Shown: positions 1 through 64,000 of the stretch, piece by piece | How positions within the stretch are numbered: the first letter of the stretch is position 1 | How the letters are laid out: every line of letters begins with the position of its first letter | NCBI GenBank assembly: GCA_904420445.1 | Contig: CAJFVJ010000001.1 | Location: 569,266-633,265, forward strand | Source of the DNA: Candidatus Adamsella avium | Lineage (GTDB): Bacteria; Cyanobacteriota; Vampirovibrionia; Gastranaerophilales; CAJFVJ01 | Direction: 5' to 3' | Length of the DNA: 64,000 nt | Notes under the pieces: model-generated | Database searches by the model: none | What the model was told of the DNA's origin: nothing | Seen by the model: only the letters and a program-made list of their open reading frames with translations | Program-made: the position numbers and the translations under genes

Positions 1-2
1 GA

Positions 3-473
3 TTAATATCTGTAATGAGCGAAAGCTTTGTTAGCTTCAGCCATTTTGTGAGTATCTTCTTTTTTCTTAACCGAAGAACCTGTTCCGTTAGCTGCGTCGA
101 GAATTTCAGCAACGAGTTTATCAACCATAGACTTTCCGCCTCTTGCCTTTGCATATTGGATAATCCAAGTTGTTCCGAGTGCTGCGCCTCTATCGGGTTT
201 AACTTCGATAGGAACCTGATATGTAGAACCACCGATTCTTCTTGCTTTAACTTCAATTAACGGAGTAACGTTTTTGATAGCTTTCTGGAATACTTCGATT
301 GATTCTTCTTTTGTTTTTTCATGTATTCTGTCCATAGCTGTATAAAAAATCTTTTCAGCCAGGCTTTTTTTACCGCGTCTCATCAATCTGTTTATAAATC
401 TTGATATATCAACACTGTTATAAACCGGATCAGGAAGCGGAACTCTTTTTTGATGTCTTGGTTTTCTTGGCAT
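3..473 (-). CDS. rpsG: 30S ribosomal protein S7
   Basis: uS7 nucleates the 3' domain of 16S rRNA in the small ribosomal subunit. The 156-residue product has the normal family length and the typical N-terminal MPRKPR start, the RRGKKSLAEKI segment and the GGSTYQVP motif, and ends in HYRY. It lies 21 bp downstream of rpsL on the same strand, the classic str-operon order; fusA and tuf would be expected beyond the window edge. The stop codon lies at bases 3-5, so the gene is complete. Confidence 0.97.
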   Translation of the reverse strand: MPRKPRHQKRVPLPDPVYNSVDISRFINRLMRRGKKSLAEKIFYTAMDRIHEKTKEESIEVFQKAIKNVTPLIEVKARRIGGSTYQVPIEVKPDRGAALGTTWIIQYAKARGGKSMVDKLVAEILDAANGTGSSVKKKEDTHKMAEANKAFAHYRY

Positions 474-494
474 TTTTTACTTCCTTTTAGTTAA

Positions 495-869
495 TTATTT
501 TTTAGCTCTTTTTGCACCGTATTTGCTTCTGCCCTGTGCTCTGTTTGCAACGCCTGCAGTATCAAGGGTGCCTCTTATGATGTGATATCTTACACCAGGG
601 AGGTCTTTTACCCTTCCACCTCTAATCAGCACTACAGAGTGTTCTTGAAGGTTATGTCCGATTCCCGGGATGTAAGCTGATACTTCAAAACCGTTTGTCA
701 ATCTGACCCTTGCCACTTTTCTCAAAGCTGAATTCGGTTTTTTTGGAGTTGTTGTATAAACTCTTGTGCAAACCCCTCTTCTTTGAGGGCAGTTCATCAT
801 GGCAGGTGATTTTGTTTTCTTTGCCATTTTTTTACGTTCGTTGGATATCAACTGATTAATTGTAGGCAT
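495..869 (-). CDS. rpsL: 30S ribosomal protein S12
   Basis: uS12 sits at the decoding centre of the 30S subunit. The 124-residue product starts with MPTINQLI and carries the invariant [18 protein letters not shown] and [12 protein letters not shown] segments, the latter being the site of streptomycin-resistance changes. An AAGGAG ribosome binding site lies just upstream of the ATG. First gene of the rpsL-rpsG operon, read from the promoter at 947-975. Confidence 0.98.
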
Positions 870-946
870 TTTGTCTCCTTTATCCTTTTATTTTGTTGTT
901 TATTTTTTCTCAAATTAATCCAGTACTTCCGATAAGAAGTATATCT

Positions 947-975
947 ATCAAACTACAACCAAAATTTACTGTCAA
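947..975 (-). promoter_or_regulatory. Sigma-70-type promoter of rpsL-rpsG
   Basis: On the minus strand TTGACA (970-975) is separated by 17 bp from TTTGAT (947-952). The -35 box is perfect and the -10 matches 4 of 6. It lies about 78 bp upstream of the rpsL start codon and has the right orientation for the ribosomal operon. Confidence 0.6.
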
Positions 976-1080
976 CGGTTTTTGTTTTTTGACGTTGATT
1001 TTTGGGGATTTTTTTTAGAAAAATATACACTTCTTTACAAATATTATCTGCCTGTATTCTTCCCGTGCGAGATTGTGTAT

Positions 1081-1758
1081 TTAGTTGAATTCGATGTATT
1101 CTTTTTCTTTTTTGCTCTTTTTTTGAGGGAGTATAAATCTGGTTTCCTCTTCGGCGTCGTTCAAATTTATTTTGTTGTTTTCAAAAATTTGTTTTGCACA
1201 GGCATGGTCTTGAAGTTTATATCTTGAGGGAATATACGGAAGTGCACCGTAGTCTAGGATAATTATGAGAAATCTGTCGTTTAGTTTTTTGACTTTTCCT
1301 TTTTTGATTATGCTGTGAGCGTTTGGAGCTTTATCGCCGTTTAAATCAACTTCGATTATGCAGTAGCATTTTGTTGAGCATGTTTGTTTGCTGTTGGCTA
1401 GAGAGAAAAATTTTATTCCGTTTTTGAGGTATATATCTCCTGTTTTTTTGTTGATGTATTTTATTTCTATTTTTTCTCCGTCTTTTGTTATCAGGTTGTT
1501 TTCAAAAAACTCGCCCCAGTTTGAGTATATGTCTGTAAAATTTTCCATAGACATGAGATGTTTTTCGTTGTCGAAGTTTGTATTTTTGATGATGTAGTTG
1601 TTGATTGAATAGTTAAGACTCTGCAGTGTTGTTTGATACAGTTTTGATTTTTGATTATTTTGTACATTTATAACAATTATATTTATCAGCTTAATAAATA
1701 TGAGTATTGTTACTATAAAAAGCATGCATCCGAGGCGTGCTTTATCTCTTTTTTTCAT
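1081..1758 (-). CDS. Degenerate type IV pilin-like protein
   Basis: I do not recognise a characterised orthologue. From the ATG at 1758 the product has 225 residues: a short basic N-terminus (MKKRDKARLG), one long hydrophobic helix (about residues 9-30), then a globular domain containing VDLNGDKAPN. That stretch resembles the C-terminal loop of type II/IV pseudopilins, where a D-x-NG-x-K-x-PN motif is common. The usual prepilin peptidase site (G-F-x-x-x-E) is absent. The open frame continues upstream to 2100, but that extension is very AT-rich and overlaps a terminator, so I chose the start before the hydrophobic helix, with a weak GGGA upstream. Possibly a minor pilin-like membrane protein; function uncertain. 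Confidence 0.65.
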   Translation of the reverse strand: MKKRDKARLGCMLFIVTILIFIKLINIIVINVQNNQKSKLYQTTLQSLNYSINNYIIKNTNFDNEKHLMSMENFTDIYSNWGEFFENNLITKDGEKIEIKYINKKTGDIYLKNGIKFFSLANSKQTCSTKCYCIIEVDLNGDKAPNAHSIIKKGKVKKLNDRFLIIILDYGALPYIPSRYKLQDHACAKQIFENNKINLNDAEEETRFILPQKKSKKEKEYIEFN

Positions 1759-1841
1759 AAGATATTCCCGTATATAAATTAAAATTAATTTATTAATTTT
1801 ATCATTTTTGATTTTAATGCAAAATTTATTCATAAAGATTA

Positions 1842-1869
1842 TTGACAGAAAAATTTTTCCCGATAAAAT
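1842..1869 (+). promoter_or_regulatory. Strong sigma-70-type promoter in intergenic region
   Basis: TTGACA (1842-1847), 16 bp spacer, TAAAAT (1864-1869). It faces right, where no gene begins before 2063, and a terminator lies 92 bp downstream, so it would drive only a short RNA. Confidence 0.6.
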
Positions 1870-1871
1870 AA

Positions 1872-1990
1872 AAGTGTAGAATAAACACTTGTTATTTAAA
1901 TAAATTTTTATAAACAGCAATAAAAAACAGGAAGAAGAGATTATAGAAAAGCAGAAATTTACACCATTATCAGTAATGGTGTTTTTTATT
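1872..1990 (+). ncRNA. Candidate small RNA with own promoter and terminator
   Basis: A transcript starting near 1876 would run about 115 nt and end at the hairpin at 1961-1982. Its 5' end overlaps a second inverted repeat, AAGTGT (1872-1877) with ACACTT (1885-1890). There is no convincing reading frame within it on the plus strand. The promoter and terminator are seen in the sequence; that a stable RNA is made is inference. It matches no RNA family I recognise. Confidence 0.4.
1961..1990 (+). terminator. Intrinsic terminator
   Basis: ACACCATTA, loop TCAG, TAATGGTGT, followed by TTTTTATTTT. A 9-bp perfect stem with a U-rich tail on the plus strand. No plus-strand CDS lies upstream within this window. 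Confidence 0.75.
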
Positions 1991-2062
1991 TTGTTAAAAA
2001 TTGATAGAATATAAATATATATAAGATAATAAGAAGAGTTTATTTTTGAGGGGAGATTTTTT

Positions 2063-2266
2063 ATGGAATGCAGAGCAGAGCAAAACAAAAAAGCATGCAC
2101 ATGCTCTTATGGATGTCCGACAAGCGGGATATGCTGTGAGTGTGTGGCGCATCATCGTGAAAGCGGTGAAATTCCCGGGTGTTTTTTCCCTGAAGAGGGT
2201 GAGAGGACATATGACAGGTCTATAAGAAATTTTGTCAAATATGCTCAAAAGTACTTTCTTGATTAG
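2063..2266 (+). CDS. Small cysteine-rich protein (DUF6485-like)
   Basis: A 67-residue product with clustered cysteines (CTCSYGCP, GICCECV), then HHRESGEIPGCFF and TYDRSIRNF. The C-x-C / C-C-x-C spacing with the histidine pair suggests a metal-binding small domain. It resembles the widespread anaerobe family DUF6485 by pattern; no function is known to me. A GAGGGGAGA ribosome binding site precedes the ATG. It lies just upstream of surE, separated by 59 bp. Confidence 0.75.
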   Translation: MECRAEQNKKACTCSYGCPTSGICCECVAHHRESGEIPGCFFPEEGERTYDRSIRNFVKYAQKYFLD

Positions 2267-2325
2267 ACATTAAACAAAGAGGGTATATATTATTTAGCAG
2301 GACAGGTGTTTAAGAGGATGAACTT

Positions 2326-3123
2326 ATGAAAATTTTAATTTCAAATGATGACGGAATACATGCTAGCGGGATTCGGGCGTTGATAGAACGTCTTTCACTG
2401 AAGCATGAGTTATATGTGGTTGCCCCTGATCGTGAACGTTCGGCAGCAGGGCATTCTCTTACATTGCATTCTCCATTGAGGGTAGAAGAGTTGCCTGCCA
2501 TGTTCGGAGCAAAGCGCTGCTGGATGGTTACAGGGACTCCAGGAGATTGTGTAAAGATAGCTCTGAATGCAGTTTTGGAAGAACATGAAAAACCGGATTT
2601 GGTTTTATCGGGAATAAATCATGGTCCGAATTTGGGGGCAGATATACTTTATTCCGGAACGGTCAGTGCTGCTCTTGAAGGAGCAATGATGGGATATCCC
2701 AGCATTGCCATATCTCTTGCAAATCCGATTAACGACGGACTTGAGTATTTTCATTATGCGGCTAATTTTGTGGCGAAGCTGATACCGAAAATAAAAGATT
2801 TATCTTTGCCTGAGAAGACAATATTGAACGTTAACGTACCTTACCTTATGGATAACTCTGATATAGCAGGAGTTGCCATAACAAAACTCGGAACCAGAAT
2901 GTATACTGATACATATGAAAAAAGAGTAGATCCGAGAGGTAAAACTTATTATTGGATGGCTGGAGAAGTTATCAAGTCAGATGCAGTAGAAGGCACTGAT
3001 ATTAATGCAATAAGAAACAATAAAGTATCAATAACTCCCATTACATTTGAACTCACATATGAAGAAATCATGCCTGATTTGACAAAAATTTTGTGTGCAG
3101 ACGGAAAATGTGACTGGATTTAG
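2326..3123 (+). CDS. surE: 5'/3'-nucleotidase SurE
   Basis: SurE is a metal-dependent phosphatase that removes phosphate from nucleoside 5'- and 3'-monophosphates in the cytoplasm. The 265-residue product begins with MKILISNDDG, in which the Asp-Asp pair binds the metal, followed by APDRERSAAGHS, GTPGDCV and LSGINHGPNLG, all hallmark motifs, and SGTVSAALEG. Length is normal. A GAGG ribosome binding site lies 8 bp before the ATG. A terminator follows directly, so it is probably transcribed alone or with the small upstream gene. Confidence 0.96.
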   Translation: MKILISNDDGIHASGIRALIERLSLKHELYVVAPDRERSAAGHSLTLHSPLRVEELPAMFGAKRCWMVTGTPGDCVKIALNAVLEEHEKPDLVLSGINHGPNLGADILYSGTVSAALEGAMMGYPSIAISLANPINDGLEYFHYAANFVAKLIPKIKDLSLPEKTILNVNVPYLMDNSDIAGVAITKLGTRMYTDTYEKRVDPRGKTYYWMAGEVIKSDAVEGTDINAIRNNKVSITPITFELTYEEIMPDLTKILCADGKCDWI

Positions 3124-3157
3124 TTTTCGAAGCTGAAAAATTTGAAAACCTATGCAA

Positions 3158-3186
3158 AGAGCCTGTAGTGATACAGGCTCTTTTGT
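3158..3186 (+). terminator. Intrinsic terminator after surE
   Basis: AGAGCCTGTA, loop GTGA, TACAGGCTCT, then TTTGT. A 10-bp perfect stem 34 bp after the surE stop. Confidence 0.85.
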
Positions 3187-3306
3187 AATAAAAATTAATA
3201 TTTAAAAAAAAAATAGCAATTTGTTTTTTTTTACAACTTTTTAATTAGTATAGTAGGTAGTGAAAGAAAGATTCTTTAAGACAATATTTTATAAGGGGAA
3301 GATTAT

Positions 3307-4500
3307 ATGACCACCAACATCAATCCGTATCAGCAAACAATGGGACAGCCTTATGCTATGAATCCTGTCATTACATCGCAGCCTCAGCAGCAGAAGGCAG
3401 CACAGGAAGTTAATGCTGTTAAAATTGAGCTTATAGAACCAAAAGCATATGGAAGTGCTCCAAACGAAGCGGGTGCTCAACCTTATTATACATATCCTCA
3501 ATCATCCGTTTATAATCCGAACGGAATGATGTATCCGTATGTTCAACCGTTTCAGCCTCAGATGCCGATGACAATGCCGGCTCCTGTTCCTCAGGCACCG
3601 GCAGCTCAGCAGCCTATGCCTCAGGTTCCACCTGCGGTTATAGACCAACCGGCAGTACCCGCAACTTCTACACCGGTTGATACTCAGGTACCGCCTGCTC
3701 CTGCGGCAACTGAAGCACCGGCAGCTCAACCGGCAGCAACTCCGGTTCAACAGCCCGGTAGTGATGTTAATAAATTAGTTCAGGATTTAGGTTCAAATGA
3801 TTTGGAAGCTCAGTTCAATGCAATTAATAAAATAGCAGAAACAGCCCAGACACAATCTCCTGATGCGGCAAATCTTCTGGCGGTTGATACATTCAAAGGA
3901 CTTGCATCAGTAGTTAATAAAGATACAACTACCCTTGAAGCACCGACTCAAGAACAAACAGCTTTGAGAGAAAAAGCTCTCGGAGGTCAGCAGCTTACTC
4001 CAGAAGAACAGGCTAAAGCAGAGCAGCTTGCCCCTCAGGAAGTCGCTGAAATGAACAAACAGTATGCATTGTATACACTGGCTATTCTTCAAAATTCTTA
4101 TAGAGATGCCGTTAATCAGGAATTACAGGCACAGGGTATGCAACCTGCAAAAATAAATGAGCTTCCTGAAATCAATTTGGTAATAGATACAATCAAGAAT
4201 AACCCGAATGCATTGATTAGAGAAGCTGGTATAAGTGCTTTATCTTATGTGGTAAGACCTGAGGATAAAGATGTTGCAAAAACCGTCTTCACTCTTGCAA
4301 CTCAGGATTCTGACGAGAATGTTAAGAAAGCGGCAACAGATGCTTTAGCAAAAATCGGCGAACCTGTTCAGGCAGCAGCTCCTGTTGAAGCAGGCAAAGA
4401 AGAAGCTCCAAAAACAGAAGAAAAAACTGCACAAGAAGCGCAGCAACCGGAAAATGTAAAGCAGGGTGAATCAAAACCTGAGGGCGAAAAAGCCGCTTAA
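3307..4500 (+). CDS. Pro/Gln-rich protein with C-terminal HEAT-like helices
   Basis: Function unknown. The 397-residue product has no signal peptide or membrane helix. Residues 1-150 are low-complexity and rich in Pro, Gln, Ala, Met and Tyr (for example QQPMPQVPPAV). Residues 155-350 are helical and carry at least one HEAT-like unit (NPNALIREAGISALSYV, DSDENVKKAATDALAKI), where the N-(A/V)-R/K-x-x-A-x-x-A-L pattern is typical of armadillo/HEAT repeats. The last 45 residues are Glu/Lys/Pro-rich and disordered. This suggests a cytoplasmic scaffold or adaptor. The ATG has a good AAGGGGA ribosome binding site and the gene is a single unit between terminators. Confidence 0.75.
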   Translation: MTTNINPYQQTMGQPYAMNPVITSQPQQQKAAQEVNAVKIELIEPKAYGSAPNEAGAQPYYTYPQSSVYNPNGMMYPYVQPFQPQMPMTMPAPVPQAPAAQQPMPQVPPAVIDQPAVPATSTPVDTQVPPAPAATEAPAAQPAATPVQQPGSDVNKLVQDLGSNDLEAQFNAINKIAETAQTQSPDAANLLAVDTFKGLASVVNKDTTTLEAPTQEQTALREKALGGQQLTPEEQAKAEQLAPQEVAEMNKQYALYTLAILQNSYRDAVNQELQAQGMQPAKINELPEINLVIDTIKNNPNALIREAGISALSYVVRPEDKDVAKTVFTLATQDSDENVKKAATDALAKIGEPVQAAAPVEAGKEEAPKTEEKTAQEAQQPENVKQGESKPEGEKAA

Positions 4501-4523
4501 TAAAGCATTTTAGGCTTATTTAA

Positions 4524-4567
4524 AAGAACATATCCGTAACATTTGTTACAGATATGTTCTTTTTTTG
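4524..4567 (+). terminator. Intrinsic terminator after the HEAT-like gene
   Basis: AAGAACATATC (4524-4534) pairs with GATATGTTCTT (4551-4561), with an inner GTAAC/GTTAC extension and ATTT loop, then a run of T. Confidence 0.85.
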
Positions 4568-4647
4568 TAAATATAATATAATTAGAGGATAATTAGAATA
4601 GAAGAAAAATATAGAATTGTGTAGGGATAAGATTTAGTGGTTGGAAA

Positions 4648-5823
4648 ATGTCTGACGAATTTAATTTAGAAGAAGAAAATTTTAATGAAAATAACCTTGG
4701 GCTTGATGAAACAGAGCTTGATGAGGATGATATTCCCGCTGAGGTAAGAAAACTTAACTGGGGTGCTTTCCTCTGGCCGTTTATATGGGGTTTGTTTAAT
4801 GTTAAGCTGACAAAGGTTCTTGCGATTATTATTATAAATTTAATAATCGTTGCTCCTGTGTTTTTTATGGCTTTTTCGGGTATGAACGGCGATCCGAGCA
4901 ACACTCCGCTTACTATGTTAAGTGTTGCGTTGCTTATATTGAGCCCTATAATAAATTTGGTTATTATGATTGTCTTCCTTGTAAAAGGAAACAGATGGTC
5001 ATGGCAGGATAAGAACTGGGAAAGTGTTGAGCACTTTGTTGCCGTCCAAAAAAAATGGACTATGGGAATTTTTATTTTCTGGCTTATATCGATGATTCTT
5101 TCAGCTGTTGTTCCTATAATTATAGGGGCATCTGTTTTTAGTTTTATCAGTCAGAATATGTCTTCGCTGAACCAGCAGAATTCTGTACAGACTACTTCTG
5201 GTGAGAGCGATTTTGGCAGCTTTGGAGAAGATTCTTATTCTTCAAATAATCTTCCTGATGTTTCTCAGGATTGGAACAATTCTCCGTCTGCTGCTGTTGG
5301 AAACAATGATTCTGGTTCTGCCCAGCCATCAGCTCCCGCTGCTAACAGCAAGCCTGCGTCCGATGAACCTGTAGGGGCTGCTCGTAAGCCGATAAATAAT
5401 AAAGATATTATAGATAACAGTGATAAAGTTGTTATTACTATAGGCGGGCATGGCAGAGAAAATCCGTTTAAGCCTTTTTATGATCAGGCATTCAGCGGTG
5501 ATTTTCCGCCTCCTGATGATGTATTTAATATTGATGAGTCTGCTAAAAAGCTGATGTCTATCAAAGTAGCTGGGATTTTATATGATCCTTATAGACCGTC
5601 TAATGCGTCAGCTATTGTTAATGCTTCAGGTTCTGATTATATGGTGAAAAAAGGTGATGTTGTCGCCGGGTTTAGCATATTAGATATAAATAAAAACAGA
5701 GTTTATGTTAAGTTCGGATCAAACACCTATAATGCCGGTATTGGAGAAACAATACATGCAGAACTGAAAGACAACAGCGGTCTTGATAATATTGATAAAA
5801 AGTTTGCTGGGAATACCAGATAA
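4648..5823 (+). CDS. Membrane protein with PilP/GspC-like C-terminal domain
   Basis: The 391-residue product has three parts. Residues 1-30 are acidic. Residues 35-165 hold a W-rich entry (NWGAFLWPFIWGLFN) and three or four membrane helices, similar in pattern to DUF2628-type membrane proteins. After a Ser/Asn/Pro-rich linker (170-265), residues 275-375 form a compact beta domain with NPFKPF and VAGILYDPYRPSNASAIV ... YMVKKGDVV ... I.KNRVYVKFG. That pattern (NPF, G-I, A-I-V, V-x-x-G-D) is what PilP and GspC periplasmic domains show. It lies 44 bp upstream of the secretin gene, the usual place for a PilP-type partner that docks on the secretin N-domains. The membrane part replaces the lipoprotein anchor of classical PilP. 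Domain assignment is by eye. Confidence 0.65.
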   Translation: MSDEFNLEEENFNENNLGLDETELDEDDIPAEVRKLNWGAFLWPFIWGLFNVKLTKVLAIIIINLIIVAPVFFMAFSGMNGDPSNTPLTMLSVALLILSPIINLVIMIVFLVKGNRWSWQDKNWESVEHFVAVQKKWTMGIFIFWLISMILSAVVPIIIGASVFSFISQNMSSLNQQNSVQTTSGESDFGSFGEDSYSSNNLPDVSQDWNNSPSAAVGNNDSGSAQPSAPAANSKPASDEPVGAARKPINNKDIIDNSDKVVITIGGHGRENPFKPFYDQAFSGDFPPPDDVFNIDESAKKLMSIKVAGILYDPYRPSNASAIVNASGSDYMVKKGDVVAGFSILDINKNRVYVKFGSNTYNAGIGETIHAELKDNSGLDNIDKKFAGNTR

Positions 5824-5867
5824 AGAATGAAGTTAATTATTAAACAATAAAGGGAGTCTTGAGCTAA

Positions 5868-7721
5868 ATGAAACAAGAGTATAGGGAATTAATAAAACGG
5901 TTTACCGTTGGGGCTGTGGTCTTAAGCCAGTTGTTTTTTGTTGCCTCTTCGGCTTTTGCTTCGCCGGCTTTGAGAAAAGAATTTAAGCCATCAAGCGAAG
6001 TAGTTCCTCTTCAAGGAGAGGTATCTTTCAGTCACGGGTCTGATCCTGTTACCGTAAGTTTGAGAGATACGGATGTCAGACAGGTGTTGCGTATGCTTGC
6101 TGATAAGGCGCATTTAAACATTATTTTCCATGATTCCGTATCAGGAACTGTTACTCTTGATTTGGTTAATGCTCCGTTAGTAAAAGTATTTAACTATATT
6201 ATGTCCGTCAATAAACTAAGCTACTGGCTTGATGATAAGACTATTATTGTTGCCAGTGCCGATGCATCAAAGGATTTGAACCTCAACAATCAGGAGATGG
6301 TTGCTCTTCCTGTTAAGTATGTTGACGCAAAAATTATTGCAGACTTTCTGAATAAAAATATATTTTCTCTGAACAGACCGGGGATTAATAGTTCTCAGGT
6401 TGCGATTACAAACCCTCAAAAAAATGAGATTATCATCATGGGGACAACAAATGATGTGACAATTGCTCAGAGAATAATCAAAAAATTTGACCAGAAACCG
6501 AGCGTAACTACATTTGATGTAAAATATTCTTCACCATCAGAAATAGCCAACGCACTTTGCTCTATTGTCTTCGGTACAAAAGGAGCAGGCGGCGGCGGTG
6601 ATGATGGCGGTGGCGGAGGTTCTTCTTCCGGTGCTTCTTCATCAAAGAGCAGTGATAATACTTCTTTTGGTAAAGCTGTTGTTGCATGTTCTTCATCAAA
6701 TACAGTTACTGCCGATAAACTTGAATCTATTAAAAACAATGCTTATTCAGTTGTTTATTATCCTGATAACAACCAGATACTTTTATTCGGCGGTACAAAA
6801 GATCAAATATCTCTTGCCAAAGAATACATTGATAAAACGGATATAAAACAACTTCAAGTTTTGATGGATGTATCTATTGTTGAACTTTCTGAAACAGATA
6901 ACAAAAGTTTGCAATCTGCATGGGAAATTCATACAAAGAGATTCAACTTCAAGCTGAATGATTTATCAGGCGGTGGATTTTCTCCATCTTCAGAAGGGGA
7001 ATTCGGTGCCCGTCCGCCATGGCCTTATACTCAAAATGGAGGTTTCAACTATATTTCAACTGATACTTTCAGAGTTATTAACTATTTGAACTTCTTGGTT
7101 TCTAACCAAAAAGCACGTACTTTGACAAACCCGAAAATTCTTGCTACAAACAACAAGAAATCAGAAATTAATATCACCAGGGACTACGTAAAGAGCGTAA
7201 CCAGACAGGTAACAGCTGTTGGTGTCGGTTCTACAAGTGTTCCTCAATCAACATATGAAATTGCTAACGATGCAGGTGTAAAACTTTCTTTAACACCGAC
7301 TATTACGAATGCAGGCAATGTCATTATGGATATTGAACCGTCGTTTGCAACACCGTATCAATCTATCTATGAAGAAATTCCTGATGGACAGGGCGGGATT
7401 ACAAACAACCTTGCTGCTACATTGCTGACAAGAAGAGAGATGAAACTCAAAAGTGTTATGGTTAAAGACGGAGAAACTCTTGTTGTCGGTGGCTTGCTTG
7501 AAAATGATGAAAGCAAACAGGTCGGTAAAGTTCCTTTCCTCGGGGATATTCCTTTCATAGGTGCTCTGTTCCGTTCTTCAAGTGTTGACAAAACAAAATC
7601 AGAACTTGTCATCATGCTGACACCTCATATTCTTCGTGATGATGAAGAGATGGTTAATTTTGAAGAAACAGTACAGAAAAATGAAGATAATATAGAGATA
7701 GAAAATATAGAAAATATCTAA
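5868..7721 (+). CDS. pilQ: Secretin, outer-membrane channel of type IV pilus/type II secretion
   Basis: The 617-residue product forms the multimeric outer-membrane gate for pilus fibre or exported protein. Residues 1-31 are a signal peptide ending in SSAFA. An STN/N0-like domain (about 50-115) contains VSLRDTDVRQVLRMLAD. An N1-type domain follows (ALPVKYVDAKIIADFLNKN), then a Gly/Ser-rich insert (about 240-262). The secretin core (about 335-590) ends with the family signature VPFLGDIPFIGALFRSS and ELVIMLTPHIL. It could equally be called GspD; the pilB/pilC neighbours and lack of gspG-K favour a pilus system. AAGGGAG precedes the ATG. Confidence 0.93.
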   Translation: MKQEYRELIKRFTVGAVVLSQLFFVASSAFASPALRKEFKPSSEVVPLQGEVSFSHGSDPVTVSLRDTDVRQVLRMLADKAHLNIIFHDSVSGTVTLDLVNAPLVKVFNYIMSVNKLSYWLDDKTIIVASADASKDLNLNNQEMVALPVKYVDAKIIADFLNKNIFSLNRPGINSSQVAITNPQKNEIIIMGTTNDVTIAQRIIKKFDQKPSVTTFDVKYSSPSEIANALCSIVFGTKGAGGGGDDGGGGGSSSGASSSKSSDNTSFGKAVVACSSSNTVTADKLESIKNNAYSVVYYPDNNQILLFGGTKDQISLAKEYIDKTDIKQLQVLMDVSIVELSETDNKSLQSAWEIHTKRFNFKLNDLSGGGFSPSSEGEFGARPPWPYTQNGGFNYISTDTFRVINYLNFLVSNQKARTLTNPKILATNNKKSEINITRDYVKSVTRQVTAVGVGSTSVPQSTYEIANDAGVKLSLTPTITNAGNVIMDIEPSFATPYQSIYEEIPDGQGGITNNLAATLLTRREMKLKSVMVKDGETLVVGGLLENDESKQVGKVPFLGDIPFIGALFRSSSVDKTKSELVIMLTPHILRDDEEMVNFEETVQKNEDNIEIENIENI

Positions 7722-7729
7722 ATTTACAT

Positions 7730-10036
7730 ATGAACAAAATACTCGAAAATATAGATTGGAATTGTTTTGAAGGAATTGGTATTGATTTAATAAATCAATA
7801 CCGATTTATTCCTGTAAAAACTCATGACGGTAATCTGTATATAGGTATAATCGGCAACGAAAATAAAAGTTATCTGAAAAGTATCATGACTATTCTCCAA
7901 AACAAAACAGGAGCAGTTGTCAGATGTCTTCCGATAACGGAAGCTGATTATAAAGAAATAGTCGAGTATTATTATGAACATATAAATCCTGTTTCAAAAC
8001 AAGATCCGATGCTTCTTGCAGAGGATAAAGTGAGAAAAGAAGCGGAGAGAAAGTTCAAACTCGAAGATGAAAGAAAACAAAGACAATTGCAGAACGCTCA
8101 GCAGGATAATTCTCAAGAACAACAGACAACGGAAGAGGAGGAGAATAATAATACCGTTTCGCAGGAAGAAGAAAATCAATCATATCAATCATTCTTAAAT
8201 GAAGAGAATAATATTTCTTCAGAAAATAAAGAACAGGAAGAAAACACTCAAAATTATTCTTCAGACTCAGAAAATACGGCGGCATTAAATTCTGATGATG
8301 TAAAAAAAGACGGCGAGCATCCTAGGAAACGTCTTGGCGAGCAGCTTATTGATGCAGGTTTTTTGACCCCAGAGCAGCTTGAAGAAGGTCTTGCTTATGC
8401 TAAAGAGAAAAAACTTCCTATCGGCTCTGCTCTTGTTGAGTTGAAATATATTACTCTTGACCAGATGAAAACGGTTCTTTCAGAACAACAGGGACTGGAG
8501 TTTTTTGAACTTGATAAATATAAAATAGAACGCTCTGTTTTTTCTCTGCTTCCTGAAAGATATATAAAAAGCAAGAAAGTCATTCCTATCAAAAAAGAGA
8601 AAAATTTTATTGTTATCGGCATGGTCAATGCAAATGACAAAGCTGTTTTATCTCAGATTAAATTTATGACAGGTTTGACTCCACGCCCTCTTTTGATTCC
8701 GCATATTGAATTTAATAATATATTGCGTGCATTTGAGATGAAAAAACAAACAACTCAGATGGTGCAACATATTATTAAAGAAGATATCGTCGAAGAAGAA
8801 GAAAGCCTCTGGGAACAGGTTGATAAAGAACTCAAGGACAACTCGAGCAACGTTGCTAAATTTGCAACAAAGATTATTACCGATGCAATTGACATAAAAG
8901 CGAGTGATATTCACATCGAACCCCGTCTTAACGGTTATATTGTCAGATATCGTATTGCCGGTATTCTGAAACTTATGTTCGAAATTCCTCAACAAATTGA
9001 GTCCGCTATTATTTCAAGATTCAAAGTTGTATCAAGAATGGATATCGCAGAACACAGAAGAGCCCAAGACGGTACCTTCTCTTTGAAGCATGCCGGAGTT
9101 GGATATGACTTCAGAATCAACACTCTTCCTGTTGGCAGCAAAGAGAAGATGGTAATAAGAATTCTTGCACCGAGTGTCACTCTCGCAGACAGCCAGGATA
9201 AGGATATAAAACTTGTCGGCGGAACAGCTGAAGATATCGCCAAAATAAAGAAGATGATAACCGTACCGAACGGAATTATTCTGACCGCAGGGCCTACAGG
9301 TAGCGGTAAAACAACAACGCTGTATTCCGTTTTGAAAAATATTAACGATGTAAGTATCAATATCAGCACGGTAGAAGACCCTATAGAAATTCGTCTTGAA
9401 GGTGTAAACCAAACACAGGTAAACCCGAAAGCTGATATTACTTTTGCATCTTGTATGAGAGCTCTTTTGAGACAGGACCCTGATGTAATCCTCGTCGGTG
9501 AAATCCGTGACCTGGAAACTCTTGAAACTGCAATCAGTGCATCTCTGACAGGTCACTTGGTATTGAGTACCGTTCACACAAACAGTGCAGCTGCAACAAT
9601 TACCAGATTGATGGATATGGGGGCAAAAGATTATTTGATTGCGTCAACGCTTTCAGGTGTAATTGCTCAAAGACTTGTCAGACGCCTGTGTGATAATTGC
9701 AAAAAAGAATATACACCTGATTTGGACAGATTAAAAGAACTCCTTCCTCAGGGAGAAGATGCAGAAGCAATATTGAAAACGCATAAATTTTATAGAGCCA
9801 TCGGATGTCCTCAATGCGACGGCGGATATTCAGGTCGTTTGGGTATATATGAAATCATGCAGATTAACAAAGAAATAAGACGTTTGATTGCTCAGAATGC
9901 TCCTGATGTTGAAATCGAAGAAGTCGCTGTTGCCTGTGGTATGAAAACATTGCGTCAATCATGTTTTAATCATATTTTCAACGGAATGACCACATTGGAA
10001 GAGTGCTTGAGAGTACTTGGTATTGCTAACGATTAA
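7730..10036 (+). CDS. pilB: Type IV pilus/type II secretion assembly ATPase
   Basis: Hexameric cytoplasmic ATPase that powers pilin polymerisation. The 768-residue product has an N-terminal domain (1-95), a Gln/Glu/Asn-rich linker (about 115-190), an MshEN/T2SSE_N domain (RLGEQLIDAGFLTPEQLEEG), and the ATPase core with Walker A GPTGSGKTTTLYS, Asp box STVEDPIE, Walker B QDPDVILVGEIRD and His box GHLVLSTVHTNS. A tetracysteine zinc site (CDNC ... CPQC) lies near the end, as in GspE/PilB. It starts 8 bp after the secretin stop, so the two are co-translated. At 768 residues it is longer than typical PilB (about 570) because of the extra N-domain and linker. Confidence 0.95.
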   Translation: MNKILENIDWNCFEGIGIDLINQYRFIPVKTHDGNLYIGIIGNENKSYLKSIMTILQNKTGAVVRCLPITEADYKEIVEYYYEHINPVSKQDPMLLAEDKVRKEAERKFKLEDERKQRQLQNAQQDNSQEQQTTEEEENNNTVSQEEENQSYQSFLNEENNISSENKEQEENTQNYSSDSENTAALNSDDVKKDGEHPRKRLGEQLIDAGFLTPEQLEEGLAYAKEKKLPIGSALVELKYITLDQMKTVLSEQQGLEFFELDKYKIERSVFSLLPERYIKSKKVIPIKKEKNFIVIGMVNANDKAVLSQIKFMTGLTPRPLLIPHIEFNNILRAFEMKKQTTQMVQHIIKEDIVEEEESLWEQVDKELKDNSSNVAKFATKIITDAIDIKASDIHIEPRLNGYIVRYRIAGILKLMFEIPQQIESAIISRFKVVSRMDIAEHRRAQDGTFSLKHAGVGYDFRINTLPVGSKEKMVIRILAPSVTLADSQDKDIKLVGGTAEDIAKIKKMITVPNGIILTAGPTGSGKTTTLYSVLKNINDVSINISTVEDPIEIRLEGVNQTQVNPKADITFASCMRALLRQDPDVILVGEIRDLETLETAISASLTGHLVLSTVHTNSAAATITRLMDMGAKDYLIASTLSGVIAQRLVRRLCDNCKKEYTPDLDRLKELLPQGEDAEAILKTHKFYRAIGCPQCDGGYSGRLGIYEIMQINKEIRRLIAQNAPDVEIEEVAVACGMKTLRQSCFNHIFNGMTTLEECLRVLGIAND

Positions 10037-10050
10037 GGAAGTTAAAAATT

Positions 10051-11274
10051 ATGCCGTCATATGAATTTTCAGGTCTTAATAAACAACAAAAAATGCAACG
10101 AGGTGTAGTGAACGCCGAATCTATTCAGGAGGCAAAAGCTAAGGTAAAAAAACTCGGGCTTGTTCATATCTCTGTAAGGGAAGACAGAGCCACAGCAAAA
10201 GCAGAGAAAGATGCTTCGCAGGTAAAAATAGATACCGGTATAAATCTTCCATTGAAGCAAAAACTGGATTTTATTTTGACTCTTAGAACGCTGGTTAAAA
10301 CAGGTGTTCCTATTATTGAAGCCTTAATCTTCATGGAAAATAATGCCGATAACAAAAAAACAAGGGCTCTTTCAAATAATCTCAGACAACTTGTTCTCAA
10401 AGGTGCAACTTTTGCTGAGGCTGCGAACAAATTTACCGCCTGTTTTGATAATATCAGCCGCGGTTTGATTAGAGCGGGTGAAGAAAGCGGTGAGTTAGAT
10501 ATGACGCTTGATCGTCTTGTCGAATTGATGAAAAAACAAGCCGCGTTGAAGAAGAAAGTTATCGGGGTTATGACTTATCCTGCGATAGTTGTAACTCTGG
10601 CCTTTCTGGTTGTTCTTGTTATGTTGATTGTTGTATTTCCTTCGTTTAAGGATTTGTATGCAAACCTTGGTGCTGAGCTGCCGGTTCCGACAAAGATATG
10701 TATGGGCGCAGGCGAGTTTATGAAAAAGAACTGGCATATCACTCTTATCGGAATAATAGCTTTTATTTCTGCAATAATCTCTCTCTTCAGATGGGAAGTA
10801 TCGAAGAGGATTATTGATAAATATGTCCTTGAAATTCCTGTTCTGAGCAAATTTGTTCAGTTTGTAGAGTTATCAAACTTTATTTCTGTTCTTCTTGTTG
10901 TATATGAAGCAGGTATTCCTCTTGTTGATTGTTTCTATATGGGGAACCTTACTATCAAGAATTTTACTATGAACGAAGCTGTCAATAAGGCAACAAAGTT
11001 AATCCAGCAAGGTACTCAGGTTTCTTCAGCAATGAAGACGACAAAAGTTTTTCCGAATATGGTTTTGTTCATGATATCAACAGGTGAACAATCAGGTAAC
11101 TTGGAAGAAATGTTAAGACAAATCGGTGAGTATATAGATAATACTCTTGCTGAAGTTATTGATTTGCTGACAAGTTTGATGGAACCTCTTTTGATGGTTG
11201 TCATCGGAGGGCTTGTTCTTTTCTTGGCTCTGGCTCTTTATCTTCCTATGTTCCAAACTTATGCGCATATCTAA
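10051..11274 (+). CDS. pilC: Type IV pilus inner-membrane platform protein
   Basis: The 407-residue product is the polytopic platform on which PilB acts. It has the N-terminal MPSYEFSGLNKQQK start typical of PilC/GspF, then two copies of the T2SSF fold: LTLRTLVKTGVPIIEALIFM with GEESGELDMTLDRL in the first, and VYEAGIPLVDC with STGEQSGNLEEML in the second. Three membrane helices lie at about 170-200, 225-245 and 375-400. It follows pilB by 14 bp with an AAGGAAG ribosome binding site. Confidence 0.95.
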   Translation: MPSYEFSGLNKQQKMQRGVVNAESIQEAKAKVKKLGLVHISVREDRATAKAEKDASQVKIDTGINLPLKQKLDFILTLRTLVKTGVPIIEALIFMENNADNKKTRALSNNLRQLVLKGATFAEAANKFTACFDNISRGLIRAGEESGELDMTLDRLVELMKKQAALKKKVIGVMTYPAIVVTLAFLVVLVMLIVVFPSFKDLYANLGAELPVPTKICMGAGEFMKKNWHITLIGIIAFISAIISLFRWEVSKRIIDKYVLEIPVLSKFVQFVELSNFISVLLVVYEAGIPLVDCFYMGNLTIKNFTMNEAVNKATKLIQQGTQVSSAMKTTKVFPNMVLFMISTGEQSGNLEEMLRQIGEYIDNTLAEVIDLLTSLMEPLLMVVIGGLVLFLALALYLPMFQTYAHI

Positions 11275-11286
11275 AAGAGGTGAAAA

Positions 11287-11571
11287 ATGGTTGAAAATAA
11301 TGATGCAGAAAGTTTTATAAAAGGTGTCTGGTCAGAACAGGTTCTTGTCATCACCGAGGATTATGAGATTGTCGGGAAAATATTTTTGCCGAAGATAAAT
11401 AAAAGAAACAGAGTCCTATCTGATTTGTTGAACGGGAAAAAACGTTTTATGGCAATCAAAAACTGCAAAATAAAACACAGACACTTCCCTGATAGAACAA
11501 CAGAAGAGCAGGATTTTATCCAGCTTAATATAAACTCGATTATTATGCTCCGTCCGATTTTTGCAGAATAG
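11287..11571 (+). CDS. Small conserved protein (DUF6812-like) in pilus operon
   Basis: A 94-residue soluble protein of unknown function. Visible motifs are VLVITEDYEIVGKIFLP and RVLSDLLNGKKRFMAIKNC, which recall small beta-barrel proteins of the DUF6812 type (a T-x-x-Y-x-I-x-G strand followed by R-L-S-D-L-L-N). The match is from memory of the pattern. It lies 12 bp after pilC with an AGAGGTG ribosome binding site, and 28 bp before feoAB with no terminator between, so it may be transcribed with either. Confidence 0.7.
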   Translation: MVENNDAESFIKGVWSEQVLVITEDYEIVGKIFLPKINKRNRVLSDLLNGKKRFMAIKNCKIKHRHFPDRTTEEQDFIQLNINSIIMLRPIFAE

Positions 11572-11599
11572 ATTCTGTATTTTTTGAGAGGAGGGTGCT

Positions 11600-13966
11600 A
11601 TGGCGGATACATCGCTCAGGATGAGTCTTGATAAATTGCAGGTTGGCAAAGATGCGGTTATTTCTTCAATCAATTGCGAGAACAAGGCTCTTCGTGCACA
11701 TATTCTTGATATGGGTTTGACGCCTGGAGTTGAAGTTACTTTGATAAAAACAGCTCCGATGGGAGATCCTCTTGAAATACGTGTAAGAGGCTATGAGCTT
11801 ACCCTAAGGAAAGCGGATGCCGCCAAAATTGAGATAGAAGATATTCATGATGCGCATGACTGCAAGAAAAAAAACAAAACATTTGAAGATATAGAACACT
11901 CACAAAAAGGTGAGGAAACATACAGCACAAGAAAGTCAAATATTCCTCCGAAGGTAAAGATAAAATTTGCTCTTGCAGGAAATCAAAACAGCGGTAAAAC
12001 AACTCTTTTCAACCAGCTGACAGGTTCCCATCAGCATGTAGGAAATTTCCCCGGGGTGACTGTTGACAGAACAGATGGACTTATCAGAGGTCACAAGGAT
12101 GTTACCATAACTGATTTACCCGGAATTTATTCACTTTCTCCATACAGCAGCGAAGAGATAGTGACGAGAGATTTTATTCTCAAAGAAAAACCTGATGGGA
12201 TTATAAACATTGTTGACGCAACAAATATTGAAAGAAATCTCCTTTTGACCATGCAGTTGATAGAGCTTGATGTTCCTATGGTTATAGCCCTCAATATGAT
12301 GGATGAAGTCCATAAAAGCGGGGGAAGTATTGATGTTAACGGTCTTGAGGCAGCTTTAGGCGTTCCTGTCATCCCTATTTCTGCGTCCAAAAATGAGGGT
12401 ATAGAAGAACTTGTCGAGCATGCCATAAATGTTGCAAAATATTCAGAGCGCCCTGGGCGTGTTGATTTTTGCCCCTCTGATGAAGGGAAAACAGGTGCTG
12501 TTCACAGATGCATACATTCAATTATTCATTTAATTGATGACCATGCGAAAAGTGTAAACATTCCCGTAAGATTTGCCGCTACAAAACTTGCTGAGGGGGA
12601 TGAGCTTATTTTGAGGGCATTAAATCTTGATGAGAATGAGGTCAACACCTGTGAGAAGATAATTTCTCAGATGGAGGAAGAAAGAGGGCTTGATAGGGCA
12701 GCAGCGCTTGCCGATATGAGATTTTCTTTCATCGAAAATCTTTGTGATAACTATGTAAACAAATTGCATGAAACTTTTGAATACAGATTATCAGTGAAGA
12801 TTGATACGGTGCTGACAGGAAAATACACCGCTATTATATCCTTTTTGATTATTATGGGTTTGATATTTTATTTGACGTTCGGTCCTGTCGGAACTTTTTT
12901 GTCTAATCTTATGGAAATTGGTATTTCTTATGTAACAAATCTTACAGACAATTTTCTGCAGGCATACGGTCTGAACCCGATAGTACGTTCGCTTATTATA
13001 GACGGTATTTTCTCTGGTGTCGGAAGTGTTTTGAGTTTTTTGCCGGTAATAGTCGTGTTGTTTTTCTTTCTCTCCATTCTTGAAGATACTGGATATATGG
13101 CTCGAGTTGCTTTTGTTATGGACAAATTGTTGAGAAAAATAGGTTTATCCGGGCGTAGTTTTGTACCTATGCTGATAGGATTCGGGTGTTCCGTGCCTGC
13201 GATTATGTCAACGAGAACTCTTCCCTCAGAGAGAGACAGAAAGATGACTATTTTTCTGACGCCTTTTATGAGCTGTTCTGCGAAGCTGCCGATTTATGCT
13301 TTGTTTACGGCAGCATTCTTTGTGGAAAATCAGGTTGTTGTTATTTTGAGTTTGTATTTGATAGGGATAGTTGTCGGTATAATTTTTGCATATTTTATGA
13401 AATATTTTGTGTTCAAGGGCGAGCCGGTGCCTTTTGTCATGGAACTGCCGAATTATCGTTTTCCAAGCGCACTAAATGTATACAGGCTGATTTATACAAA
13501 AGCAAAAGGATTTGTGACAAAGGCTTTTACGATAATTTTCTGGGCGACGATACTTATTTGGTTTTTGCAGACATTTGATTCACGCCTGAATTTTGTTACG
13601 GATTCTTCTGAGAGCTTGTTGGCGCTTTTGGGTAATTTTATTGTTCCGATATTTGAGCCTCTCGGGATAGATGATTGGAGAGTAACTACGGCGTTTATCA
13701 CAGGTTTTATGGCAAAAGAGAGTGTTGTCAGCACGCTTAGTGTTTTGTTGGGCGGAGATACCGACAAGCTGCCTATGTTGTTTAACCAGCTTACGGCATT
13801 TGTGTTCCTTGTATTTTCTTTGTTGTACACACCTTGTGTTGCGACAATTGCCACAGTCAGAAGGGAACTCGGGCGATTTTATGCCTTTTTGGTTGTAGTT
13901 TTGCAGTGTTCGATTGCCTGGGTTGTTGCGTTTTTTGTCCATTTGCTCGGTACAATTTTTATGTAG
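11600..13966 (+). CDS. feoB: Fused FeoA-FeoB ferrous iron transporter
   Basis: Imports Fe2+ across the inner membrane. Residues 1-80 are a FeoA SH3-like domain (LRAHILDMGLTPGVEVTLIK). From about 120 the FeoB GTPase follows: G1 GNQNSGKTT (127-135), G3 DLPGIYSL, G4 NMMD, G5 SASKNEG. The C-terminal 400 residues carry the Gate motifs and about eight membrane helices, including GFGCSVPAIMSTRTL and FMSCSAKLPIYALF with the conserved Cys residues. The 788-residue length equals FeoA plus FeoB. Strong ribosome binding site GAGGAGG. It ends 4 bp before a convergent gene. Fe2+ uptake fits an anaerobic life style. Confidence 0.96.
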   Translation: MADTSLRMSLDKLQVGKDAVISSINCENKALRAHILDMGLTPGVEVTLIKTAPMGDPLEIRVRGYELTLRKADAAKIEIEDIHDAHDCKKKNKTFEDIEHSQKGEETYSTRKSNIPPKVKIKFALAGNQNSGKTTLFNQLTGSHQHVGNFPGVTVDRTDGLIRGHKDVTITDLPGIYSLSPYSSEEIVTRDFILKEKPDGIINIVDATNIERNLLLTMQLIELDVPMVIALNMMDEVHKSGGSIDVNGLEAALGVPVIPISASKNEGIEELVEHAINVAKYSERPGRVDFCPSDEGKTGAVHRCIHSIIHLIDDHAKSVNIPVRFAATKLAEGDELILRALNLDENEVNTCEKIISQMEEERGLDRAAALADMRFSFIENLCDNYVNKLHETFEYRLSVKIDTVLTGKYTAIISFLIIMGLIFYLTFGPVGTFLSNLMEIGISYVTNLTDNFLQAYGLNPIVRSLIIDGIFSGVGSVLSFLPVIVVLFFFLSILEDTGYMARVAFVMDKLLRKIGLSGRSFVPMLIGFGCSVPAIMSTRTLPSERDRKMTIFLTPFMSCSAKLPIYALFTAAFFVENQVVVILSLYLIGIVVGIIFAYFMKYFVFKGEPVPFVMELPNYRFPSALNVYRLIYTKAKGFVTKAFTIIFWATILIWFLQTFDSRLNFVTDSSESLLALLGNFIVPIFEPLGIDDWRVTTAFITGFMAKESVVSTLSVLLGGDTDKLPMLFNQLTAFVFLVFSLLYTPCVATIATVRRELGRFYAFLVVVLQCSIAWVVAFFVHLLGTIFM

Positions 13967-13970
13967 ATGG

Positions 13971-15467
13971 TCAGCTCAGTTTATTCGGAAGATAAATCAG
14001 GTTTTTCATCTTGTCGTCAAATTTTTCTTTGCTTATTGCATGAGGAAATGCTGAGTTGTACGGGTCGTTCACTACTACCGATCCTTTGTCTTTGTTGGTA
14101 GTCATAATATTGTATACATGACCTGTTGATATGTATCTGCATTCGTTCTCGTCATCTGAATATTCTTCTGTGCCTGTATTGCAAATCAGTTCTGAGTTTG
14201 CGTAAGCCGGTGAATAAAGTATATCGCTGAGAGAGGAATAATTTATCGGTTTTACTACCGGTTCAAATTTAAGTTTTCCGTTTTCTTTTTTCAGATTAAG
14301 CTCAAGAGAATAAATTTCAGCGTTTGTTTTATCGATGTATTCTTGAGTAGTATAATCTTTGAGCAGTTCATTTGATTTTTTGTAGAATATTTGAGGATTG
14401 TTTTTGTACCCGAGCGCACGATGAACAAGGGTTATTTTTTCCGCTTCTCCTGAGGCAATGATAAATCCAGGGGTATCAAGCAAGTTTTCTCCGTTTTCAT
14501 CTTTTGAACTTTTTAACTCTTCTATTCTACTATTTAGTATTTTGGTATATGGAGTTCCTTCTTCTGCAAGATATTTTCTGAGCAATTTTTCTATGGCTAT
14601 TTCATAAATTCTTACATCAACATCACCTGAAGAGAAACTAGAATTTATGTCGCTCAGGTCATGGTTTTTCAATTCTTCTGCGCTGACAGAGTAAGTTTCT
14701 TTTGATGATTGTTCGTATGGGTTATTGAAGGTGACAGTATAATTCCCTTTTTCATCAGGTCCGGAAATCCGTTTTGAAAGATTTTCTTCGCCTTCTTTTG
14801 TTGAAGCATAGTTTCCGAGCATAGACAAAAACCAGCATGAACCTGTACGTCCCTGAGCGAAGCTGCCTATTTTACCGTCGCTTATTGTATCGGTTGTATC
14901 GACATAATACAAAAGTTGGGCTAGGTCTTCATTTGTCATATCAGAGAAGTTGCCTGTTTTGTATTGTTCATATTTCAGTTTGAAGTTGTTATAACCTGCA
15001 AAAGATTTATCAGGTAATCCGTCTTTCAAACAGAAGTCGATGAGGGCATGTTTGTTTTTTTCGAGTTCTGTTTTTTGTTCCTGACTCAGGCTGTTTTTAT
15101 AAGATTCAAAATCGTTTATTTTTTGTTTGAGGATACTTTTTTGTTCTTCATTCAGCTCGATTTTTGAGATGAGGTTGTCTTTCAGTTCAAAGAAATGAGG
15201 TTCAAATCCCGAGTATACGGAGTTGTAGAAAGTTTGTTGTGATTGAGTGAAACCGTATTTTTCAGAAATATTTGAAAGAAAAGTCATGAATTTATGTTTG
15301 AATTCGGTAAATTTTGAAGAGAGTGATTGTTTTTTATCATTGGAGTTTTTTGTACTAAAAGATACAGTATCCTGCCCTATACCTGCTGTTTTTGGGGTAT
15401 AGGTTTGTTTAGATGTGTTTGAGTTTGTTTGAATTTGGTTCTGGTTTAAATTATTGTTTATTTCCAT
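13971..15467 (-). CDS. Calpain-like (C2 family) cysteine protease
   Basis: The 498-residue product has no signal peptide. Residues 1-60 are Asn/Gln/Ser/Thr-rich; 60-190 are helical. From about 195 the C2 catalytic signature appears: SFAQGRTGSCWFLSML, with Cys211 as nucleophile (calpain pattern QG-x-x-G-D/S-C-W), then STGHVYNI with His450 and VVNDPYN with Asn467, the calpain triad in the right order. The Asp before Cys in classical calpains is Ser here. Calpains are cytosolic thiol proteases often regulated by calcium; no EF-hand is visible. There is no obvious Shine-Dalgarno before the ATG. Convergent with feoB. Confidence 0.8.
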   Translation of the reverse strand: MEINNNLNQNQIQTNSNTSKQTYTPKTAGIGQDTVSFSTKNSNDKKQSLSSKFTEFKHKFMTFLSNISEKYGFTQSQQTFYNSVYSGFEPHFFELKDNLISKIELNEEQKSILKQKINDFESYKNSLSQEQKTELEKNKHALIDFCLKDGLPDKSFAGYNNFKLKYEQYKTGNFSDMTNEDLAQLLYYVDTTDTISDGKIGSFAQGRTGSCWFLSMLGNYASTKEGEENLSKRISGPDEKGNYTVTFNNPYEQSSKETYSVSAEELKNHDLSDINSSFSSGDVDVRIYEIAIEKLLRKYLAEEGTPYTKILNSRIEELKSSKDENGENLLDTPGFIIASGEAEKITLVHRALGYKNNPQIFYKKSNELLKDYTTQEYIDKTNAEIYSLELNLKKENGKLKFEPVVKPINYSSLSDILYSPAYANSELICNTGTEEYSDDENECRYISTGHVYNIMTTNKDKGSVVVNDPYNSAFPHAISKEKFDDKMKNLIYLPNKLS

Positions 15468-15577
15468 ATAATAATAAAAAAATAAAATGTTTTAAAATTG
15501 TCATTAGTTTTAAAATAAGTCTTTGTGTTGATTTTGGAATTTTTTTAATATAAATTAGACTCTTAGGAAGAAGAGAA

Positions 15578-16483
15578 ATGAACAGAAAAACGGCAGGTTT
15601 TTTGAATGGGGCGATTGCTGCTGCGAGTTATGGTACTAACCCGCTTTTTGCGCTGCCTCTTTATGCGGCAGGAGTTGGAGTCAACTCGGTACTTTTCTAC
15701 AGGTATGCTTTTGCCGTTGTTCTCTATGGTATATGGCTGAAGTTTTTCAAGAAGACATCTTTTGCCATATCTTTCAAAGAATTTTTTCCGTTGTTATTTC
15801 TGGCGTTGTTTTTTTCTTTGTCATCGCTTACGTTGTTTGAGGCATTCAAATATATAGAGGCGGGGATAGCCTGTACTATTCTTTTTATATATCCTGTTAT
15901 GGTTGCTGTGATTATGTGGTTGTTTTTCAAAGAAAAGCTTACCAAGACAGTAATTTTTTCGATACTTTTGACATCAGCCGGGATAATTCTTTTATACAAA
16001 GGAAAACCAGGAGGAGCAGGGTTGAATATGCATGGTGTGTGTATTGTTTTGTTGTCGGCTCTTTTGTATGCACTTTATATAGTAGGGGTAAAGAATATAA
16101 AAGAAATAAGACATATGAAACCTGATAAGTTGAGTTTTTATGTGATGTTATTCGGGCTGTTTGTATATGTTTATAACCTTAAATTTTGTACCCGGCTTCA
16201 GATGCTGGATACACCGTTGTTATGGTTATATGCTGTTGCACTTGCGCTTTTTCCTACAATTATTTCGCTTGAAACGATTACGATAGCAATAAAGCTTATA
16301 GGGTCGACTACTACAGCAATTTTGGGTGCGCTTGAACCTTTGACGGCTATATTTTTCGGTGTAGTTTTCTTTCATGAACAGCTGACAGTCAGGATATGCG
16401 CAGGGGTTGCGCTTATTCTTGCGGGCGTGTTTTTGATTGTAACAAGAAATGTAAGAAAGAAGAAGAAATTCAAATTAGTCTGA
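15578..16483 (+). CDS. EamA/DMT-family transporter
   Basis: Predicted inner-membrane metabolite exporter of the drug/metabolite transporter superfamily. The 301-residue product has about ten membrane helices in two repeated EamA halves: the first ends in FSILLTSAGIILLYKGKPG, the second in ILGALEPLTAIFFGVVFFHE and AGVALILAGVFLI, the typical last two helices. Substrate cannot be read from sequence. AGGAAGAAGAG precedes the ATG. Its last 9 bp overlap the convergent hxlR gene. Confidence 0.9.
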   Translation: MNRKTAGFLNGAIAAASYGTNPLFALPLYAAGVGVNSVLFYRYAFAVVLYGIWLKFFKKTSFAISFKEFFPLLFLALFFSLSSLTLFEAFKYIEAGIACTILFIYPVMVAVIMWLFFKEKLTKTVIFSILLTSAGIILLYKGKPGGAGLNMHGVCIVLLSALLYALYIVGVKNIKEIRHMKPDKLSFYVMLFGLFVYVYNLKFCTRLQMLDTPLLWLYAVALALFPTIISLETITIAIKLIGSTTTAILGALEPLTAIFFGVVFFHEQLTVRICAGVALILAGVFLIVTRNVRKKKKFKLV

Positions 16484-16816
16484 GTTTTTCTCGCAGAGAT
16501 TTTTGTAATATTCTCCCCATTTTGCCATATCTAAGACAATAGGCTCAAGAGTTTTTCCTGTTTCTGTCAGAGAGTATTCCACCTTTGGAGGAATCTGCGG
16601 GTAAACTTTTCTTGATATTATACTATCAGCTTCGAGTTCTCTCAGGTTTGATGTCAGAACTTTTTGCGAGCAGATAATGACTTTTTTCAGCTCTGAGAAG
16701 CGTTTTGTTCCTGAAAGCAGTTCTTTGACAATCAAAATTTTCCATCTTGTTCCTACTATTTGAAGAAGCACTGCAACCGGGCATGGCAGCAGTTTTTTAT
16801 CGGTTATTTTCTTCAT
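16475..16816 (-). CDS. HxlR-family transcriptional regulator
   Basis: A 113-residue DNA-binding protein with the HxlR winged helix: PCPVAVLLQIVGTRWKILI at the start, SELKKVIICSQKVLTSNLRELE as the recognition helix region and KVEYSLTETGKTLEPIV as the wing. Cys12, in the position used for thiol redox sensing in some HxlR proteins (e.g. YodB/HypR), is present, as is Cys49 in the recognition region. It is divergent from the metallo-hydrolase at 16923; the shared 106-bp gap holds a perfect palindrome (16847-16862), so it probably regulates itself and that gene. Confidence 0.9.
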   Translation of the reverse strand: MKKITDKKLLPCPVAVLLQIVGTRWKILIVKELLSGTKRFSELKKVIICSQKVLTSNLRELEADSIISRKVYPQIPPKVEYSLTETGKTLEPIVLDMAKWGEYYKNLCEKNSD

Positions 16817-16846
16817 TCGTGCTGTTAGTTTCCTTTTATATACTAT

Positions 16847-16862
16847 GGAACTATATAGTTCC
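16847..16862. promoter_or_regulatory. Palindromic operator candidate between hxlR and hydrolase
   Basis: GGAACTATATAGTTCC is a perfect 16-bp inverted repeat midway between the divergent starts (30 bp from hxlR, 60 bp from the hydrolase). Its size and AT-rich centre suit a dimeric HxlR regulator. The link to the neighbouring regulator is inference. Confidence 0.6.
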
Positions 16863-16922
16863 TACTTACAAAAAATAATCTTATATGCTAAAAATATTAT
16901 ACATAAAAAAGGAGATAGAAAT

Positions 16923-17708
16923 ATGAACATACAACAAATACGCAATGCTACAGTTAAGATAACATACGGGGGGAGTGTTTTTCTGATTGACCCTATGTTT
17001 GCTCCAAAGGATGCTTATCCTCCGATTCCAATGTGTTTTACTCCTGATAGAAGGTGGCCCATGGTTGATTTGCCAATGTCTGAGAAAGAAATATTGCAAG
17101 ATGTTGATGCTGTTATCATGACTCATTATCATATAGATCATTTTGATGAATTTGCAATGAAGGCAATTTCAAAAGATATGAAGATATTTGTTCAGGATGA
17201 AGAAGATAGGAAGACACTTGAAGGATTCGGTTTTTTGAATCTTGAGATTTTGAAAGAAGAAGGTGTATCTTTTGGAAATGTAGAATTGTACAAGACAAAC
17301 TGTATACATGGAGAAAGGGAGAAAACCATCCCGTATTTTGAAAAAGTAGGAATACGTCATGAGGCAATGGGTGTTGTCTTCAAAAGCGAAGGGGAGAAGA
17401 CATTGTATCTTGCAGGGGACACTATTTGGTGTGACTTTGTGAAAGAGGCAATTGATAAATTTTCGCCGGAAGTTGTTGTTGTGAATGCTGCTGATGCCCA
17501 GCTAGAGACAAGCGGGTCGATTATTATGGGAACAAAGGACATCCAATCGCTGCATGATTATGCTCCGTCGATGAAGATTGTTGCAAGCCATATGGATACA
17601 GTAGGTCATGCAACTCTTGATAGATGCGGTTTGAGAAAATATTTGAAAGAACACAACCTTGAAGATACCGTGCTTGTTCCTGAAGACGGTGAAAACATAG
17701 GGATATAA
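16923..17708 (+). CDS. Metallo-beta-lactamase-fold hydrolase
   Basis: The 261-residue product has the MBL-fold zinc site THYHIDHFDE (H-x-H-x-D-H), AGDTIW with the bridging Asp, and a late SHMD histidine. It starts MNIQQIRNATVKITYGGSVFLIDPMF, which places it in the UlaG-like/L-ascorbate-6-phosphate-lactonase branch of MBL enzymes; substrate unknown. An upstream in-frame ATG at 16845 exists, but AAGGAGA immediately before 16923 marks the real start, and the longer form would overlap the operator. Divergent from hxlR, so likely induced by the signal that regulator senses. Confidence 0.88.
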   Translation: MNIQQIRNATVKITYGGSVFLIDPMFAPKDAYPPIPMCFTPDRRWPMVDLPMSEKEILQDVDAVIMTHYHIDHFDEFAMKAISKDMKIFVQDEEDRKTLEGFGFLNLEILKEEGVSFGNVELYKTNCIHGEREKTIPYFEKVGIRHEAMGVVFKSEGEKTLYLAGDTIWCDFVKEAIDKFSPEVVVVNAADAQLETSGSIIMGTKDIQSLHDYAPSMKIVASHMDTVGHATLDRCGLRKYLKEHNLEDTVLVPEDGENIGI

Positions 17709-17721
17709 TATCCATACCCTG

Positions 17722-17750
17722 AGCCTCTCTTAAAAAGAGAGGCTTTTTTA
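17722..17750 (+). terminator. Intrinsic terminator after the MBL hydrolase
   Basis: AGCCTCTCTT, loop AAA, AAGAGAGGCT, then TTTTTATT. The 10-bp perfect stem lies 14 bp after the stop codon. Confidence 0.88.
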
Positions 17751-17766
17751 TTGGAAAATTCGGTTT

Positions 17767-18729
17767 TTATTTAAACATCGGCAGCTTGTTCATCATATTT
17801 CTTAATTTGATTGCGATTCTCGGCATAGGCTCAGCTATGGTCAGTCCTACAAGGTCGTAGTTTGAAGAGATGTCGTTTATTAATCTGATTGTATCATCAA
17901 TTTTCAACCCGTTAGGGTCATTGCTTACGCCTGCAATCATTTCTTGAGGGTCGATAGCGTCGAGGTCAAAGTGGATAACAACTTTTGATGCTCCTGTATC
18001 TTTGAGCCACTGCAAAACTGCAGAGCTGTCCTGTGCAACAGCCTGAGGAGAGAGGCTTTGTATTCCGAGTCTTTCCTGACGCCCTTTCATTCCTTTTTCC
18101 CAGGAGCGCAGTCCGACAATCAGAACTTTTGAAGAGTCGAATTTTGCGGGCAGCAGTTTCATAAATCTTTCATCCCCTATTCCCATAGCTGCAGTGAGAG
18201 CCATTGCATGGTAACCTGTGTAGTCATCATAGGGCAGATTTATGTCAGGGTGGGCGTCTATCCAGATTAGGGCTACATCATTGTTGTATTTTTTTGCAAG
18301 ATATGTGAAAGGAACGACGCTTACCGAGCATTCACCGCCGAGGGTAAGAATTTTATCGGGGTTATTTTCTTCGAGAATTTTGAGTGCCGATTTTGTTTGT
18401 TTGAGGATGTCAGCTCTATCTGTCATCCCTTTTTCGAGTTTTCTTTCTGTATATTCTGCTGATATAGGAACTTCGATGGTTTTTTGAGACGGATTTTGAG
18501 GTGCGAGGAAGTTCAGAAGATGAGCTCCGAGGAAATATCCTCTTGAAGAGTCTTCTTCCGGTATATCAGGCATCCAGCCGGAAACAATGCCACCCTGCCA
18601 TTGAGGGTAAATCAGGCGCAGAGTTGTCGGAACATATGGGGTGTTTTGCTCCATTGTTTGTATCTCCTCCTGTGCATAAGCTGTTGTCATTGTGATAAAT
18701 AAGGCAAGGATTGCCAGAAAAATTCTCAT
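17767..18729 (-). CDS. Exported arginase/agmatinase-family protein
   Basis: The 320-residue product has a signal peptide (about 1-19, ending TTAYA) and a ureohydrolase fold, so it should act outside the cytoplasm, which is unusual. Manganese motifs: IDAHPDIN (Asp158, His160, Asp162) and HFDLDAIDP (Asp255, Asp257) are intact, and Glu300 in TIAEP is present. The first ligand motif, normally GGDHS, is GGECS, with Cys134 in place of His; some divergent arginase-family members have Cys here. Substrate (arginine, agmatine or another guanidine) cannot be assigned. AGGAGT precedes the ATG. Confidence 0.85.
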   Translation of the reverse strand: MRIFLAILALFITMTTAYAQEEIQTMEQNTPYVPTTLRLIYPQWQGGIVSGWMPDIPEEDSSRGYFLGAHLLNFLAPQNPSQKTIEVPISAEYTERKLEKGMTDRADILKQTKSALKILEENNPDKILTLGGECSVSVVPFTYLAKKYNNDVALIWIDAHPDINLPYDDYTGYHAMALTAAMGIGDERFMKLLPAKFDSSKVLIVGLRSWEKGMKGRQERLGIQSLSPQAVAQDSSAVLQWLKDTGASKVVIHFDLDAIDPQEMIAGVSNDPNGLKIDDTIRLINDISSNYDLVGLTIAEPMPRIAIKLRNMMNKLPMFK

Positions 18730-18800
18730 GTTTTCACTCCTAAAAGTCCGTATTCAAGTATTATTTTATATATTTTTGAAATGAAAGTACAGAGGAAAAT

Positions 18801-19091
18801 CTATTTATTAAGGTTGAAAAATTTTTTATATACTTCATATTGTTCCGGCAAATGAGTGATATATCCTATAGGTATTTTATTCTCCGTAACGTCTATAATT
18901 TTTTTTGCTCCGGCTTCACCAAAAGCACCGCATAATTCTATACAGTGGATGCCATCCTTGTACAATTCTTTTGCAACCGCAGTTGCATCCTGTATATTAG
19001 AAACACCGATAATTTGTGCTTGACCATTATGAATAAAGGCTCTGTCTGTTGTACTATTAAAATCCCCCATAATGAGAAATGCAAATTTCAT
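18801..19091 (-). CDS. DUF6506-like small protein
   Basis: A 96-residue soluble protein. Motifs VGVSNIQDATAVAKEL-like (here IIGVSNIQDATAVAKEL), GIHCIELCGAFGEAGAKKI and IPIGYITH match the pattern of DUF6506, a small alpha/beta family of unknown function. It is the last gene on this strand downstream of the tRNA pair, separated from them by a terminator. Confidence 0.75.
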   Translation of the reverse strand: MKFAFLIMGDFNSTTDRAFIHNGQAQIIGVSNIQDATAVAKELYKDGIHCIELCGAFGEAGAKKIIDVTENKIPIGYITHLPEQYEVYKKFFNLNK

Positions 19092-19182
19092 ATTTTTTCC
19101 TATGTATTTATTATTTTGATTTTAAAAGATTATTTTTAAATCCAGAACAAATTTTAGAGTCAGAAGTTGTTTCTTAAAATAT

Positions 19183-19208
19183 AAAAGCCCTCTTTGAAGA
19201 GGGCTTTT
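19183..19208 (-). terminator. Hairpin terminator behind the tRNA pair
   Basis: AAAAGCCCTCTT (19183-19194) pairs with AAGAGGGCTTTT (19197-19208). On the minus strand it lies 18 bp after the second tRNA and is followed by ATATTTTAAG. It would terminate the tRNA transcript. Confidence 0.75.
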
Positions 19209-19225
19209 GGTAAACTTTAGAAAAA

Positions 19226-19297
19226 TGGGCCCGGCTGGATTCGAACCAGCGACCAAAGGATTATGAGTCCTCTGCGCTACCGCTGCGCCACAAGCCC
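19226..19297 (-). tRNA. tRNA with CAT anticodon, probably tRNA-Ile2
   Basis: A full cloverleaf: acceptor GGGCTTG/CGGGCCC, D arm GCGC, anticodon arm AGGA-type stem with loop CTCATAA, and T arm GCTGG TTCGAAT CCAGC; discriminator A. CCA is not encoded. The CTCATAATC context and T arm resemble tRNA-Ile2 genes more than initiator tRNA, because the G-C triplet of initiator anticodon stems is missing. If Ile2, it needs TilS lysidine modification; it may otherwise be a methionine tRNA. Confidence 0.85.
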
Positions 19298-19303
19298 TCA
19301 AAA

Positions 19304-19377
19304 TAGCATAGACTGGGTTCGAACCAGTGACCTCGCGGGTATGAGCCACGTGCTCTAGCCAACTGAGCTACTATGCC
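19304..19377 (-). tRNA. tRNA-Met (CAT), elongator type
   Basis: Cloverleaf of 74 nt: acceptor GGCATAG/CTATGCT with a G1-U72 pair and discriminator A, D arm GCTC/GAGC, anticodon stem CGTGG/CCGCG with loop CTCATAC, T arm ACTGG TTCGAAC CCAGT. The G1-U72 end and CATACC context match elongator methionine tRNAs such as that of Bacillus. CCA is not encoded. Six bp upstream of the next tRNA, so they form one transcript. Confidence 0.9.
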
Positions 19378-19390
19378 ACCTTGTTTCATT

Positions 19391-19419
19391 ATTATTAACC
19401 AATCAAAAGAAAATTTCAA
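19391..19419 (-). promoter_or_regulatory. Promoter of the tRNA pair
   Basis: On the minus strand TTGAAA (19414-19419), 17 bp spacer, AATAAT (19391-19396); start would be about 7 bp before the first tRNA base. Confidence 0.5.
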
Positions 19420-19434
19420 GTATTTGTTTTTTGA

Positions 19435-19577
19435 ATTTATATAGCAAATTCCACAGATACTATTAAAAGTCCGTCATTCTGAGGGCTTTAGCCCGAAGAA
19501 TCTTTTTGTTTAGATACTTCGTAAACGCTCAGTACGACGTTGTTTTGGAAATTTTTGGTGGAATTTGCTATATAAAT
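19435..19577 (-). repeat. MITE-like intergenic element, copy 1
   Basis: A 143-bp element with perfect 20-bp terminal inverted repeats: ATTTATATAGCAAATTCCAC at 19435-19454 and its complement at 19558-19577. The inside carries GTACTGAGCG ... CGAAGTATCTAAAC and an inner GGGC-TTTA-GCCC hairpin. No reading frame. It starts 9 bp after the fliN stop codon. Homologous copies lie at 50894-51010 and 56011-56152 in opposite orientation. Confidence 0.85.
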
Positions 19578-19586
19578 CCCTTGTTT

Positions 19587-20561
19587 TTATAAATTTTTAA
19601 TTCTGTCATCAGGGCTGACAATGCTGATAATTCTCAACCCGAAGTTATCTTCGATAACAACGACTTCGCCTTTTGCAATCATTTTCCCGCTTGCATAGAG
19701 TTCGACAGGTTCTCCTGCGACTTTATCAAGTTCGATGATAGATCCTCTTGTAAGTTCGAGGATTTTTTTGATAGGCATCTCAGTTCTTCCGAGTTCTACA
19801 GTAAGCTGTAGTTTTATATCGAGGAGGAGGTCAAAGTTTCTGTTTCCTTCGAGTTTCATTCCGAGATGGTTGTCAAAAGAAGGGAACTGAACGGGTTGAA
19901 CAGTAATCGGTTGTTCTCCGGTTTGAGCCTGTTCAGGTTCTTTTGCAATCACATTTGGAAATTCGTCAAATTTTGTATTTTGGTATTTTTCATCTTTTGT
20001 TATTTCATGGTCGATGATATCACCTTTTACGGTTTTGTTCTCGTCTGTTTCTTTTTTGTTTTTTTTGTCGGTCATCAGGATTTCCTCCGGGATTACTCTG
20101 ATAAGATAATACTCTTTTTCATCAATTTTCAATTTTGTATTTATGGTGATTATCGGATAATTTATTTTATTTTTGAGTTCATTTTTGCCGGTGATAATTT
20201 CTTTTGTTTTTATATCCGAATCGGGGTCATTTTTGTTGTAGTGTTTGATTATTTCAGAAAAAATTTTTTCTTGGGAAGCTTTTTCCAAGAATATTTCTTT
20301 TGAAGCATCATGAGAAATTATAGTCAAAGAGCAGAGGTCTTGTCTTCCTCCATATTCTTCAAAATTGCAGATAAAGTCGTCATCTTTCAGCTGTTCGAGA
20401 AGTTTGTTAAGATTTTGGAATTTTTCTATATTTTCTATGGAAATTTCTATTGATTTGTTTGCAATGCTGCCAAGAGTGCTGCTGATTTCAGCGAAGATAG
20501 GAGAATATATCTCGTTTAGCTGGTTTATTAATTTGTTACTAAGCTTGTTGTTTGCTGGCAT
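19587..20561 (-). CDS. fliN: Flagellar motor switch protein FliN/FliY
   Basis: C-ring component. The 324-residue product ends with a clear FliN/SpoA domain (about 240-324): LDIKLQLTVELGRTEMPIKK, GSIIELDKVAGEPVELYASG, KGEVVVIEDNFGLRI. The N-terminal 200 residues are far longer than in FliN of enteric bacteria (about 137 total) and resemble the architecture of FliY; a weak CheC-like helix (EISSTLGSIANKSIEIS) may be present, but the phosphatase signature is not clear. A Glu/Lys/Thr-rich linker lies at 165-235. Last gene of fliL-fliM-fliN, 14 bp after fliM. Confidence 0.9.
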   Translation of the reverse strand: MPANNKLSNKLINQLNEIYSPIFAEISSTLGSIANKSIEISIENIEKFQNLNKLLEQLKDDDFICNFEEYGGRQDLCSLTIISHDASKEIFLEKASQEKIFSEIIKHYNKNDPDSDIKTKEIITGKNELKNKINYPIITINTKLKIDEKEYYLIRVIPEEILMTDKKNKKETDENKTVKGDIIDHEITKDEKYQNTKFDEFPNVIAKEPEQAQTGEQPITVQPVQFPSFDNHLGMKLEGNRNFDLLLDIKLQLTVELGRTEMPIKKILELTRGSIIELDKVAGEPVELYASGKMIAKGEVVVIEDNFGLRIISIVSPDDRIKNL

Positions 20562-20575
20562 TTTGCGAGGTTTCC

Positions 20576-21589
20576 TTATTCTTCCGGGGTATATACATCG
20601 GTAATTTCTACCGATATTTTATTTTTTCTCATCCCGGGAGTCGCATAAAATTTACGCTCTCCGTTTATTCTTACAAGGAGATTGTCGCTGACTGTGTTAT
20701 CAAGTTTGATAACATCTCCGTTTTTGAGCTCCATGAAATCTTTCATTGTTATTTCTGTTGTTCCGAGTTCAACCCGTACATCAACATCTGTGATATTCAA
20801 TCTTTCAATCAGGTTGTTTGTTTCTTCTTCGGTTGCCTGGACACCTCTTCCCTGGAAGATGTGTTGCGAGCTTAATTTATCGAGGAGATTTTCTAATACG
20901 GGATAAGGGAAGCATATGCTAAACAGACCGAAGTATTTTGAAGCGAGTTGTACTTCAAAAGTTATGAGTGCAGCTATTTCGCTTGCGTTTGCAACTTGAG
21001 AATAGGAGAGGTTGTTATCGATATTAATAATATGTCCTTCAATGGGGATAATCTTGCTCCATGCTTCTTTGAGGGCTTGCAGCATACGTTCAAGCAATTT
21101 TGTTACGAGTGATTCTTCTATATCTGTCAGTTCACGGAGTCTTATTTCGCTCTCGCCTGTACCTCCGAACATTCTGTCGATAATACTTGTTACAACTTCA
21201 TGATTGAGATAAATCAAAGCCTGGCTTGGCAAAGGAACAAGTTCTACAATACCTACCGTTACTGTATCAGGCATTGAATTTGTAAATTCTTCATAAGTGA
21301 GCTGGTCAATTGAAACGACATTTATTTCGACATGCATACGAAGATATGCCGTCAGGATTAGTGTTAGCTGGCGGGCAAATTCTCTGTGTATATCCTGCAA
21401 TACTCTGAGGTGGTCTTTTGAGAATTTATCAGGTCTTTTGAAGTTGTAAAGTTTATAACCTTTTTTTGTATTCTCAAAGTTGCTCTCCATAAGAGAGTGA
21501 GGTATTGCACTTTGATCATCCAGGGAATATCCATAGACGTTGATATTTGATGATTTTGATTTGCTGTTGATATTTTTAGCCAAGGTCAA
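20576..21589 (-). CDS. fliM: Flagellar motor switch protein FliM
   Basis: C-ring protein linking the rotor to CheY. The 337-residue product has the core YNFKRPDKFSKDHLRVLQDI with IHREFAR, MFGGTGES (the GGxG motif), and the C-terminal SpoA domain (VRVELGTTEITMKDFMELKNGDVIKLD broken around 255-285). The start is TTG at 21587-21589 with AGGA 5 bp upstream and 11 bp after fliL. The N-terminal CheY-binding peptide (L-S-Q-x-E-I-D-A-L-L) is not present; residues 1-40 are Ser/Asn-rich instead. Confidence 0.93.
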   Translation of the reverse strand: MTLAKNINSKSKSSNINVYGYSLDDQSAIPHSLMESNFENTKKGYKLYNFKRPDKFSKDHLRVLQDIHREFARQLTLILTAYLRMHVEINVVSIDQLTYEEFTNSMPDTVTVGIVELVPLPSQALIYLNHEVVTSIIDRMFGGTGESEIRLRELTDIEESLVTKLLERMLQALKEAWSKIIPIEGHIINIDNNLSYSQVANASEIAALITFEVQLASKYFGLFSICFPYPVLENLLDKLSSQHIFQGRGVQATEEETNNLIERLNITDVDVRVELGTTEITMKDFMELKNGDVIKLDNTVSDNLLVRINGERKFYATPGMRKNKISVEITDVYTPEE

Positions 21590-21600
21590 AAATTCCTATT

Positions 21601-22245
21601 TTATTGAATAATAAAATTGCCGAAACTTACTCTTATTACTTCTCTTTCTCCGTTGAGTATGGCGTTGACGGATTCTTTGATTTCCTGTTTAGCCTGTTCT
21701 TTGCCTGCTATAGTTGCCAGTTCATCCGAATTTTTTGTTGAAATGCAGGAAATTACGGCATCTCTGATGGCGGGTTTATATTGTGACATTTCTTGTTCTA
21801 TTTGAGCCATAGGGTCAGGAGCACTTCCATGCCCGCCATGCCCTCCGCCTGAAGCAGCAGCTGCCGGATCCGGGTCTGTGTCTTTTCTGCTTAATTCGAT
21901 AGCTACGTTAACTTTGAGGTATCTTCTTGCATTTGTATCACTGAGGTTGAGAATGAAATCACCGAGGTCAACAACGATTCCTCGTTCTACTACATCTTCG
22001 TCGCCCGAAGACAAATCTTCTTCTTCCCCTGAAGCAACTGCCAGTTTTGAAAGTTTTTGAGATAGCAGAGAGTTTTGGATATGGTAGTTTATACCCATAA
22101 ACAATGAACATACAACAGCGATTATTACGGTGTTAATTATAATCATTTTGGTCATATCCATAGATTGACCTCTGTTGTCTTTTTGTCCGATAGAGGGTGT
22201 TTCGGATTTTTGTTTTATATCTTTCGGGCCTGTAGGCATTACCAT
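21601..22245 (-). CDS. fliL: Flagellar basal body-associated protein FliL
   Basis: Inner-membrane protein of the stator-rotor interface. The 214-residue product has one membrane helix (about 32-52) after a basic cytoplasmic tail and a periplasmic domain with VVDLGDFILNLSDTNARRYL and KVNVAIELS, the FliL pattern, then KPAIRDAVISCISTKNSDEL and the end VSFGNFIIQ. A His/Gly-rich loop (SGGGHGGHGSAPDP) interrupts the domain and is unusual. AAGGAG precedes the ATG. First gene of the fliLMN operon. Confidence 0.93.
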   Translation of the reverse strand: MVMPTGPKDIKQKSETPSIGQKDNRGQSMDMTKMIIINTVIIAVVCSLFMGINYHIQNSLLSQKLSKLAVASGEEEDLSSGDEDVVERGIVVDLGDFILNLSDTNARRYLKVNVAIELSRKDTDPDPAAAASGGGHGGHGSAPDPMAQIEQEMSQYKPAIRDAVISCISTKNSDELATIAGKEQAKQEIKESVNAILNGEREVIRVSFGNFIIQ

Positions 22246-22298
22246 TTTATGTAGCTCCTTGTCATTATGGTGAAAAATTATCAGTAGATTCCATTGAA

Positions 22299-22307
22299 AT
22301 TATAGCA
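22299..22307 (-). promoter_or_regulatory. Extended -10 promoter of fliLMN
   Basis: On the minus strand TGCTATAAT gives a perfect TATAAT with a TG extension, 54 bp before the fliL ATG. No good -35 box at 17 bp, as is common for extended -10 promoters. No sigma-28 motif is present here. Confidence 0.5.
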
Positions 22308-22393
22308 GATTACACAGAGAAATAACTGCATTATTTAAATTAATTATACTTCAGATATTTACAAAAAGGCTAATTTATAAAACAATAAATGGC

Positions 22394-22864
22394 ATGAATA
22401 TTAAAGTTATTGCATTAGGAAAGATAAAAGAGAAATATATGAAATCTGCGATAGACGAATTTTTGAAGAGGATTCGTCCTTATTGTTCAATGCAGATAGT
22501 TGAAGTTCAAGAGGAACCTGTTTATTCTGATGTTCTTGCCTCACATGCAAGAGAGATAGAGGCAAAAAAAATTCGGGAAAAAATAGGGTCAAATTCTTTT
22601 GTTGTTGCTCTCGACATAGACGGTGTAGAGTTGTCATCTGAGGAGTTTGCGAAAAAAATAGATGCTTTAGCTTCTTCAGGTTTAAATTCTGTTGTATTTG
22701 TCATCGGCAGTTCTACAGGGCTTGATGATGGATTCAAAAAGTCTGCTGATTTCAGGCTGAGTATGTCGAAGATGACTTTTACTCATCAGTTTGCCCGCCT
22801 TATGCTTTTAAAACAGCTGTATAGGGCATTCAAGATTTTGAATAACGAAACTTATCACAAATAA
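22394..22864 (+). CDS. rlmH: 23S rRNA pseudouridine-1915 N3-methyltransferase
   Basis: SPOUT methyltransferase that methylates pseudouridine 1915 in helix 69 of 23S rRNA. The 156-residue product has the full-length pattern: MNIKVIALGKIKEKYMKSAI at the start, LDIDGVELSSEEFA, FVIGSSTGL in the knotted cofactor loop (usually IGGxxG, so one Gly is Ser here), and SMSKMTFTHQFARLMLLKQL with YRAFKI ... YHK at the C-terminus. Alone on its strand, divergent from fliLMN. Confidence 0.95.
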   Translation: MNIKVIALGKIKEKYMKSAIDEFLKRIRPYCSMQIVEVQEEPVYSDVLASHAREIEAKKIREKIGSNSFVVALDIDGVELSSEEFAKKIDALASSGLNSVVFVIGSSTGLDDGFKKSADFRLSMSKMTFTHQFARLMLLKQLYRAFKILNNETYHK

Positions 22865-22890
22865 AAAAAGGGGTCGAATATTTCGACCCT
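22862..22890 (-). terminator. Intrinsic terminator of the LTxxQ/ECF operon
   Basis: GGGTCGAA, loop TAT, TTCGACCC (22871-22889). On the minus strand the stem is followed by CTTTTTTT. It lies 32 bp after the LTxxQ gene; the plus strand lacks a T tail, although rlmH ends into it. Confidence 0.8.
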
Positions 22891-22921
22891 CAGGTATGTT
22901 TGTTTTTGGCAATTTAAGGTT

Positions 22922-23539
22922 TTATTTTTCTTCAGGAGCAGTTGTAGGCTGAGGCTGCATTTTTTGTTGTCTTTTCTGCTCCATTTGTTTTTTGAAAGCT
23001 TCATGTTTTGCTTTCATTTCTTGTTTGAACTTGTTAAATTCTGTTTTTTGTTCTGCTGTCAGAATTTCTTCGAATTGAGCCATATTTTTTTCTCTGATTT
23101 TGTCGGCTTGTTCTCTCAGTGATATTATTTCTTTTCTTTGTGCTTCAATTTGAGAAGCTTTTTCTTTTTCTGAGAGGGTTGAGTCTTTTATTTCACGAAT
23201 TTTTTCTTTTTTTACACGGAGTTCATCGATTATCGGTTTTAGTTCTTCACGTCCCTGCATTCTGATTTCTTTGGCTTTAACTTTTTGTTCTTCTGTAAGA
23301 TTCAGTTTGTTTTCGAGCTCATGGTTGTGTTTTTTGTGAGGCGGGCATGGGTGATGTCCTTTGTGGTAACCATGATGATGTCCTTTATGGTGGTCGCATC
23401 CGCAGTCACATTTGCAGTCACAGTTGCAGGGAGGTTTTATTGGACCATCAGGAGCAGGCAATTTTTCTGCATTTGCAAGAGTTGTTCCAAGGCTCAAACT
23501 AAGTCCCAAAACAGTCGCTAAAATAAAATTTTTGTTCAT
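22922..23539 (-). CDS. Periplasmic LTxxQ (Spy/CpxP/CnrX-like) protein with His/Cys metal patch
   Basis: The 205-residue product has a signal peptide (about 1-24, ending TLANA), then a striking metal-binding stretch at about 36-70 with six Cys and ten or more His (CNCDCKCDCGCDHH, HHHGYHKGHH, CPPHKKHNH). The rest is all helical with two LTxxQ-type motifs, LTEEQKVKAKEI and LTAEQKTEF, typical of the Spy/CpxP and CnrX periplasmic sensor fold. It is the third gene behind an anti-sigma factor and an ECF sigma factor, which suggests a sensor of periplasmic metal or stress. The exact ligand is unknown. Confidence 0.85.
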   Translation of the reverse strand: MNKNFILATVLGLSLSLGTTLANAEKLPAPDGPIKPPCNCDCKCDCGCDHHKGHHHGYHKGHHPCPPHKKHNHELENKLNLTEEQKVKAKEIRMQGREELKPIIDELRVKKEKIREIKDSTLSEKEKASQIEAQRKEIISLREQADKIREKNMAQFEEILTAEQKTEFNKFKQEMKAKHEAFKKQMEQKRQQKMQPQPTTAPEEK

Positions 23540-23550
23540 AATAATCTCCT

Positions 23551-24039
23551 TTACAATAAATCTTTCAATACTTCACTGAGTTGTTGTCTCGCATTAAATA
23601 ATCTTGATTTTACTGTTCCCTGCGGAACATTTAGTTTTTTTGAAATTTCCTCATAGTTCATATCTTTTATATCGGATAATATGATTACTTCTTTCAGTTT
23701 CGGTTTGAGTTTTTCTATTGCATCTGCAATAATTTTTTGACGTTCTTTTTGAAGAATTTTTTTGTCCGGGGAATTTTTTGAATCTTTTATATAGACAAGT
23801 TTGTCTTCGCCGTCAGATAATGTTTGATTCTTATGGGAAGAGGACTTTAAGAAGTCTTTGCAAGTATTGTAGGTAATGGTATTTATCCATTGTTTGAATT
23901 TCCCTTCTTCTTTGTACCTGCCTAAATTTTTCCAGGTTTTTATATAGACTTCCTGTTCCAGGTCTTCGTTTGATGTGCCTGTCAGCTGTCTGATTTTGTG
24001 TTTTATCGTGTTCTGATAGGTTTTTATAATCTCTTTCAA
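23551..24039 (-). CDS. ECF-family RNA polymerase sigma factor
   Basis: The 162-residue product has sigma region 2 (NEDLEQEVYIKTWKNLGRY, WINTITYNTCKDFL) and region 4 (LKEVIILSDIKDMNYEEISK with the helix-turn-helix VPQGTVKSRLFNARQQL), separated by a short linker, which is the minimal ECF form. It sits 13 bp behind its putative anti-sigma gene and 11 bp ahead of the periplasmic LTxxQ gene, so the three are one operon. The promoter at 24460-24483 looks like an ECF promoter, pointing to autoregulation. Confidence 0.93.
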   Translation of the reverse strand: MKEIIKTYQNTIKHKIRQLTGTSNEDLEQEVYIKTWKNLGRYKEEGKFKQWINTITYNTCKDFLKSSSHKNQTLSDGEDKLVYIKDSKNSPDKKILQKERQKIIADAIEKLKPKLKEVIILSDIKDMNYEEISKKLNVPQGTVKSRLFNARQQLSEVLKDLL

Positions 24040-24052
24040 CTTCTTCTTCCGC

Positions 24053-24430
24053 TTAATCTAACATTAGGAGCCCGTAGTCATCTGTCGGCAGACCCATATC
24101 TGCGATAATTGAATCCTCGTAGTCAAATGACATATCTGAGCTTATGCTTGCAGTCATTGTTGCGTTTGTGTTATTTAGCTGCATTGGTGCAAATGTCTGG
24201 AAAAATACCCCGCCTGTGATAAATAGGAACAACACGCAAGCTACTTTCAGAGAATTAAAAAAAGCTGCCCGTCTTTTCAATTCAGGTTCTGCTTCTTTGA
24301 CAAGAGCCGAAACTTTGTGCATTTTTTCATGTTCTCTTCGACAATCTTCACATTCTTGCAGGTGTTTGTTCAGAGTTTCTTCATCTGCAAAAATAAATAA
24401 AGATTCGTATTTGTCGCATTTTTTTGTCAT
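24053..24430 (-). CDS. Zinc-finger anti-sigma factor, single-pass membrane protein
   Basis: The 125-residue product has the ZAS zinc motif HLQECEDC (H-x3-C-x2-C) within residues 20-30, a helical cytoplasmic part to about 60, one membrane helix (about 62-82, VACVLFLFITGGVFF) and a short periplasmic tail with many Met, Asp and Ser. This is the layout of membrane-bound anti-sigma factors. It is the first gene of the operon, before its sigma factor, as in CnrY-type cassettes. Confidence 0.85.
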   Translation of the reverse strand: MTKKCDKYESLFIFADEETLNKHLQECEDCRREHEKMHKVSALVKEAEPELKRRAAFFNSLKVACVLFLFITGGVFFQTFAPMQLNNTNATMTASISSDMSFDYEDSIIADMGLPTDDYGLLMLD

Positions 24431-24459
24431 TTTCTTTGTTTTGTCCTTTCATTTATTAT

Positions 24460-24483
24460 AACGATTTATAATTTAGAAAGTTC
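24460..24483 (-). promoter_or_regulatory. ECF-type promoter of the sigma/anti-sigma operon
   Basis: On the minus strand GAACTTT (24477-24483) and CGTT (24460-24463), with 16 bp between GAAC and CGTT. This is the GAAC-N16-CGTN layout known for ECF sigma factors. It lies 29 bp before the anti-sigma start codon. Confidence 0.5.
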
Positions 24484-24503
24484 ATTTTTTTATTTTATTT
24501 TTT

Positions 24504-25151
24504 TTAATTTATTTTAAACGCTTCGATGACTCCGTCGATAAAGAATTGACAGGCTAACGCAGTCAGAAGAATACCGAAAATTCTTGTAAGGACATTTATC
24601 CCTGTTCTGCCTAAAAATCTGCTTATTTTTGATGCAAAGGTCAACACTATCCAGCATATAACTATATTTGATATGAGAGCAAGTATAACCATAAGTTGTT
24701 TTAGAGGAACACCTTCAAATTGTTTCATGAACAAAATCAGCATGGTAATTGCTGCAGGTCCTGAGAGAAGAGGTATTGCAAGCGGGAATACTGAGATATC
24801 ATCTCTATGAAGTGTTTCTTCTTTTTCTTCTTTGTTAGTACTTTTTATCGGCGCCTCAGGTGTTGCCATGACCATACCGATAGAGAGCAGAAGGAGGAGA
24901 ATACCGCCCGCTATTCTGAAGGCAGGGAGGCTTATGCCAAACATATCAAGGACTAAAGAACCGCTCAGTGTGAACACAAGCAAAATAAAAAATGCCGTGA
25001 GGGCGCCTTTTTTTGCCATTTTTTTTTGATAGTCCCTTGTTCCGCCTGCTGTCAAAGATATGAATATAGGTGTTGTTCCAAGCACATCTATTGTGAAAAA
25101 CAGTGACCAAAAGACTACAACTGCTGTATTGAGGATATCATTCATAGACAA
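24504..25151 (-). CDS. marC: MarC-family membrane protein
   Basis: The 215-residue integral membrane protein has six helices and MarC motifs: FFTIDVLGTTPIF at the start, AFRIAGGILLLLLSIGMVMA, and DISVFPLAIPLLSGPAAITM, then FGILLTALACQFFIDG at the end. The family (YchE/MarC/SnatA) includes amino-acid exporters, but the substrate here is unknown. Unlinked to the ECF operon except by position. Confidence 0.92.
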   Translation of the reverse strand: MSMNDILNTAVVVFWSLFFTIDVLGTTPIFISLTAGGTRDYQKKMAKKGALTAFFILLVFTLSGSLVLDMFGISLPAFRIAGGILLLLLSIGMVMATPEAPIKSTNKEEKEETLHRDDISVFPLAIPLLSGPAAITMLILFMKQFEGVPLKQLMVILALISNIVICWIVLTFASKISRFLGRTGINVLTRIFGILLTALACQFFIDGVIEAFKIN

Positions 25152-25268
25152 ATTCTCTGTTTATAGCTTACAGATTTTATTATTACATAAAATTTTTTGT
25201 CTGACAGCTGATGGCAACTAAAAATTATTTTTGTTTTTATTTATTGGTATCGGAAATGGAAAACAGCT

Positions 25269-25964
25269 ATGTTAGCTTTGCCAGTAAATATAAATATATA
25301 TAATAAAAATTACAGGAGCGTACAGAAACAATCTTTCGGAGCCTTTTTCAGAAGAAAGAGAGAAGAGAACAAAGATACGTTTGTAAAAACTTCTGATAAT
25401 AAAGATTTTTCTCCTGCCAGAATTTATGAGAAAGATGTGTTTGAGGCTGTTGAACTATCTTTGAAAAAATCAGGCAAAAAAGTGCCTGCTTATATTTCAA
25501 GGGATGAGCATGATGATTTGGTTTCTTTTGGAATATATGTGAAAAATGAAGGGGAACTTGGAGGTATTATAATTCAAACTCCGGAGCAGGCAGAGAGTGT
25601 CTGTTTTGATTCAAGTGATTTTCTCAGAGAGTTTGCGAAGAAATCCATGTATGTTGATTATCTTTATTCAGATAACGACGGGTATGGACTCAGCAAATAT
25701 AAAGGTATTGGTACTGAACTCATTAAATCTGCGGTGCGAGAAAGCATCCGAAACGGATATAACGGCAGACTGATTCTTTCAGCGGCAAATGGATATGCCT
25801 CTCCTGTCCCTTTTTATTATAAATGCGGCTTCAGGTTTGAAGATGAAGGAGCAAACGAGTCTGTGGAAGAATTTTTGAGAAGTAAGTCAAAGAATCTTCC
25901 ATCGAGTTTATCGCATGGGATTATGTATTTATCTGAGGAAAAGGCAAAAGAGCTTGTGTCTTGA
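25269..25964 (+). CDS. GNAT-type acetyltransferase-like protein
   Basis: The 231-residue product has an Asn/Lys-rich N-terminus containing QKQSFGAFF, then a GNAT fold: YKGIGTELIKSAVRES gives the acetyl-CoA-binding (R/Q)-x-x-G-x-G/A loop, followed by GRLILSAANGYASPVPFYYKCGF, which is the usual motif-B N-x-x-A-x-x-F-Y-x-x-x-G-F. Its substrate is unknown. The short N-terminal SFG element also occurs in the unrelated protein at 53489. Confidence 0.75.
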   Translation: MLALPVNINIYNKNYRSVQKQSFGAFFRRKREENKDTFVKTSDNKDFSPARIYEKDVFEAVELSLKKSGKKVPAYISRDEHDDLVSFGIYVKNEGELGGIIIQTPEQAESVCFDSSDFLREFAKKSMYVDYLYSDNDGYGLSKYKGIGTELIKSAVRESIRNGYNGRLILSAANGYASPVPFYYKCGFRFEDEGANESVEEFLRSKSKNLPSSLSHGIMYLSEEKAKELVS

Positions 25965-25970
25965 TAGAGT

Positions 25971-26096
25971 TTAGCCAAGCATTTTTTCTGTTTTTTCGAT
26001 TTGTTCCAGCAGTTCATCCACCTGTTTTTTGATGATTGTCAAAACAAGTTTGATATCAAAGCAGTAGGTTCCTACCCAGTAATTTGTATAGTTCAT
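25971..26096 (-). CDS. Short helical protein of 41 residues
   Basis: An ATG at 26096 with AGGGA 9 bp upstream opens 41 codons. The product starts MNYTNYWVGTYCFDIKLV and ends in an amphipathic helix VDELLEQIEKTEKML that could form a coiled coil. It lies 6 bp from the convergent acetyltransferase gene. No known family. The good codon usage and ribosome binding site support a real gene. Confidence 0.55.
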   Translation of the reverse strand: MNYTNYWVGTYCFDIKLVLTIIKKQVDELLEQIEKTEKMLG

Positions 26097-26266
26097 ATGT
26101 ATATTCCCTTTTTTTATTATGTTTTTATCATCGGAAATTTGTTGAAAAACTTTAGCTAATGGAACGGTTTTGTTAAAAAAAATTTACCGAATATTATTTG
26201 TCGAAATCTTTTGCCGGTGTTGGTAGAATGAATAATTTTTGTTTCATTTGTAAAATAATAAAAAAG

Positions 26267-26295
26267 TTTACAGACTCGGGTGAATAAGATAAAAT
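26267..26295 (+). promoter_or_regulatory. Promoter of the SLH-domain gene
   Basis: TTTACA (26267-26272), 17 bp spacer, TAAAAT (26290-26295), followed by AGGAGTGGAGT before the ATG at 26326. One of the best sigma-70-type promoters in the window. Confidence 0.65.
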
Positions 26296-26325
26296 TTTAG
26301 TGTACCAGAAAGCTAGGAGTGGAGT

Positions 26326-27465
26326 ATGAAAAAGGTATTACTTATTTTTGCTCTTATGTTGTTCTCAATGAACAGTGTATTTGCAAAAGATTTTGTTGAT
26401 TTATCGGAATCTTATTGGGCTTATCCTCAAATTCAGGCATTGGCTGATGACGGGGTTATTGCAGGATATCCGGACGGAAATTTCAAACCTGACCAGCCTG
26501 TAACAAGAGCCGAGTTCGCTACAATGGCATTGAAAGCTATAAATGTGGAGAACGCAACAGCAAAAGAAACGTTTGAATTTAGTGATGTTCCGAGTGATTA
26601 TTGGGCTCATGATAACATTCAAAGAGCATTCAGCTTTGACCTTGTAAAAGGTCTTCCTGACGGAACCTTCAATCCTGAAGGCAGTGTAACGAAAGCTGAA
26701 GCTATTTCTTTGATTATGTCATCTTTGGATACAGATCCGATGACTCTTGCAGAAGCAAAGAAAATTCTTGAAGCAAGCTATGTTGACCATGCATCAATTC
26801 AGGAATGGTTTGTGATTAATGCTGCTAAGGCTGATGCACTGGCTATAGTTGTGAAAGTTCCTGGTTTTGAAAACAAATTCGAACCTGATAAACAAATTAC
26901 AAGAGCTGAGATGGCTGCAAGCCTTTGCAACATGAGAAAATGGGTTCAATCAAGACCGAACAAAAAACTTGCTGAAGTCTTGACACCACGTGAAGCAAAA
27001 GGTGTGGAACTTCCTGATGTAATTGTCAACGGAACAATTGCAACAATTCCTGCAGGTTCAAAAATTCCTGTAGTGCTTGTTCAAACTTTGAGCAGCCAGA
27101 AAAACACAATGTTTGATGCATTCAAAACAGTTGTCCCAGAAAATCTCGTAACAAAAGAAGGCTACCTTGTAATCGAAAAAGACAGCGTGATATCAGGAGA
27201 AGTTTTTGATGTTAAATACGGCAGATATTTCGTAAGAAATGGTCTTCTGGTGCTCGAAACAAAATCAATTACTCCGAAAGGTCTTGAACAACAGGCTGTA
27301 TTCAAAGGTGTGATTGATACATCAAAAGAGAAAAAATGGTATGAAAAAGTGTTCAGAGCTATTTTCAAAGGCGAAAAAATTACACTGGAAGAAGGTATTC
27401 CTCTGTATGTTCAGCTGAATAAAGCAGTGAAAATAGATTTGACCAACGGTTCTGTAATCGACTAG
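26326..27465 (+). CDS. S-layer homology (SLH) domain surface protein
   Basis: The 379-residue product has a signal peptide (1-20, ending SVFA) and three SLH domains (about 21-78, 84-140, 150-210) with repeated motifs YWAYPQIQALADDGVIAGYP, DGNFKPDQPVTRAEFATM, PDGTFNPEGSVTKAEA and FEPDKQITRAEMAA. SLH domains attach proteins to cell-wall polymers. The C-terminal half (about 230-379) is beta-rich and may form a domain near the outer membrane; similar proteins in Cyanobacteria are outer-membrane channels, but the strand count here is too small to call a porin. Own promoter and terminator. Confidence 0.88.
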   Translation: MKKVLLIFALMLFSMNSVFAKDFVDLSESYWAYPQIQALADDGVIAGYPDGNFKPDQPVTRAEFATMALKAINVENATAKETFEFSDVPSDYWAHDNIQRAFSFDLVKGLPDGTFNPEGSVTKAEAISLIMSSLDTDPMTLAEAKKILEASYVDHASIQEWFVINAAKADALAIVVKVPGFENKFEPDKQITRAEMAASLCNMRKWVQSRPNKKLAEVLTPREAKGVELPDVIVNGTIATIPAGSKIPVVLVQTLSSQKNTMFDAFKTVVPENLVTKEGYLVIEKDSVISGEVFDVKYGRYFVRNGLLVLETKSITPKGLEQQAVFKGVIDTSKEKKWYEKVFRAIFKGEKITLEEGIPLYVQLNKAVKIDLTNGSVID

Positions 27466-27482
27466 ATTTTGAACTTATATCT

Positions 27483-27523
27483 AAACGAGAAGCTCTGGAG
27501 TCAGGGCTTCTCGTTTGTTTTTA
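27483..27523 (+). terminator. Intrinsic terminator after the SLH gene
   Basis: AAACGAGAAGC (27483-27493) pairs with GCTTCTCGTTT (27506-27516), then GTTTTTAG. Confidence 0.85.
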
Positions 27524-27638
27524 GAATATTAAGGATTATTAAGCTAACGAGCTTTTTTTATATTTGACTTAATATTTCTTAATAACATGATTGTTTTTTA
27601 GTATATACTATGATATATATAAAGTATATCAAGTTTAT

Positions 27639-27659
27639 CTTGAGGAAGATTTCTTCAAG
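27639..27659 (+). promoter_or_regulatory. Hairpin in the leader of the sigma factor gene
   Basis: CTTGAGGAA, loop GAT, TTCTTCAAG; a 9-bp stem 90 bp before the sigma factor ATG, in a leader that seems over 100 nt long. Function unknown. Confidence 0.35.
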
Positions 27660-27749
27660 AGGGTTATTTTTGTTGTGTTTTTAACTTTTCATCCCGTAGT
27701 GTAATCTATTTTGGGGTTAGTTTTTGTATGTTTTTTAGGAGTGGTTATT

Positions 27750-28604
27750 ATGAATAATGCTGTGTTTTTATCATTCAATGAATCTGTAGACAAGTATTTG
27801 AGGCAGATTGCAAAGTATCCTCTTTTGAGCGCAAAAGAAGAATATGAGATTGCAAAGAAAATCAAACAGGGGGATTTAGAGGCAAAAAAACAGCTGATAC
27901 AGTCAAATTTGAGATTGGTAGTGAGTGTCATAAAAAAAAACGTAGTAAATTCAAATTTAACTTTTTTTGATCTTATTCAGGAAGGCAACACAGGTTTGAT
28001 GATTGCCGTTGAGAAATTCAACTACAAACTCGGGTATCGCTTCAGCACATATGCAACATGGTGGATAAAACAGACAATTTTCAAGGCAATTTCTGAGCAG
28101 TCTTACAGCGTAAAAATTCCTGTTTATGTACAGGAAACGGTTTCGAAGTATTCAAGGTTGAAAACTCGGATGGAGGCGATGTATCACAATGAGGTAAAAC
28201 TTTCTGAAGTTGCAGAGAAGATGAATATACCCCCGAAGAAGATGGAGAGTTTTCTGAATGCTTTTACTTCATCGTTGTCTTTGAATGCAGAGTTTGAGGC
28301 ATCTGACGGGAAGGAGGTTTGCCTCGGGGATATTCTTGCTTCAAAAAATCCTTACGGGAGTGAGTTTGCTGAGTTCGATGAGTTAAAAAAAGACTTGAGC
28401 AATGTTCTTGACAGATTGAAAACCAGAGAAAAAGATGTCCTTAAAAGACGTTTCGGGCTTGATGATACGAAGAAGAACACTCTTGAGGAGATTGGGGTTT
28501 CTTATGGTGTGACAAAAGAGTGCATAAGGCAGACTGAACTTAGGGCAATCAGAAAGCTCAGAGATATCTGTTTGAAGGATGATTTGCTGAGTTGTTATAT
28601 ATAA
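27750..28604 (+). CDS. Sigma-70 family RNA polymerase sigma factor (group 2-like)
   Basis: The 284-residue product has region 1.2 ([20 protein letters not shown]), region 2 ([31 protein letters not shown]), region 3 and region 4 with [17 protein letters not shown] and the helix-turn-helix [18 protein letters not shown]. Region 1.1 is missing and the protein is short, as in group 2 sigma factors that are close to RpoD but not essential. Region 2.4 WWIKQTI is RpoD-like, so the promoters should resemble -10/-35 consensus. Start chosen at 27750 because AGGAG lies 8 bp upstream; the frame stays open for 13 codons before that. Confidence 0.93.
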
Positions 28605-28617
28605 TTAATTCTAAAAG

Positions 28618-28651
28618 AAATCCCTGCTGTTTTTATAGCAGGGATTTTGAA
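28618..28651 (+). terminator. Intrinsic terminator after the sigma factor gene
   Basis: AAATCCCTGCT (28618-28628) pairs with AGCAGGGATTT (28637-28647), followed by TGAA; the loop is U-rich. The next gene is convergent, so it may serve both strands. Confidence 0.75.
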
Positions 28652-28669
28652 TTAGTTTTTCAGGTATAA

Positions 28670-29413
28670 CTATTTTACAAAAAATTCGACTGATGTTGTT
28701 GATGTCATCGGAATTTTTTTGATTTCAACAGGCACTTCTACCGTGGAAGCTTCTCCTGCTGCATCCATAGAGGCTGCTGAGGCTTTGAGCATTCTCACAC
28801 CGTTGTAAGCTGAATAAGAGTTTGTTGAGCAGTTTGATGTAACTCTTTTTACGCCTGCGATTTGTATGCCGAGGGTATTTGCAATAAGCTCTGCTTTTGC
28901 TTTTGCTGTTTCTAGGGATTTTTGCATAGAAGCGTTGCAATAACGGCTTTTGTCTTTGAGTTCAAAAGTAATGCCGGTTACTCTGTTTGCTCCGTTTTCA
29001 AGAGCTGTCGAAATCAGGTCACCGCCGATGTTTATTTTGCTTGTTTTGACGGTGATTTCATTTTGTGCTCTGTAATATTCAAGAGAGTTTACTTTATTTT
29101 TGTAGTTATACACGGGGTATACACTGATATTTGATGTACTGACTTCGTTTGCGTTTACTTTGGCTTTGAGGGCATTCACGACTGCAGATGCTTTTTCAGT
29201 GTTTTCGTCCATTGCATCTTTTGCCTTTTTGGCTTGTGTTTCAATGCTTACTGTCAAAACAAGCTGGTCAGGGTCAACATAGTTTGTTTCAACTGCGTCT
29301 GTTACAATAACGCCTCTTTTTTCTTTTTCAACAGGTGTCGCATAAGCATAGCTGACGCTTAGTGCAGACAACAAAACAAGAGCCGATAAAACGACCGGTA
29401 ATTTTTTGTTCAT
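28670..29413 (-). CDS. SIMPL-domain (DUF541) exported protein
   Basis: The 247-residue product has a signal peptide (about 1-25, SVSYAYA) and the SIMPL domain: PDQLVLTVSIETQAK, NVSTSNISVYPVYNY-like (here EVSTSNISVYPVYNY), NEITVKTSKINIGGDLIS and AKAKAELIANTLGIQI. Related proteins (BP26/OMP28 of Brucella, YggE) form oligomers in the periplasm and are linked to oxidative stress. Last gene of a ligA-led operon, after a small membrane protein. Confidence 0.88.
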   Translation of the reverse strand: MNKKLPVVLSALVLLSALSVSYAYATPVEKEKRGVIVTDAVETNYVDPDQLVLTVSIETQAKKAKDAMDENTEKASAVVNALKAKVNANEVSTSNISVYPVYNYKNKVNSLEYYRAQNEITVKTSKINIGGDLISTALENGANRVTGITFELKDKSRYCNASMQKSLETAKAKAELIANTLGIQIAGVKRVTSNCSTNSYSAYNGVRMLKASAASMDAAGEASTVEVPVEIKKIPMTSTTSVEFFVK

Positions 29414-29428
29414 ACTTCATTCATTCCT

Positions 29429-29788
29429 TTATTTGTGTATTTCCTCTTTTTCAGACTCATAGTCTTTGACAATCGGATCTTTTACTATATTTTTGAGTTC
29501 CAGATCTTTGGCTATGATATCTTCTGAGCATGCCTGAATCGAAAAGCTGTTTCTGCATGACATAACAGCAAGAACACAGACAATACTCCAGATTAAAGCT
29601 CCTTGCAGAGCACTGAGTTTTGGCAGCGAGACAATCTCAGTTAATCCGTAGTTCCAAACCTGCATGATTAACCATACAGGGAATATAATAAATCCGCAGA
29701 ATAAACAAAACAGGACAAAACATATCAAAAATAGTCCTTTTAGACCTGAAATTTGAACAACTTTGAAACCTTTTTCTTTTTTATTCAT
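29429..29788 (-). CDS. Small two-helix membrane protein
   Basis: A 119-residue protein with two membrane helices (about 18-42, LFLICFVLFCLFCGF; 62-82, GALIWSIVCVLAVMSC) and an acidic, Lys/Glu-rich C-terminal tail. No known family. It has AGGAGA before its ATG, 9 bp behind ligA, and 15 bp ahead of the SIMPL gene, so it belongs to that operon. Confidence 0.8.
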   Translation of the reverse strand: MNKKEKGFKVVQISGLKGLFLICFVLFCLFCGFIIFPVWLIMQVWNYGLTEIVSLPKLSALQGALIWSIVCVLAVMSCRNSFSIQACSEDIIAKDLELKNIVKDPIVKDYESEKEEIHK

Positions 29789-29797
29789 ATTTCTCTC

Positions 29798-31822
<2,025 letters not shown>

Positions 31823-31855
31823 TTAGAAAATTTAGCGTTTCTCATTATATTTTAC

Positions 31856-31861
31856 TATAAT
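31856..31861 (+). promoter_or_regulatory. -10 box directly before the PLP decarboxylase start
   Basis: A perfect TATAAT lies 6 bp before the ATG at 31868, so transcription would begin at or beside the start codon, giving a leaderless mRNA. The -35 region (TTAGCG, 18-bp spacing) is weak. Confidence 0.4.
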
Positions 31862-31867
31862 CTAAGT

Positions 31868-33226
31868 ATGAAAGTTATAAATTTGGCAAAAAGATTTAAT
31901 CATTCTCTCAAGAGGCTGTTATTTACGACCTCGGTGCATGTTCAATCAAAGATAATCTGCAATCCTGCAAAGAGTTTGTTTGGCAGTAAGGTTTTCCGCA
32001 ATGATTTTTCCGAGATTGACGGATTTGATAACATCAGAAACCCGAAGAATACATTTTTTGAGTCGCAGAAGCTGGCAGCTGAAATTTACGGTTCGAAGAA
32101 GAGTTTTTATCTTTACAACGGTTCGACTTCAGGGATACTTGCCGCTATGCTGTCTTCTTTGAAAGACGGTGATAAGGTTTTGTTACCAAGGAATGTTCAT
32201 ATAAGCGTAATACAGGGGCTTATTTTGAGCGGAGCAATTCCGGTGTGGTTTATGCCTGAAATTGAAGAAAGATGGAATTTGTTCTCAGGGGTGAGGGGAG
32301 ATGATATTTCTGATTTGCTGAAGCAGCATAGAGATATAAAAGCTCTTGTTCTCACAAGTCCGACTTATGAAGGCAAGAAGAGTGATATTGCTGATATTGC
32401 CAATTTGTGTCATGAACACGGTGTTGTTTTGATTGTTGATGAGGCGCATGGTGCGCTGTGGAATTTTTCTCCGGAGCTTCCGTTTACGGCTGTTGAAGAA
32501 GGCGCTGATGTGAGCGTTCAATCGCTGCATAAGAATGCGTCAGCATTAAATCAGGGAGCAATCTTACATCTTTCTCATCATTCTCTGGTTGAAGAAGAGA
32601 AAATCCAGCAGTCGCTAAATTTGATAAATACGACCTCTCCATCTTTTCCTATTTTAGCAAGCGTCGAGGGCGCAGTATCTTTTTTGAATTCATCAAAGGG
32701 GAGAAAAAAACTCAGCAGTGTTGTTGAAGAAGCTTTTGCTCTTGAAGAAAACCTTGCAGCTCTAGATGGAGTTGAAGTTTTCAAGAATGATGATGTGACA
32801 AAGATGTTTGTGAGTGTGAGAGGTCTGAGCGGTTATGCGCTATCTGAGATATTGTTTGAAAAATTCAGAATAGAAGATGAGTTATGTAACTCAAAAGGAG
32901 TACTTTTTATTTTTGGCAGCGGGACTGAGAAGAACAAATTTGAAAGATTGTATAGAGCTTTCAAGAGCATATCATCAAAGAATTATTCAACAGAAGAGCC
33001 TTCTTTTCAGGGAGAATATCTTCTTCCCGCGATGAAGCTGGCGCCTAGGAAAGCATTTTTTTCAAAAGGCAGAAAACTCAAACCTGAGGATGCAGAAGGG
33101 TTTATATCAAAAGAAACCGTTACATTTTATCCTCCGGGGATTGCTGTTCTTGTTCCGGGGGAGAGAATTTCCATAGAACATATCAGGATGATAGAGAAAG
33201 ATTATATAGAAGTAGTGGATGAATAA
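31868..33226 (+). CDS. Orn/Lys/Arg decarboxylase-family PLP enzyme, paralogue 1
   Basis: The 452-residue product is a fold-type I PLP decarboxylase. Motifs: YLYNGSTSGILAAMLSSLKD (phosphate-binding), VLTSPTYEGKKSDIADI, LIVDEAHGALW with the PLP-ring Asp and its His, and SVQSLHKNASALNQGAIL with the Schiff-base lysine in HK. The C-terminal domain shows the decarboxylase end (ETVTFYPPGIAVLVPGE). It lacks the N-terminal wing domain of enterobacterial enzymes and is short, as in cyanobacterial homologues. Substrate unknown. It is divergent from ligA, and the ATG at 31868 is preferred to 31814 because it fits the domain start. Confidence 0.88.
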   Translation: MKVINLAKRFNHSLKRLLFTTSVHVQSKIICNPAKSLFGSKVFRNDFSEIDGFDNIRNPKNTFFESQKLAAEIYGSKKSFYLYNGSTSGILAAMLSSLKDGDKVLLPRNVHISVIQGLILSGAIPVWFMPEIEERWNLFSGVRGDDISDLLKQHRDIKALVLTSPTYEGKKSDIADIANLCHEHGVVLIVDEAHGALWNFSPELPFTAVEEGADVSVQSLHKNASALNQGAILHLSHHSLVEEEKIQQSLNLINTTSPSFPILASVEGAVSFLNSSKGRKKLSSVVEEAFALEENLAALDGVEVFKNDDVTKMFVSVRGLSGYALSEILFEKFRIEDELCNSKGVLFIFGSGTEKNKFERLYRAFKSISSKNYSTEEPSFQGEYLLPAMKLAPRKAFFSKGRKLKPEDAEGFISKETVTFYPPGIAVLVPGERISIEHIRMIEKDYIEVVDE

Positions 33227-33273
33227 TTTTTTGTTATAATGATTTTACGCAAAAGAGCGAATAGGATAGGAAT

Positions 33274-35043
33274 ATGTTTAAAGATTTAATTTTGAATAAA
33301 ATAGAATCAGCTGTCACAAAAGCCGTGCAAGCTGGACAGCTGCCAGAGATGGAAGATTATCAGAAACTTTTGAGATGCGAAATACCAAAAAACGCAGAAT
33401 ATGGTGATTTTGCGGTGAACGTTTCTCCTCTTGCAAAGTTTGCAAGAAAAGCGCCTGTCCAGATAGCGCAGATTATTACTGATAATATGGATTTTTCTGA
33501 TGCCGATGTTAATGTAGTGGCAGGTTTTATTAACTTTAAGCTGACAAATAAAGTTTTGAATTCCGTTGTAGAAGAAGTTTTGATGAAAAAAGATATGTAC
33601 GGGTCAAATGAGTCAGGGAAGTTGCAAAAAATCATTCTTGAATATATCTCCGCTAATCCTACAGGACCTCTGCACATCGGGCATGGCAGATGGGCTGCGA
33701 TGGGGAGTGCTCTTGCCAATTTGTTGAAGTTTTCTTCTTATGATGTTTATCAGGAGTTTTATATCAACGATGCAGGCAATCAGATAAACAATCTTGCAAA
33801 ATCTTTATGGATAAGAGTTTTGCAGCAAATGGGCAAGCCTGCTGATTTCCCTGCTGATGAAGAGTTGTCGAAAAATTATTACACGGGTGATTATCTGATA
33901 GAAACAGCTCAAAACTATTTGAAAGAGAACTCAGAAAAAGCAGAAGATTTTGCAAAGAGCTGTCAGGATGTGCTCAATCCTTCGGATGAAATAATGAAAG
34001 AGATGGCTGTTTATGCAAAAGCTCAGATGCTAAAAAAACAACAGGATTTGCTTGCGAATTTCAGAGTTCATTTTGATAACTATTTCAGCGAGTTGTACCT
34101 CCATCAAAACGGATATGTTGACGCTTGTGTGAAAAAACTCGAGGATGCCGGCAAACTCTACGAAAAGGACGGTGCTGTGTGGTTTAGGTCTTCTGATTAC
34201 GGGGATACACAGGACAGGGTAATCAAGAAAAACGATGGCACAAATACTTATTTGACTGCAGATATAGCTTATCACTATGACAAGCTCAAAAGAGGCTTTG
34301 ATAAATTGATAAACATCTGGGGAGCTGACCACCATGGTTATGTTGCAAGGGTTAAAGCATCAATAGAGGCACTTGGAGATGACCCTGATAAGTTGGAAGT
34401 TCTGCTCGGGCAGTTAGTTAATCTTGTTGAAAACGGCGAACAGGTAAGGATGGGTAAACGTACGAGAATGCTTACTCTTGAAGATTTGATAGAAGAGGTA
34501 GGCGTTGATGCAACACGTTTCTGGATGATTATGAGAAATATAGATACCACGCTTGATTTTGATATAGATCTTGCTAAATCATCGAATGATGAAAATCCCG
34601 TGTATTATGCACAATATGCCCATGCCCGCTCATCTAGCATATTGAGAAATGCGTGTGCTCCGAGGGTTGATGTAGAGAATAACTCTACATTGAGCGCATT
34701 CTTTGAAAAAGAGGAACTTGAAAATCTTGAGAAAACAGCTGACTTGAATAATCTGTGGAATGACTCTGATAAGGATGCTGTTTCTGCAACAAGAGAGCTG
34801 ATTTTGAAGATAGAAAACTTCAAAGATGTTGTGCTTGTTGCCTCAAAGCTCAGAGCACCTTATATGCTATGCAGATATCTTCTTGAGTTGGCTGCGTCAT
34901 TCCATCATTTTTACAACTGCGCAAGAGTGCTGAATGTTGAAAAAGAAGTTATGAAGGCTCGTTTATCGCTTGTTATTTCTACAAAACAAGTGTTAAAAAC
35001 AGCTTTAGGCTTGATTGGAGTCAGTGCTCCAGAAACTATGTAG
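33274..35043 (+). CDS. argS: Arginyl-tRNA synthetase
   Basis: Class I synthetase charging tRNA-Arg. The 589-residue product has the N-terminal additional domain, the HIGH motif (NPTGPLHIGHGRWAAMG), the ADHHGYVARVKA region, and the KMSKS-equivalent QVRMGKRTRML (common loss of the canonical KMSK in ArgS). The C-terminal anticodon-binding domain ends LKTALGLIGVSAPETM, typical of ArgS. Own AGGATAGGA site. Confidence 0.97.
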   Translation: MFKDLILNKIESAVTKAVQAGQLPEMEDYQKLLRCEIPKNAEYGDFAVNVSPLAKFARKAPVQIAQIITDNMDFSDADVNVVAGFINFKLTNKVLNSVVEEVLMKKDMYGSNESGKLQKIILEYISANPTGPLHIGHGRWAAMGSALANLLKFSSYDVYQEFYINDAGNQINNLAKSLWIRVLQQMGKPADFPADEELSKNYYTGDYLIETAQNYLKENSEKAEDFAKSCQDVLNPSDEIMKEMAVYAKAQMLKKQQDLLANFRVHFDNYFSELYLHQNGYVDACVKKLEDAGKLYEKDGAVWFRSSDYGDTQDRVIKKNDGTNTYLTADIAYHYDKLKRGFDKLINIWGADHHGYVARVKASIEALGDDPDKLEVLLGQLVNLVENGEQVRMGKRTRMLTLEDLIEEVGVDATRFWMIMRNIDTTLDFDIDLAKSSNDENPVYYAQYAHARSSSILRNACAPRVDVENNSTLSAFFEKEELENLEKTADLNNLWNDSDKDAVSATRELILKIENFKDVVLVASKLRAPYMLCRYLLELAASFHHFYNCARVLNVEKEVMKARLSLVISTKQVLKTALGLIGVSAPETM

Positions 35044-35101
35044 CCATAATTAAAGAAAATTTGTATAATTATGTTTGTTTAATGTAATGGAGAAATAAAA
35101 A

Positions 35102-35278
35102 ATGGCTGCAACAAAAGAAATTCCGTTTTGCCCGCTGATAAGCGCAGGTCAGACATATCCTCAGGTGTGTCTGCAAGAAGAGTGCGCTTGGTATATGAAA
35201 CCCTATAAAACTTGCGGTGTTTACCTCCTGGCACATGATGCGGCGTTGAATATAAAATCAAAACAACAAAAGGGATAA
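35102..35278 (+). CDS. Small cysteine-rich protein of 58 residues
   Basis: An ATG at 35102 with GGAGA upstream opens 58 codons: MAATKEIPFCPLISAGQ, then QVCLQEECAWYM and KTCGVYLLAHDAA. Four cysteines in C-x13-C-x4-C style, with EECAWY, resemble small metal-binding proteins common in clostridia and relatives. It lies 1 bp before the metallophosphoesterase start, so the two are co-translated. Function unknown. Confidence 0.7.
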   Translation: MAATKEIPFCPLISAGQTYPQVCLQEECAWYMKPYKTCGVYLLAHDAALNIKSKQQKG

Positions 35279-35279
35279 T

Positions 35280-36029
35280 ATGAAAGCAGCGGTTTTATCT
35301 GATATTCATGGCAATCTCGAGGCGCTTAAGGCTGTATTGGAGGACGCCAAAAAAGAGAAAGCTGACAGGATTTTTATATGCGGTGATTTGGCGATGGCAG
35401 GACCTCAACCGTCAGAAACCGTGGATTTTTTGAGAAAGCTTTCTGAAGAGGAAGATGTTACGTTTATTCAGGGGAACACTGATGAGATGATTGTCAAAGC
35501 TGTCGGTGTAGACAGAGAAAAATATACTCCTCCGAATAAAATTATGGCAAATGCCCTTGTGTATGCACAGGAGGTGTTGAGTGATTCTCAGAAAGAATTT
35601 TTGAGCGAGCTTCCTTTTGCTCACACTGAAACAATCGGTCAGATTGATGTTTTGTTTGTTCATGGATCCCCGCGCAGGAATAATGAAGATATATTGCCGA
35701 ACCAGCCGGTTGATAAAATAAAAGAAATAATTCAGGATGCTGATGAGGATTTGATTTTTTGCGGGCATACTCACATGCCTGCAGGCTACCAGCTTGAAAA
35801 TCAGACAGTAGTTAACGCTGGCAGCGTCGGACGTCCTTTCAGCGAAGAGCCGAAGGCATGTTATGTTATATTCAATTATCCTGATTTGGAAAAATCAGAG
35901 TATGAAATTGTGCATAAATTTGTTGACTATGATGTTGCTTCGGCGGTTGAAAAGTTGAAAAAACAGCCCTTTGAAGGAAGCGAAGCGCTTGCTCATATGC
36001 TTGAGAAGGCAACATCACGTTATCCCTAG
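35280..36029 (+). CDS. YfcE-type metallophosphoesterase
   Basis: The 249-residue product has the full metallophosphoesterase set: SDIHGN (Asp8, His10), GDLAMAGP, QGNTDE, FVHGSPR and FCGHTHMP, ending NAGSVGRPF. This arrangement matches the YfcE/MJ0936 branch, which hydrolyses phosphodiesters with two divalent metals. Physiological substrate unknown. It starts directly after the small Cys-rich gene and overlaps the convergent porin gene by 4 bp. Confidence 0.9.
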   Translation: MKAAVLSDIHGNLEALKAVLEDAKKEKADRIFICGDLAMAGPQPSETVDFLRKLSEEEDVTFIQGNTDEMIVKAVGVDREKYTPPNKIMANALVYAQEVLSDSQKEFLSELPFAHTETIGQIDVLFVHGSPRRNNEDILPNQPVDKIKEIIQDADEDLIFCGHTHMPAGYQLENQTVVNAGSVGRPFSEEPKACYVIFNYPDLEKSEYEIVHKFVDYDVASAVEKLKKQPFEGSEALAHMLEKATSRYP

Positions 36030-37129
36030 GGTCTGAACTGAGTCATAAACATTATGCGGTTTGAGTTTCCGTTTGGTGTATCAGCGTAGACATAGTTTGT
36101 GGCGAGTCTTATTCTTCTGTTTGCGAGATAGTAGTTTATGCCTATGGAGTACTCTTTTGAGTTGTTATCGCCGATATTTACATTCGGGTCAAAGACATCA
36201 TAGCGGGCAAGAATTTCTATGTTATCGCTGAGGTGGTAGGTGGGCATAATATAAAATCCCTGAGCTTTATCAGGGCTGTTGACTTCTCCGTTGTAACCGT
36301 CAGCATGCATATATTCAGCTTCTATGTCGAGTTTTTTATATGAATATTTTGCATAAGAGCTGAGCACATTGTAGCTGTAATATCTCTTTCCTGTAGAGTA
36401 TCCTCCGCCGATAGAAAATTCTCCGAATTTTTCGCTGTTCATCGGGATAAGCACAATCATTCCTGAAAAATCAGGGCTTCCGGGGTTATGCCTCAATTCG
36501 TTTCTGAAACCGTTGAACAATCCGAAGGAATATTTTGCATATTTGTAGTCGCCGTTTATTTTTATCCCGTAGTCTCTTATTCCGGCAAAAGTCCTTGAAA
36601 TTTGAGCTCTTTCTATCATCGGGATATGATAACTGGATACCGTGCCGTCAATACCAACCTGAGGACGCATTCTTCCGATATAAATTTTGTTATTCTTGAT
36701 GGATTCGTTTCTGAGGGTTATGTCCATCATGCTCTGTTCAAAGTTTCCTCTCCACATATTTGCGATGTTCCAGTCAACGAGGAAGAAGTTATTTTCTGTA
36801 ATATTTCCCTGTATACCTACCGAAAACTGCGGGAAATAGACCTGATTTGCCCCATCTCCGGTCCCATAAACCATATCACCGCCTATTCTGATTTTTGCAT
36901 CTTCTCCAAGAAATCCTCGAATAGGTTCATTCAGTTCATGTTCTATTATTTCGATTTGAGATTCGAGAGGTTGATTCGGGTCTTTTTCTTCACGTTCGAT
37001 GCTTGTTTCTTCCTCCGAGTATTCCTGCACCGCATAAGAATAATTCCCAAAGATAAGGAACGGCAGAAGCAGAAAAGAGAACAACAGTGTTTTAGTAGAG
37101 GCAGGTTTGAACATGGTTAATTGTTTCAT
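36026..37129 (-). CDS. OprP/OprO-like outer-membrane porin
   Basis: From the ATG at 37129 the product has 367 residues, a signal peptide (about 1-33, ending NYSYA), a charged Glu-rich segment (about 38-70) and then a beta-barrel pattern of alternating hydrophobic strands: ENNFFLVDWNIANMW, NKIYIGRMRPQVG, YAKYSFGLFNGFR, IEILARYDVFDPNV, KEYSIGINYYLANRRIRLATNY, ending in Pro after MFMTQFR. The order and the G-I-N-Y-Y-x-x-x-x-R-I-R motif are those of phosphate-selective porins. Specificity is unknown. No clear ribosome binding site. Confidence 0.78.
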   Translation of the reverse strand: MKQLTMFKPASTKTLLFSFLLLPFLIFGNYSYAVQEYSEEETSIEREEKDPNQPLESQIEIIEHELNEPIRGFLGEDAKIRIGGDMVYGTGDGANQVYFPQFSVGIQGNITENNFFLVDWNIANMWRGNFEQSMMDITLRNESIKNNKIYIGRMRPQVGIDGTVSSYHIPMIERAQISRTFAGIRDYGIKINGDYKYAKYSFGLFNGFRNELRHNPGSPDFSGMIVLIPMNSEKFGEFSIGGGYSTGKRYYSYNVLSSYAKYSYKKLDIEAEYMHADGYNGEVNSPDKAQGFYIMPTYHLSDNIEILARYDVFDPNVNIGDNNSKEYSIGINYYLANRRIRLATNYVYADTPNGNSNRIMFMTQFRP

Positions 37130-37263
37130 AATGTAAAGCTGAAGCAGTGGCAAAAATAAAAACTTTTTGTTTTTTATTATAAAGTATTGAAATAGTTGTA
37201 ATTATAAAGTATAACATAATCACCGGTATGTAATCACTAGGCAAAAAGAAGGAATCTTGAGAG

Positions 37264-38742
37264 TTGAACAATTTTATAAAAGGTAAAAATATCATTACAA
37301 AAACACTGTCTTTTAGAGATAAGTTATTGTTTAAGGATATTGAAGTTCCATACGCTCCTGTTGTCAATGCGTTGAAAAAATATTATGAAAATCCTTCTGT
37401 GCAGCTGCATATTCCGGGACATACAAGAGGTGAGGCCATTCTCAAAGATTTTAGAGATTTGATAGGTGATAGAGTCCCCTTTCTTGATACAACTGATGAA
37501 TTTGACAATCTTGGAACTCTTCATCCTGCGACGGGTCCGATAGCAGAGGCTCAGGAGCTTGCTGCGAAAGCATTCGGAGCAAAGAAAACCTTCTTTTTGC
37601 TGAATGGCTCAACAATTGGCAATCTTGCGTTAGGGCTTACGCTTGCAAAGGAAAATCAAAGTGTCATTGTCGGAAGAAATTCTCATCGTTCCGTTTTGAC
37701 AAGTTTGATTATGTCAGGAGCAAATCCCGTGTGGGTTATGCCTGAGAAACTTGATAACTGGGGATTGTTTGGAGAGATTACACCTGAATCCATAGAAGAA
37801 GCATTGAAGAAAAACCGTGATGCAGCATTTGTCTGGGTAACAAGTCCTACTTATGAAGGGATTGTCAGCGACATAAAGTCAATTGCAGAAGTTTGCAGAC
37901 GTTATGATGTTCCTTTGATTGTTGATGAGGCGCATGGCTGTCTGTGGAATTTCAACAAAGAGCTTCCTGAGTCAGCGCTGAAACTCGGTGCTGATGCTGT
38001 TGTTCATTCGCTGCATAAAACAGGCGGAAGTTTTTCGCAGAGCTCCATGCTGCATGTAGCCGAGAATTCGAGAATTAATCTTGTAGCTCTGGAAGCTAAT
38101 TTAAAGCTTTTGCACTCAACCAGCCCGTCGTATCTTCTTCTTGCAAGTTTGGACTCTGCAAGAGCCTATCTCCAGAGCAGGATGGGTCATGTCGCAATTG
38201 AGAAAGCTTTGAAGCATTCGAAATATTTAAGACAGCGTTTGTCTTCTATTGAAGGTGTTGAGTGTCTTTCTTCTGAAGAAAAGACCATTGACCCGACAAA
38301 AATCTTTTTGAAAGTTCGAGGATTGAGCGGTAAAAGGCTTGAAACCATTCTTGAAGTCGAATATCATATCGAAATAGAATCAGCTTCAGATGAAGGGATT
38401 TTGATATTATCAAATATCGGGAACAAATTTGAAGATATAGAATATTTCTGTGATTGCATAGAGTCGATTATAAAGAGCGGATTTTCTGATATATCTCATC
38501 TTGAAACAGAAGAAAGCAAGTATATGCCTTTGTGTGAGCCTGATATAGTTATGTCACCGAGAAAAGCTCATCAGAGTGAAACAGAGAGAATTCCTCTTGG
38601 CAAAGCTATAGGAAGAATTTGTGCAGAAGTTATTGCCGAGTGTCCTCCAGGGATATCGATACTTATGCCCGGTGAGCTGATAGAAGAGAAACATCTGCCT
38701 TATTTGACGCATTATAAAGAAATTACAGTCATAAAGAAATAA
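37264..38742 (+). CDS. Orn/Lys/Arg decarboxylase-family PLP enzyme, paralogue 2
   Basis: The 492-residue product starts with TTG; no in-frame ATG exists upstream or near, and AAGGA lies 10 bp before it. N-terminal HIPGHTRG is the hallmark P-G-H of these decarboxylases and is missing in paralogue 1. The rest matches: FFLLNGSTIGNLALG, VTSPTYEGIVSDI, LIVDEAHGCLW, VHSLHKTGGSFSQ (Schiff-base Lys) and AECPPGISILMPGE. It is therefore more likely to be the active, canonical enzyme (arginine or lysine decarboxylation towards polyamines). Confidence 0.9.
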   Translation: MNNFIKGKNIITKTLSFRDKLLFKDIEVPYAPVVNALKKYYENPSVQLHIPGHTRGEAILKDFRDLIGDRVPFLDTTDEFDNLGTLHPATGPIAEAQELAAKAFGAKKTFFLLNGSTIGNLALGLTLAKENQSVIVGRNSHRSVLTSLIMSGANPVWVMPEKLDNWGLFGEITPESIEEALKKNRDAAFVWVTSPTYEGIVSDIKSIAEVCRRYDVPLIVDEAHGCLWNFNKELPESALKLGADAVVHSLHKTGGSFSQSSMLHVAENSRINLVALEANLKLLHSTSPSYLLLASLDSARAYLQSRMGHVAIEKALKHSKYLRQRLSSIEGVECLSSEEKTIDPTKIFLKVRGLSGKRLETILEVEYHIEIESASDEGILILSNIGNKFEDIEYFCDCIESIIKSGFSDISHLETEESKYMPLCEPDIVMSPRKAHQSETERIPLGKAIGRICAEVIAECPPGISILMPGELIEEKHLPYLTHYKEITVIKK

Positions 38743-38826
38743 CAATCAAATACTGTTTTTACAGGATGAAAGAGCTTGCAAATCAATCTATCATGTAGGA
38801 GTAAAACTATATGATGAGGAAAAGTT

Positions 38827-40638
38827 ATGTCAGTAACATTTGGCGGATTGGTTTCAGGGTTGGATACGGATGCTCTTATATCAGCAGAGATATCTTCAAA
38901 ATCTTACAGATTAAACAGATTTAAAGAACAGCAGGAAACATATAATGCTGAAAAGTCTGCATATCAAACAATGAGTACAAAATATAAAGCCTTTCAATCT
39001 GCATTGCAGACATTATTGGATGGTAATATTGTTTCCTCATTTGATTTATTTAACAAAAAAGATATTACAAGCTCTAATGAGTCCGCTATAAAAGTTACAT
39101 CAAACAATCTTATACAAAAAGGTGATTATGAGATATCCGTAAATAAGCTTGCAGAACCTCCAAAAACAGTTTTAGAGGATTTTGCCGGTTATATGACAGG
39201 AAAGACGTCTGTTACTGATTTAGGAATTACGAGCGGTAATATTTCATTCAGTTATTATTCAGACTCATCAAATCCAAAGACAACTCAGATTACTGTAGAG
39301 ATAGCAAACGGTGATACCATGGAGTCGCTTATGACGAAGATAAACGATGCCATGGCAGAGGCAACAGACGGTGATGGGAATTCTCTCGGGCTGTCTGATG
39401 TGAAGTGTTCCATAACTGATGATGGAAGATTTTCGATTGACCTCGGTTCTCATACAACAGAGTCGAGCAACTTCAGACTGAGCGGTGTCGGAGGGTCGTC
39501 ATCGAACTTTTTTGATGTAATGGGAATTACGTTTGATGAGAATGTTATCCCGACGGAGATAGTCGGAGATCAGAAGACATGGCTGAATTTATCGGGAAAA
39601 ATTCTTGATAACAGTGCAAATTTGAAATTTCCGGTTACTAGCGGAGGAAAGATAAACCTTGCGGGAGTTGAGATAGAGATAGATGAAGATACAACTGTTA
39701 ATGATTTGATTAATGCCGTTAACAAAGACAGTGACTCAACGGCAACAGTCAGCTATGATAAGGTTAAAAACGAGCTTGTATTTACAGGAAAGGATACGTT
39801 ATGTTCGGATTATATCTTTTTCTCAGGTTCTGCGTTGTTGAGCAACTACGGAGTTACCGACTCGGCAGGTGTGTGGGATAATTCTGGCGGAAACCACTCA
39901 AAAAGAGTTGATGGAGAGATAGAAATTGACGGTAAGAAAATTTCTGTCAAATCAAATGTCGTCACATCAAGCGAGTCAGGCATTGAGGGGCTTACGCTGA
40001 CTCTTCAAAAGGTTACCAAAGAAGATGAACCAGTAGAGGTTTCAATTACGGAGAATACCGATGCTCTTGTTGAAGCAGTGCAGAAAGTTGTTGATGCTTA
40101 CAATGATATGGTGACGACTTTAGAGTCTTATTCAACAAGTGATACTGAAACAGGTGAATATGGTGTTTTGAAAGGTGAATATACACTATCACGTATGCAG
40201 ACAGAGCTTCGCAGCATGTTGATGGGCTCTGTAGACAGCGATGATTTGGAATACAAAACCCCTTCATTAATCGGTATAACAAGCGGAGCTATATCTACAG
40301 ATGCAACATCAACATCTTCTACTCTGACATTTGATAAAGATGCTTTTCTGGAAGCCTTCAACGAGCATCCTGATGATGTAAGAGCGCTTTTGATAGGAGA
40401 TAGCGACGCAGGAATTCAGGGTATTTTTGAAAAACTTGATGAGCGTCTTGATGATTACCTTGATTATGAAGACGGTTATTTTGTCATGAAGACAAATTCA
40501 ATCAGCCAGAGCATAACAAGCCTTGATAAGTCGATAAGCGACGAAGAAGAACGACTTGAAGCTATCAGAGAACGTCTTCAAAAACAATATGCGAATATGG
40601 AAACAACTCTTGCTGAGCTGCAATCTCAGGCATTTTAG
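38827..40638 (+). CDS. fliD: Flagellar filament cap protein FliD (HAP2)
   Basis: Caps the filament and folds exported flagellins. The 603-residue product begins with FGGLVSGLDTDALISA, the FliD N-terminal signature, followed by an N-terminal coiled coil, and ends with the C-terminal coiled-coil region SITSLDKSISDEEERLEAI and QKQYANMETTLAELQSQ. The middle is variable and Ser/Thr/Asp-rich as expected for surface-exposed FliD domains. GAGGAAAAG before the ATG. It overlaps the convergent regulator gene by 4 bp. Confidence 0.95.
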   Translation: MSVTFGGLVSGLDTDALISAEISSKSYRLNRFKEQQETYNAEKSAYQTMSTKYKAFQSALQTLLDGNIVSSFDLFNKKDITSSNESAIKVTSNNLIQKGDYEISVNKLAEPPKTVLEDFAGYMTGKTSVTDLGITSGNISFSYYSDSSNPKTTQITVEIANGDTMESLMTKINDAMAEATDGDGNSLGLSDVKCSITDDGRFSIDLGSHTTESSNFRLSGVGGSSSNFFDVMGITFDENVIPTEIVGDQKTWLNLSGKILDNSANLKFPVTSGGKINLAGVEIEIDEDTTVNDLINAVNKDSDSTATVSYDKVKNELVFTGKDTLCSDYIFFSGSALLSNYGVTDSAGVWDNSGGNHSKRVDGEIEIDGKKISVKSNVVTSSESGIEGLTLTLQKVTKEDEPVEVSITENTDALVEAVQKVVDAYNDMVTTLESYSTSDTETGEYGVLKGEYTLSRMQTELRSMLMGSVDSDDLEYKTPSLIGITSGAISTDATSTSSTLTFDKDAFLEAFNEHPDDVRALLIGDSDAGIQGIFEKLDERLDDYLDYEDGYFVMKTNSISQSITSLDKSISDEEERLEAIRERLQKQYANMETTLAELQSQAF

Positions 40639-41807
40639 ACGGATGGTGTTTTGTAAGCTTTGATGTGTTCATGGTTCACAGAAACCCATGAGTATTTTGC
40701 GCTTTCTTTTTCTTCTGGAATTCTTGTGATGAATGTTCCGCCGTATCTGCCTCTTGAAAATTCTACTATATGTTCTTTTTCAAGATTTTGCAGCGCCTTT
40801 CTGATTGTATTGCTGCTTACGTCGAGTTCTTTTGACAGTTCATCCATGGATGGAAGTTTTTGCCCGACTTTGTAGTTCGTTTTAATGAGCATCTTGAGGT
40901 GTTTTTCAACACGTTCATAGTTGTAGAATACAGCATCAGACGCCGGTGCGAACATCATATCCTCAGGAGATACTTCAGAATCAGGCATTCTTGTGATAAC
41001 GGTGCCGTATCTTCCTCTTCTCGCTTTGAGAATTTTTTGTTCAATCAGTCTTTTCATTCCGTCATGTACTGTTTTGATGCTTACATGCAATACATCTGCA
41101 AGTTCAAAGTGAGTAGGCATTTTATCATTAACTTTGAAGTTTTTTGTTATGTAATTTTTCAAATCTCTTTCGACCTGATCAACGAGTGTATCTGATGATA
41201 TATCTCCAGATACTTCTTCTGTTGCAGAGTCTATTTGTGGTTTTTGTCTGAGAATCCAGTTTGATTTGTTGCCTCTGCTGTTTTTTGATTCTACAACACC
41301 TAGTGCGCTCAGATGTTCTAGCGCAAGGCGTGTTGTGTTTGCTGTACTGCCGAGCATTTTTGAAAATTCTCTTGAAGACGGCAGAGCTTCGTCAATTTTG
41401 TAGTTATTATCCACGATAAGTTTTTTGATAGATGCGATTACACGGTCCCTTTTTGAAGTTTGTTTTCTGACCTGTGCGTCTGAAGAGTTCAGGTCTTTAA
41501 TCATGGTGCCGATGCGCTGTTTTGATTCGACATAACCGTTGTCTTCGATGTATCTGATGGCATTCTGAACGGTACCGATGCTCACACCTAAATATTTTGC
41601 TATGTCAGCTTTTTGAGGAAGGAGATTGCCTGTAGAAATCTTGCCTGTGCTCAAGTCGTTTTTTATCCAATTTTGAAGCCATGAGGCGATGATGTTGTCT
41701 TTTGTCGAGTCAACCGAGTTCAAATCAGGGATATCAGATGGAAGACTAGCTATAGTAAGCTTGGTCATTGTTGATTTGTCCACGGTTTTATATTCACTAC
41801 CAGTCAT
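40635..41807 (-). CDS. Transcriptional regulator with four tandem GntR-type winged helices
   Basis: From the ATG at 41807 (GGAGG 5 bp upstream) the product has 390 residues. Four winged-helix units repeat at about 37-103, 120-186, 209-273 and 296-363, each with the GntR order: L-P-x-x-x-E/D-L-A, L-x-V-S-x-x-T-V-x-x-A-I-x-x-L, then a wing with RGRYGT. Clear recognition helices: GVSIGTVQNAIRYIED, GSTANTTRLALEHLSA, HVSIKTVHDGMKRLIE and DVSSNTIRKALQNLEK. Units 3 and 4 share RRGRYGTVITR / SRGRYGGTFITR. No effector domain is visible. GntR proteins normally have one DNA-binding domain per chain. Flanked by fliD and a sigma-28-driven sRNA, so flagellar control is a fair guess. Confidence 0.85.
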   Translation of the reverse strand: MTGSEYKTVDKSTMTKLTIASLPSDIPDLNSVDSTKDNIIASWLQNWIKNDLSTGKISTGNLLPQKADIAKYLGVSIGTVQNAIRYIEDNGYVESKQRIGTMIKDLNSSDAQVRKQTSKRDRVIASIKKLIVDNNYKIDEALPSSREFSKMLGSTANTTRLALEHLSALGVVESKNSRGNKSNWILRQKPQIDSATEEVSGDISSDTLVDQVERDLKNYITKNFKVNDKMPTHFELADVLHVSIKTVHDGMKRLIEQKILKARRGRYGTVITRMPDSEVSPEDMMFAPASDAVFYNYERVEKHLKMLIKTNYKVGQKLPSMDELSKELDVSSNTIRKALQNLEKEHIVEFSRGRYGGTFITRIPEEKESAKYSWVSVNHEHIKAYKTPSV

Positions 41808-42064
41808 AGAACCTCCAAAATTAGTTTTAAGTCTAAAAACATACCTTTTTTGTGTGTTTATAATAAAACAAGAGGTCAACAAAAATTGCTTTATTTATAA
41901 AAATAATTGCAAAATTTATTAATATTTGAGATGGAGAAGAGATAAAATATGTTGTTTTGTTGGTATGCGGGATATTATTTGAACAAAGATTTTAATAAAT
42001 ATCTTATTATTAATATAACAGATATTTTGATATACATCAAATGGAGGAGTTTTAAAATAAAAAT

Positions 42065-42091
42065 TAAAGACTTTTTTGTCGGTGCCGATAA
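42065..42091 (+). promoter_or_regulatory. Sigma-28 (FliA)-type promoter
   Basis: TAAAGACT (42065-42072), 11 bp, GCCGATAA (42084-42091). The -10 is a perfect match to the flagellar sigma-28 consensus (TAAAGTTT-N11-GCCGATAA), with the -35 at 6 of 8 and exact spacing. It is the only such motif I found in an intergenic region here. A start near 42097 is expected. Confidence 0.75.
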
Positions 42092-42096
42092 ATATA

Positions 42097-42175
42097 GTAT
42101 AAGACCGAAAGGTCATACCCCAACCTCCTCCCCAAGTCTAGTAGCCGTCCAAAAATGGATGGCTTTATTTTTTTG
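42097..42175 (+). ncRNA. Candidate sigma-28-dependent small RNA with anti-Shine-Dalgarno tract
   Basis: A predicted 75-80 nt RNA. The 5' stem is GTAT-aa-GACC GAAA GGTC-ATAC (42097-42118), capped by a GNRA loop. An unpaired C-rich stretch follows: CCCAACCTCCTCCCC (42119-42133), which contains ACCTCCT, the same sequence as the anti-Shine-Dalgarno end of 16S rRNA. The 3' end is the terminator at 42143-42174. Two hairpins around a CU-rich single strand is the layout of the cyanobacterial sRNA Yfr1, whose core is ACUCCUCACAC; the sequence is different, so homology is not claimed. The adjacent regulator has a GGAGGTT ribosome binding site, complementary to AACCTCC (42122-42128). Confidence 0.6.
42143..42174 (+). 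terminator. Intrinsic terminator of the candidate sRNA
   Basis: AGCCGTCC (42143-42150) pairs with GGATGGCT (42157-42164), followed by TTATTTTTTT. The T tail overlaps the last codons of the minus-strand kinase-like gene. Confidence 0.8.
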
Positions 42176-42698
42176 AGGAGATTCTTTCTTTGATTTGTTG
42201 TGCGACAATTTGTACGTTATTTTTGAGAGTATCGTAGTCCGAGTTGTTTTCGATGATGAAGTCCCATGAGGTTATATCATCGAGGTCAGTTTCAGTTAAG
42301 TCATTTTCTTTAACAATGTTGCCTCTTTTGGCTCTGTTTTCTCTCGAGGACTCAACTCTTATTGTTATAGCGTTGTATTGCTTTGCGAGGTTAAGTTCGT
42401 TTTTCAGTCTTAAATCAGAGATGATGACATTGAAATCAGAGTCGAGAATTTTTCTGAGCCAGTAATCTGAGCTTATGGCGCGGCCTTCATCTCCGAGTGC
42501 TATCAAATCAGGTCTGTATGCAGATTTGTTTTTTTCTATTTCTTCAACAGAAAGACCTGTTCTTTTTGAATATTCTTCTTTAATAGCGTCGCCTATGCCT
42601 ATTCTTTTGAAGTTTTTGAGATATTGCAGGAGAATTTCGACGACCGTATCTTTTCCGGCAAATTGTTTCCCTGAAACGGCGATTACATGTTTGTTCAT
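42165..42698 (-). CDS. P-loop nucleotide/deoxynucleotide kinase-like protein
   Basis: The 177-residue product has an N-terminal P-loop in VSGKQFAGKDTVVEIL (G-x-x-x-x-G-K-D-T), ALGDEGRAI and NVIISDLRLKNEL as the Walker B-like strand, then RAKRGNIVKENDLTETDLDDI. It resembles small dNMP kinase/phosphomevalonate-kinase-like P-loop enzymes, with unclear substrate. It ends inside the sRNA terminator. Confidence 0.75.
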   Translation of the reverse strand: MNKHVIAVSGKQFAGKDTVVEILLQYLKNFKRIGIGDAIKEEYSKRTGLSVEEIEKNKSAYRPDLIALGDEGRAISSDYWLRKILDSDFNVIISDLRLKNELNLAKQYNAITIRVESSRENRAKRGNIVKENDLTETDLDDITSWDFIIENNSDYDTLKNNVQIVAQQIKERISSKK

Positions 42699-42874
42699 AG
42701 TTCACCTCTGATAGTTTATTTTATTATAAAACAACGAGTGTTGGTTATTGTAAAGTTTTTGAAAAGTTTTTTATATTTATTATCAAATTTGTTTATGTTT
42801 TGTTTTTTTTACGATAACATTACAAAAATAAGCGGTATATTCGCTTGTTACCAAAAAAGAATGAGTGAGAGAAA

Positions 42875-43039
42875 ATGACTCCTGATGAGATTTATTTTAC
42901 TGAGAGTTTTTATTCAACAAGACATCGTCTGAGTTTTATTGCATCTTTTGTAAAGATTAACAACGAAGCAAAGAATGTCATGGCGAAGAATTTTCTCAGA
43001 CAAAAAGAGAAGGAAATAGAAACAAGAAAAGACGACTAG
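42875..43039 (+). CDS. Short basic protein of 54 residues
   Basis: An ATG at 42875 with GAGAG upstream opens 54 codons. The product (MTPDEIYFTESFYSTRHRL ... NVMAKNFLRQKEKEIETRK) is helical and Lys/Arg-rich near the end. No family recognised. It lies 6 bp before the convergent recG stop. Codon usage is typical of the window. Confidence 0.55.
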   Translation: MTPDEIYFTESFYSTRHRLSFIASFVKINNEAKNVMAKNFLRQKEKEIETRKDD

Positions 43040-43045
43040 GGGTAT

Positions 43046-45457
43046 TTAACCTGCGTTTAGCATCTCTGTGTTGTTTTTTATGTATTTAAAGAGTTGAGGG
43101 TAATCTGATAGGCTGTTATTTGATATAAAATCAAAGGCAGCTTTTCGAGCTTGATCGAGGATTTCTGTGTCGTTTGCTATATCTGCAATAAGCAAATCAG
43201 CGACACCGCTTTGTCTTGTCCCCATAAATTCGCCCGGACCTCTGATTTGAAGGTCTTTTTCTGCGATGATAAAGCCGTCGTTTGTTTGAGTCATTATGTT
43301 CAGGCGCTCAAGTGTTTCAGGTGTTTTTGAGTTGCTAATCAACACGCAATATGATTGTTTATCGGAGCGTCCGACACGTCCTCTGAGCTGATGCAGCTGG
43401 GAAAGTCCGAAACGTTCTGCGTTTTCAATAATTATTACCGTAGCATTCGGCACATCCACTCCGACTTCGATTACTGTTGTGCTGACTAGGATTTGATATT
43501 TGCCTTTTCTAAAGTCCTCCATGATTTCATCTTTTTCCTGCGGAGGCATTTTTCCATGCACGAGTCCTATGCTGTATTGAGGAAATACTTCTTCTTGCAG
43601 GCGTTTTGCTTCTTTTGTTGCCGCTTTAGCAGAGAGAGTTTCAGATTCTTCTATCAGAGGGAAGACTATGTAGACCTGATTTTTTGATATGATTTCCTGT
43701 TTTATGAGGTTGTAAGCTTTTTTTCTCTCAGAAGCCGTTAGGAGGGCTGTTTTTACCGGTTTTCTTCCTTTTGGCAGTTCATCTATGACAGTGATATCAA
43801 GGTCGCCGTGTACTGTGAGAGCAAGTGTTCTCGGAATTGGTGTTGCTGTCATGGTAAGCATTTCCGGATTTATGCCTTTGTTTTTCAATTCAAGACGCTG
43901 TTTTACGCCAAATCTGTGCTGTTCGTCAATGACGACAAGTCCGAGGTTGTTGAATTCTATGCCTTCTTGTATAAGGGCATGGGTTCCTATTGCGAGATGA
44001 ATTTGACCGTTTTTGAGGTTTTGGCGCATTTCTCTTCTGACTTTTGCTCCGTGTTTTCCGACGAAAAGACCGACGCTCAATCCGAGAGGGGTAAGCCAGT
44101 TTACAAAATTTTTGTAGTGCTGTTCTGCGAGAATTTCTGTCGGCGCCATGAGTGCTGCCTGGTAGCCGTTTTCTATTGCGCTAAGGATAGCGAGGCAGGC
44201 GACAACTGTTTTCCCGCTGCCGACATCACCCTGAAGGAGTCTTTGCATAGGAGTTTTATCCTGCAAGTCTTTCAAGATTTCATTGAAAGCGTTATTTTGG
44301 GCAGAGGTAAGAGTGAAGGGGAGGGAGTTTATGAACTGATGTACAAGTCCGTTTTCTTTGATTCCGATGATGTTTCCTTCCTGTGAAATTTTATTCAGCT
44401 GTCTTATATAAGCAAGACGGAGTTGTATGAGAAAGAGTTCTTCGAATATGAGGCGTCTTCTCGCTTTATCCAGGATGTCCTGTGAACTCGGGAAGTGGAT
44501 TTGTCTGATTGCCTGTTGTTTTGAAAGCAGGTTGTATTCATTGATGATTGGAGGAGGGAGAACTTCGTTCATGTATTCCGCATATTTTTCTATGGCGTTG
44601 TGAATAGCGTTTCTGAGGGTTTTTATGTGGAGGTTTTCGCTGAGCGGGTAGACAGGGACTATTCTCCCGAGGTGAAGGCTTGTCGGTTCAGAGTTCTCGT
44701 CGAAGTCTCCGGAGAGGATTTGTTCCTGAGGTTTGTCGATTATAATTTGACCTGTGTATTCATCACGTTTGACTTTGCCTGAGAGGATGATGTTGGCTCC
44801 TTTTTTGAAGCGTGATTTGTATCGTTCGAGGGTATATCTGTTTGTTTTTCCGTAGAACCAGCTTGCCTGAACAGTGCCTGTTGAGTCATATACCTGTATT
44901 GTGATGATTGAGAGGTTTTGTTTGCGGTGAGAGGTGTAGGCGTTGACTGATTTGATTGTGCCGAAGATAGAGGCATCGGTTCCTTCTTCGAGGTCAGCGA
45001 TGCAGGTTCTTATGGAGTAGTCGAGGTATTTTCTCGGGTAGTATTTGAGGAGGTCTTCTGCCGTGTAGATGCCCATTTTGTTGAAGATATTTGCAAGTTT
45101 CGGACCTACTCCTTTCACATACATGACGTCTGTTTGGTCTGGAGTTTTTGTGAAAGGTGCTGTTGAAGATGATTTTGTTTTTTGAGGTTCATCGTCTTCA
45201 GGGTGGTTCAGGGTGTTTATGAGGTGTTTTACGGCTTTGATTCTGCCTGCCACGTTGTCGAGCGGGTAGTTTTCGAAAATTTTAATGAGGTTTTTCAGTT
45301 TCGGGTTAGATTTATCCTGTTTGAGGATTTCTTTGAGTTCTTGCAGCATAAAACTTGAGAAAGTGTGTGACTTTCCTCTTATGTCTATGTAGTGGTTGTC
45401 TATTTCTATTTCTATTGCTTTTTTTAGAGTTTCAAGATTAGTTATTTTGATTGTCAT
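43046..45457 (-). CDS. recG: ATP-dependent DNA helicase RecG
   Basis: Rescues stalled replication forks and branch migrates Holliday junctions. The 803-residue product has the N-terminal wedge/OB domain and a full helicase core: QGDVGSGKTVVACLAI (Walker A), VIDEQHRFGVKQR (DEQH box), TATPIPRTLALT, STTVIEVGVDVPNATVI and QLRGRVGR. The length is slightly above the usual 690-780 because of an N-terminal extension of about 100 residues. Its first 20 bp overlap the end of the upstream cyclase gene, so the two are coupled. Confidence 0.96.
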   Translation of the reverse strand: MTIKITNLETLKKAIEIEIDNHYIDIRGKSHTFSSFMLQELKEILKQDKSNPKLKNLIKIFENYPLDNVAGRIKAVKHLINTLNHPEDDEPQKTKSSSTAPFTKTPDQTDVMYVKGVGPKLANIFNKMGIYTAEDLLKYYPRKYLDYSIRTCIADLEEGTDASIFGTIKSVNAYTSHRKQNLSIITIQVYDSTGTVQASWFYGKTNRYTLERYKSRFKKGANIILSGKVKRDEYTGQIIIDKPQEQILSGDFDENSEPTSLHLGRIVPVYPLSENLHIKTLRNAIHNAIEKYAEYMNEVLPPPIINEYNLLSKQQAIRQIHFPSSQDILDKARRRLIFEELFLIQLRLAYIRQLNKISQEGNIIGIKENGLVHQFINSLPFTLTSAQNNAFNEILKDLQDKTPMQRLLQGDVGSGKTVVACLAILSAIENGYQAALMAPTEILAEQHYKNFVNWLTPLGLSVGLFVGKHGAKVRREMRQNLKNGQIHLAIGTHALIQEGIEFNNLGLVVIDEQHRFGVKQRLELKNKGINPEMLTMTATPIPRTLALTVHGDLDITVIDELPKGRKPVKTALLTASERKKAYNLIKQEIISKNQVYIVFPLIEESETLSAKAATKEAKRLQEEVFPQYSIGLVHGKMPPQEKDEIMEDFRKGKYQILVSTTVIEVGVDVPNATVIIIENAERFGLSQLHQLRGRVGRSDKQSYCVLISNSKTPETLERLNIMTQTNDGFIIAEKDLQIRGPGEFMGTRQSGVADLLIADIANDTEILDQARKAAFDFISNNSLSDYPQLFKYIKNNTEMLNAG

Positions 45458-47342
45458 GTTTAATTTCTATTACTTCGTGGATTGTGACGCTTGATATTCT
45501 TCCTTTTATTGATACATCACGTATTTTGATTGTATTGACGATATCTTTGACTTTTTCGTAGGTTGATGAGCTTATTAAGAAAGAGGTGTTGTAGACTCTG
45601 TTGAGTGATTCTATTCTGCTTGCTATATTGACGCTGTCGCCGATTACTGTAAATTCCATCCGGTCTTTTGAACCGATGTTGCCTATAAACACGTAGCCTG
45701 TATTGATTGCAACACCTATTCTTATTTCAGGTTTGTTTGATATTTTCCATTTATAGTTGAGTTTTTTCACTTCGAGCAGAATTTCTTCGGCGCATAGGAC
45801 AGCGTTTTTGGCGTGGTTTTCATCTTCTATCGGTGCTCCGAAGATTGCCATGACTGCATCGCCCATAAATTTATTGAGAGTTCCGTTGTATTTGTCTATT
45901 ATCGGGGCGATTAGGGAGAAGTATTCGTTGAGGAGCGAGGAAACTTCTTCCGGGGTGTAGACTTCCGAGATTGATGTAAATTGTCTTATATCAGCAAACA
46001 GAACCGAAACGTAGGCTCTTTTTCCGCCGAGTTCAGCTGTTTCGTTTTTGAGGACATCTTTCATAACTGATTTTGAGATATATTTACTCATGACGTTTTT
46101 GAGATTATTTCTGCTTCTTCCTGCGAGGAAGTATTTGTATACAAATGTAAGGGAGTATGCCAGCAGAACGAAGCTGAGAGGTGTTATAACATCAATGATA
46201 TATCCGTTTGCGAAGAAGATATTTTTTGCTATATAGAACCACCCGAGGATTATTGTTATGAGGGTAAGAAGGGAATAAATAATAGGCAGCTGTTTTGCTG
46301 TTTGAACAGTGAGAATGACAAGCACTGCAAGGACGATAAGGTTTAGAGCGAGGCTTGTTTTCTTCATGAAGTCGTTGTTGATGATGTTATCGATGAAGGT
46401 TGCCTGTATTTCGAGCCCCGGGTAGTCCACGCCTATGGGAGTTTTTTTGATATCGTTGAGGGCGTAAGCTGTTGCCCCTACTATTATAATTTTGTCTTTG
46501 AATTCTTCTTGAGGAATCGGAGGTTTTTCTCCTTTTTTCATTTTGTTGTAAGAATCAAGAATGTCAGAAGCGCTGTAAGTTTTGTGAGTGATGAAGTTTA
46601 CGTTTTGTTTTGATGGTTTGTACCATTGCAGGTAGACTTCGGAGTTTGTTTTGTCGAGGGGGATTGTGATGTCGCCGAGGAGGAGAGTGTTATTTTTGTA
46701 GGCAAGAGAGTTTATGTTTTTATATTTCATTGCGGCTTTTATGCCGACAGAGGGGTAGAAAGTTTTGTTGTGCCGGAATATCGGGCTTAGTTTTCTGATT
46801 ACACCGTCGTTATCAGGGAGAGTTGATACAGAGCCTATAGAGTGAGCATTTTTAACCAAATCTTCAGGAAGGTTTGCATAATACTGATATTCTATCAGCC
46901 GCATTTGTTTTCCGTTTTGGATATCTACCGCAAAGGGGGTCATATTTATTGTTGAATTTTGTTCTTTGTTGCAGAAGAATGTGCCGAGGATGAGGTTATC
47001 CATTTTTTTCAGTCTTGAGAAGAATTTTTTGTCTGATTGGATGTTATCTGATGAAGTGATAACAGAGTCAAAGACTATGACTTTTGCATCTTTGACATAT
47101 TCGAAGATATTTCCGTAGAGATTTCTGTTCCAAGGCCATCTGCCGACTTTTGAGAGGGAGTTTTCGTCTATTGCAATGTTGATAATTTGTGAAGACGGGG
47201 TATTCGAGAGGTTCATCCTCGAGAAGAGGTCATGCACTGATGGTTCTACAAAATATTGATTTGTAAAATAAGTAATTATGCAGAGCATGGTTATTATTAT
47301 AAAAATTATGAATTTATGAAAGTTGTTTGAATATTTTTTCAC
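45438..47342 (-). CDS. CHASE2-domain adenylate cyclase
   Basis: Membrane-bound class III nucleotide cyclase. The 634-residue product has a first membrane helix (about 9-28), an extracytoplasmic CHASE2 sensor (about 30-325, with NIAIDENSLSKVGRWPWNR and IIVGATAYALNDIKKTPIG), three membrane helices (about 335-410), and the catalytic domain (445-615): SVLFADIRQFTSIS and KFMGDAVMAIFGAP (metal-binding Asp residues), RIGVAINTGYVFIGNIG, and FTVIGDSVNIASRIE. The K in KFMGDA and D in IGDSVN suggest ATP rather than GTP. Start is GTG with AGGGTG upstream. It makes cAMP in response to an unknown external signal. Confidence 0.92.
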   Translation of the reverse strand: MKKYSNNFHKFIIFIIITMLCIITYFTNQYFVEPSVHDLFSRMNLSNTPSSQIINIAIDENSLSKVGRWPWNRNLYGNIFEYVKDAKVIVFDSVITSSDNIQSDKKFFSRLKKMDNLILGTFFCNKEQNSTINMTPFAVDIQNGKQMRLIEYQYYANLPEDLVKNAHSIGSVSTLPDNDGVIRKLSPIFRHNKTFYPSVGIKAAMKYKNINSLAYKNNTLLLGDITIPLDKTNSEVYLQWYKPSKQNVNFITHKTYSASDILDSYNKMKKGEKPPIPQEEFKDKIIIVGATAYALNDIKKTPIGVDYPGLEIQATFIDNIINNDFMKKTSLALNLIVLAVLVILTVQTAKQLPIIYSLLTLITIILGWFYIAKNIFFANGYIIDVITPLSFVLLAYSLTFVYKYFLAGRSRNNLKNVMSKYISKSVMKDVLKNETAELGGKRAYVSVLFADIRQFTSISEVYTPEEVSSLLNEYFSLIAPIIDKYNGTLNKFMGDAVMAIFGAPIEDENHAKNAVLCAEEILLEVKKLNYKWKISNKPEIRIGVAINTGYVFIGNIGSKDRMEFTVIGDSVNIASRIESLNRVYNTSFLISSSTYEKVKDIVNTIKIRDVSIKGRISSVTIHEVIEIKHDNQNN

Positions 47343-47412
47343 CGAATTAACACCCTATATAAGATTTTCTTATATATAATATAGCATTAATCAGCTAAGT
47401 GGGGTAGTTATT

Positions 47413-49137
47413 TCAGTCTACGACGATTGTTTTTTCTTCGGTGTAGGTGACATATCCTGGTTTTGCTCCGGGTGGTTTTTTGAGATATTTTCTTTTTGTA
47501 TAGATAATTTCTACTTTTTTCGAATTTCTTCCCTGAGAGTAGTGCGCTGCAAGTTGAGCGCCTCTAAGCAGGATATTATCAGGAGGTGTTTCTTCGCCCG
47601 GGGGGAGTTTTATCAGGATGTGCGAGCCAGGCATATTTTGTGCATGCATCCATATATCATTCGGTCTTGAAAGTTTTGAGACGATGTAGTCGTTTTGTTT
47701 ATTATTTTTGCCTATGAAGATTGTATATCCGTCGATTTCTTCGCTGTCAAGTTCAATAGTATTTTTTGTTTTTTGTTTTTGAGGTATTGGTTGTGTGTCA
47801 TCCATAATTTTTTGTGATATCAATTCTTCTTTGATTTCGAGGAGGGTTGATATTTTGTCTGCATAGTTTGTTGAGGTTTGAATTTCAAGAAAATAATATA
47901 GTTCTTCTTTGAGTTTTTCTATTCTTTGTTTATTCATAACCATTGCGGTTTTGGCTTTTGAGTGGAGCTTGTAGTATTTTTGTATGTTATCATTCAGGCT
48001 TATTGCCGGATTGAGGGAGATTGTTATGTCTTTGTTGTTGTCATAGAAGTTTTTGAGAGTTACGGAGTCTTGTTTTTCGGTGAGCATATAGAGGTTTGCT
48101 GCAAGGATATCTCCGATTTGTTTGTATTTTAAGGCTTTTTCTTCGTCATTTGGAGTCGGGGTCAGTTTTTCGATTTCTTTTTTGAGGTATTTTATATTTT
48201 TGTTTGTGATATTTAAGATTTTATTTTTGATTTTGTTCATTTTATCTTCGAAGACAAAGTGTCCGAAGTAGTCATTAAGCATTTCATTTATTGAGCTGAA
48301 GTATGTTCTGTTATTTTCTTCTTTGAAAGAGAAGAGAGAATAAGTACTTTTATCGCTGCTGATTGAAGGGTTGAGAGCCGATGAAAACAGTGCAGAGCGG
48401 GTTTTGTCATAGAGGTCGAAAATTTTTTGAGTTTCGATAGCGGAAATTTTTTCGAAGTCGTCTTGTATGTTGCAGCAGTCGCAGAGTTCTTTTGCCATGG
48501 CGACGCTTATGTCAAAATAGAGCTGATTGAGCTCCCAGAATACAGGTTGATGCAGGAGTTTCATATCCTGAAAAAATTCTTCTTTTGAAGTTGAGAGGAT
48601 ATCTTTTTTTTGAGGCTGCTCAGGGTAGATATAAGGCAGCCCCCCTGATAGCTCTCGAACTCTGCTTTTTTCTGCGCCGATGTTGTGAGCGCAGCCGATG
48701 ATAGTTTTATCAGAGCTTTTATATAGGATAATATTGCTGTATTTCCCCATCAACTCGATAGTAAGGACGAGTTCTTCGATGTCTCCAAGTTCACTGTAGC
48801 TGTCTATAAAAATTTCGAAGATTCTTTCATGTTTAGGTATATTAATTTTTTTGATTTTTGAGCCTTCAATATATTTACGGAGCAGCATGCAGAACATTGG
48901 CGGTTTTTGAGGGTTTTCTACTTCTCTTTGCGCTTCCCCATGCTTTGTCAGAACACACAGATGCGGGTATTGAGGGTTTATGTTTATATAAAGAGGATAG
49001 TTTTGTCCGAGAGAGCGGATATTAAGAATTATTTCTTTTCTTGATGGCTGCTGAATTTTTTGTATACGCCCTGAAGTTAGCAGCGGGGCGAATTCAAGAC
49101 CAAAATATTTCAGGCATAATGAGTCGAAGTTAATCAT
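47413..49137 (-). CDS. rqcH: RqcH/NFACT ribosome quality-control factor
   Basis: Recognises tRNA-bound stalled 50S subunits and adds C-terminal Ala tails in other bacteria. The 574-residue product begins with the NFACT-N domain (YPLYININPQYPHLCVLT, PPMFCMLLRKYIEGSKI, ELMGKYSNIILY), has a long coiled coil in the middle (about 290-430), and ends with the NFACT-R domain: GYTIFIGKNNKQNDYIVSK, DIWMHAQNMPGSHILIKLP and AAHYSQGRNSKKVEIIYT, then PPGAKPGYVTYTEEKTI. The DR/AR-type motifs needed for tRNA contact appear intact. No clear ribosome binding site. Confidence 0.92.
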   Translation of the reverse strand: MINFDSLCLKYFGLEFAPLLTSGRIQKIQQPSRKEIILNIRSLGQNYPLYININPQYPHLCVLTKHGEAQREVENPQKPPMFCMLLRKYIEGSKIKKINIPKHERIFEIFIDSYSELGDIEELVLTIELMGKYSNIILYKSSDKTIIGCAHNIGAEKSRVRELSGGLPYIYPEQPQKKDILSTSKEEFFQDMKLLHQPVFWELNQLYFDISVAMAKELCDCCNIQDDFEKISAIETQKIFDLYDKTRSALFSSALNPSISSDKSTYSLFSFKEENNRTYFSSINEMLNDYFGHFVFEDKMNKIKNKILNITNKNIKYLKKEIEKLTPTPNDEEKALKYKQIGDILAANLYMLTEKQDSVTLKNFYDNNKDITISLNPAISLNDNIQKYYKLHSKAKTAMVMNKQRIEKLKEELYYFLEIQTSTNYADKISTLLEIKEELISQKIMDDTQPIPQKQKTKNTIELDSEEIDGYTIFIGKNNKQNDYIVSKLSRPNDIWMHAQNMPGSHILIKLPPGEETPPDNILLRGAQLAAHYSQGRNSKKVEIIYTKRKYLKKPPGAKPGYVTYTEEKTIVVD

Positions 49138-49176
49138 TTTTTGAAGTTTATCTTAATATTTCTTTATAAATTTGAA

Positions 49177-49311
49177 TAAAATTGTTTAGAAACAAAAAAA
49201 AAGTGGAATTAATCACATGTAAGAAAAAAAATCTTACTTAAAAATTTTCTCTCTCTAATTCCTCTCTCTAATATGTGGTAGACTTAACCGACGCGAGTCG
49301 GTCTTTTTTTT
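49177..49311 (+). ncRNA. Candidate CU-rich small RNA
   Basis: No CDS lies on the plus strand between 49138 and 49310, but a strong terminator is present at 49287, implying a short transcript. A promoter TTGAAG (49141-49146)-N18-TATAAA (49165-49170) would start it near 49177. The RNA would contain hairpin GTAAGA-A7-TCTTAC (49219-49237), then a tandem repeat CTCTCTCTAATTC / CTCTCTCTAATAT in an unpaired region, then the terminator. The layout is like the 42.1 kb RNA. Confidence 0.45.
49287..49310 (+). terminator. Intrinsic terminator of the CU-rich RNA
   Basis: ACCGAC, GNRA loop GCGA, GTCGGT (49287-49302), then CTTTTTTTT. Very strong by eye. Confidence 0.85.
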
Positions 49312-49344
49312 GCAAATTTTTTTGTTGAGGAGGTTTATTCCTCA

Positions 49345-49388
49345 TAAAAAAACAAAACTTCCAAGAATAGAGGAAGTTTTGTTTTTTG
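49345..49388. terminator. Bidirectional terminator behind bL25
   Basis: AAAACTTCC (49354-49362) pairs with GGAAGTTTT (49372-49380), with runs of A on the left and T on the right, giving U tails on both strands. It stops the minus-strand bL25 transcript. Confidence 0.8.
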
Positions 49389-49396
49389 TGAATTGA

Positions 49397-49678
49397 TTAT
49401 ATAACTTTAAATTCTACGTTTAATTCTTCAGTTGTTCCATAGTTGATTTGGAGGTTTTGAACAACTGTTTTATAAGTTTTTTTGCCGAGTTTCAGTTCAT
49501 ATACGGCGTCTTTGTTATCTCTATAGATGTGTTTGAATTCATGAGTGTTGATTTGAGCAGACACTGAGTCCATTCCTTTTCCGTAGATTGTGATTGGAAG
49601 ATTGCCGTTTGCTCTGATTTGTCTTGGGTTTTGACCTTGTGTTCTTTCTTCTATATCGAGAGTTATTGTATTACTCAT
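49397..49678 (-). CDS. rplY: 50S ribosomal protein L25 (short form)
   Basis: bL25 binds 5S rRNA. The 93-residue product starts with ITLDIEERTQGQNPRQIRAN, then GNLPITIYGKGM, EFKHIYRDNKD and KTVVQNLQINYGTTEELNVEF, the L25 fold without the C-terminal TL5/CTC extension. Length matches E. coli L25 (94). Confidence 0.88.
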   Translation of the reverse strand: MSNTITLDIEERTQGQNPRQIRANGNLPITIYGKGMDSVSAQINTHEFKHIYRDNKDAVYELKLGKKTYKTVVQNLQINYGTTEELNVEFKVI

Positions 49679-49756
49679 TGTTTTCTCCTTTTTTTATTAA
49701 CAGTAATAGTTATTATATACGGAACAAAAATTATTTAACAATTAAAATTAAAAAAT

Positions 49757-50008
49757 TTAAAGAATGTTTAAAATAAGTGAATAAATTATCTGCAGAACAA
49801 AGAATGCTGCTATCGGAGAGAAGTCTATTCCTGCTATTGGAGGGATAATTCTTCTGAATGGAGCGAGTATCGGTTCTGATACGTCGTTTATGAACTTAAA
49901 CGGTTGTTTGTACCAGTCAACACGTGGAAACCAGCTCAGAGCTATTCTTAGAAGAAGAATCAGATACAGTAGTGTAAAGAGATGAGCGATAGCTTCTTTG
50001 AATTCCAT
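49757..50008 (-). CDS. YggT-family membrane protein
   Basis: The 83-residue product has two membrane helices and the family signature: LRIALSWFP, KFINDVSEPILAPFRRIIPP and FSPIAAFFVLQII. YggT proteins are linked to cell division and thylakoid/chloroplast organisation in other lineages; exact function here is unknown. It lies 12 bp after mtnP. Confidence 0.9.
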   Translation of the reverse strand: MEFKEAIAHLFTLLYLILLLRIALSWFPRVDWYKQPFKFINDVSEPILAPFRRIIPPIAGIDFSPIAAFFVLQIIYSLILNIL

Positions 50009-50020
50009 TTTTATATCTCC

Positions 50021-50815
50021 TTAAACATTTGATGAGTTGGCACAGTTGCAGTGATTACGCTCATCAGGGATATTTTCTATCAAAGTGAAGAGAAGTTTTT
50101 TGAGTTTTTCGTTGTTTTCTTTGAATACTTTCAGGACTGCTTCATGGCTTACCGGTTCTGTATCGCTGACAAGACCTGCGTCATAGTCCGTAATGAGAGA
50201 GATGTTGAGCGGGCACATATCCATTTCTTTGACGAGGTAAACTTCCGGGTATTGAGTCATGTTAATAACATCCCAGCCGTTTTCTGTGTAGAATTTTGAT
50301 TCTGCTTTTGTGCTGAATCTCGGTCCCTGAATTACCAGAATAGTTCCTGTTTCATGGACTTTGATGTTGTTTTGTTTTGCTGCTTCTATTGCAAGTTTTC
50401 TAAGTTCCGGGCAGTAGGGGTCAGCTGCGCTGATGTGTTTAATCTGCGGACCTTCGAAGAAGGTGTCGCATCTTCCCCAGGTTTTGTTTACGAACTGGTC
50501 GCAGATGACAAAACTTCCCGGTTCGACATGTTTTTGAAGACTGCCTGCTGCGCATGGAGAGATAACTCTTTTTATGCCGAGAGATTTCATTGCCCAGACA
50601 TTTGCTCTGTAGTTAATTTTGTGAGGGGCAATTCTGTGGTCTGCGCCATGCCTTGGAAGGAAGGCTACTTTTTTGTTGCCGATTGTTCCAATGGTAATTT
50701 TATCACTCGGGTCTCCATAAGGAGTTTCGACTGATATTTGTTTTGTATTATCTAAAAATTCATAGAAACCTGAACCGCCAAATACGCCGATATCAGCCAG
50801 AACTTGTTGCTGCAT
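50021..50815 (-). CDS. mtnP: S-methyl-5'-thioadenosine phosphorylase
   Basis: Cleaves methylthioadenosine from polyamine synthesis to adenine and 5-methylthioribose-1-phosphate. The 264-residue product has GVFGGSGFYEF, LPRHGADHRIAPHKINYRAN, SPCAAGSLQ, VIQGPRFSTKAES and NMTQYPEVYLVKEMDM, the complete MTAP pattern with the phosphate-binding loop and MT(Q/E/P)-x-x-E. The very last residues contain a C-N-C motif. Its presence fits the PLP decarboxylases and ureohydrolase that point to polyamine metabolism. Confidence 0.95.
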   Translation of the reverse strand: MQQQVLADIGVFGGSGFYEFLDNTKQISVETPYGDPSDKITIGTIGNKKVAFLPRHGADHRIAPHKINYRANVWAMKSLGIKRVISPCAAGSLQKHVEPGSFVICDQFVNKTWGRCDTFFEGPQIKHISAADPYCPELRKLAIEAAKQNNIKVHETGTILVIQGPRFSTKAESKFYTENGWDVINMTQYPEVYLVKEMDMCPLNISLITDYDAGLVSDTEPVSHEAVLKVFKENNEKLKKLLFTLIENIPDERNHCNCANSSNV

Positions 50816-50893
50816 TAATTTTCTCTCCTATGTCTTATTATGATTATTCTTTTTATCATAAAAGAGAGGATTTTTAAAGCAGCTGATTACGGG

Positions 50894-51010
50894 ATTTCCA
50901 AAACAACGTCATACTGAGCGTTAGCGAAGTATCTAAACAAAAAGGATTCTTCTTGATTTATCCCTCATAATGACTGACTTTTAATAGTATCTGTGGAATT
51001 TGCTATATAA
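50894..51010 (+). repeat. MITE-like intergenic element, copy 2 (left end lost)
   Basis: A 117-bp copy reading CCAAAACAACGTCATACTGAG at its left and ending with the terminal repeat GTGGAATTTGCTATATAA (50993-51010). The left terminal repeat is missing, so this copy is truncated. It lies between mtnP and the small ORF at 51020. Confidence 0.8.
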
Positions 51011-51019
51011 GTTCCCAGA

Positions 51020-51202
51020 TTATTTTGACATGGAGGATATTTTAGCCAGTTTAAATTTATTCAGCTGTGACATTAGAATAAACTGTTGAATATTGAGTTG
51101 GTGCAGCTCGCCTGATATGTCTTTTATCAGGAATTTATTTCCTGTCTTTAATATATTGCTGTAGCAGTTGCAGCCATAAAAAAATTCAAATTCTTTGGAC
51201 AC
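51020..51202 (-). CDS. Small hypothetical protein, GTG start
   Basis: A 60-residue frame starting with GTG: MSKEFEFFYGCNCYSNIL, then GNKFLIKDISGELHQLNI. Two Cys in GCNC and a plausible beta pattern support coding, but the ribosome binding site (AAGAG) is weak and no family is known. It ends 9 bp from copy 2 of the repeat element. Confidence 0.4.
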   Translation of the reverse strand: MSKEFEFFYGCNCYSNILKTGNKFLIKDISGELHQLNIQQFILMSQLNKFKLAKISSMSK

Positions 51203-51381
51203 GTTCTTTTACTCTTAGCCTAACATTATATTTATAATAACAATTTTTTCGGAATAGAATTTCATTTTTCATGAAAAATGTTATAAAAGTTAATGTTTTT
51301 GAAAAATGTTTAAAAATTTTTCTAACGTGGAATATATTAGATAGAGTCTATGGAAAGAACACCAATACAGGATGTATTAAT

Positions 51382-51801
51382 ATGGGCATTGACGGACTTA
51401 CAAACTTGAATTTGGGACTGCTCAGAGAAGTTACTCCATCTGAGTTATTGAATTATGTCAAACAGGATGCTGATGAGCAGGCAAGCAAGATATTCAAACA
51501 GATAGAAAATTCTGAAAAAATAAAACTTAATCCTGATTCTCAAAAGAAACATGAGAACGCAGAGTCTTTTGAATTTGATAAAAAGAAAGAAAATGAAGAT
51601 GACGAAACTGCACCGGAACAGACATCTACAGAAGTTATTGAGGATAAAAACCGCATTGCATGCAGATTGCAGGATGAGTGTGTTGAAATTATTGATTCCA
51701 ATACGGGAGAGGTGATAGAAAAAATTTCTGTTGAACAGCTCAAGAAATTTTTTGCCCATATAAAAAATCCATCAGGTCTTCTTGTTGATAAATCGGGTTA
51801 A
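51382..51801 (+). CDS. flaG: FlaG-like flagellar protein
   Basis: From the ATG at 51382 (AGGAT upstream) the product has 139 residues: a Lys/Glu/Asp-rich N-terminal part without secretion signal, and a C-terminal FlaG-like block CRLQDECVEIIDSNTGEVIE followed by KISVEQLKKFF. FlaG proteins influence filament length and attach near FliD/FliS in many flagella; this match is on that block only. First of three genes with fliS and a fliT-like gene. The upstream frame to 51271 is less likely to be translated. Confidence 0.6.
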   Translation: MGIDGLTNLNLGLLREVTPSELLNYVKQDADEQASKIFKQIENSEKIKLNPDSQKKHENAESFEFDKKKENEDDETAPEQTSTEVIEDKNRIACRLQDECVEIIDSNTGEVIEKISVEQLKKFFAHIKNPSGLLVDKSG

Positions 51802-51886
51802 ATAATATTTTTATAGGATAAAAATTTTTCTGTATTAATAAATAATTAGAAGGAAGAGTATCAATTTTTGTTGGCATGTTATACAG

Positions 51887-52318
51887 ATGAATCCGAATCC
51901 TTATTTAAAACAATATCAAAAGACGCAGATAACAACGGCATCTCCTGAGAAGCTTCTTATTATGCTTTATGACGGAGCAATTCAATATTCGCTGCAGGCA
52001 AAAATTCATCTTGAGAACAAAAATATATCTGAGGCGCATACTCTTCTTTTGCGGGCACAGGCGATAGTTACAGAGTTTATGTCTTCTTTATCGTTTGACC
52101 CTAATCCTGAGGTAGCGAGAAATTTGTATAGTTTGTATGATTTCATAAAATACAAACTTATTCAGGCAAATATCAAACATGATCCGACGATGATAGATGA
52201 TGCCGTTGATATTCTAAAAACACTTAAATCAGCATGGGAAGAGGCGATTGTAATAGCGGCAAAAGAACGGAAAGAAAAAGAGGGCTCTGATGAGGATTCC
52301 TCTTCTCATACGGTTTAG
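51887..52318 (+). CDS. fliS: Flagellin chaperone FliS
   Basis: Keeps flagellin monomers unfolded for export. The 143-residue product starts with NPYLKQYQKTQITTASPEKLL, the defining FliS N-terminus, and has LIMLYDGAIQYSLQAK and the last helices in DAVDILKTLKSAWEEAI. A Glu/Asp/Ser-rich tail follows. Normal length. Confidence 0.95.
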   Translation: MNPNPYLKQYQKTQITTASPEKLLIMLYDGAIQYSLQAKIHLENKNISEAHTLLLRAQAIVTEFMSSLSFDPNPEVARNLYSLYDFIKYKLIQANIKHDPTMIDDAVDILKTLKSAWEEAIVIAAKERKEKEGSDEDSSSHTV

Positions 52319-52338
52319 TTTATCGGGGACAAACAACA

Positions 52339-52671
52339 ATGGACAAGCTGCGGGAAATTTATGAGTTAACTGATGAGCTTTTGGTATCAATCAAAAGAGC
52401 TGACTTTGATGATGTTATCAAACTTGTTGAAAAAAGAGCGGAGCTTGTAAAGGAATATATTAATTTGCAGAAAACATGCGAATCTGAAGAAGAAAAAGAA
52501 CTTCTTTCAAAAATAAAGCAAAAGAAACATGAAGCGGAAACTTTGTTGAAACAAGCTCAGCTTAATACAGGTAAAGAACTGAAAACAATTTCTTCAAATG
52601 CAAAAGCTGTTTCCGCATATAAAATCATGAAAAACATTCAGCCTGTTTTTTTCAGTGAAAAAGATATGTAA
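52339..52671 (+). CDS. FliT/FlgN-like flagellar chaperone
   Basis: The 110-residue product is all helical (YELTDELLVSIKRADFDDVI, EKRAELVKEYINLQ, KKHEAETLLKQAQL) and lies 20 bp behind fliS, which is the usual position of fliT, the FliD chaperone. The sequence itself is poorly conserved, so the call relies on context and helical pattern. Confidence 0.55.
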   Translation: MDKLREIYELTDELLVSIKRADFDDVIKLVEKRAELVKEYINLQKTCESEEEKELLSKIKQKKHEAETLLKQAQLNTGKELKTISSNAKAVSAYKIMKNIQPVFFSEKDM

Positions 52672-52674
52672 AAA

Positions 52675-53211
52675 TTATTCTACAGGTATTAACAATTTTT
52701 GTCCGATAGAAATTCTATGCGGATTTTTCAGATTATTTTTTTGCTGAATTTTTGAAGCTCCGCTAATTGTGCCGTAGAATTTCAGAGAAATACTATCAAG
52801 TGTATCTCCGCTTTGGACAGTGTATTCTTTCAGTGATGTTGTTTGTGTTGCAGGATTGACTTCGTCGGCCGGAGCAACATTCAATGCAACGGGTGCGTTC
52901 GAAGATTTTTTCCATGCAGTGTAATCTATATCATTTGTCGATGTAGAATAGAATATAGATGTCATCAAGAATGTGCAGATTGAACCGATAACAAATCCCA
53001 TAGCAAGCAGCGAAGCAGTAGAACGGGTTGCTCCTTTTGCTGTATTTGACTTGAGATCCTGCCAGAGCAAATCAAGGTCTTTGTCCTTGTTGTTTCTCAT
53101 ATAAACACCCGGTGATGATGTCAGCGGACGTTTTTTGTCTGAGATGAGTTCTTCTAATACGGCAATTCTTTCTTTGGATAAATTGGATCTGTGGAGAGTA
53201 CTGCTTTTCAT
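52675..53211 (-). CDS. LysM-domain membrane protein
   Basis: The 178-residue product has a basic cytoplasmic N-terminal part (about 1-65), one membrane helix (about 68-90, LLAMGFVIGSICTFLMTSI) and a C-terminal LysM domain (about 127-175): KEYTVQSGDTLDSISLKFYG and PHRISIGQKLLIPVE. LysM binds peptidoglycan or related glycans, so it should sit at the cell wall. Convergent with the fliT-like gene; 3 bp apart. Confidence 0.88.
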   Translation of the reverse strand: MKSSTLHRSNLSKERIAVLEELISDKKRPLTSSPGVYMRNNKDKDLDLLWQDLKSNTAKGATRSTASLLAMGFVIGSICTFLMTSIFYSTSTNDIDYTAWKKSSNAPVALNVAPADEVNPATQTTSLKEYTVQSGDTLDSISLKFYGTISGASKIQQKNNLKNPHRISIGQKLLIPVE

Positions 53212-53488
53212 TCTTAATTCCTCAATAATTTCATCCCAAGTTATTTAATTTTTTTAAATAGACTCTAATAATATGATAATAGAAAATCAAAAAAAATAAG
53301 CCATATTGTGAAGAATTGTAACTTAAAATTGAGCTTTTTAGGAAATTTTTTCTTTGTTTTTATTTAATAAAAATAACTCGGATTTGTGAAAAATAACTAT
53401 TTTGTTTTTTACGGTATGTATTAATTTTTAATTTCAAATTCGACATTTATTGTAGGATAGGTAGAAAGAAGACGAAAGGGAAATAAAC

Positions 53489-54064
53489 ATGTTAAATGCA
53501 GTATCCTCAACTCAAAATCAATGTAATAACGTAAACTTCGGGATGGCTCGTGTTGATAAAGTCGGAAAGAAAATCTTGAATGAAATGGGTCTTACTCCTG
53601 TTTCAACAAAAGGTCAATATGATGCTTTCTTCAAAAAAGGAAAAGATCTGGCAAGAGTTCTTACTGATGAACAGGATGCTGACAGATTCGTTCAAGTTGT
53701 TAGTGAATGCGGTCTGAATGATGTTATCCCTCCGTCATTGAGAGCAGATTTTACTCACAAACAGGTTGTCGGAAATCTTTCTAAAATCAGAAAAACCATC
53801 GAACCGACTCCGAAACCGAAAAATAAATTTGCTGCAATCCTGATGGGTATCAAAGAAAAAATCTCTCCATCTCCGGCAAAATTGCCTCAAGACGGAAGAG
53901 ATAAAGTAAGAGGCGCTCTTGTTGATTTATATGCTAACGATTCAGCATCAAACCCTTATCTTTCAAAAGGCGATACCAAAAAATTATTCGAAGCTGTAGA
54001 AGGATATGTCGATAAAGATACAAGAAATGCTTTCGGTTATATCCTCGGACTTCACAGCAAATAA
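53489..54064 (+). CDS. Hypothetical protein with N-terminal NVNFG element
   Basis: The 191-residue product is soluble and rather basic, with no known family. It begins MLNAVSSTQNQCNNVNFGMA, then helices and a Pro-rich hinge (EPTPKPKNKF). No signal peptide. It has the only FG element of its kind besides the acetyltransferase at 25269. Well expressed codon pattern and AGGGAAA before the ATG. Confidence 0.7.
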   Translation: MLNAVSSTQNQCNNVNFGMARVDKVGKKILNEMGLTPVSTKGQYDAFFKKGKDLARVLTDEQDADRFVQVVSECGLNDVIPPSLRADFTHKQVVGNLSKIRKTIEPTPKPKNKFAAILMGIKEKISPSPAKLPQDGRDKVRGALVDLYANDSASNPYLSKGDTKKLFEAVEGYVDKDTRNAFGYILGLHSK

Positions 54065-54145
54065 TTAAAAAACTTCTTGAATAATTATTATGAAATCTTG
54101 TATTATTAAACCAGTAATACAAGATTTTTTTATTTGAGGTTAACT

Positions 54146-54313
54146 ATGGCTAGAATTATAAGACCTACATGGGCTATCAGATGTGTACAATCGGGATGCA
54201 AAACTCTTTTTGAGGTTGCTCAGCTCGAAGATGGCAAACAACAGGAAGTTGTCTGTCCTAAATGCGGTGAACACTACCTCTATCCACCAAAAGCTGATGA
54301 TTCAGATAATTAA
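54146..54313 (+). CDS. Zinc-ribbon small protein of 55 residues
   Basis: An ATG at 54146 with GAGGT upstream opens 55 codons: MARIIRPTWAIRCVQSGCK, then VAQLEDGKQQEVVCPKCGEHY. The C-x4-C ... C-x2-C spacing is a zinc ribbon. It ends 3 bp before the radical SAM gene and is therefore co-translated with it, perhaps as a partner. No known family. Confidence 0.7.
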   Translation: MARIIRPTWAIRCVQSGCKTLFEVAQLEDGKQQEVVCPKCGEHYLYPPKADDSDN

Positions 54314-54316
54314 TTA

Positions 54317-55258
54317 ATGAGCGCTCCTGAAGAAAAAAGATATTATCAATACAGCCGGTATCTGAAAGAACTCTTTGGACAAAAAGTCTACAAGGTTACT
54401 CTTGATGCCGGCTTTAGCTGTCCGAACAGGGATGGGGCTATTTCATCAGGCGGGTGTATTTTTTGTGATGCGTCAGGTTCTTTTTCCTGTGCTCATGACA
54501 ACAAACTTTCAATAAAAGAGCAGCTGCATATCGGTATAGAAAACCAGAGAAAGCGTTTCGGGGCGCAAAAGTTTATATCTTATCTCCAGGCTTATACAAA
54601 TACCTACGGAAGTATAGAACATCTTGAAGATGTTTATTCTCAGGCTCTTTCGCATGAAGATGTCGTCGGAATTTCAATCGGAACACGCCCTGACTGTGTT
54701 GATGAAAGCAAAATTTCGCTTATTTCATCTTATGCAAAAGATTATGAAACCTGGATAGAATACGGGCTTCAGTCGTCAAATAACAACACACTCAAGTTCA
54801 TAAACAGAGGTCATACGGTTGAGGACTTTATCCGGGCAGTTGAGATGACAAAGAACAAAGGTATAAAAATCTGTGCGCATGTGATACTCGGTTTGCCTGA
54901 AGAAACAGAAAAAGATGCATTGAATACTGCCAGATTGCTTGCTTCTCTCGGCGTTGACGGCGTAAAAATCCATCTTTTATGCGTATTGAAAAATACAAAA
55001 CTCGAGCAGATGTACAACAACAAAGAAATAAGCCTTCTTTCAAAAGATGAATATGTCGGGGTTGTATGCGACTTTCTTGAGGAGCTGCCACCTTCGATGA
55101 CCATTCACCGTCTTGCAGGAAACGGACTCAAGAAAATTCTTGTTGCCCCGAGGTGGTTAAGTGATAAATTTGAAGTTCTTACAGCTATCGATAATGAACT
55201 TGAAAAAAGGGAATCTTATCAAGGGAAGAACTTTAGTTCTTGTATTCCTGGGGTATAA
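54317..55258 (+). CDS. TIGR01212-family (YhcC-like) radical SAM protein
   Basis: The 313-residue product carries the radical SAM cluster motif LDAGFSCPNRDGAISSGG with CIFC (Cys positions C-x11-C-x2-C), GISIGTRPDCV, WIEYGLQSSNNNTL, GIKICAHVILGLPEE and VDGVKIHLLCVLKNT, which match the TIGR01212/YhcC group of uncharacterised radical SAM enzymes. The [4Fe-4S] cluster needs an anaerobic environment for activity. Convergent overlap of 26 bp with the zinc-ribbon gene downstream. Confidence 0.9.
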   Translation: MSAPEEKRYYQYSRYLKELFGQKVYKVTLDAGFSCPNRDGAISSGGCIFCDASGSFSCAHDNKLSIKEQLHIGIENQRKRFGAQKFISYLQAYTNTYGSIEHLEDVYSQALSHEDVVGISIGTRPDCVDESKISLISSYAKDYETWIEYGLQSSNNNTLKFINRGHTVEDFIRAVEMTKNKGIKICAHVILGLPEETEKDALNTARLLASLGVDGVKIHLLCVLKNTKLEQMYNNKEISLLSKDEYVGVVCDFLEELPPSMTIHRLAGNGLKKILVAPRWLSDKFEVLTAIDNELEKRESYQGKNFSSCIPGV

Positions 55259-55568
55259 ATTTTGTCCAGTCATCTCCGAGAGAAGAAAAGAATGCATGGG
55301 CGTCTATCACATCATCATATGTGATAGGGTCTTCCTTACCGCTTATGCTTTTTGTATCTGAGGCTTCAAGAGTTTTTTTCATCATCTCTCTATCAAGCCC
55401 GAGCAAAGCTATCCCCACATTTTTTCCGCAGCGGCTGCAATAAATCCTCGCAACGATATAATCACCTTCATCTCTCAATACGGTTATGTCTTCTTCGTTG
55501 AAAAAGTGGTCGCAGTTTGAGCATTTCATCTTTGAAAAAAATAATTTAATAATATCTGAACCGTTCAT
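55233..55568 (-). CDS. Zinc-ribbon protein of 111 residues
   Basis: The 111-residue product has KCSNCDHFF and YCSRCGKNV (C-x2-C ... C-x2-C) in the first half, then an acidic C-terminal part with DVIDAHAFFSSLGDDWTKFIP. It resembles small zinc-ribbon proteins in Firmicutes of unknown function. The ATG at 55568 has GCAGG upstream; an internal ATG at 55529 is possible. Its end overlaps the radical SAM gene by 26 bp. Confidence 0.72.
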   Translation of the reverse strand: MNGSDIIKLFFSKMKCSNCDHFFNEEDITVLRDEGDYIVARIYCSRCGKNVGIALLGLDREMMKKTLEASDTKSISGKEDPITYDDVIDAHAFFSSLGDDWTKFIPQEYKN

Positions 55569-55839
55569 ATCTAACCTGCCTTTAAAAGAGATATATTAGT
55601 ATTATGCATCCATTTTTTAAAATTTCAAATTTTTAAAATAAAAATATTATATATATATGTGTAGTATGCAAAATTTTATAAATATTTATTGTGGAAAAAT
55701 CCTCTGAATTCTTTGTGTCTCTAAGCATTTTTCTATATGTAGATTTATGTAGAAATATGTTTAAAAAATGCCTCTATGTGGAATATAAATAGTATCAAAA
55801 TAGAAAGTATGTTTGAGGTATAAATTAAGGAGTCGCGTT

Positions 55840-55938
55840 ATGTTAGAGGTTACTGTAAATTCAATTATCGCTGGTTTTCTGGTTTATGTAATGTTTGTTT
55901 ATGTTCCTAGCATGATGGAACAGGCCGGTCATCATTAG
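55840..55938 (+). CDS. 32-residue single-pass membrane peptide
   Basis: An ATG at 55840 with a perfect AAGGAG 7 bp upstream opens 32 codons: MLEVTVNSIIAG, then a hydrophobic helix FLVYVMFVYVPSMMEQ and AGHH. It has a terminator 20 bp downstream, so it is a single-gene unit. The size and single helix recall small membrane subunits or small regulatory peptides, but no family fits. Confidence 0.7.
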   Translation: MLEVTVNSIIAGFLVYVMFVYVPSMMEQAGHH

Positions 55939-55958
55939 AGACGTAGGCGCAAATGGAC

Positions 55959-55985
55959 AAAAGGGACTCTTATGAGTCCCTTTTT
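55959..55985 (+). terminator. Intrinsic terminator after the membrane peptide
   Basis: AAAAGGGACTC (55959-55969), loop TTAT, GAGTCCCTTTT (55974-55984), followed by T and GCG. Confidence 0.88.
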
Positions 55986-56010
55986 GCGTTTTTGAGTTAT
56001 TAAATTGGAA

Positions 56011-56152
56011 TTTATATGGCAAATTCCGCCAAAAATTTCCAAAACAACGTCATACTGAGCGTTAGCGAAGTATCTGAACAAAAGAATCCTTCTTGGCTAA
56101 AACCCACATAATGACGGACTTTTAATAGTAATCTGCGGAATTTTCTATATAA
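56011..56152 (+). repeat. MITE-like intergenic element, copy 3
   Basis: A 142-bp copy with terminal repeats TTATATGGCAAATTCCGC (56012-56029) and GCGGAATTTTCTATATAA (56135-56152), which pair with two mismatches, and an inside matching copies 1 and 2 (CATACTGAGCGTTAGCGAAG). Both ends have CGC where the other copies have CAC/GTG. It lies between the membrane peptide and uvrA. Confidence 0.85.
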
Positions 56153-56213
56153 GTTTCATTAAATTGATGTTGAAATTTATTTATTGCATAATGTTCTTGA
56201 AAGAGGAATGTGT

Positions 56214-59060
56214 ATGCAAAATAGTTTCGATAACGATTTTATATTTGTCCGCGGTGCAAAACAGCACAATTTGAAAAACGTAAGTGTCAAAATACCCAAA
56301 AACCAGCTTGTTGTTTTTACGGGCGTGAGCGGCTCAGGGAAAAGTTCTCTTGCTTTTGATACAATCTTTGCCGAGGGGCAAAGACGTTATGTCGAAAGCC
56401 TTAACACTTATGCCAGACAGTTCTTGGGACAGTTTGACAAACCTGATGTTGAAAACATTGAAGGTCTGAGTCCAGCCATTTCTATTGACCAGAAATCAAC
56501 AAGCCATAACCCCCGTTCTACAGTCGGTACCGTTACCGAAATTTATGACCATCTGCGTCTTTTGTTTGCGAGAATAGGCATTCCTCACTGTCCTCAGTGC
56601 GGGAAAGAAATCAAACCCCAGACCGTTGATGAAATTGTTGATAACATTTTGAAATATGATGAAGGTACAAGGGCTCAGATTTTGGCGCCTGTTGTGAGAG
56701 GTAAAAAAGGCGAATACTCTTCCCTGTTTAATGAGCTTAAGCAGGAGGGGTTTATTCGTGTGAGAGTTGACGGTGAGGTTTATAACCTTGATGAAGATGA
56801 GATAAAACTCACCAAAACTCAAAAACATGATATTGAAATAATTGTTGACAGAATTGTCATAAAACCTGATGCAAAATCAAGAATAGCAGACAGTGTGCAG
56901 ATTGCTCTCAAACGCTCTGACGGGTTGATGATTCTTGATTTGCTGAACAATAAAGAGATAACTTTCTCCGAGAAACTTGCCTGTGCTGATTGCAACTTGA
57001 GTTTTGATGAACTTGAACCGAGAATGTTCAGCTTTAACAACCCTTATGGCGCTTGCGAGATGTGCTCGGGGCTTGGCGCTCATTTTGAAATAAACCCTCA
57101 TCTTATTATTCCTGATGAAGAAAAGTCTTTGAAACAGGGTGCTATTTATCCGTGGGCAAAAACGGGAAATTCTTATTATGAAAGTCTTTTGACTTCGGTT
57201 GCTCTGCATTACGGGATTGATATGAACACTCCTTTTAAAAACCTTAGCGAAGAGCATAAGAAAATTATCCTCTATGGAAACGGTGCAAAGAAAATAGATT
57301 TGACCTATCCGGATTTCAAAAACCGTTATATGAAAACATATAGAGCGCCGTTCAAAGGTGTAATCCCTATGATACGTGCCCGCTACGATTCATCGACATC
57401 AGACCTCATCAGAGGAGAAGTCGAAAAATACATGACAGCTATCCCATGCAGTGCCTGCGGGGGCGCAAGGCTGAAACCTTTTGTGCTGGCTGTTACCATT
57501 CAGGACAAGTCAATTTATGATGTATGTTCGATGTCCGTTGATAAGGCGTATGAGTTTATTTCATCTCTGTTTCTCTTGCTGAATGACTATCAAATGAAGA
57601 TAGTTAAGAAGCTTCTTGAGGAAATAAGGGAGCGTTTGAAGTTTTTGATTGATGTCGGATTAGGCTATCTCACGCTTGCAAGAAGTTCAAACACGCTCTC
57701 AGGCGGGGAAGCTCAGAGAATAAGACTCGCTACTCAAATCGGTTCAGGACTCAGCGGTGTATTATACGTTCTTGATGAACCAAGTATAGGGCTTCATCAG
57801 GTAAATAATGAAAAATTAATTAATACTTTGATAAAGCTGCGTAATCTCGGTAATACTTTGATTGTTGTTGAACATGATGAAGAAACAATGGAGAAAGCTG
57901 ACTATATCGTTGATATAGGACCGAAAGCAGGTGTCCATGGCGGGCATGTGGTCGCTGCAGGCACTCTTGATGAGATTAAACAGTCTGAAAATTCTCTTAC
58001 AGGCGCTTACCTCAGCGGGCGCAGAAAAATCGAAATCCCAAAGAAAAGACGGGAGGGCAGCGGGGAAGTTATTACAATCAAAAATGCTTTCCTGAACAAT
58101 CTCAAAAATCTTGATGTTGTCATCCCCCTCGGGAAAATTGTCTGCGTGACCGGTGTAAGCGGGTCAGGGAAGTCTTCTCTTGTCTTCGATGTTCTTGATA
58201 AATATGTAATCCACAAACTGCGCAAAAACACTCCAAAACCTTACGGCGTAGACAGTATTACCGGGCTTGAGAATATTGATAAAATTATCGATATCGACCA
58301 ATCCCCGATAGGAAGAACTCCTCGCAGCAACCCAGCGACTTATACGGGAGTGTTTGACCCTATAAGAGAGCTGTTTTCAAAGACAAATGAAGCAAAAATC
58401 AGGGGATACCAGCCCGGGAGATTCAGCTTTAACGTAAAAGGCGGACGATGTGAAGCCTGCTCCGGCGATGGAATTATAAAGATTGAAATGAATTTTCTTC
58501 CTGATGTCTATGTCCCATGCGAAGTATGCCACGGCAAGAGATATAACAGGGAAACCCTTGAGGTTAAATACAAAGGCAAGTCAATCTATGATGTCCTTGA
58601 TATGACGGTAGAAGAGGCCCTTGGCTTCTTTGAGAACATACCGAAGATAAAGACAAAACTTCAAACCCTTTATGATGTAGGACTTGATTATATAAAACTC
58701 GGTCAGAGTGCGACAACACTTTCAGGCGGAGAGGCGCAGCGTGTCAAACTGGCTTCTGAATTGAACAAACGGAACACGGGTAAAACGCTTTATCTTCTGG
58801 ATGAACCGTCTGTTGGTCTTCACTGGGAAGATTTGAACAAATTGATTGAAATTTTGCAAAAACTGGCAGATCTTGGAAATACGATTGTTGTTATCGAACA
58901 CAATCTCGATTTGATAAAAACAGCGGACTGGATAATAGATCTTGGACCTGACGGCGGCGAACATGGCGGTCAGATAATCGCAGAGGGAACCCCTGAGGAT
59001 GTTGCTCTTCACCCGGGGTCTTATACAGGAATGTATTTGAAGAAGATGTTGAAAAAATAG
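56214..59060 (+). CDS. uvrA: Excinuclease ABC subunit UvrA
   Basis: Damage-recognition ATPase of nucleotide excision repair. The 948-residue product has two ABC modules: Walker [15 protein letters not shown] and [14 protein letters not shown], signatures [18 protein letters not shown] and [18 protein letters not shown], and Walker [13 protein letters not shown] and [12 protein letters not shown]. Zinc fingers: [12 protein letters not shown] ... CEMCSGLG and CEACSGDG ... CEVCHGKRY. The start is the ATG at 56214 with AGAGGA upstream; an in-frame TTG at 56184 has no ribosome binding site. Confidence 0.98.
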
Positions 59061-59063
59061 ACA

Positions 59064-59087
59064 AAAAAAAGAGGCTTATTCGCCTCA
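59064..59087 (-). terminator. Hairpin terminator with tail on the minus strand
   Basis: GAGGC (59072-59076), loop TTATTC, GCCTC (59083-59087). The T tail (TTTTTTTT, 59064-59071) is on the minus strand; the plus-strand side has only AGTTTT. It may end an unrecognised minus-strand RNA as well as uvrA. Confidence 0.55.
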
Positions 59088-59438
59088 GTTTTACACATAC
59101 TACACTTCCCTTAACCTAATCTATAACCCCCTTGAGAATAAGAAAAAATCTTTTAGGAAAGTCTCTGTATATATATAAAAACAATAATAACTTATTTATT
59201 TCGGGGAAATTTTGAGTGAAAGAGGATATTATTTTCAAAAAATATAGTATATCTATCATGTTTTTATATTAAGTATTTATAAAATATATATTGTATATAG
59301 AAAAATAAATGTAAAATTTTGTTAAGCATTGTTAAATATAAACCATATGGATTATATTTTTATTAATCCAACGGTAGATATAAAACATTGCATAAGGATA
59401 TAATATATTTATAGAGGATTGTTGGGAGTATATGCCTT
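59088..59438. other. AT-rich intergenic region
   Basis: A 351-bp region with no reading frame of note. It contains TTGCAT-rich stretches and possible -10 boxes upstream of the FlgM-like gene (GATATAAT near 59396), and a G-rich stretch on the minus strand at 59110-59140. No known element recognised. Confidence 0.5.
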
Positions 59439-59789
59439 ATGTTTGATAATATAAATAATGACGGGATATTGAATAATTCCTCCATACATACAAGGTCAAA
59501 GATTGTCCAGTTATCATCAAATGCTCTGAAGCAGGCATACAATAACCGTACAGACCTGTTGGATCAAACGGAGATTTCAGATGATGCGATTGCAAAATAT
59601 GAGCAAGAGCAGGAAATCAGAAAATACAAAGATATTGTTTTGAATATGCTGAAGCTTGATGAGACATCATCAAATTCAAAAGCTGATGAGATAAAAGACT
59701 TAATAGAAAATAATAACTTTGAAGTAGATGAAAAAACTTTGGCTGATGTGCTGGCTAAGGATGATGATTTTTTGAGTATGTTGTTTTAG
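59439..59789 (+). CDS. FlgM-like anti-sigma-28 candidate
   Basis: The 116-residue protein has no signal peptide. Its C-terminal half SKADEIKDLIENNNFEVDE with KTLADVLAKDDDFLSML resembles the FlgM sigma-28-binding region (helix, then G-x-Y-x-V-D-x-x-x-I-A-x-x-L), and its middle LDQTEISDDAIA resembles the disordered FlgM linker. The N-terminus differs from FlgM and is longer. Sigma-28 is active in this genome judging from the promoter at 42065. Without a search this remains tentative. Confidence 0.5.
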   Translation: MFDNINNDGILNNSSIHTRSKIVQLSSNALKQAYNNRTDLLDQTEISDDAIAKYEQEQEIRKYKDIVLNMLKLDETSSNSKADEIKDLIENNNFEVDEKTLADVLAKDDDFLSMLF

Positions 59790-59802
59790 AACATAGATAA
59801 AA

Positions 59803-61074
59803 ATGCCTAAACATATAAAAGAACTTATTTTGCTTGATGATGCTTCTAAAGCGGAGTTAGACAAATTTATATCCGAAAATGATACTGAGGAGGATATTTT
59901 CAATCTTGGAATCCGCTTTTTTCGCTATGGGAAATTTGATGTTTCTTTGGGCTTTTTTGATGAAGTTCTCGAGAGAAATCCCGATAATATGGAGGCGTTG
60001 TGCAATGTCGGGAATGTTTTGTTTGCAAAAGAGGAATATGAAGAGGCAAAAAAGATTTTCAAACAGGTGGTAGTCAAAGACCCGACTGTCATCAAAGCTA
60101 ATATAATGCTGGGGTCTATTTTTTATAAAGAGCAAAAATATGATGAGGCAATCAGTTATTGGCTTATTGCTCATTCGATGGATGTTGTCGACTGCTCCAT
60201 TATTGCCAATTTGTGCATGGCATATGAAAAAAAGGGCATGAATTTTATAACAAACTATTATTATCAGAAGTATCTTGATTATTCTGTTTATCAAAAGACA
60301 GAGGATTATGAGCTGATTTTATACAAAGTCAGAAAACTTAATCAGGTGGCTGATTATAACTTTGATATAGGTCTGAAATACCAGAAAGCGCAGAAGTTTC
60401 GTGCTGCTGCTGAGGCTTATTTGAAAGTGCTCGAAATTTATCCGAACCATCTGCATGCCAATTTGAATATGGGTGCAATATGTTATAAAGCAGGGGAATA
60501 TAAGGACGCTGCGAAATTCTGGTATATGGCTTTTATTATTGACCCGAAAAATGCCGAAAATGCAGGAAATGTAGCGCTTGCTTATGATAAAGCGGGAGAA
60601 TATTCTTATGCCTATTGCTTCTACAAAAGATATCTTGATATGAAACAGGGTGAAGACACTTTTGAAGTGCTGCGCATTTCTCAAAGGGCAGAAGAAATAA
60701 AAGACAAAACAGGAAGCGCAAACTCACACATAACCGCAGGGGATAAACATCTTGCAAACAGAAATTATTTTGATGCTCTATATGAATATGAGAATGCCAA
60801 AATGATTAGTCCTCAAAATACGGAGATAGACAAAAAAATCAACGCAATGAAAGTCAGTTTGTTCCCTGAAAGCTCTGTCAGCCTGAAATATTTTGAGCAG
60901 GCCGAAAAATATTATAAAAATAAAAAATTTGAGGATGCTGCCATATTGCTGAGAAAAGTTATTGTTCTTGAAAAAAATAATGACGAACTTCAACGGGAAG
61001 CACGAACTATGATAAATTTATGTTATAAGGTAATAAATTATAAAAGAGAACATAAATTGCACGGATGGAACTGA
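59803..61074 (+). CDS. TPR-repeat protein
   Basis: The 423-residue soluble protein has at least seven TPR units, for example YGKFDVSLGFFDEVLERNPD, EEYEEAKKIFKQVVVKDP, EQKYDEAISYWLIAHSMD, QKFRAAAEAYLKVLEIYPNH, GEYKDAAKFWYMAFIIDPK and FEDAAILLRKVIVLEKN. TPR proteins make protein-protein contacts. It follows the FlgM-like gene by 13 bp, so the two may be one operon, and ends overlapping the YkgJ-like gene by 10 bp. Partner unknown. Confidence 0.9.
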   Translation: MPKHIKELILLDDASKAELDKFISENDTEEDIFNLGIRFFRYGKFDVSLGFFDEVLERNPDNMEALCNVGNVLFAKEEYEEAKKIFKQVVVKDPTVIKANIMLGSIFYKEQKYDEAISYWLIAHSMDVVDCSIIANLCMAYEKKGMNFITNYYYQKYLDYSVYQKTEDYELILYKVRKLNQVADYNFDIGLKYQKAQKFRAAAEAYLKVLEIYPNHLHANLNMGAICYKAGEYKDAAKFWYMAFIIDPKNAENAGNVALAYDKAGEYSYAYCFYKRYLDMKQGEDTFEVLRISQRAEEIKDKTGSANSHITAGDKHLANRNYFDALYEYENAKMISPQNTEIDKKINAMKVSLFPESSVSLKYFEQAEKYYKNKKFEDAAILLRKVIVLEKNNDELQREARTMINLCYKVINYKREHKLHGWN

Positions 61075-61490
61075 TAAAAAAATATTTATATAAGCTGAAA
61101 CAGCAATTTTATTCAAAAATATTAAGACGAAAATACTTCAGAAAAGGGCATTGCAACTGCTGCGGGAGATGTTGCACAAAAATTTATATCAGACACTCAA
61201 AAGATGTCATAAAAACCGAAAAAGAATTTGAAAACCTGAAAAAAGGGCATTTTTTTTACTCTTATCTGAAAGTTATCGGAAAAGATGATATGGGGCTTAT
61301 ATTTGAGTGTTCAAAACTTGATAAAAATACAGGCATGTGTACTGCTCATTCAACAAGACCGGCTATTTGCAGGAAATATCCCCAGGAAGAAATTTTCTCT
61401 ATGGGCGCTTCTTTGGCAGAAAATTGCGGGTATAGTTTTGAGCCGATATTTTCCTTCGAAGAAGTCTTAAAAAAAGTTTGCCATAAATAA
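61065..61490 (+). CDS. YkgJ-family cysteine cluster protein
   Basis: The 141-residue product has the YkgJ/UPF0153 pattern: HCNCCGRCCTKIYI, FECSKLDKNTGMCTAHSTRP, AICRKYPQEE and a last CGYSF. The eight-cysteine set with C-x2-C-x2-CC is thought to bind zinc or an Fe-S cluster; function unknown. The start overlaps the TPR gene by 10 bp (translational coupling). Confidence 0.88.
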   Translation: MELIKKYLYKLKQQFYSKILRRKYFRKGHCNCCGRCCTKIYIRHSKDVIKTEKEFENLKKGHFFYSYLKVIGKDDMGLIFECSKLDKNTGMCTAHSTRPAICRKYPQEEIFSMGASLAENCGYSFEPIFSFEEVLKKVCHK

Positions 61491-61552
61491 TCTCTGGTAC
61501 TAAAATTTAGAAGTGATGTATTTAGGTTTTTGAAAATTTAAAAGGACTTAAA

Positions 61553-63358
61553 ATGAATGAATTAATTGTCAGAATAGCAGGAACTGCAGGACAGGGTGTC
61601 ATCAGCTCGGGAGATATTTTTTCTCTTGCTGCTGCAAGATCCGGTTATTATGTTACTACCTACAGGTCTTTCCCTTCTGAAATAAGAGGTGAAGGACAGT
61701 GTGCGTTCCAGTTGAGAATAAGCCAGGAAAAAACTCATACTGTCGGGCATTTTTCGGATGTGCTTGTTGCCTTCAATCAGAAAGCTGTCGATGTCAATGT
61801 TAAACATCTGAAATCAGGCGGTATTCTCCTTGTTGATTCTGATGAAGTGAGCGAACTCTCTGATGAGAGCTTTACAGAAATCATAAAATACTATGTTCCG
61901 ATTACAACCATCGCAAAAGAAGTTGCTTCGGCGAAAGCAAAAAATATGGTTTCTATAGGGCTTATTGCCGGTCTTATTTCACAAATTCCGATGAGAGAAC
62001 AGTTCAAAAATGATATAAGAAGAAGGTATGCAAAGTATTCTGAAGAAGTTATCGAATCAAACATCAAAGCTTTTGAAGCAGGATATGAATATGCCTCCTC
62101 AAAACTCGAACGCCATGATAATTTGAACAATATATCCATGAGCAAATCAGGCGAAAAACTTATCATGAGCGGAAATGAGGCAATTGCACTCGGCGCTCTG
62201 GTTGCAGGCTGCCGGTTCTATTCAGGATATCCTATTACCCCGGCTACTGAAATTATGGAGTGGCTGGCAAGAGAACTGCCGAAAGTAGGCGGAGTTATGC
62301 TCCAGTGCGAAGATGAAATAGCTTCCGTTACGGCAGCTATCGGTGCTTCTTACGGCGGAACGAAAGCCATGACAGCAACAAGCGGCCCTGGATTTTCTCT
62401 TATGAGTGAAGCTATCGGGCTTGCAACAATGGCAGAAATTCCTCTGGTTGTCGTGGATGTCCAAAGAGGAGGTCCAAGCACCGGGCTCCCTACAAAATCA
62501 GAACAGTCTGATTTGAATATGGCTATCTACGGAACACATGGGGAAGGACCCAAAATAGTGCTTGCTCCTATGGACGTACAGGATTGCTTTATTCAAACAA
62601 TAAATGCATTTAACTATGCTGAACAGTATCAGGTTCCCGTAATTTTGCTCTCTGACGCTGCTGTCGGTCAGCGCCGTGAATGCGTTGATTTGATAAACTT
62701 TGATTCTTTGAAAATCGTAAACAGATTGAAGCATGACAGAACAAAGGATGCAGGTTTGTATGTTCGTTATAAAAATACAAAATCAGGTATATCTCCGATA
62801 GCTACCCCGGGGGATGAAGGCGGTGCTTATGTTGCAACGGGACTTGAACATACTGAGTTATGCAATCCGACATCAGATCCTGAAATTCGTAAAATGATGG
62901 TTGAGAAACGCTTCAGAAAGCTCGAAACAGCAACCCATGAATTTATATCAGCAAAAAAATACGGCCCTGATGATGCCAAAATAGGTATAATCAGCTGGGG
63001 AAGCACAACGGGGGCTGTTTTGGAAGCTGTTGATATGGCAAAAGACAGCGGGTATAAAATACAGGCGCTCTATCCGAGAACACTCTACCCTCTGCCGCAG
63101 GAATGGCTTCAGGACTTTCTCGCTGATAAGGAAATAGTTATAGTAGTAGAGCATAACTACACTGCCCAGCTGCTTCATACACTTGTTTACAGATGCAACT
63201 CGATAAACAGGGATATTAAGTTCTTTGAAATATTGAAATACGACGGCTCAATTTTGAGTGCAAGAGAGGTCTATGACCGTATAGATAAAATTATACGCCA
63301 GCAGTCGTTGAGATACACTTTCTCAAACGATACGACCGAACATCAATATAAATTTTAG
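61553..63358 (+). CDS. korA: 2-oxoacid:ferredoxin oxidoreductase, fused gamma-alpha subunit
   Basis: Part of an anaerobic enzyme that converts 2-oxoglutarate (or a related 2-oxoacid) to the acyl-CoA and reduced ferredoxin. The 601-residue product joins the gamma domain (about 1-180, GTAGQGVISSGDIFSLAAARSG, TYRSFPSEIRGEGQ) to the alpha domain (about 195-570) with GNEAIALGALVAGCRFYSGY, ATSGPGFSLMSEAIGLA, QRGGPSTGLPTKSEQSD and IISWGSTTGAVLEAV. This fused form is common among KorA proteins. AAGGA precedes the ATG and korB follows after 12 bp. Confidence 0.94.
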   Translation: MNELIVRIAGTAGQGVISSGDIFSLAAARSGYYVTTYRSFPSEIRGEGQCAFQLRISQEKTHTVGHFSDVLVAFNQKAVDVNVKHLKSGGILLVDSDEVSELSDESFTEIIKYYVPITTIAKEVASAKAKNMVSIGLIAGLISQIPMREQFKNDIRRRYAKYSEEVIESNIKAFEAGYEYASSKLERHDNLNNISMSKSGEKLIMSGNEAIALGALVAGCRFYSGYPITPATEIMEWLARELPKVGGVMLQCEDEIASVTAAIGASYGGTKAMTATSGPGFSLMSEAIGLATMAEIPLVVVDVQRGGPSTGLPTKSEQSDLNMAIYGTHGEGPKIVLAPMDVQDCFIQTINAFNYAEQYQVPVILLSDAAVGQRRECVDLINFDSLKIVNRLKHDRTKDAGLYVRYKNTKSGISPIATPGDEGGAYVATGLEHTELCNPTSDPEIRKMMVEKRFRKLETATHEFISAKKYGPDDAKIGIISWGSTTGAVLEAVDMAKDSGYKIQALYPRTLYPLPQEWLQDFLADKEIVIVVEHNYTAQLLHTLVYRCNSINRDIKFFEILKYDGSILSAREVYDRIDKIIRQQSLRYTFSNDTTEHQYKF

Positions 63359-63370
63359 AAGGATTGAAAA

Positions 63371-64000
63371 ATGACAGAATATAAACCAAACGATTATAAA
63401 AGTGCAGTAAAACCATCATGGTGCCCCGGGTGCGGAGATTATTCGGTGCTGAATGCTCTTATGGGTGCAATGGCTGATTTGAACCTGAACCCATCAGATA
63501 CAACAATAGTTTCCGGTATCGGGTGTTCGAGCAGATTTCCGTTTTTTACGAGCACCTACGGTTTTCATTCTATCCATGGAAGGGCTTTGCCGGTTGCCAT
63601 CGGGCTGAAATCAACAAACCCGAAAACAAATGTAATCACTGTGGGCGGCGATGGCGACGGCTTCTCTATAGGAGGTAATCACTTTATACATGCCTCGAGG
63701 AAGAACCCTGATATTACCTATATTGTTATGGATAACGAAATTTATGCACTGACAAAAGGACAGAACTCGCCTACCTCACATGAAATTGTGACCAAAGTAA
63801 GCCCTTATATGTCCGTAGAAGAACGTGTAAATCCGGTTATGATGGCTCTGTCTTTTAATACATCATTTGTCGCCAGAGGTTTTTCAGGCGATGTTGCCCA
63901 GCTGAAAGATTTAATAACACAGGCAATCAGCCATCGAGGGTTCTCTTTCGTGCATGTACTCTCTCCATGCATGCAGTACAATGACAAAATAACCTATGAA
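63371..64000 (+). CDS. korB: 2-oxoacid:ferredoxin oxidoreductase, beta subunit (partial)
   Basis: The TPP-binding beta subunit, cut by the window end after 210 codons. It begins MTEYKPNDYKSAVKPSWCPG with CGDYSVL (cluster/TPP region), then SGIGCSSRFPFF, YGFHSIHGRALPVAIGLK, GGDGDGFSIGGNHFIHASR (the TPP and Mg binding motif) and DNEIYALTKGQNSPTS, all standard. AAGGATTG is the ribosome binding site. It forms the enzyme with korA upstream. Confidence 0.95.
   Translation, partial: MTEYKPNDYKSAVKPSWCPGCGDYSVLNALMGAMADLNLNPSDTTIVSGIGCSSRFPFFTSTYGFHSIHGRALPVAIGLKSTNPKTNVITVGGDGDGFSIGGNHFIHASRKNPDITYIVMDNEIYALTKGQNSPTSHEIVTKVSPYMSVEERVNPVMMALSFNTSFVARGFSGDVAQLKDLITQAISHRGFSFVHVLSPCMQYNDKITYE

Follow-up and report, generated by a model that had tools for sequence, protein, structure and literature searches.

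FlmR (CJnc170) of Campylobacter jejuni is a stand-alone, FliA-dependent non-coding RNA of 47 nt; a feedback on flgE and other class II (hook/basal-body) flagellar genes has been proposed for it (PMC11187230), and sigma-54-dependent targets have been predicted (PMC4626219). In Escherichia coli, flagellar synthesis is tuned by the sigma-28-controlled sRNAs UhpU, MotR, FliX and FlgO; these originate from UTRs, and two of them, MotR and FliX, base-pair within coding sequences (PMC10578931). In the short RNA Yfr1 of oxygenic cyanobacteria, two stem-loops flank a conserved, CU-rich tract that is unpaired, and a terminator lies at the 3' end (PMC2190773), while SmelA075/SmelA099 of Rhizobiales combine the anti-Shine-Dalgarno (anti-SD) motif CCUCCUCCC with variable stems (PMC3927594).

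The window (the whole 64-kb stretch of DNA that was analysed) contains a small-RNA gene at 42065-42174 on the + strand, consisting of a sigma-28 promoter, a 5' hairpin, an unpaired tract and an intrinsic terminator. By description, its closest likeness is FlmR, both being stand-alone FliA-type RNAs for which feedback on hook/basal-body genes is proposed. However, FlmR belongs to Campylobacter, whereas the present RNA is found in another phylum, in an order plus two families, and persists without flagella. It shares with the sigma-28-dependent flagellar regulatory sRNAs the promoter and a complementarity to flagellar mRNAs beyond chance; unlike those of E. coli, it comes with a promoter and a terminator of its own, and its matches are to initiation regions.

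The likeness to Yfr1 that was drawn in the original prediction extends to the anatomy, as two stem-loops surround an unpaired conserved tract followed by a 3' Rho-independent terminator, in a sister lineage. It does not extend to family membership: the ultraconserved 5'-ACUCCUCACAC-3' of Yfr1 has no occurrence in any of the RNA loci examined, where the tract reads CCUCCUCCCCAAGUCU, and the present RNA was not detected in oxygenic cyanobacteria. Yfr1 is a structural look-alike from a different family. The rhizobial CCUCCUCCC sRNAs are similar in anatomy as well, but in them three or four hairpins each carry the motif in the loop, an arrangement that was not found here, where a single open linker joins two hairpins behind a sigma-28 promoter. 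No published sRNA of this non-photosynthetic cyanobacterial lineage was found in the open-access literature searched, and the RNA represents a real, previously undescribed sRNA family of a functional kind that is already known.

Architecture of the small-RNA gene

The promoter has the form TAAAGACT-N11-GCCGATAA, and the unpaired tract, CCCAACCUCCUCCCCAAGUCUAGU, is set between the 5' hairpin and the intrinsic terminator (Table 1). We placed the start of the RNA at ~42097 from the position of the -10 element and its end at the terminator T-run. The predicted transcript folds into a hairpin, an open tract and a terminator hairpin with an energy of -20.8 kcal/mol (z = -4.9 against dinucleotide shuffles), and the tract is unpaired or almost so in the predicted folds of both the window RNA and distant homologues. 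The promoter with its 11-nt spacer, the hairpins, the open tract and the terminator had all been described in the original prediction and are present here. Its statement that this strand carries no convincing gene was borne out too: a + strand ORF over the RNA (41949-42176, 75 aa) is unlikely to be coding, since the tract lies in no consistent frame among 134 homologues and half of these lack an upstream ATG with read-through. No Rfam 15 family scored above its gathering threshold at the RNA, the best sub-threshold hits being far below gathering, and the only matches above threshold in the window were two tRNAs.

Table 1. Features of the small-RNA locus and its neighbours, in window positions.
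Feature	Position	Strand	Evidence
-35 element of sigma-28 promoter, TAAAGACT	42065..42072	+	sequence; pattern counts; AAAG conserved across the order; promoter score above controls
-10 element of sigma-28 promoter, GCCGATAA	42084..42091	+	sequence; pattern counts; promoter score; CG invariant in 34-locus alignment
Predicted small RNA	42097..42172	+	fold z -4.9; homologues in 189/193 order genomes
5' hairpin, GUAUAAGACC-GAAA-GGUCAUAC	42097..42118	+	hairpin in nearly all 134 homologues, stem sequence replaced
Open tract, CCCAACCTCCTCCCCAAGTCTAGT, proposed pairing region, anti-SD like	42119..42142	+	unpaired in folds; nearly invariant in the order
Intrinsic terminator, hairpin (42143-42164) then T-run	42143..42174	+	terminator prediction; compensatory stem changes
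Divergent neighbour, regulator with four GntR-type winged helices	40635..41807	-	Pfam PF00392, four stretches
Convergent neighbour, nucleoside/phosphomevalonate-kinase-like P-loop protein, outside the RNA	42165..42698	-	

The 64-kb window contains a single match to a relaxed promoter pattern, TAAAG-N14..16-GCCGATAA, and 100 shuffles contain none; in the 2.1-Mb genome the pattern occurs three times and a reversed control pattern not at all. Upstream of the RNA, the best sigma-28 score reached 13.2/16 for flagellate families and 11.9 for f2, the gut family, compared with ~9.8 in controls (shuffled sequence or permuted motif). Control of the small RNA by sigma-28 is very likely, and we infer that the RNA is expressed and depends on FliA.

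In the gut-family copies at L108, L114, L172 and L068, a palindrome, e.g. TCTCCTCC-N4-GGAGGAGATTTTT, recurs upstream of the -35 element, ~60-100 nt upstream of the tract, and may serve as an operator or terminate the gene before it. A degenerate form of this palindrome, ACATCAAATGGAGGAGTTTT, is present in the window at ~42035-42054. The four GntR-type winged-helix domains of the divergent regulator are consecutive, and the protein has no evident ligand domain.

Distribution and conservation

Using a 121-nt query, we found homologues in 60/60 sampled relatives, and a covariance model then identified the RNA, mostly as a single copy, in 189/193 sampled genomes of Ca. Gastranaerophilales, an order of non-photosynthetic relatives of cyanobacteria that is common in animal guts. 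The original prediction had proposed to look for the promoter-hairpin-tract-terminator arrangement in relatives, and the RNA is conserved there. Matches to named genomes were mostly MAGs labelled Candidatus Gastranaerophilales, the rest being largely from uncultured bacteria, along with a small number of bins that are probably mislabelled. A second model, R2, revealed the RNA in two further families of the class (f9, 8/10 genomes; f15, 3/4), whose homologues consist of the hairpin, CCCCAACCUCCUCCCCAAGUCA and a different terminator stem (GCTACCG/CGGTAGC).

Outside the order, six of the seven weak hits of model R1 were judged real by eye, while L204 proved false on inspection. In families f8 and f10-f14, most of the weak hits of R2 were likewise false, and this model gave nothing convincing either there or in ten genomes from other classes (oxygenic cyanobacteria). 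In the other classes of the phylum, the tract 16-mer was found at chance level only. The tract pattern had no match in viral contigs, and a viral origin was rejected on this ground. Tandem copies of the RNA gene were seen in L003, L004, L013, L018, G018:C16:5978-6757 and G300:C15 (two copies, and in G018 three). Where they were read, every copy had a promoter-like sequence and a terminator sequence to itself, while a clear 5' hairpin is wanting in some of the second copies.

Conservation is concentrated in the tract. The segment CUCCUCCCC-AAGUCU-R-GUAGC is nearly invariant across the order, CAACCUCCUYCCCAA is kept class-wide, and CAACCTCCTYCCCAA of the tract is kept in the two other families; genus g35 has extra A residues between the CCCC and AGUCU parts. 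Hairpin 1 displays the reverse pattern, its pairing being kept while its sequence is free, and a hairpin lies directly before the tract in nearly all 134 sequences (mean z -4.8, mononucleotide shuffles). The original prediction had called for covariation in both stems, and compensatory changes were indeed found in hairpin 1 and in the terminator stem. In the model alignment, 13/17 pairs showed two-sided compensatory change, as did all 10 aligned pairs of the hairpin 1 helix (42097..42118). The covariation score was 0.313, against 0.155 +/- 0.010 for shuffled and <=0.124 for slid alignments, a figure that leans towards the structure because the alignment was fitted to it. The model-based alignment was needed to recover the covariation of hairpin 1, which MAFFT/RNAalifold on the raw sequences missed because the stem sequences have been replaced wholesale.

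Complementarity to flagellar genes

In the window genome, the start regions of hook/basal-body genes (Pfam-supported genes, plus FliD) pair with the tract at -12.3 kcal/mol, compared with -8.4 kcal/mol for other genes (p 2e-4). This excess was larger than that of all 60 scrambled tracts and was reached in 0/20000 block permutations. Flagellar start regions likewise pair better with the tract in five further genera, one of them from f9. Under one common protocol, the excess was present in 6/6 RNA-bearing flagellate genera (p 0.0013 to 2.5e-7; z over the scrambled tract 2.0-3.8) and absent in all three flagellate relatives in which no RNA was detected (p 0.17-0.67), these controls having only 12-17 flagellar genes apiece. 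At least about half of the pairing excess reflects base composition, with G-richness behind part of it, and much of the excess is also seen with scrambled tracts. These target tests covered partial stretches of each genome with start codons called by a simple script, and counts over related genomes are non-independent.

In a motif-blind k-mer count of the regions upstream of flagellar genes, the top-ranking of 2088 6-mers was GGGGAG, which is complementary to CUCCCC (17/172 flagellar vs 12/947 other genes, p 7e-8). The shorter GGGAG was found upstream of 29/172 vs 30/947 genes in RNA-bearing genomes and 0/43 vs 3/379 in RNA-lacking ones. As a single k-mer, GGGGAG is rare in the window genome (1/30 flagellar genes), and the f9 genome tested has none. 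Taken together, hook/basal-body genes are the best-supported candidate targets, and the specific seed looks like CUCCCCAAG, directed at GGGGAG or UUGGG, rather than the complement of AGGAGG as such.

The original prediction was of a flagellar-phase RNA that represses mRNAs with AGGAGG sites. The conserved sigma-28 RNA, its open anti-SD tract and the flagellar link hold; the prediction is incomplete on the seed, and the RNA is not tied to flagella. Neither of its named targets stands out: by pairing energy, the divergent regulator (GGAGGTT, 41810-41816) comes no higher than the top 8% of the genes sampled, and it adjoins the RNA only within the genus, without a conserved neighbourhood; feoA (GAGGAGG before 11620, feoAB) reaches the top 4%, but its pairing with the 16S anti-SD is just as good. 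Top-energy target lists over whole genomes were uninformative on their own. No perfect antisense partner exists elsewhere in the genome, as the tract 16-mer pattern gives one hit per genome with both strands counted.

The window genome also encodes, beside a full-length FHIPEP (FlhA-like) protein at L291:16772-18868, a second one at L292:13538-15019 (-) that mainly matches the C-terminal half of the family.

Retention without flagella and proposed mode of action

Flagellin was found in 0/39 sampled genomes of the gut family f2, whereas almost all the remaining order genomes that were sampled have it. A FliA/WhiG-type sigma factor (TIGR02479) scores above cut-off across the order, with one clear exception, the RNA-bearing G297. 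As f2 has the RNA, the promoter and the sigma factor but no flagellin, all three have survived the loss of flagellin, and since the whole family keeps the RNA, it is not tied to flagella. This retention is the most surprising part of the RNA family. It amounts to a natural experiment, in which the same RNA occurs with and without flagella and can be set against flagellate relatives without it; being near-universal in the order, with a testable seed and targets, the RNA also makes it testable why a whole gut family retains a flagellar-type sigma factor after flagellin loss.

The fliA leader carries UUGGG, which is complementary to the tract and often extended to ACUUGGG(G), near the start codon in 22/32 gut-family genomes, compared with 2-3% of genes. 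The site is also found in f7, whereas neither f4 nor the genus of the window has it, and the RNA family as a whole therefore shares no single conserved target. Gut genera that lack it include most of g35, the genus with the altered tract. Given that the gut family has no flagellin genes, the conserved target there is only a candidate.

The best explanation, which we consider probable, is a sigma-28-driven, trans-acting feedback RNA that would repress hook/basal-body translation, together with an autoregulatory loop in the gut family. RNA polymerase carrying FliA (sigma-28) would transcribe the non-coding RNA, whose two hairpins would hold the C-rich tract CAACCUCCUCCCCAAGUCU open for pairing with translation-initiation regions. 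In flagellates, the main targets would be early and middle (hook/basal-body) genes with GGGGAG-like sites in their start regions; with FliA active late in assembly, the RNA would stop basal-body translation in a negative feedback. In the gut family, where RNA and sigma factor persist, the ACUUGGG(G)-type site of the fliA leader would turn this into an autoregulatory sigma-28 loop. We infer repression as the direction of control from the pairing at initiation regions, and the fliA loop from the leader site.

Alternatively, the RNA could act mainly on the sigma-28 circuit itself (fliA/flgM), the signal at flagellar ribosome-binding sites being a by-product of the G-rich initiation sites of the regulon. 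The retention of the RNA together with FliA in flagellum-less genomes speaks for this, as do the leader sites of the gut family and f7 and a candidate flgM-like gene of the window genome that carries UUUAGGGGA. We consider it unlikely, given the absence of the fliA site from the window genus and f4 and a flagellar complementarity that exceeds that of scrambled tracts and that relatives lacking the RNA do not show. A general mimic of the anti-SD would instead sequester many mRNAs with strong AGGAGG sites or compete with the 16S 3' end, flagellar genes being only part of its targets. ACCUCCU is indeed the core of the 16S anti-SD, CAACCUCCUYCCCAA is the most deeply conserved part of the RNA and is kept where the AGUCU part has changed (L249, L250), and genes with a strong SD such as feoA rank high. 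However, it is GGGGAG that is enriched upstream of flagellar genes and not AGGAGG (1/23 vs 14/405), and, genome-wide, pairing below -18 kcal/mol is only slightly more frequent than with scrambled tracts (4.2% vs 2.1% in G017, 5.8% vs 3.8% in the window genome), which makes such a mimic unlikely.

The invariant block CCUCCUCCCCAAGUCURGU could also be there for a protein to bind and not for base-pairing, with the RNA serving as a protein-binding sponge. Conservation extends past the anti-SD part to AGUCURGUAGCCG, further than a seed requires, but the complementarity of flagellar start regions co-occurs only where the RNA exists, and we regard a sponge as improbable. That the RNA sits in a short intergenic region might suggest that it acts in cis on a gene next to it, as a leader or attenuator, or that it is a terminator arisen by chance. 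This is highly improbable: the neighbouring genes vary between genera while the RNA persists, so that it is no cis element of one gene, and this lack of synteny refutes the idea; moreover, the downstream gene is convergent, the RNA has its own terminator, and the covariation is order-wide.

For the gut family, we tentatively propose a flagellar checkpoint RNA that has outlasted the flagellum: FliA, its promoter motif and the RNA would form a repurposed sigma-28/sRNA feedback circuit, in which the RNA may pair with the fliA leader and which may control non-flagellar genes; the odds are slightly against this proposal. In the flagellum-less G017 (loci L277 and L278), near-perfect sigma-28 promoters were observed before genes of unknown function. 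FliA and such promoters in f2 genomes point to a non-flagellar sigma-28 regulon.

Follow-up and report, generated by a model that had tools for sequence, protein, structure and literature searches.

An intrinsic terminator on the plus strand, with no gene before it on that strand, raises the question of whether a small RNA (sRNA) gene ends there and, if so, what such an RNA may do. The terminator lies in a stretch of 64,000 nucleotides, hereafter called the window, from the genome of Candidatus Adamsella avium, a member of the Gastranaerophilales whose assembly comprises 2.1 Mb in three contigs. An earlier inspection of the letters alone (the sequence-only reading) had pointed out this strong terminator and proposed a candidate sRNA with a duplicated CU-rich box. 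We found that the locus is a conserved, free-standing gene with a conserved promoter-like element, an unpaired core, a terminator of its own and neighbours that change between genomes; the sRNA reading is strongly supported.

Layout of the RNA gene

The RNA gene is located on the plus strand, and the genes on both sides of it, encoding an NFACT-family protein (47413-49137) and ribosomal protein L25 (49397-49678), are on the minus strand, which agrees with the proposed lack of a preceding plus-strand gene. A predicted promoter of the sigma-B/SigJ J-box type is found at 49184-49209 and consists of GTTTAG (49184-49189), a 14-nt spacer and TGGAAT (49204-49209). The predicted sRNA is about 90-94 nt long (49218-49311), its 5' end being placed from the promoter and its 3' end from the terminator. 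It had been drawn as extending from 49141 to 49311; the 3' end stands, but the start is probably near 49218, since 49184-49209 is taken up by the promoter. The internal elements proposed for it are all present in the sequence: a 5' hairpin formed by GTAAGA (49219-49224) and TCTTAC (49232-49237), two tandem 13-mers that differ at two positions (49249-49274), namely box 1, CTCTCTCTAATTC (49249-49261), and box 2, CTCTCTCTAATAT (49262-49274), and an intrinsic terminator (49287-49311) in which ACCGAC and GTCGGT enclose a GCGA loop (49287-49302), followed by C and T8.

This terminator was the top-ranked plus-strand match in a scan of 45000-53000, a region that holds 13 terminator-like sites against 5.5 +/- 2.7 in shuffled sequences. 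In the predicted fold of the 94-nt RNA, two hairpins enclose a CU-rich core that is unpaired in the centroid structure over about 38 nt or more. The structure by itself is just mildly unusual, because 9 of 200 shuffled sequences fold equally well (z -2.08), and it is conservation, not the fold, that raises the sRNA above chance. The core at 49273-49281 also reads ATG-TGG-TAR, with the TAG or TAA stop retained in most lineages, which is probably a coincidence.

Distribution and conservation of the family

The sRNA is single-copy in its own genome (E <= 0.001). A blastn search with 49170-49330 recovered copies in 18 of 60 relatives, own genome included (E <= 4.2e-9), and a 22-mer scan allowing up to two mismatches gave matches in 14 of 194 genomes of the class; one of these (L045, in genome G089) was rejected as a chance match with two mismatches and neither promoter nor terminator. 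Within the genome_contigs collection, 59 stretches contained the exact 22-mer; their titles name Gastranaerophilales or Galligastranaerophilus in 43 cases, Melainabacteria or Cyanobacteria in four, 'bacterium' in 11 and 'uncultured Clostridia' in one. In total, 87 loci matched; removing duplicates left 68 when the long stretch was compared and, with L057 omitted, 42 when the RNA stretch was. With a covariance model (R1) built from 42 distinct sequences, the family was detected at E <= 0.01 in 91 of the 286 genomes searched in the order, and these belong to 30 of 50 genera (training-set genomes included). Of these 91 genomes, 85 matched at E <= 1.7e-5 and six weakly (E > 1e-4); the window copy (G000:C1:618512-618575), itself in the training set, scores E 3.9e-18. 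At the sensitivity of the covariance model, the sRNA was not found in the large genera of family f2 (g3 and others). One genome (G233) carries, beside the canonical copy, three near-identical, degenerate extra copies (L191, L192 and L193) with a common 90-nt upstream flank. They have neither a clean terminator nor an exact TTCCTC, and their arrangement suggests dispersal as part of a mobile element or a repeat.

The conserved part of the RNA is the core AATTCCTCTCTCTAATATGTGGTA (49257-49280 in the window), which includes box 2. About 24 nt of unpaired sequence are near-invariant; it should be noted that selection by the exact 22-mer in part presupposes that these letters do not vary, and that the blastn loci (L002-L019) and the divergent covariance-model loci (L180-L199) are less biased sets. 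Two loci were kept out of the alignment (A1): L018, which lies at a contig edge, and L057, which has the 22-mer without GTGGTA and the promoter and was retained among the 65 promoter sequences. In the divergent copies, which are weaker matches to the covariance model, the second box and its flanks are kept, roughly as AATTCCTCTCT(C)TRATAYRTRGT; most of AATTCCTCTCT and the terminator hairpin persist, whereas box 1 degenerates in several genera. The repeated box, whose conservation the sequence-only reading had proposed to check, is therefore conserved, with less variation in the second copy than in the first. The 5' region differs from lineage to lineage: the 5' hairpin is present in a genome of the same genus (G001) and is not conserved in other genera, and in family f7, where the 5' stem is not conserved either, the boxes are preceded by a short leader only. 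A GC hairpin followed by a T-run is found in nearly all copies, the stem being kept while its sequence changes by lineage. RNAalifold predicted three pairs, two of them with changes on both sides.

Promoter type and candidate sigma factor

The consensus upstream of the sRNA is GTT(T/A)(A/T)A-N12-14-(G/T)GGAAY. The pattern GTT-N14-19-(G/T)GGNA occurs in 59 of the 65 unique upstream sequences, against a mean of 4.0 and a maximum of 11 in 100 rounds of dinucleotide shuffling, the 59 of 65 being a descriptive figure since the pattern was derived from the same, related sequences. By eye, four of the six misses retain GTTAYRAA...AGAGGAATAG; L057 and L078 have neither. A sigma-70 promoter was considered and rejected, as its pattern was found in 8 of the 65 sequences against 9.1 expected, and the best sigma-70 call at the promoter of the window copy reached only 9/12. 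The strict form GTTTAA-N13-14-GGGWA showed no enrichment across the own genome (5 versus 12 in the control). In genus g35 (L180-L184, L188-L190 and L195), the place of GTTWWAA upstream of the sRNA is taken by a conserved inverted repeat, GTGTAAAA..TACACG, that has the appearance of an operator or of a -35 region peculiar to the lineage.

Both the SigB promoter of B. subtilis, RGGXTTRA-N14-GGGTAT, and the -12 element of Synechocystis SigF, GGTAA, as described in PMC2758279, resemble the sRNA promoter. The closest of the promoters compared is the J-box of Nostoc SigJ, given as an extended -10 element GGGaAtacT (PMC6495340), which resembles the GGGAATAAT and GGGAATAGT found upstream of the sRNA; unlike the J-box, the sRNA promoter also conserves GTTWWA at the -35 side. 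Most of the 65 upstream sequences have a GGGWA-type extended -10 element at a fixed spacing from a GTTWWA-type -35 element, as in sigma-B/SigJ-type promoters. The evidence for a promoter of this type is good, and we infer that a sigma factor of the same kind reads it. The own genome encodes a SigF-type sigma factor (NF005644, 204.8 bits, below the cut-off of 261). Its gene ends where that of a prepilin peptidase (type IV leader peptidase) starts (L227:1437-3193, G000:C3); SigF is reported to control pilus genes in Synechocystis (PMC2758279). The SigB/F/G-like sigma family was present in 188 of 188 genomes searched, also where the sRNA was not found, and its presence is useless as a predictor of the sRNA.

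The sequence-only reading had also likened the RNA to another candidate in the window, at 42.1 kb, and this kinship did not hold. The 42.1 kb RNA (42065-42175, plus strand) has TAAAGACT-N11-GCCGATAA at 42065-42091, which we take to fit the sigma-28 (FliA) promoter consensus, followed by CCCCAACCTCCTCCCC, an anti-Shine-Dalgarno stretch, and a terminator. It has a different core (CCTCCTCCCC) in addition to the sigma-28-like promoter and, as far as can be seen by eye, appears unrelated by sequence to the CU-boxed sRNA. It was found by blastn in all 30 genomes searched, own included, with several copies in some, and is possibly a separate, flagellar-sigma-driven sRNA family.

Proposed mode of action and relation to known RNAs

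With moderate confidence, we regard the RNA as a trans-acting sRNA of the Gastranaerophilales that would be expressed from an alternative-sigma promoter and whose tandem core would pair with Shine-Dalgarno regions. RNA polymerase with a sigma factor of group 3 (SigB/SigF/SigJ-like) would start near 49218 and stop at the terminator near 49311, and the resulting transcript would expose the single-stranded tandem CU-rich core between two hairpins. The most conserved part, UUCCUCUCUCU, which is anti-Shine-Dalgarno-like, would pair with the GA-rich Shine-Dalgarno regions of several mRNAs, thereby blocking ribosome binding; the two boxes may provide redundancy or serve two target sites. The 3' end of the own 16S rRNA reads CACCTCCTTTCT, and the CU-rich stretch of the sRNA resembles this anti-Shine-Dalgarno sequence. 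Shine-Dalgarno pairing appears most likely because the sole strictly conserved part of this free-standing RNA is an unpaired, CU-rich, anti-Shine-Dalgarno-like stretch.

Target scans gave enrichment at the level of Shine-Dalgarno sequences only and no conserved target. Sites of the form AGAGAGGAA-N1-9-ATG numbered 55 against 26 in the control (17 genomes), and no conserved target was seen among them: the 52 of 55 places that were read gave 35 frames of at least 45 aa, with a single protein family in common, which we take to be ribosomal protein S8. Antisense 13-mers, with one mismatch allowed, were as frequent as in the reversed control over 21 genomes (74 versus 74); no fewer than 24 of these 74 matches are to the sRNA gene itself, and the control contains AAGGAG and hence is not neutral. 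In the own genome, TTAGAGAG-N2-12-ATG was not enriched (9 versus 14), and duplexes with the own rRNA region (6.5 kb) were nothing beyond chance (-27.2 versus a shuffle mean of -28.4 kcal/mol). Because these searches found no target, our confidence in pairing is no more than moderate, and titration of a protein is its chief rival. Two further points weigh against the explanation as a whole: the near-invariant stretch exceeds the usual sRNA seed and would fit a protein-binding site too, and the related sigma factor scores below curated cut-offs and occurs in every genome searched, including those where the RNA was not found.

As a protein-titrating decoy, the RNA would bind a pyrimidine-binding protein (e.g., Rho, or one of the Hfq or KH type) through its tandem CUCUCUAAU boxes, as CsrB-type RNAs do for CsrA. 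The tandem repetition of one motif, the length of near-invariant unpaired sequence, and the failure of the scans to reveal a conserved mRNA complement or a complement beyond chance in the own rRNA region are all consistent with such a role. However, box 1 has decayed in several genera that retain box 2, so that repetition is not essential, and one or two sites are few for a decoy. Moreover, the AUAUGUGGU part is likewise conserved and is not pyrimidine-rich, and the nearest analogue, Yfr1, works through base pairing. We consider titration unlikely.

Yfr1 of the cyanobacteria, the sister lineage of the non-photosynthetic, gut-dwelling Gastranaerophilales, is closest to the sRNA in architecture. 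It is described as having a 5' stem-loop, an unpaired CU-rich stretch with the ultraconserved ACUCCUCACAC, and a GC-rich 3' terminator hairpin with a U-tail, and as preceding guaB in 25 of 31 genomes (PMC2190773). Yfr1 is reported to bind mRNAs at the ribosome-binding region (PMC6974561), and Yfr10 to have a motif in common with it, the UCCU of which is required for the binding of ppa by both RNAs; changing UCCU abolished Yfr1 binding (PMC6778093). The Gastranaerophilales sRNA is likewise a short, free-standing RNA with a hairpin, an unpaired CU-rich stretch and a terminator. Its fold in the window has two stem-loops around the unpaired stretch, the 3' one being the terminator (the 5' stem is not conserved in f7), and its conserved block contains UCCU. 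The best ungapped match between the motifs is 8/11 (ATTCCTCTCTC versus ACTCCTCACAC), which is suggestive at most, being equalled by 238 of 5000 core shuffles, and the exact Yfr1 11-mer was found in none of the 292 sequence records examined (1.17 Mb). In contrast to Yfr1, which measures 54-69 nt with 16-20 nt unpaired, the window sRNA is about 90 nt long, with the unpaired stretch given above, and its core is longer and tandem; nor does the family have a fixed position at guaB, its 61 loci showing 44 neighbour pairs (NFACT and L25 in the window). Because size, motif and guaB synteny fail, we have not filed the sRNA as Yfr1. It might still be the Yfr1 counterpart, both descending from a CU-rich sRNA that existed before Cyanobacteria and Melainabacteria diverged, with the gut lineage having duplicated the box and gained group-3 (J-box) sigma control, a descent that we rate as distinctly improbable.

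The conserved motifs of Yfr1 and Yfr2 are reported to be nearly complementary (PMC6778093), and the long invariant core of the present sRNA could similarly have another sRNA as its main partner, as in the Yfr1-Yfr2 pairing of cyanobacteria. However, a recurrent antisense site was not seen in 21 genomes, and the one other sRNA candidate of the window, at 42.1 kb, is itself pyrimidine-rich, which makes an RNA-RNA sponge very unlikely.

That the locus ends in a terminator would also suit a cis element, whether the 3' end of a preceding mRNA or a leader or attenuator of the gene that follows. This is already contradicted, and we give it hardly any weight. The window neighbours are both on the other strand, and the promoter element belongs to the sRNA itself. 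In the 61 unique loci with both neighbours readable, the 44 neighbour pairs include 39 downstream protein clusters, with MnmE, PanD, IlvH and UPF0102 among the neighbours, and the downstream gene is read in the same direction as the sRNA in 32 loci and in the opposite direction in 29. A cis leader is excluded because the neighbours vary and the downstream gene takes either strand. Read-through from another gene, the alternative that the sequence-only reading had allowed for, does not account for the terminator; the sRNA has a predicted promoter and a terminator of its own and neighbours on either strand, as expected of a free-standing trans-acting sRNA gene.

Least probable of all is a small coding gene with the two-codon frame ATG-TGG-TAG/TAA, since, even if the third codon remains a stop in most lineages, a CU-rich sequence stands in place of a Shine-Dalgarno sequence ahead of the ATG, and the frame reads ATG-TGA in L010-L012 and ATG-TTG in L005 and L008 and lacks the ATG in L017. 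ORFs of at least 150 aa that seemingly run over the core (L035, L037, L071 and L082) were rejected as frames that extend back to the preceding stop and start within the RNA; translation of these genes probably begins further downstream.

A search of the window against Rfam 15 at the gathering threshold returned two tRNAs and no family at the sRNA; a permissive search of 49100-49340 gave NmsRb (19.7 of 52 bits) and the ylbH leader (17.5 of 50) as the best sub-threshold matches, and five relatives had no match at the sRNA. LhrC of Listeria, as described in PMC4132741, is similar in having redundant CU-rich motifs, one of them single-stranded between two stem-loops, that bind Shine-Dalgarno regions. 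It differs in having UCCC in three sites, five gene copies, control by LisR and an unrelated lineage, whereas the Gastranaerophilales sRNA has UUCCUCUCUCU, mostly one copy and an alternative-sigma promoter, and UCCC is absent from the window RNA (49218-49311). Rli47 of Listeria is a SigB-controlled sRNA. RsaA of Staphylococcus aureus is likewise reported to be transcribed from a general-stress-type (SigB) promoter (PMC9266662); both are like the present sRNA in this respect, but no sequence kinship with it was seen, and Rfam gave no match. Our search of open-access literature turned up no earlier description of an sRNA from Gastranaerophilales or Melainabacteria.

In summary, the locus represents a real, new and widely conserved sRNA family that is ordinary in kind and unusual in its lineage, its conservation and its promoter. 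The covariance model and the strictly conserved core make the sRNA testable in metatranscriptomes. The sRNA could also serve to monitor the activity of a sigma factor of these gut bacteria and to examine whether Yfr1-type regulation predates oxygenic photosynthesis.
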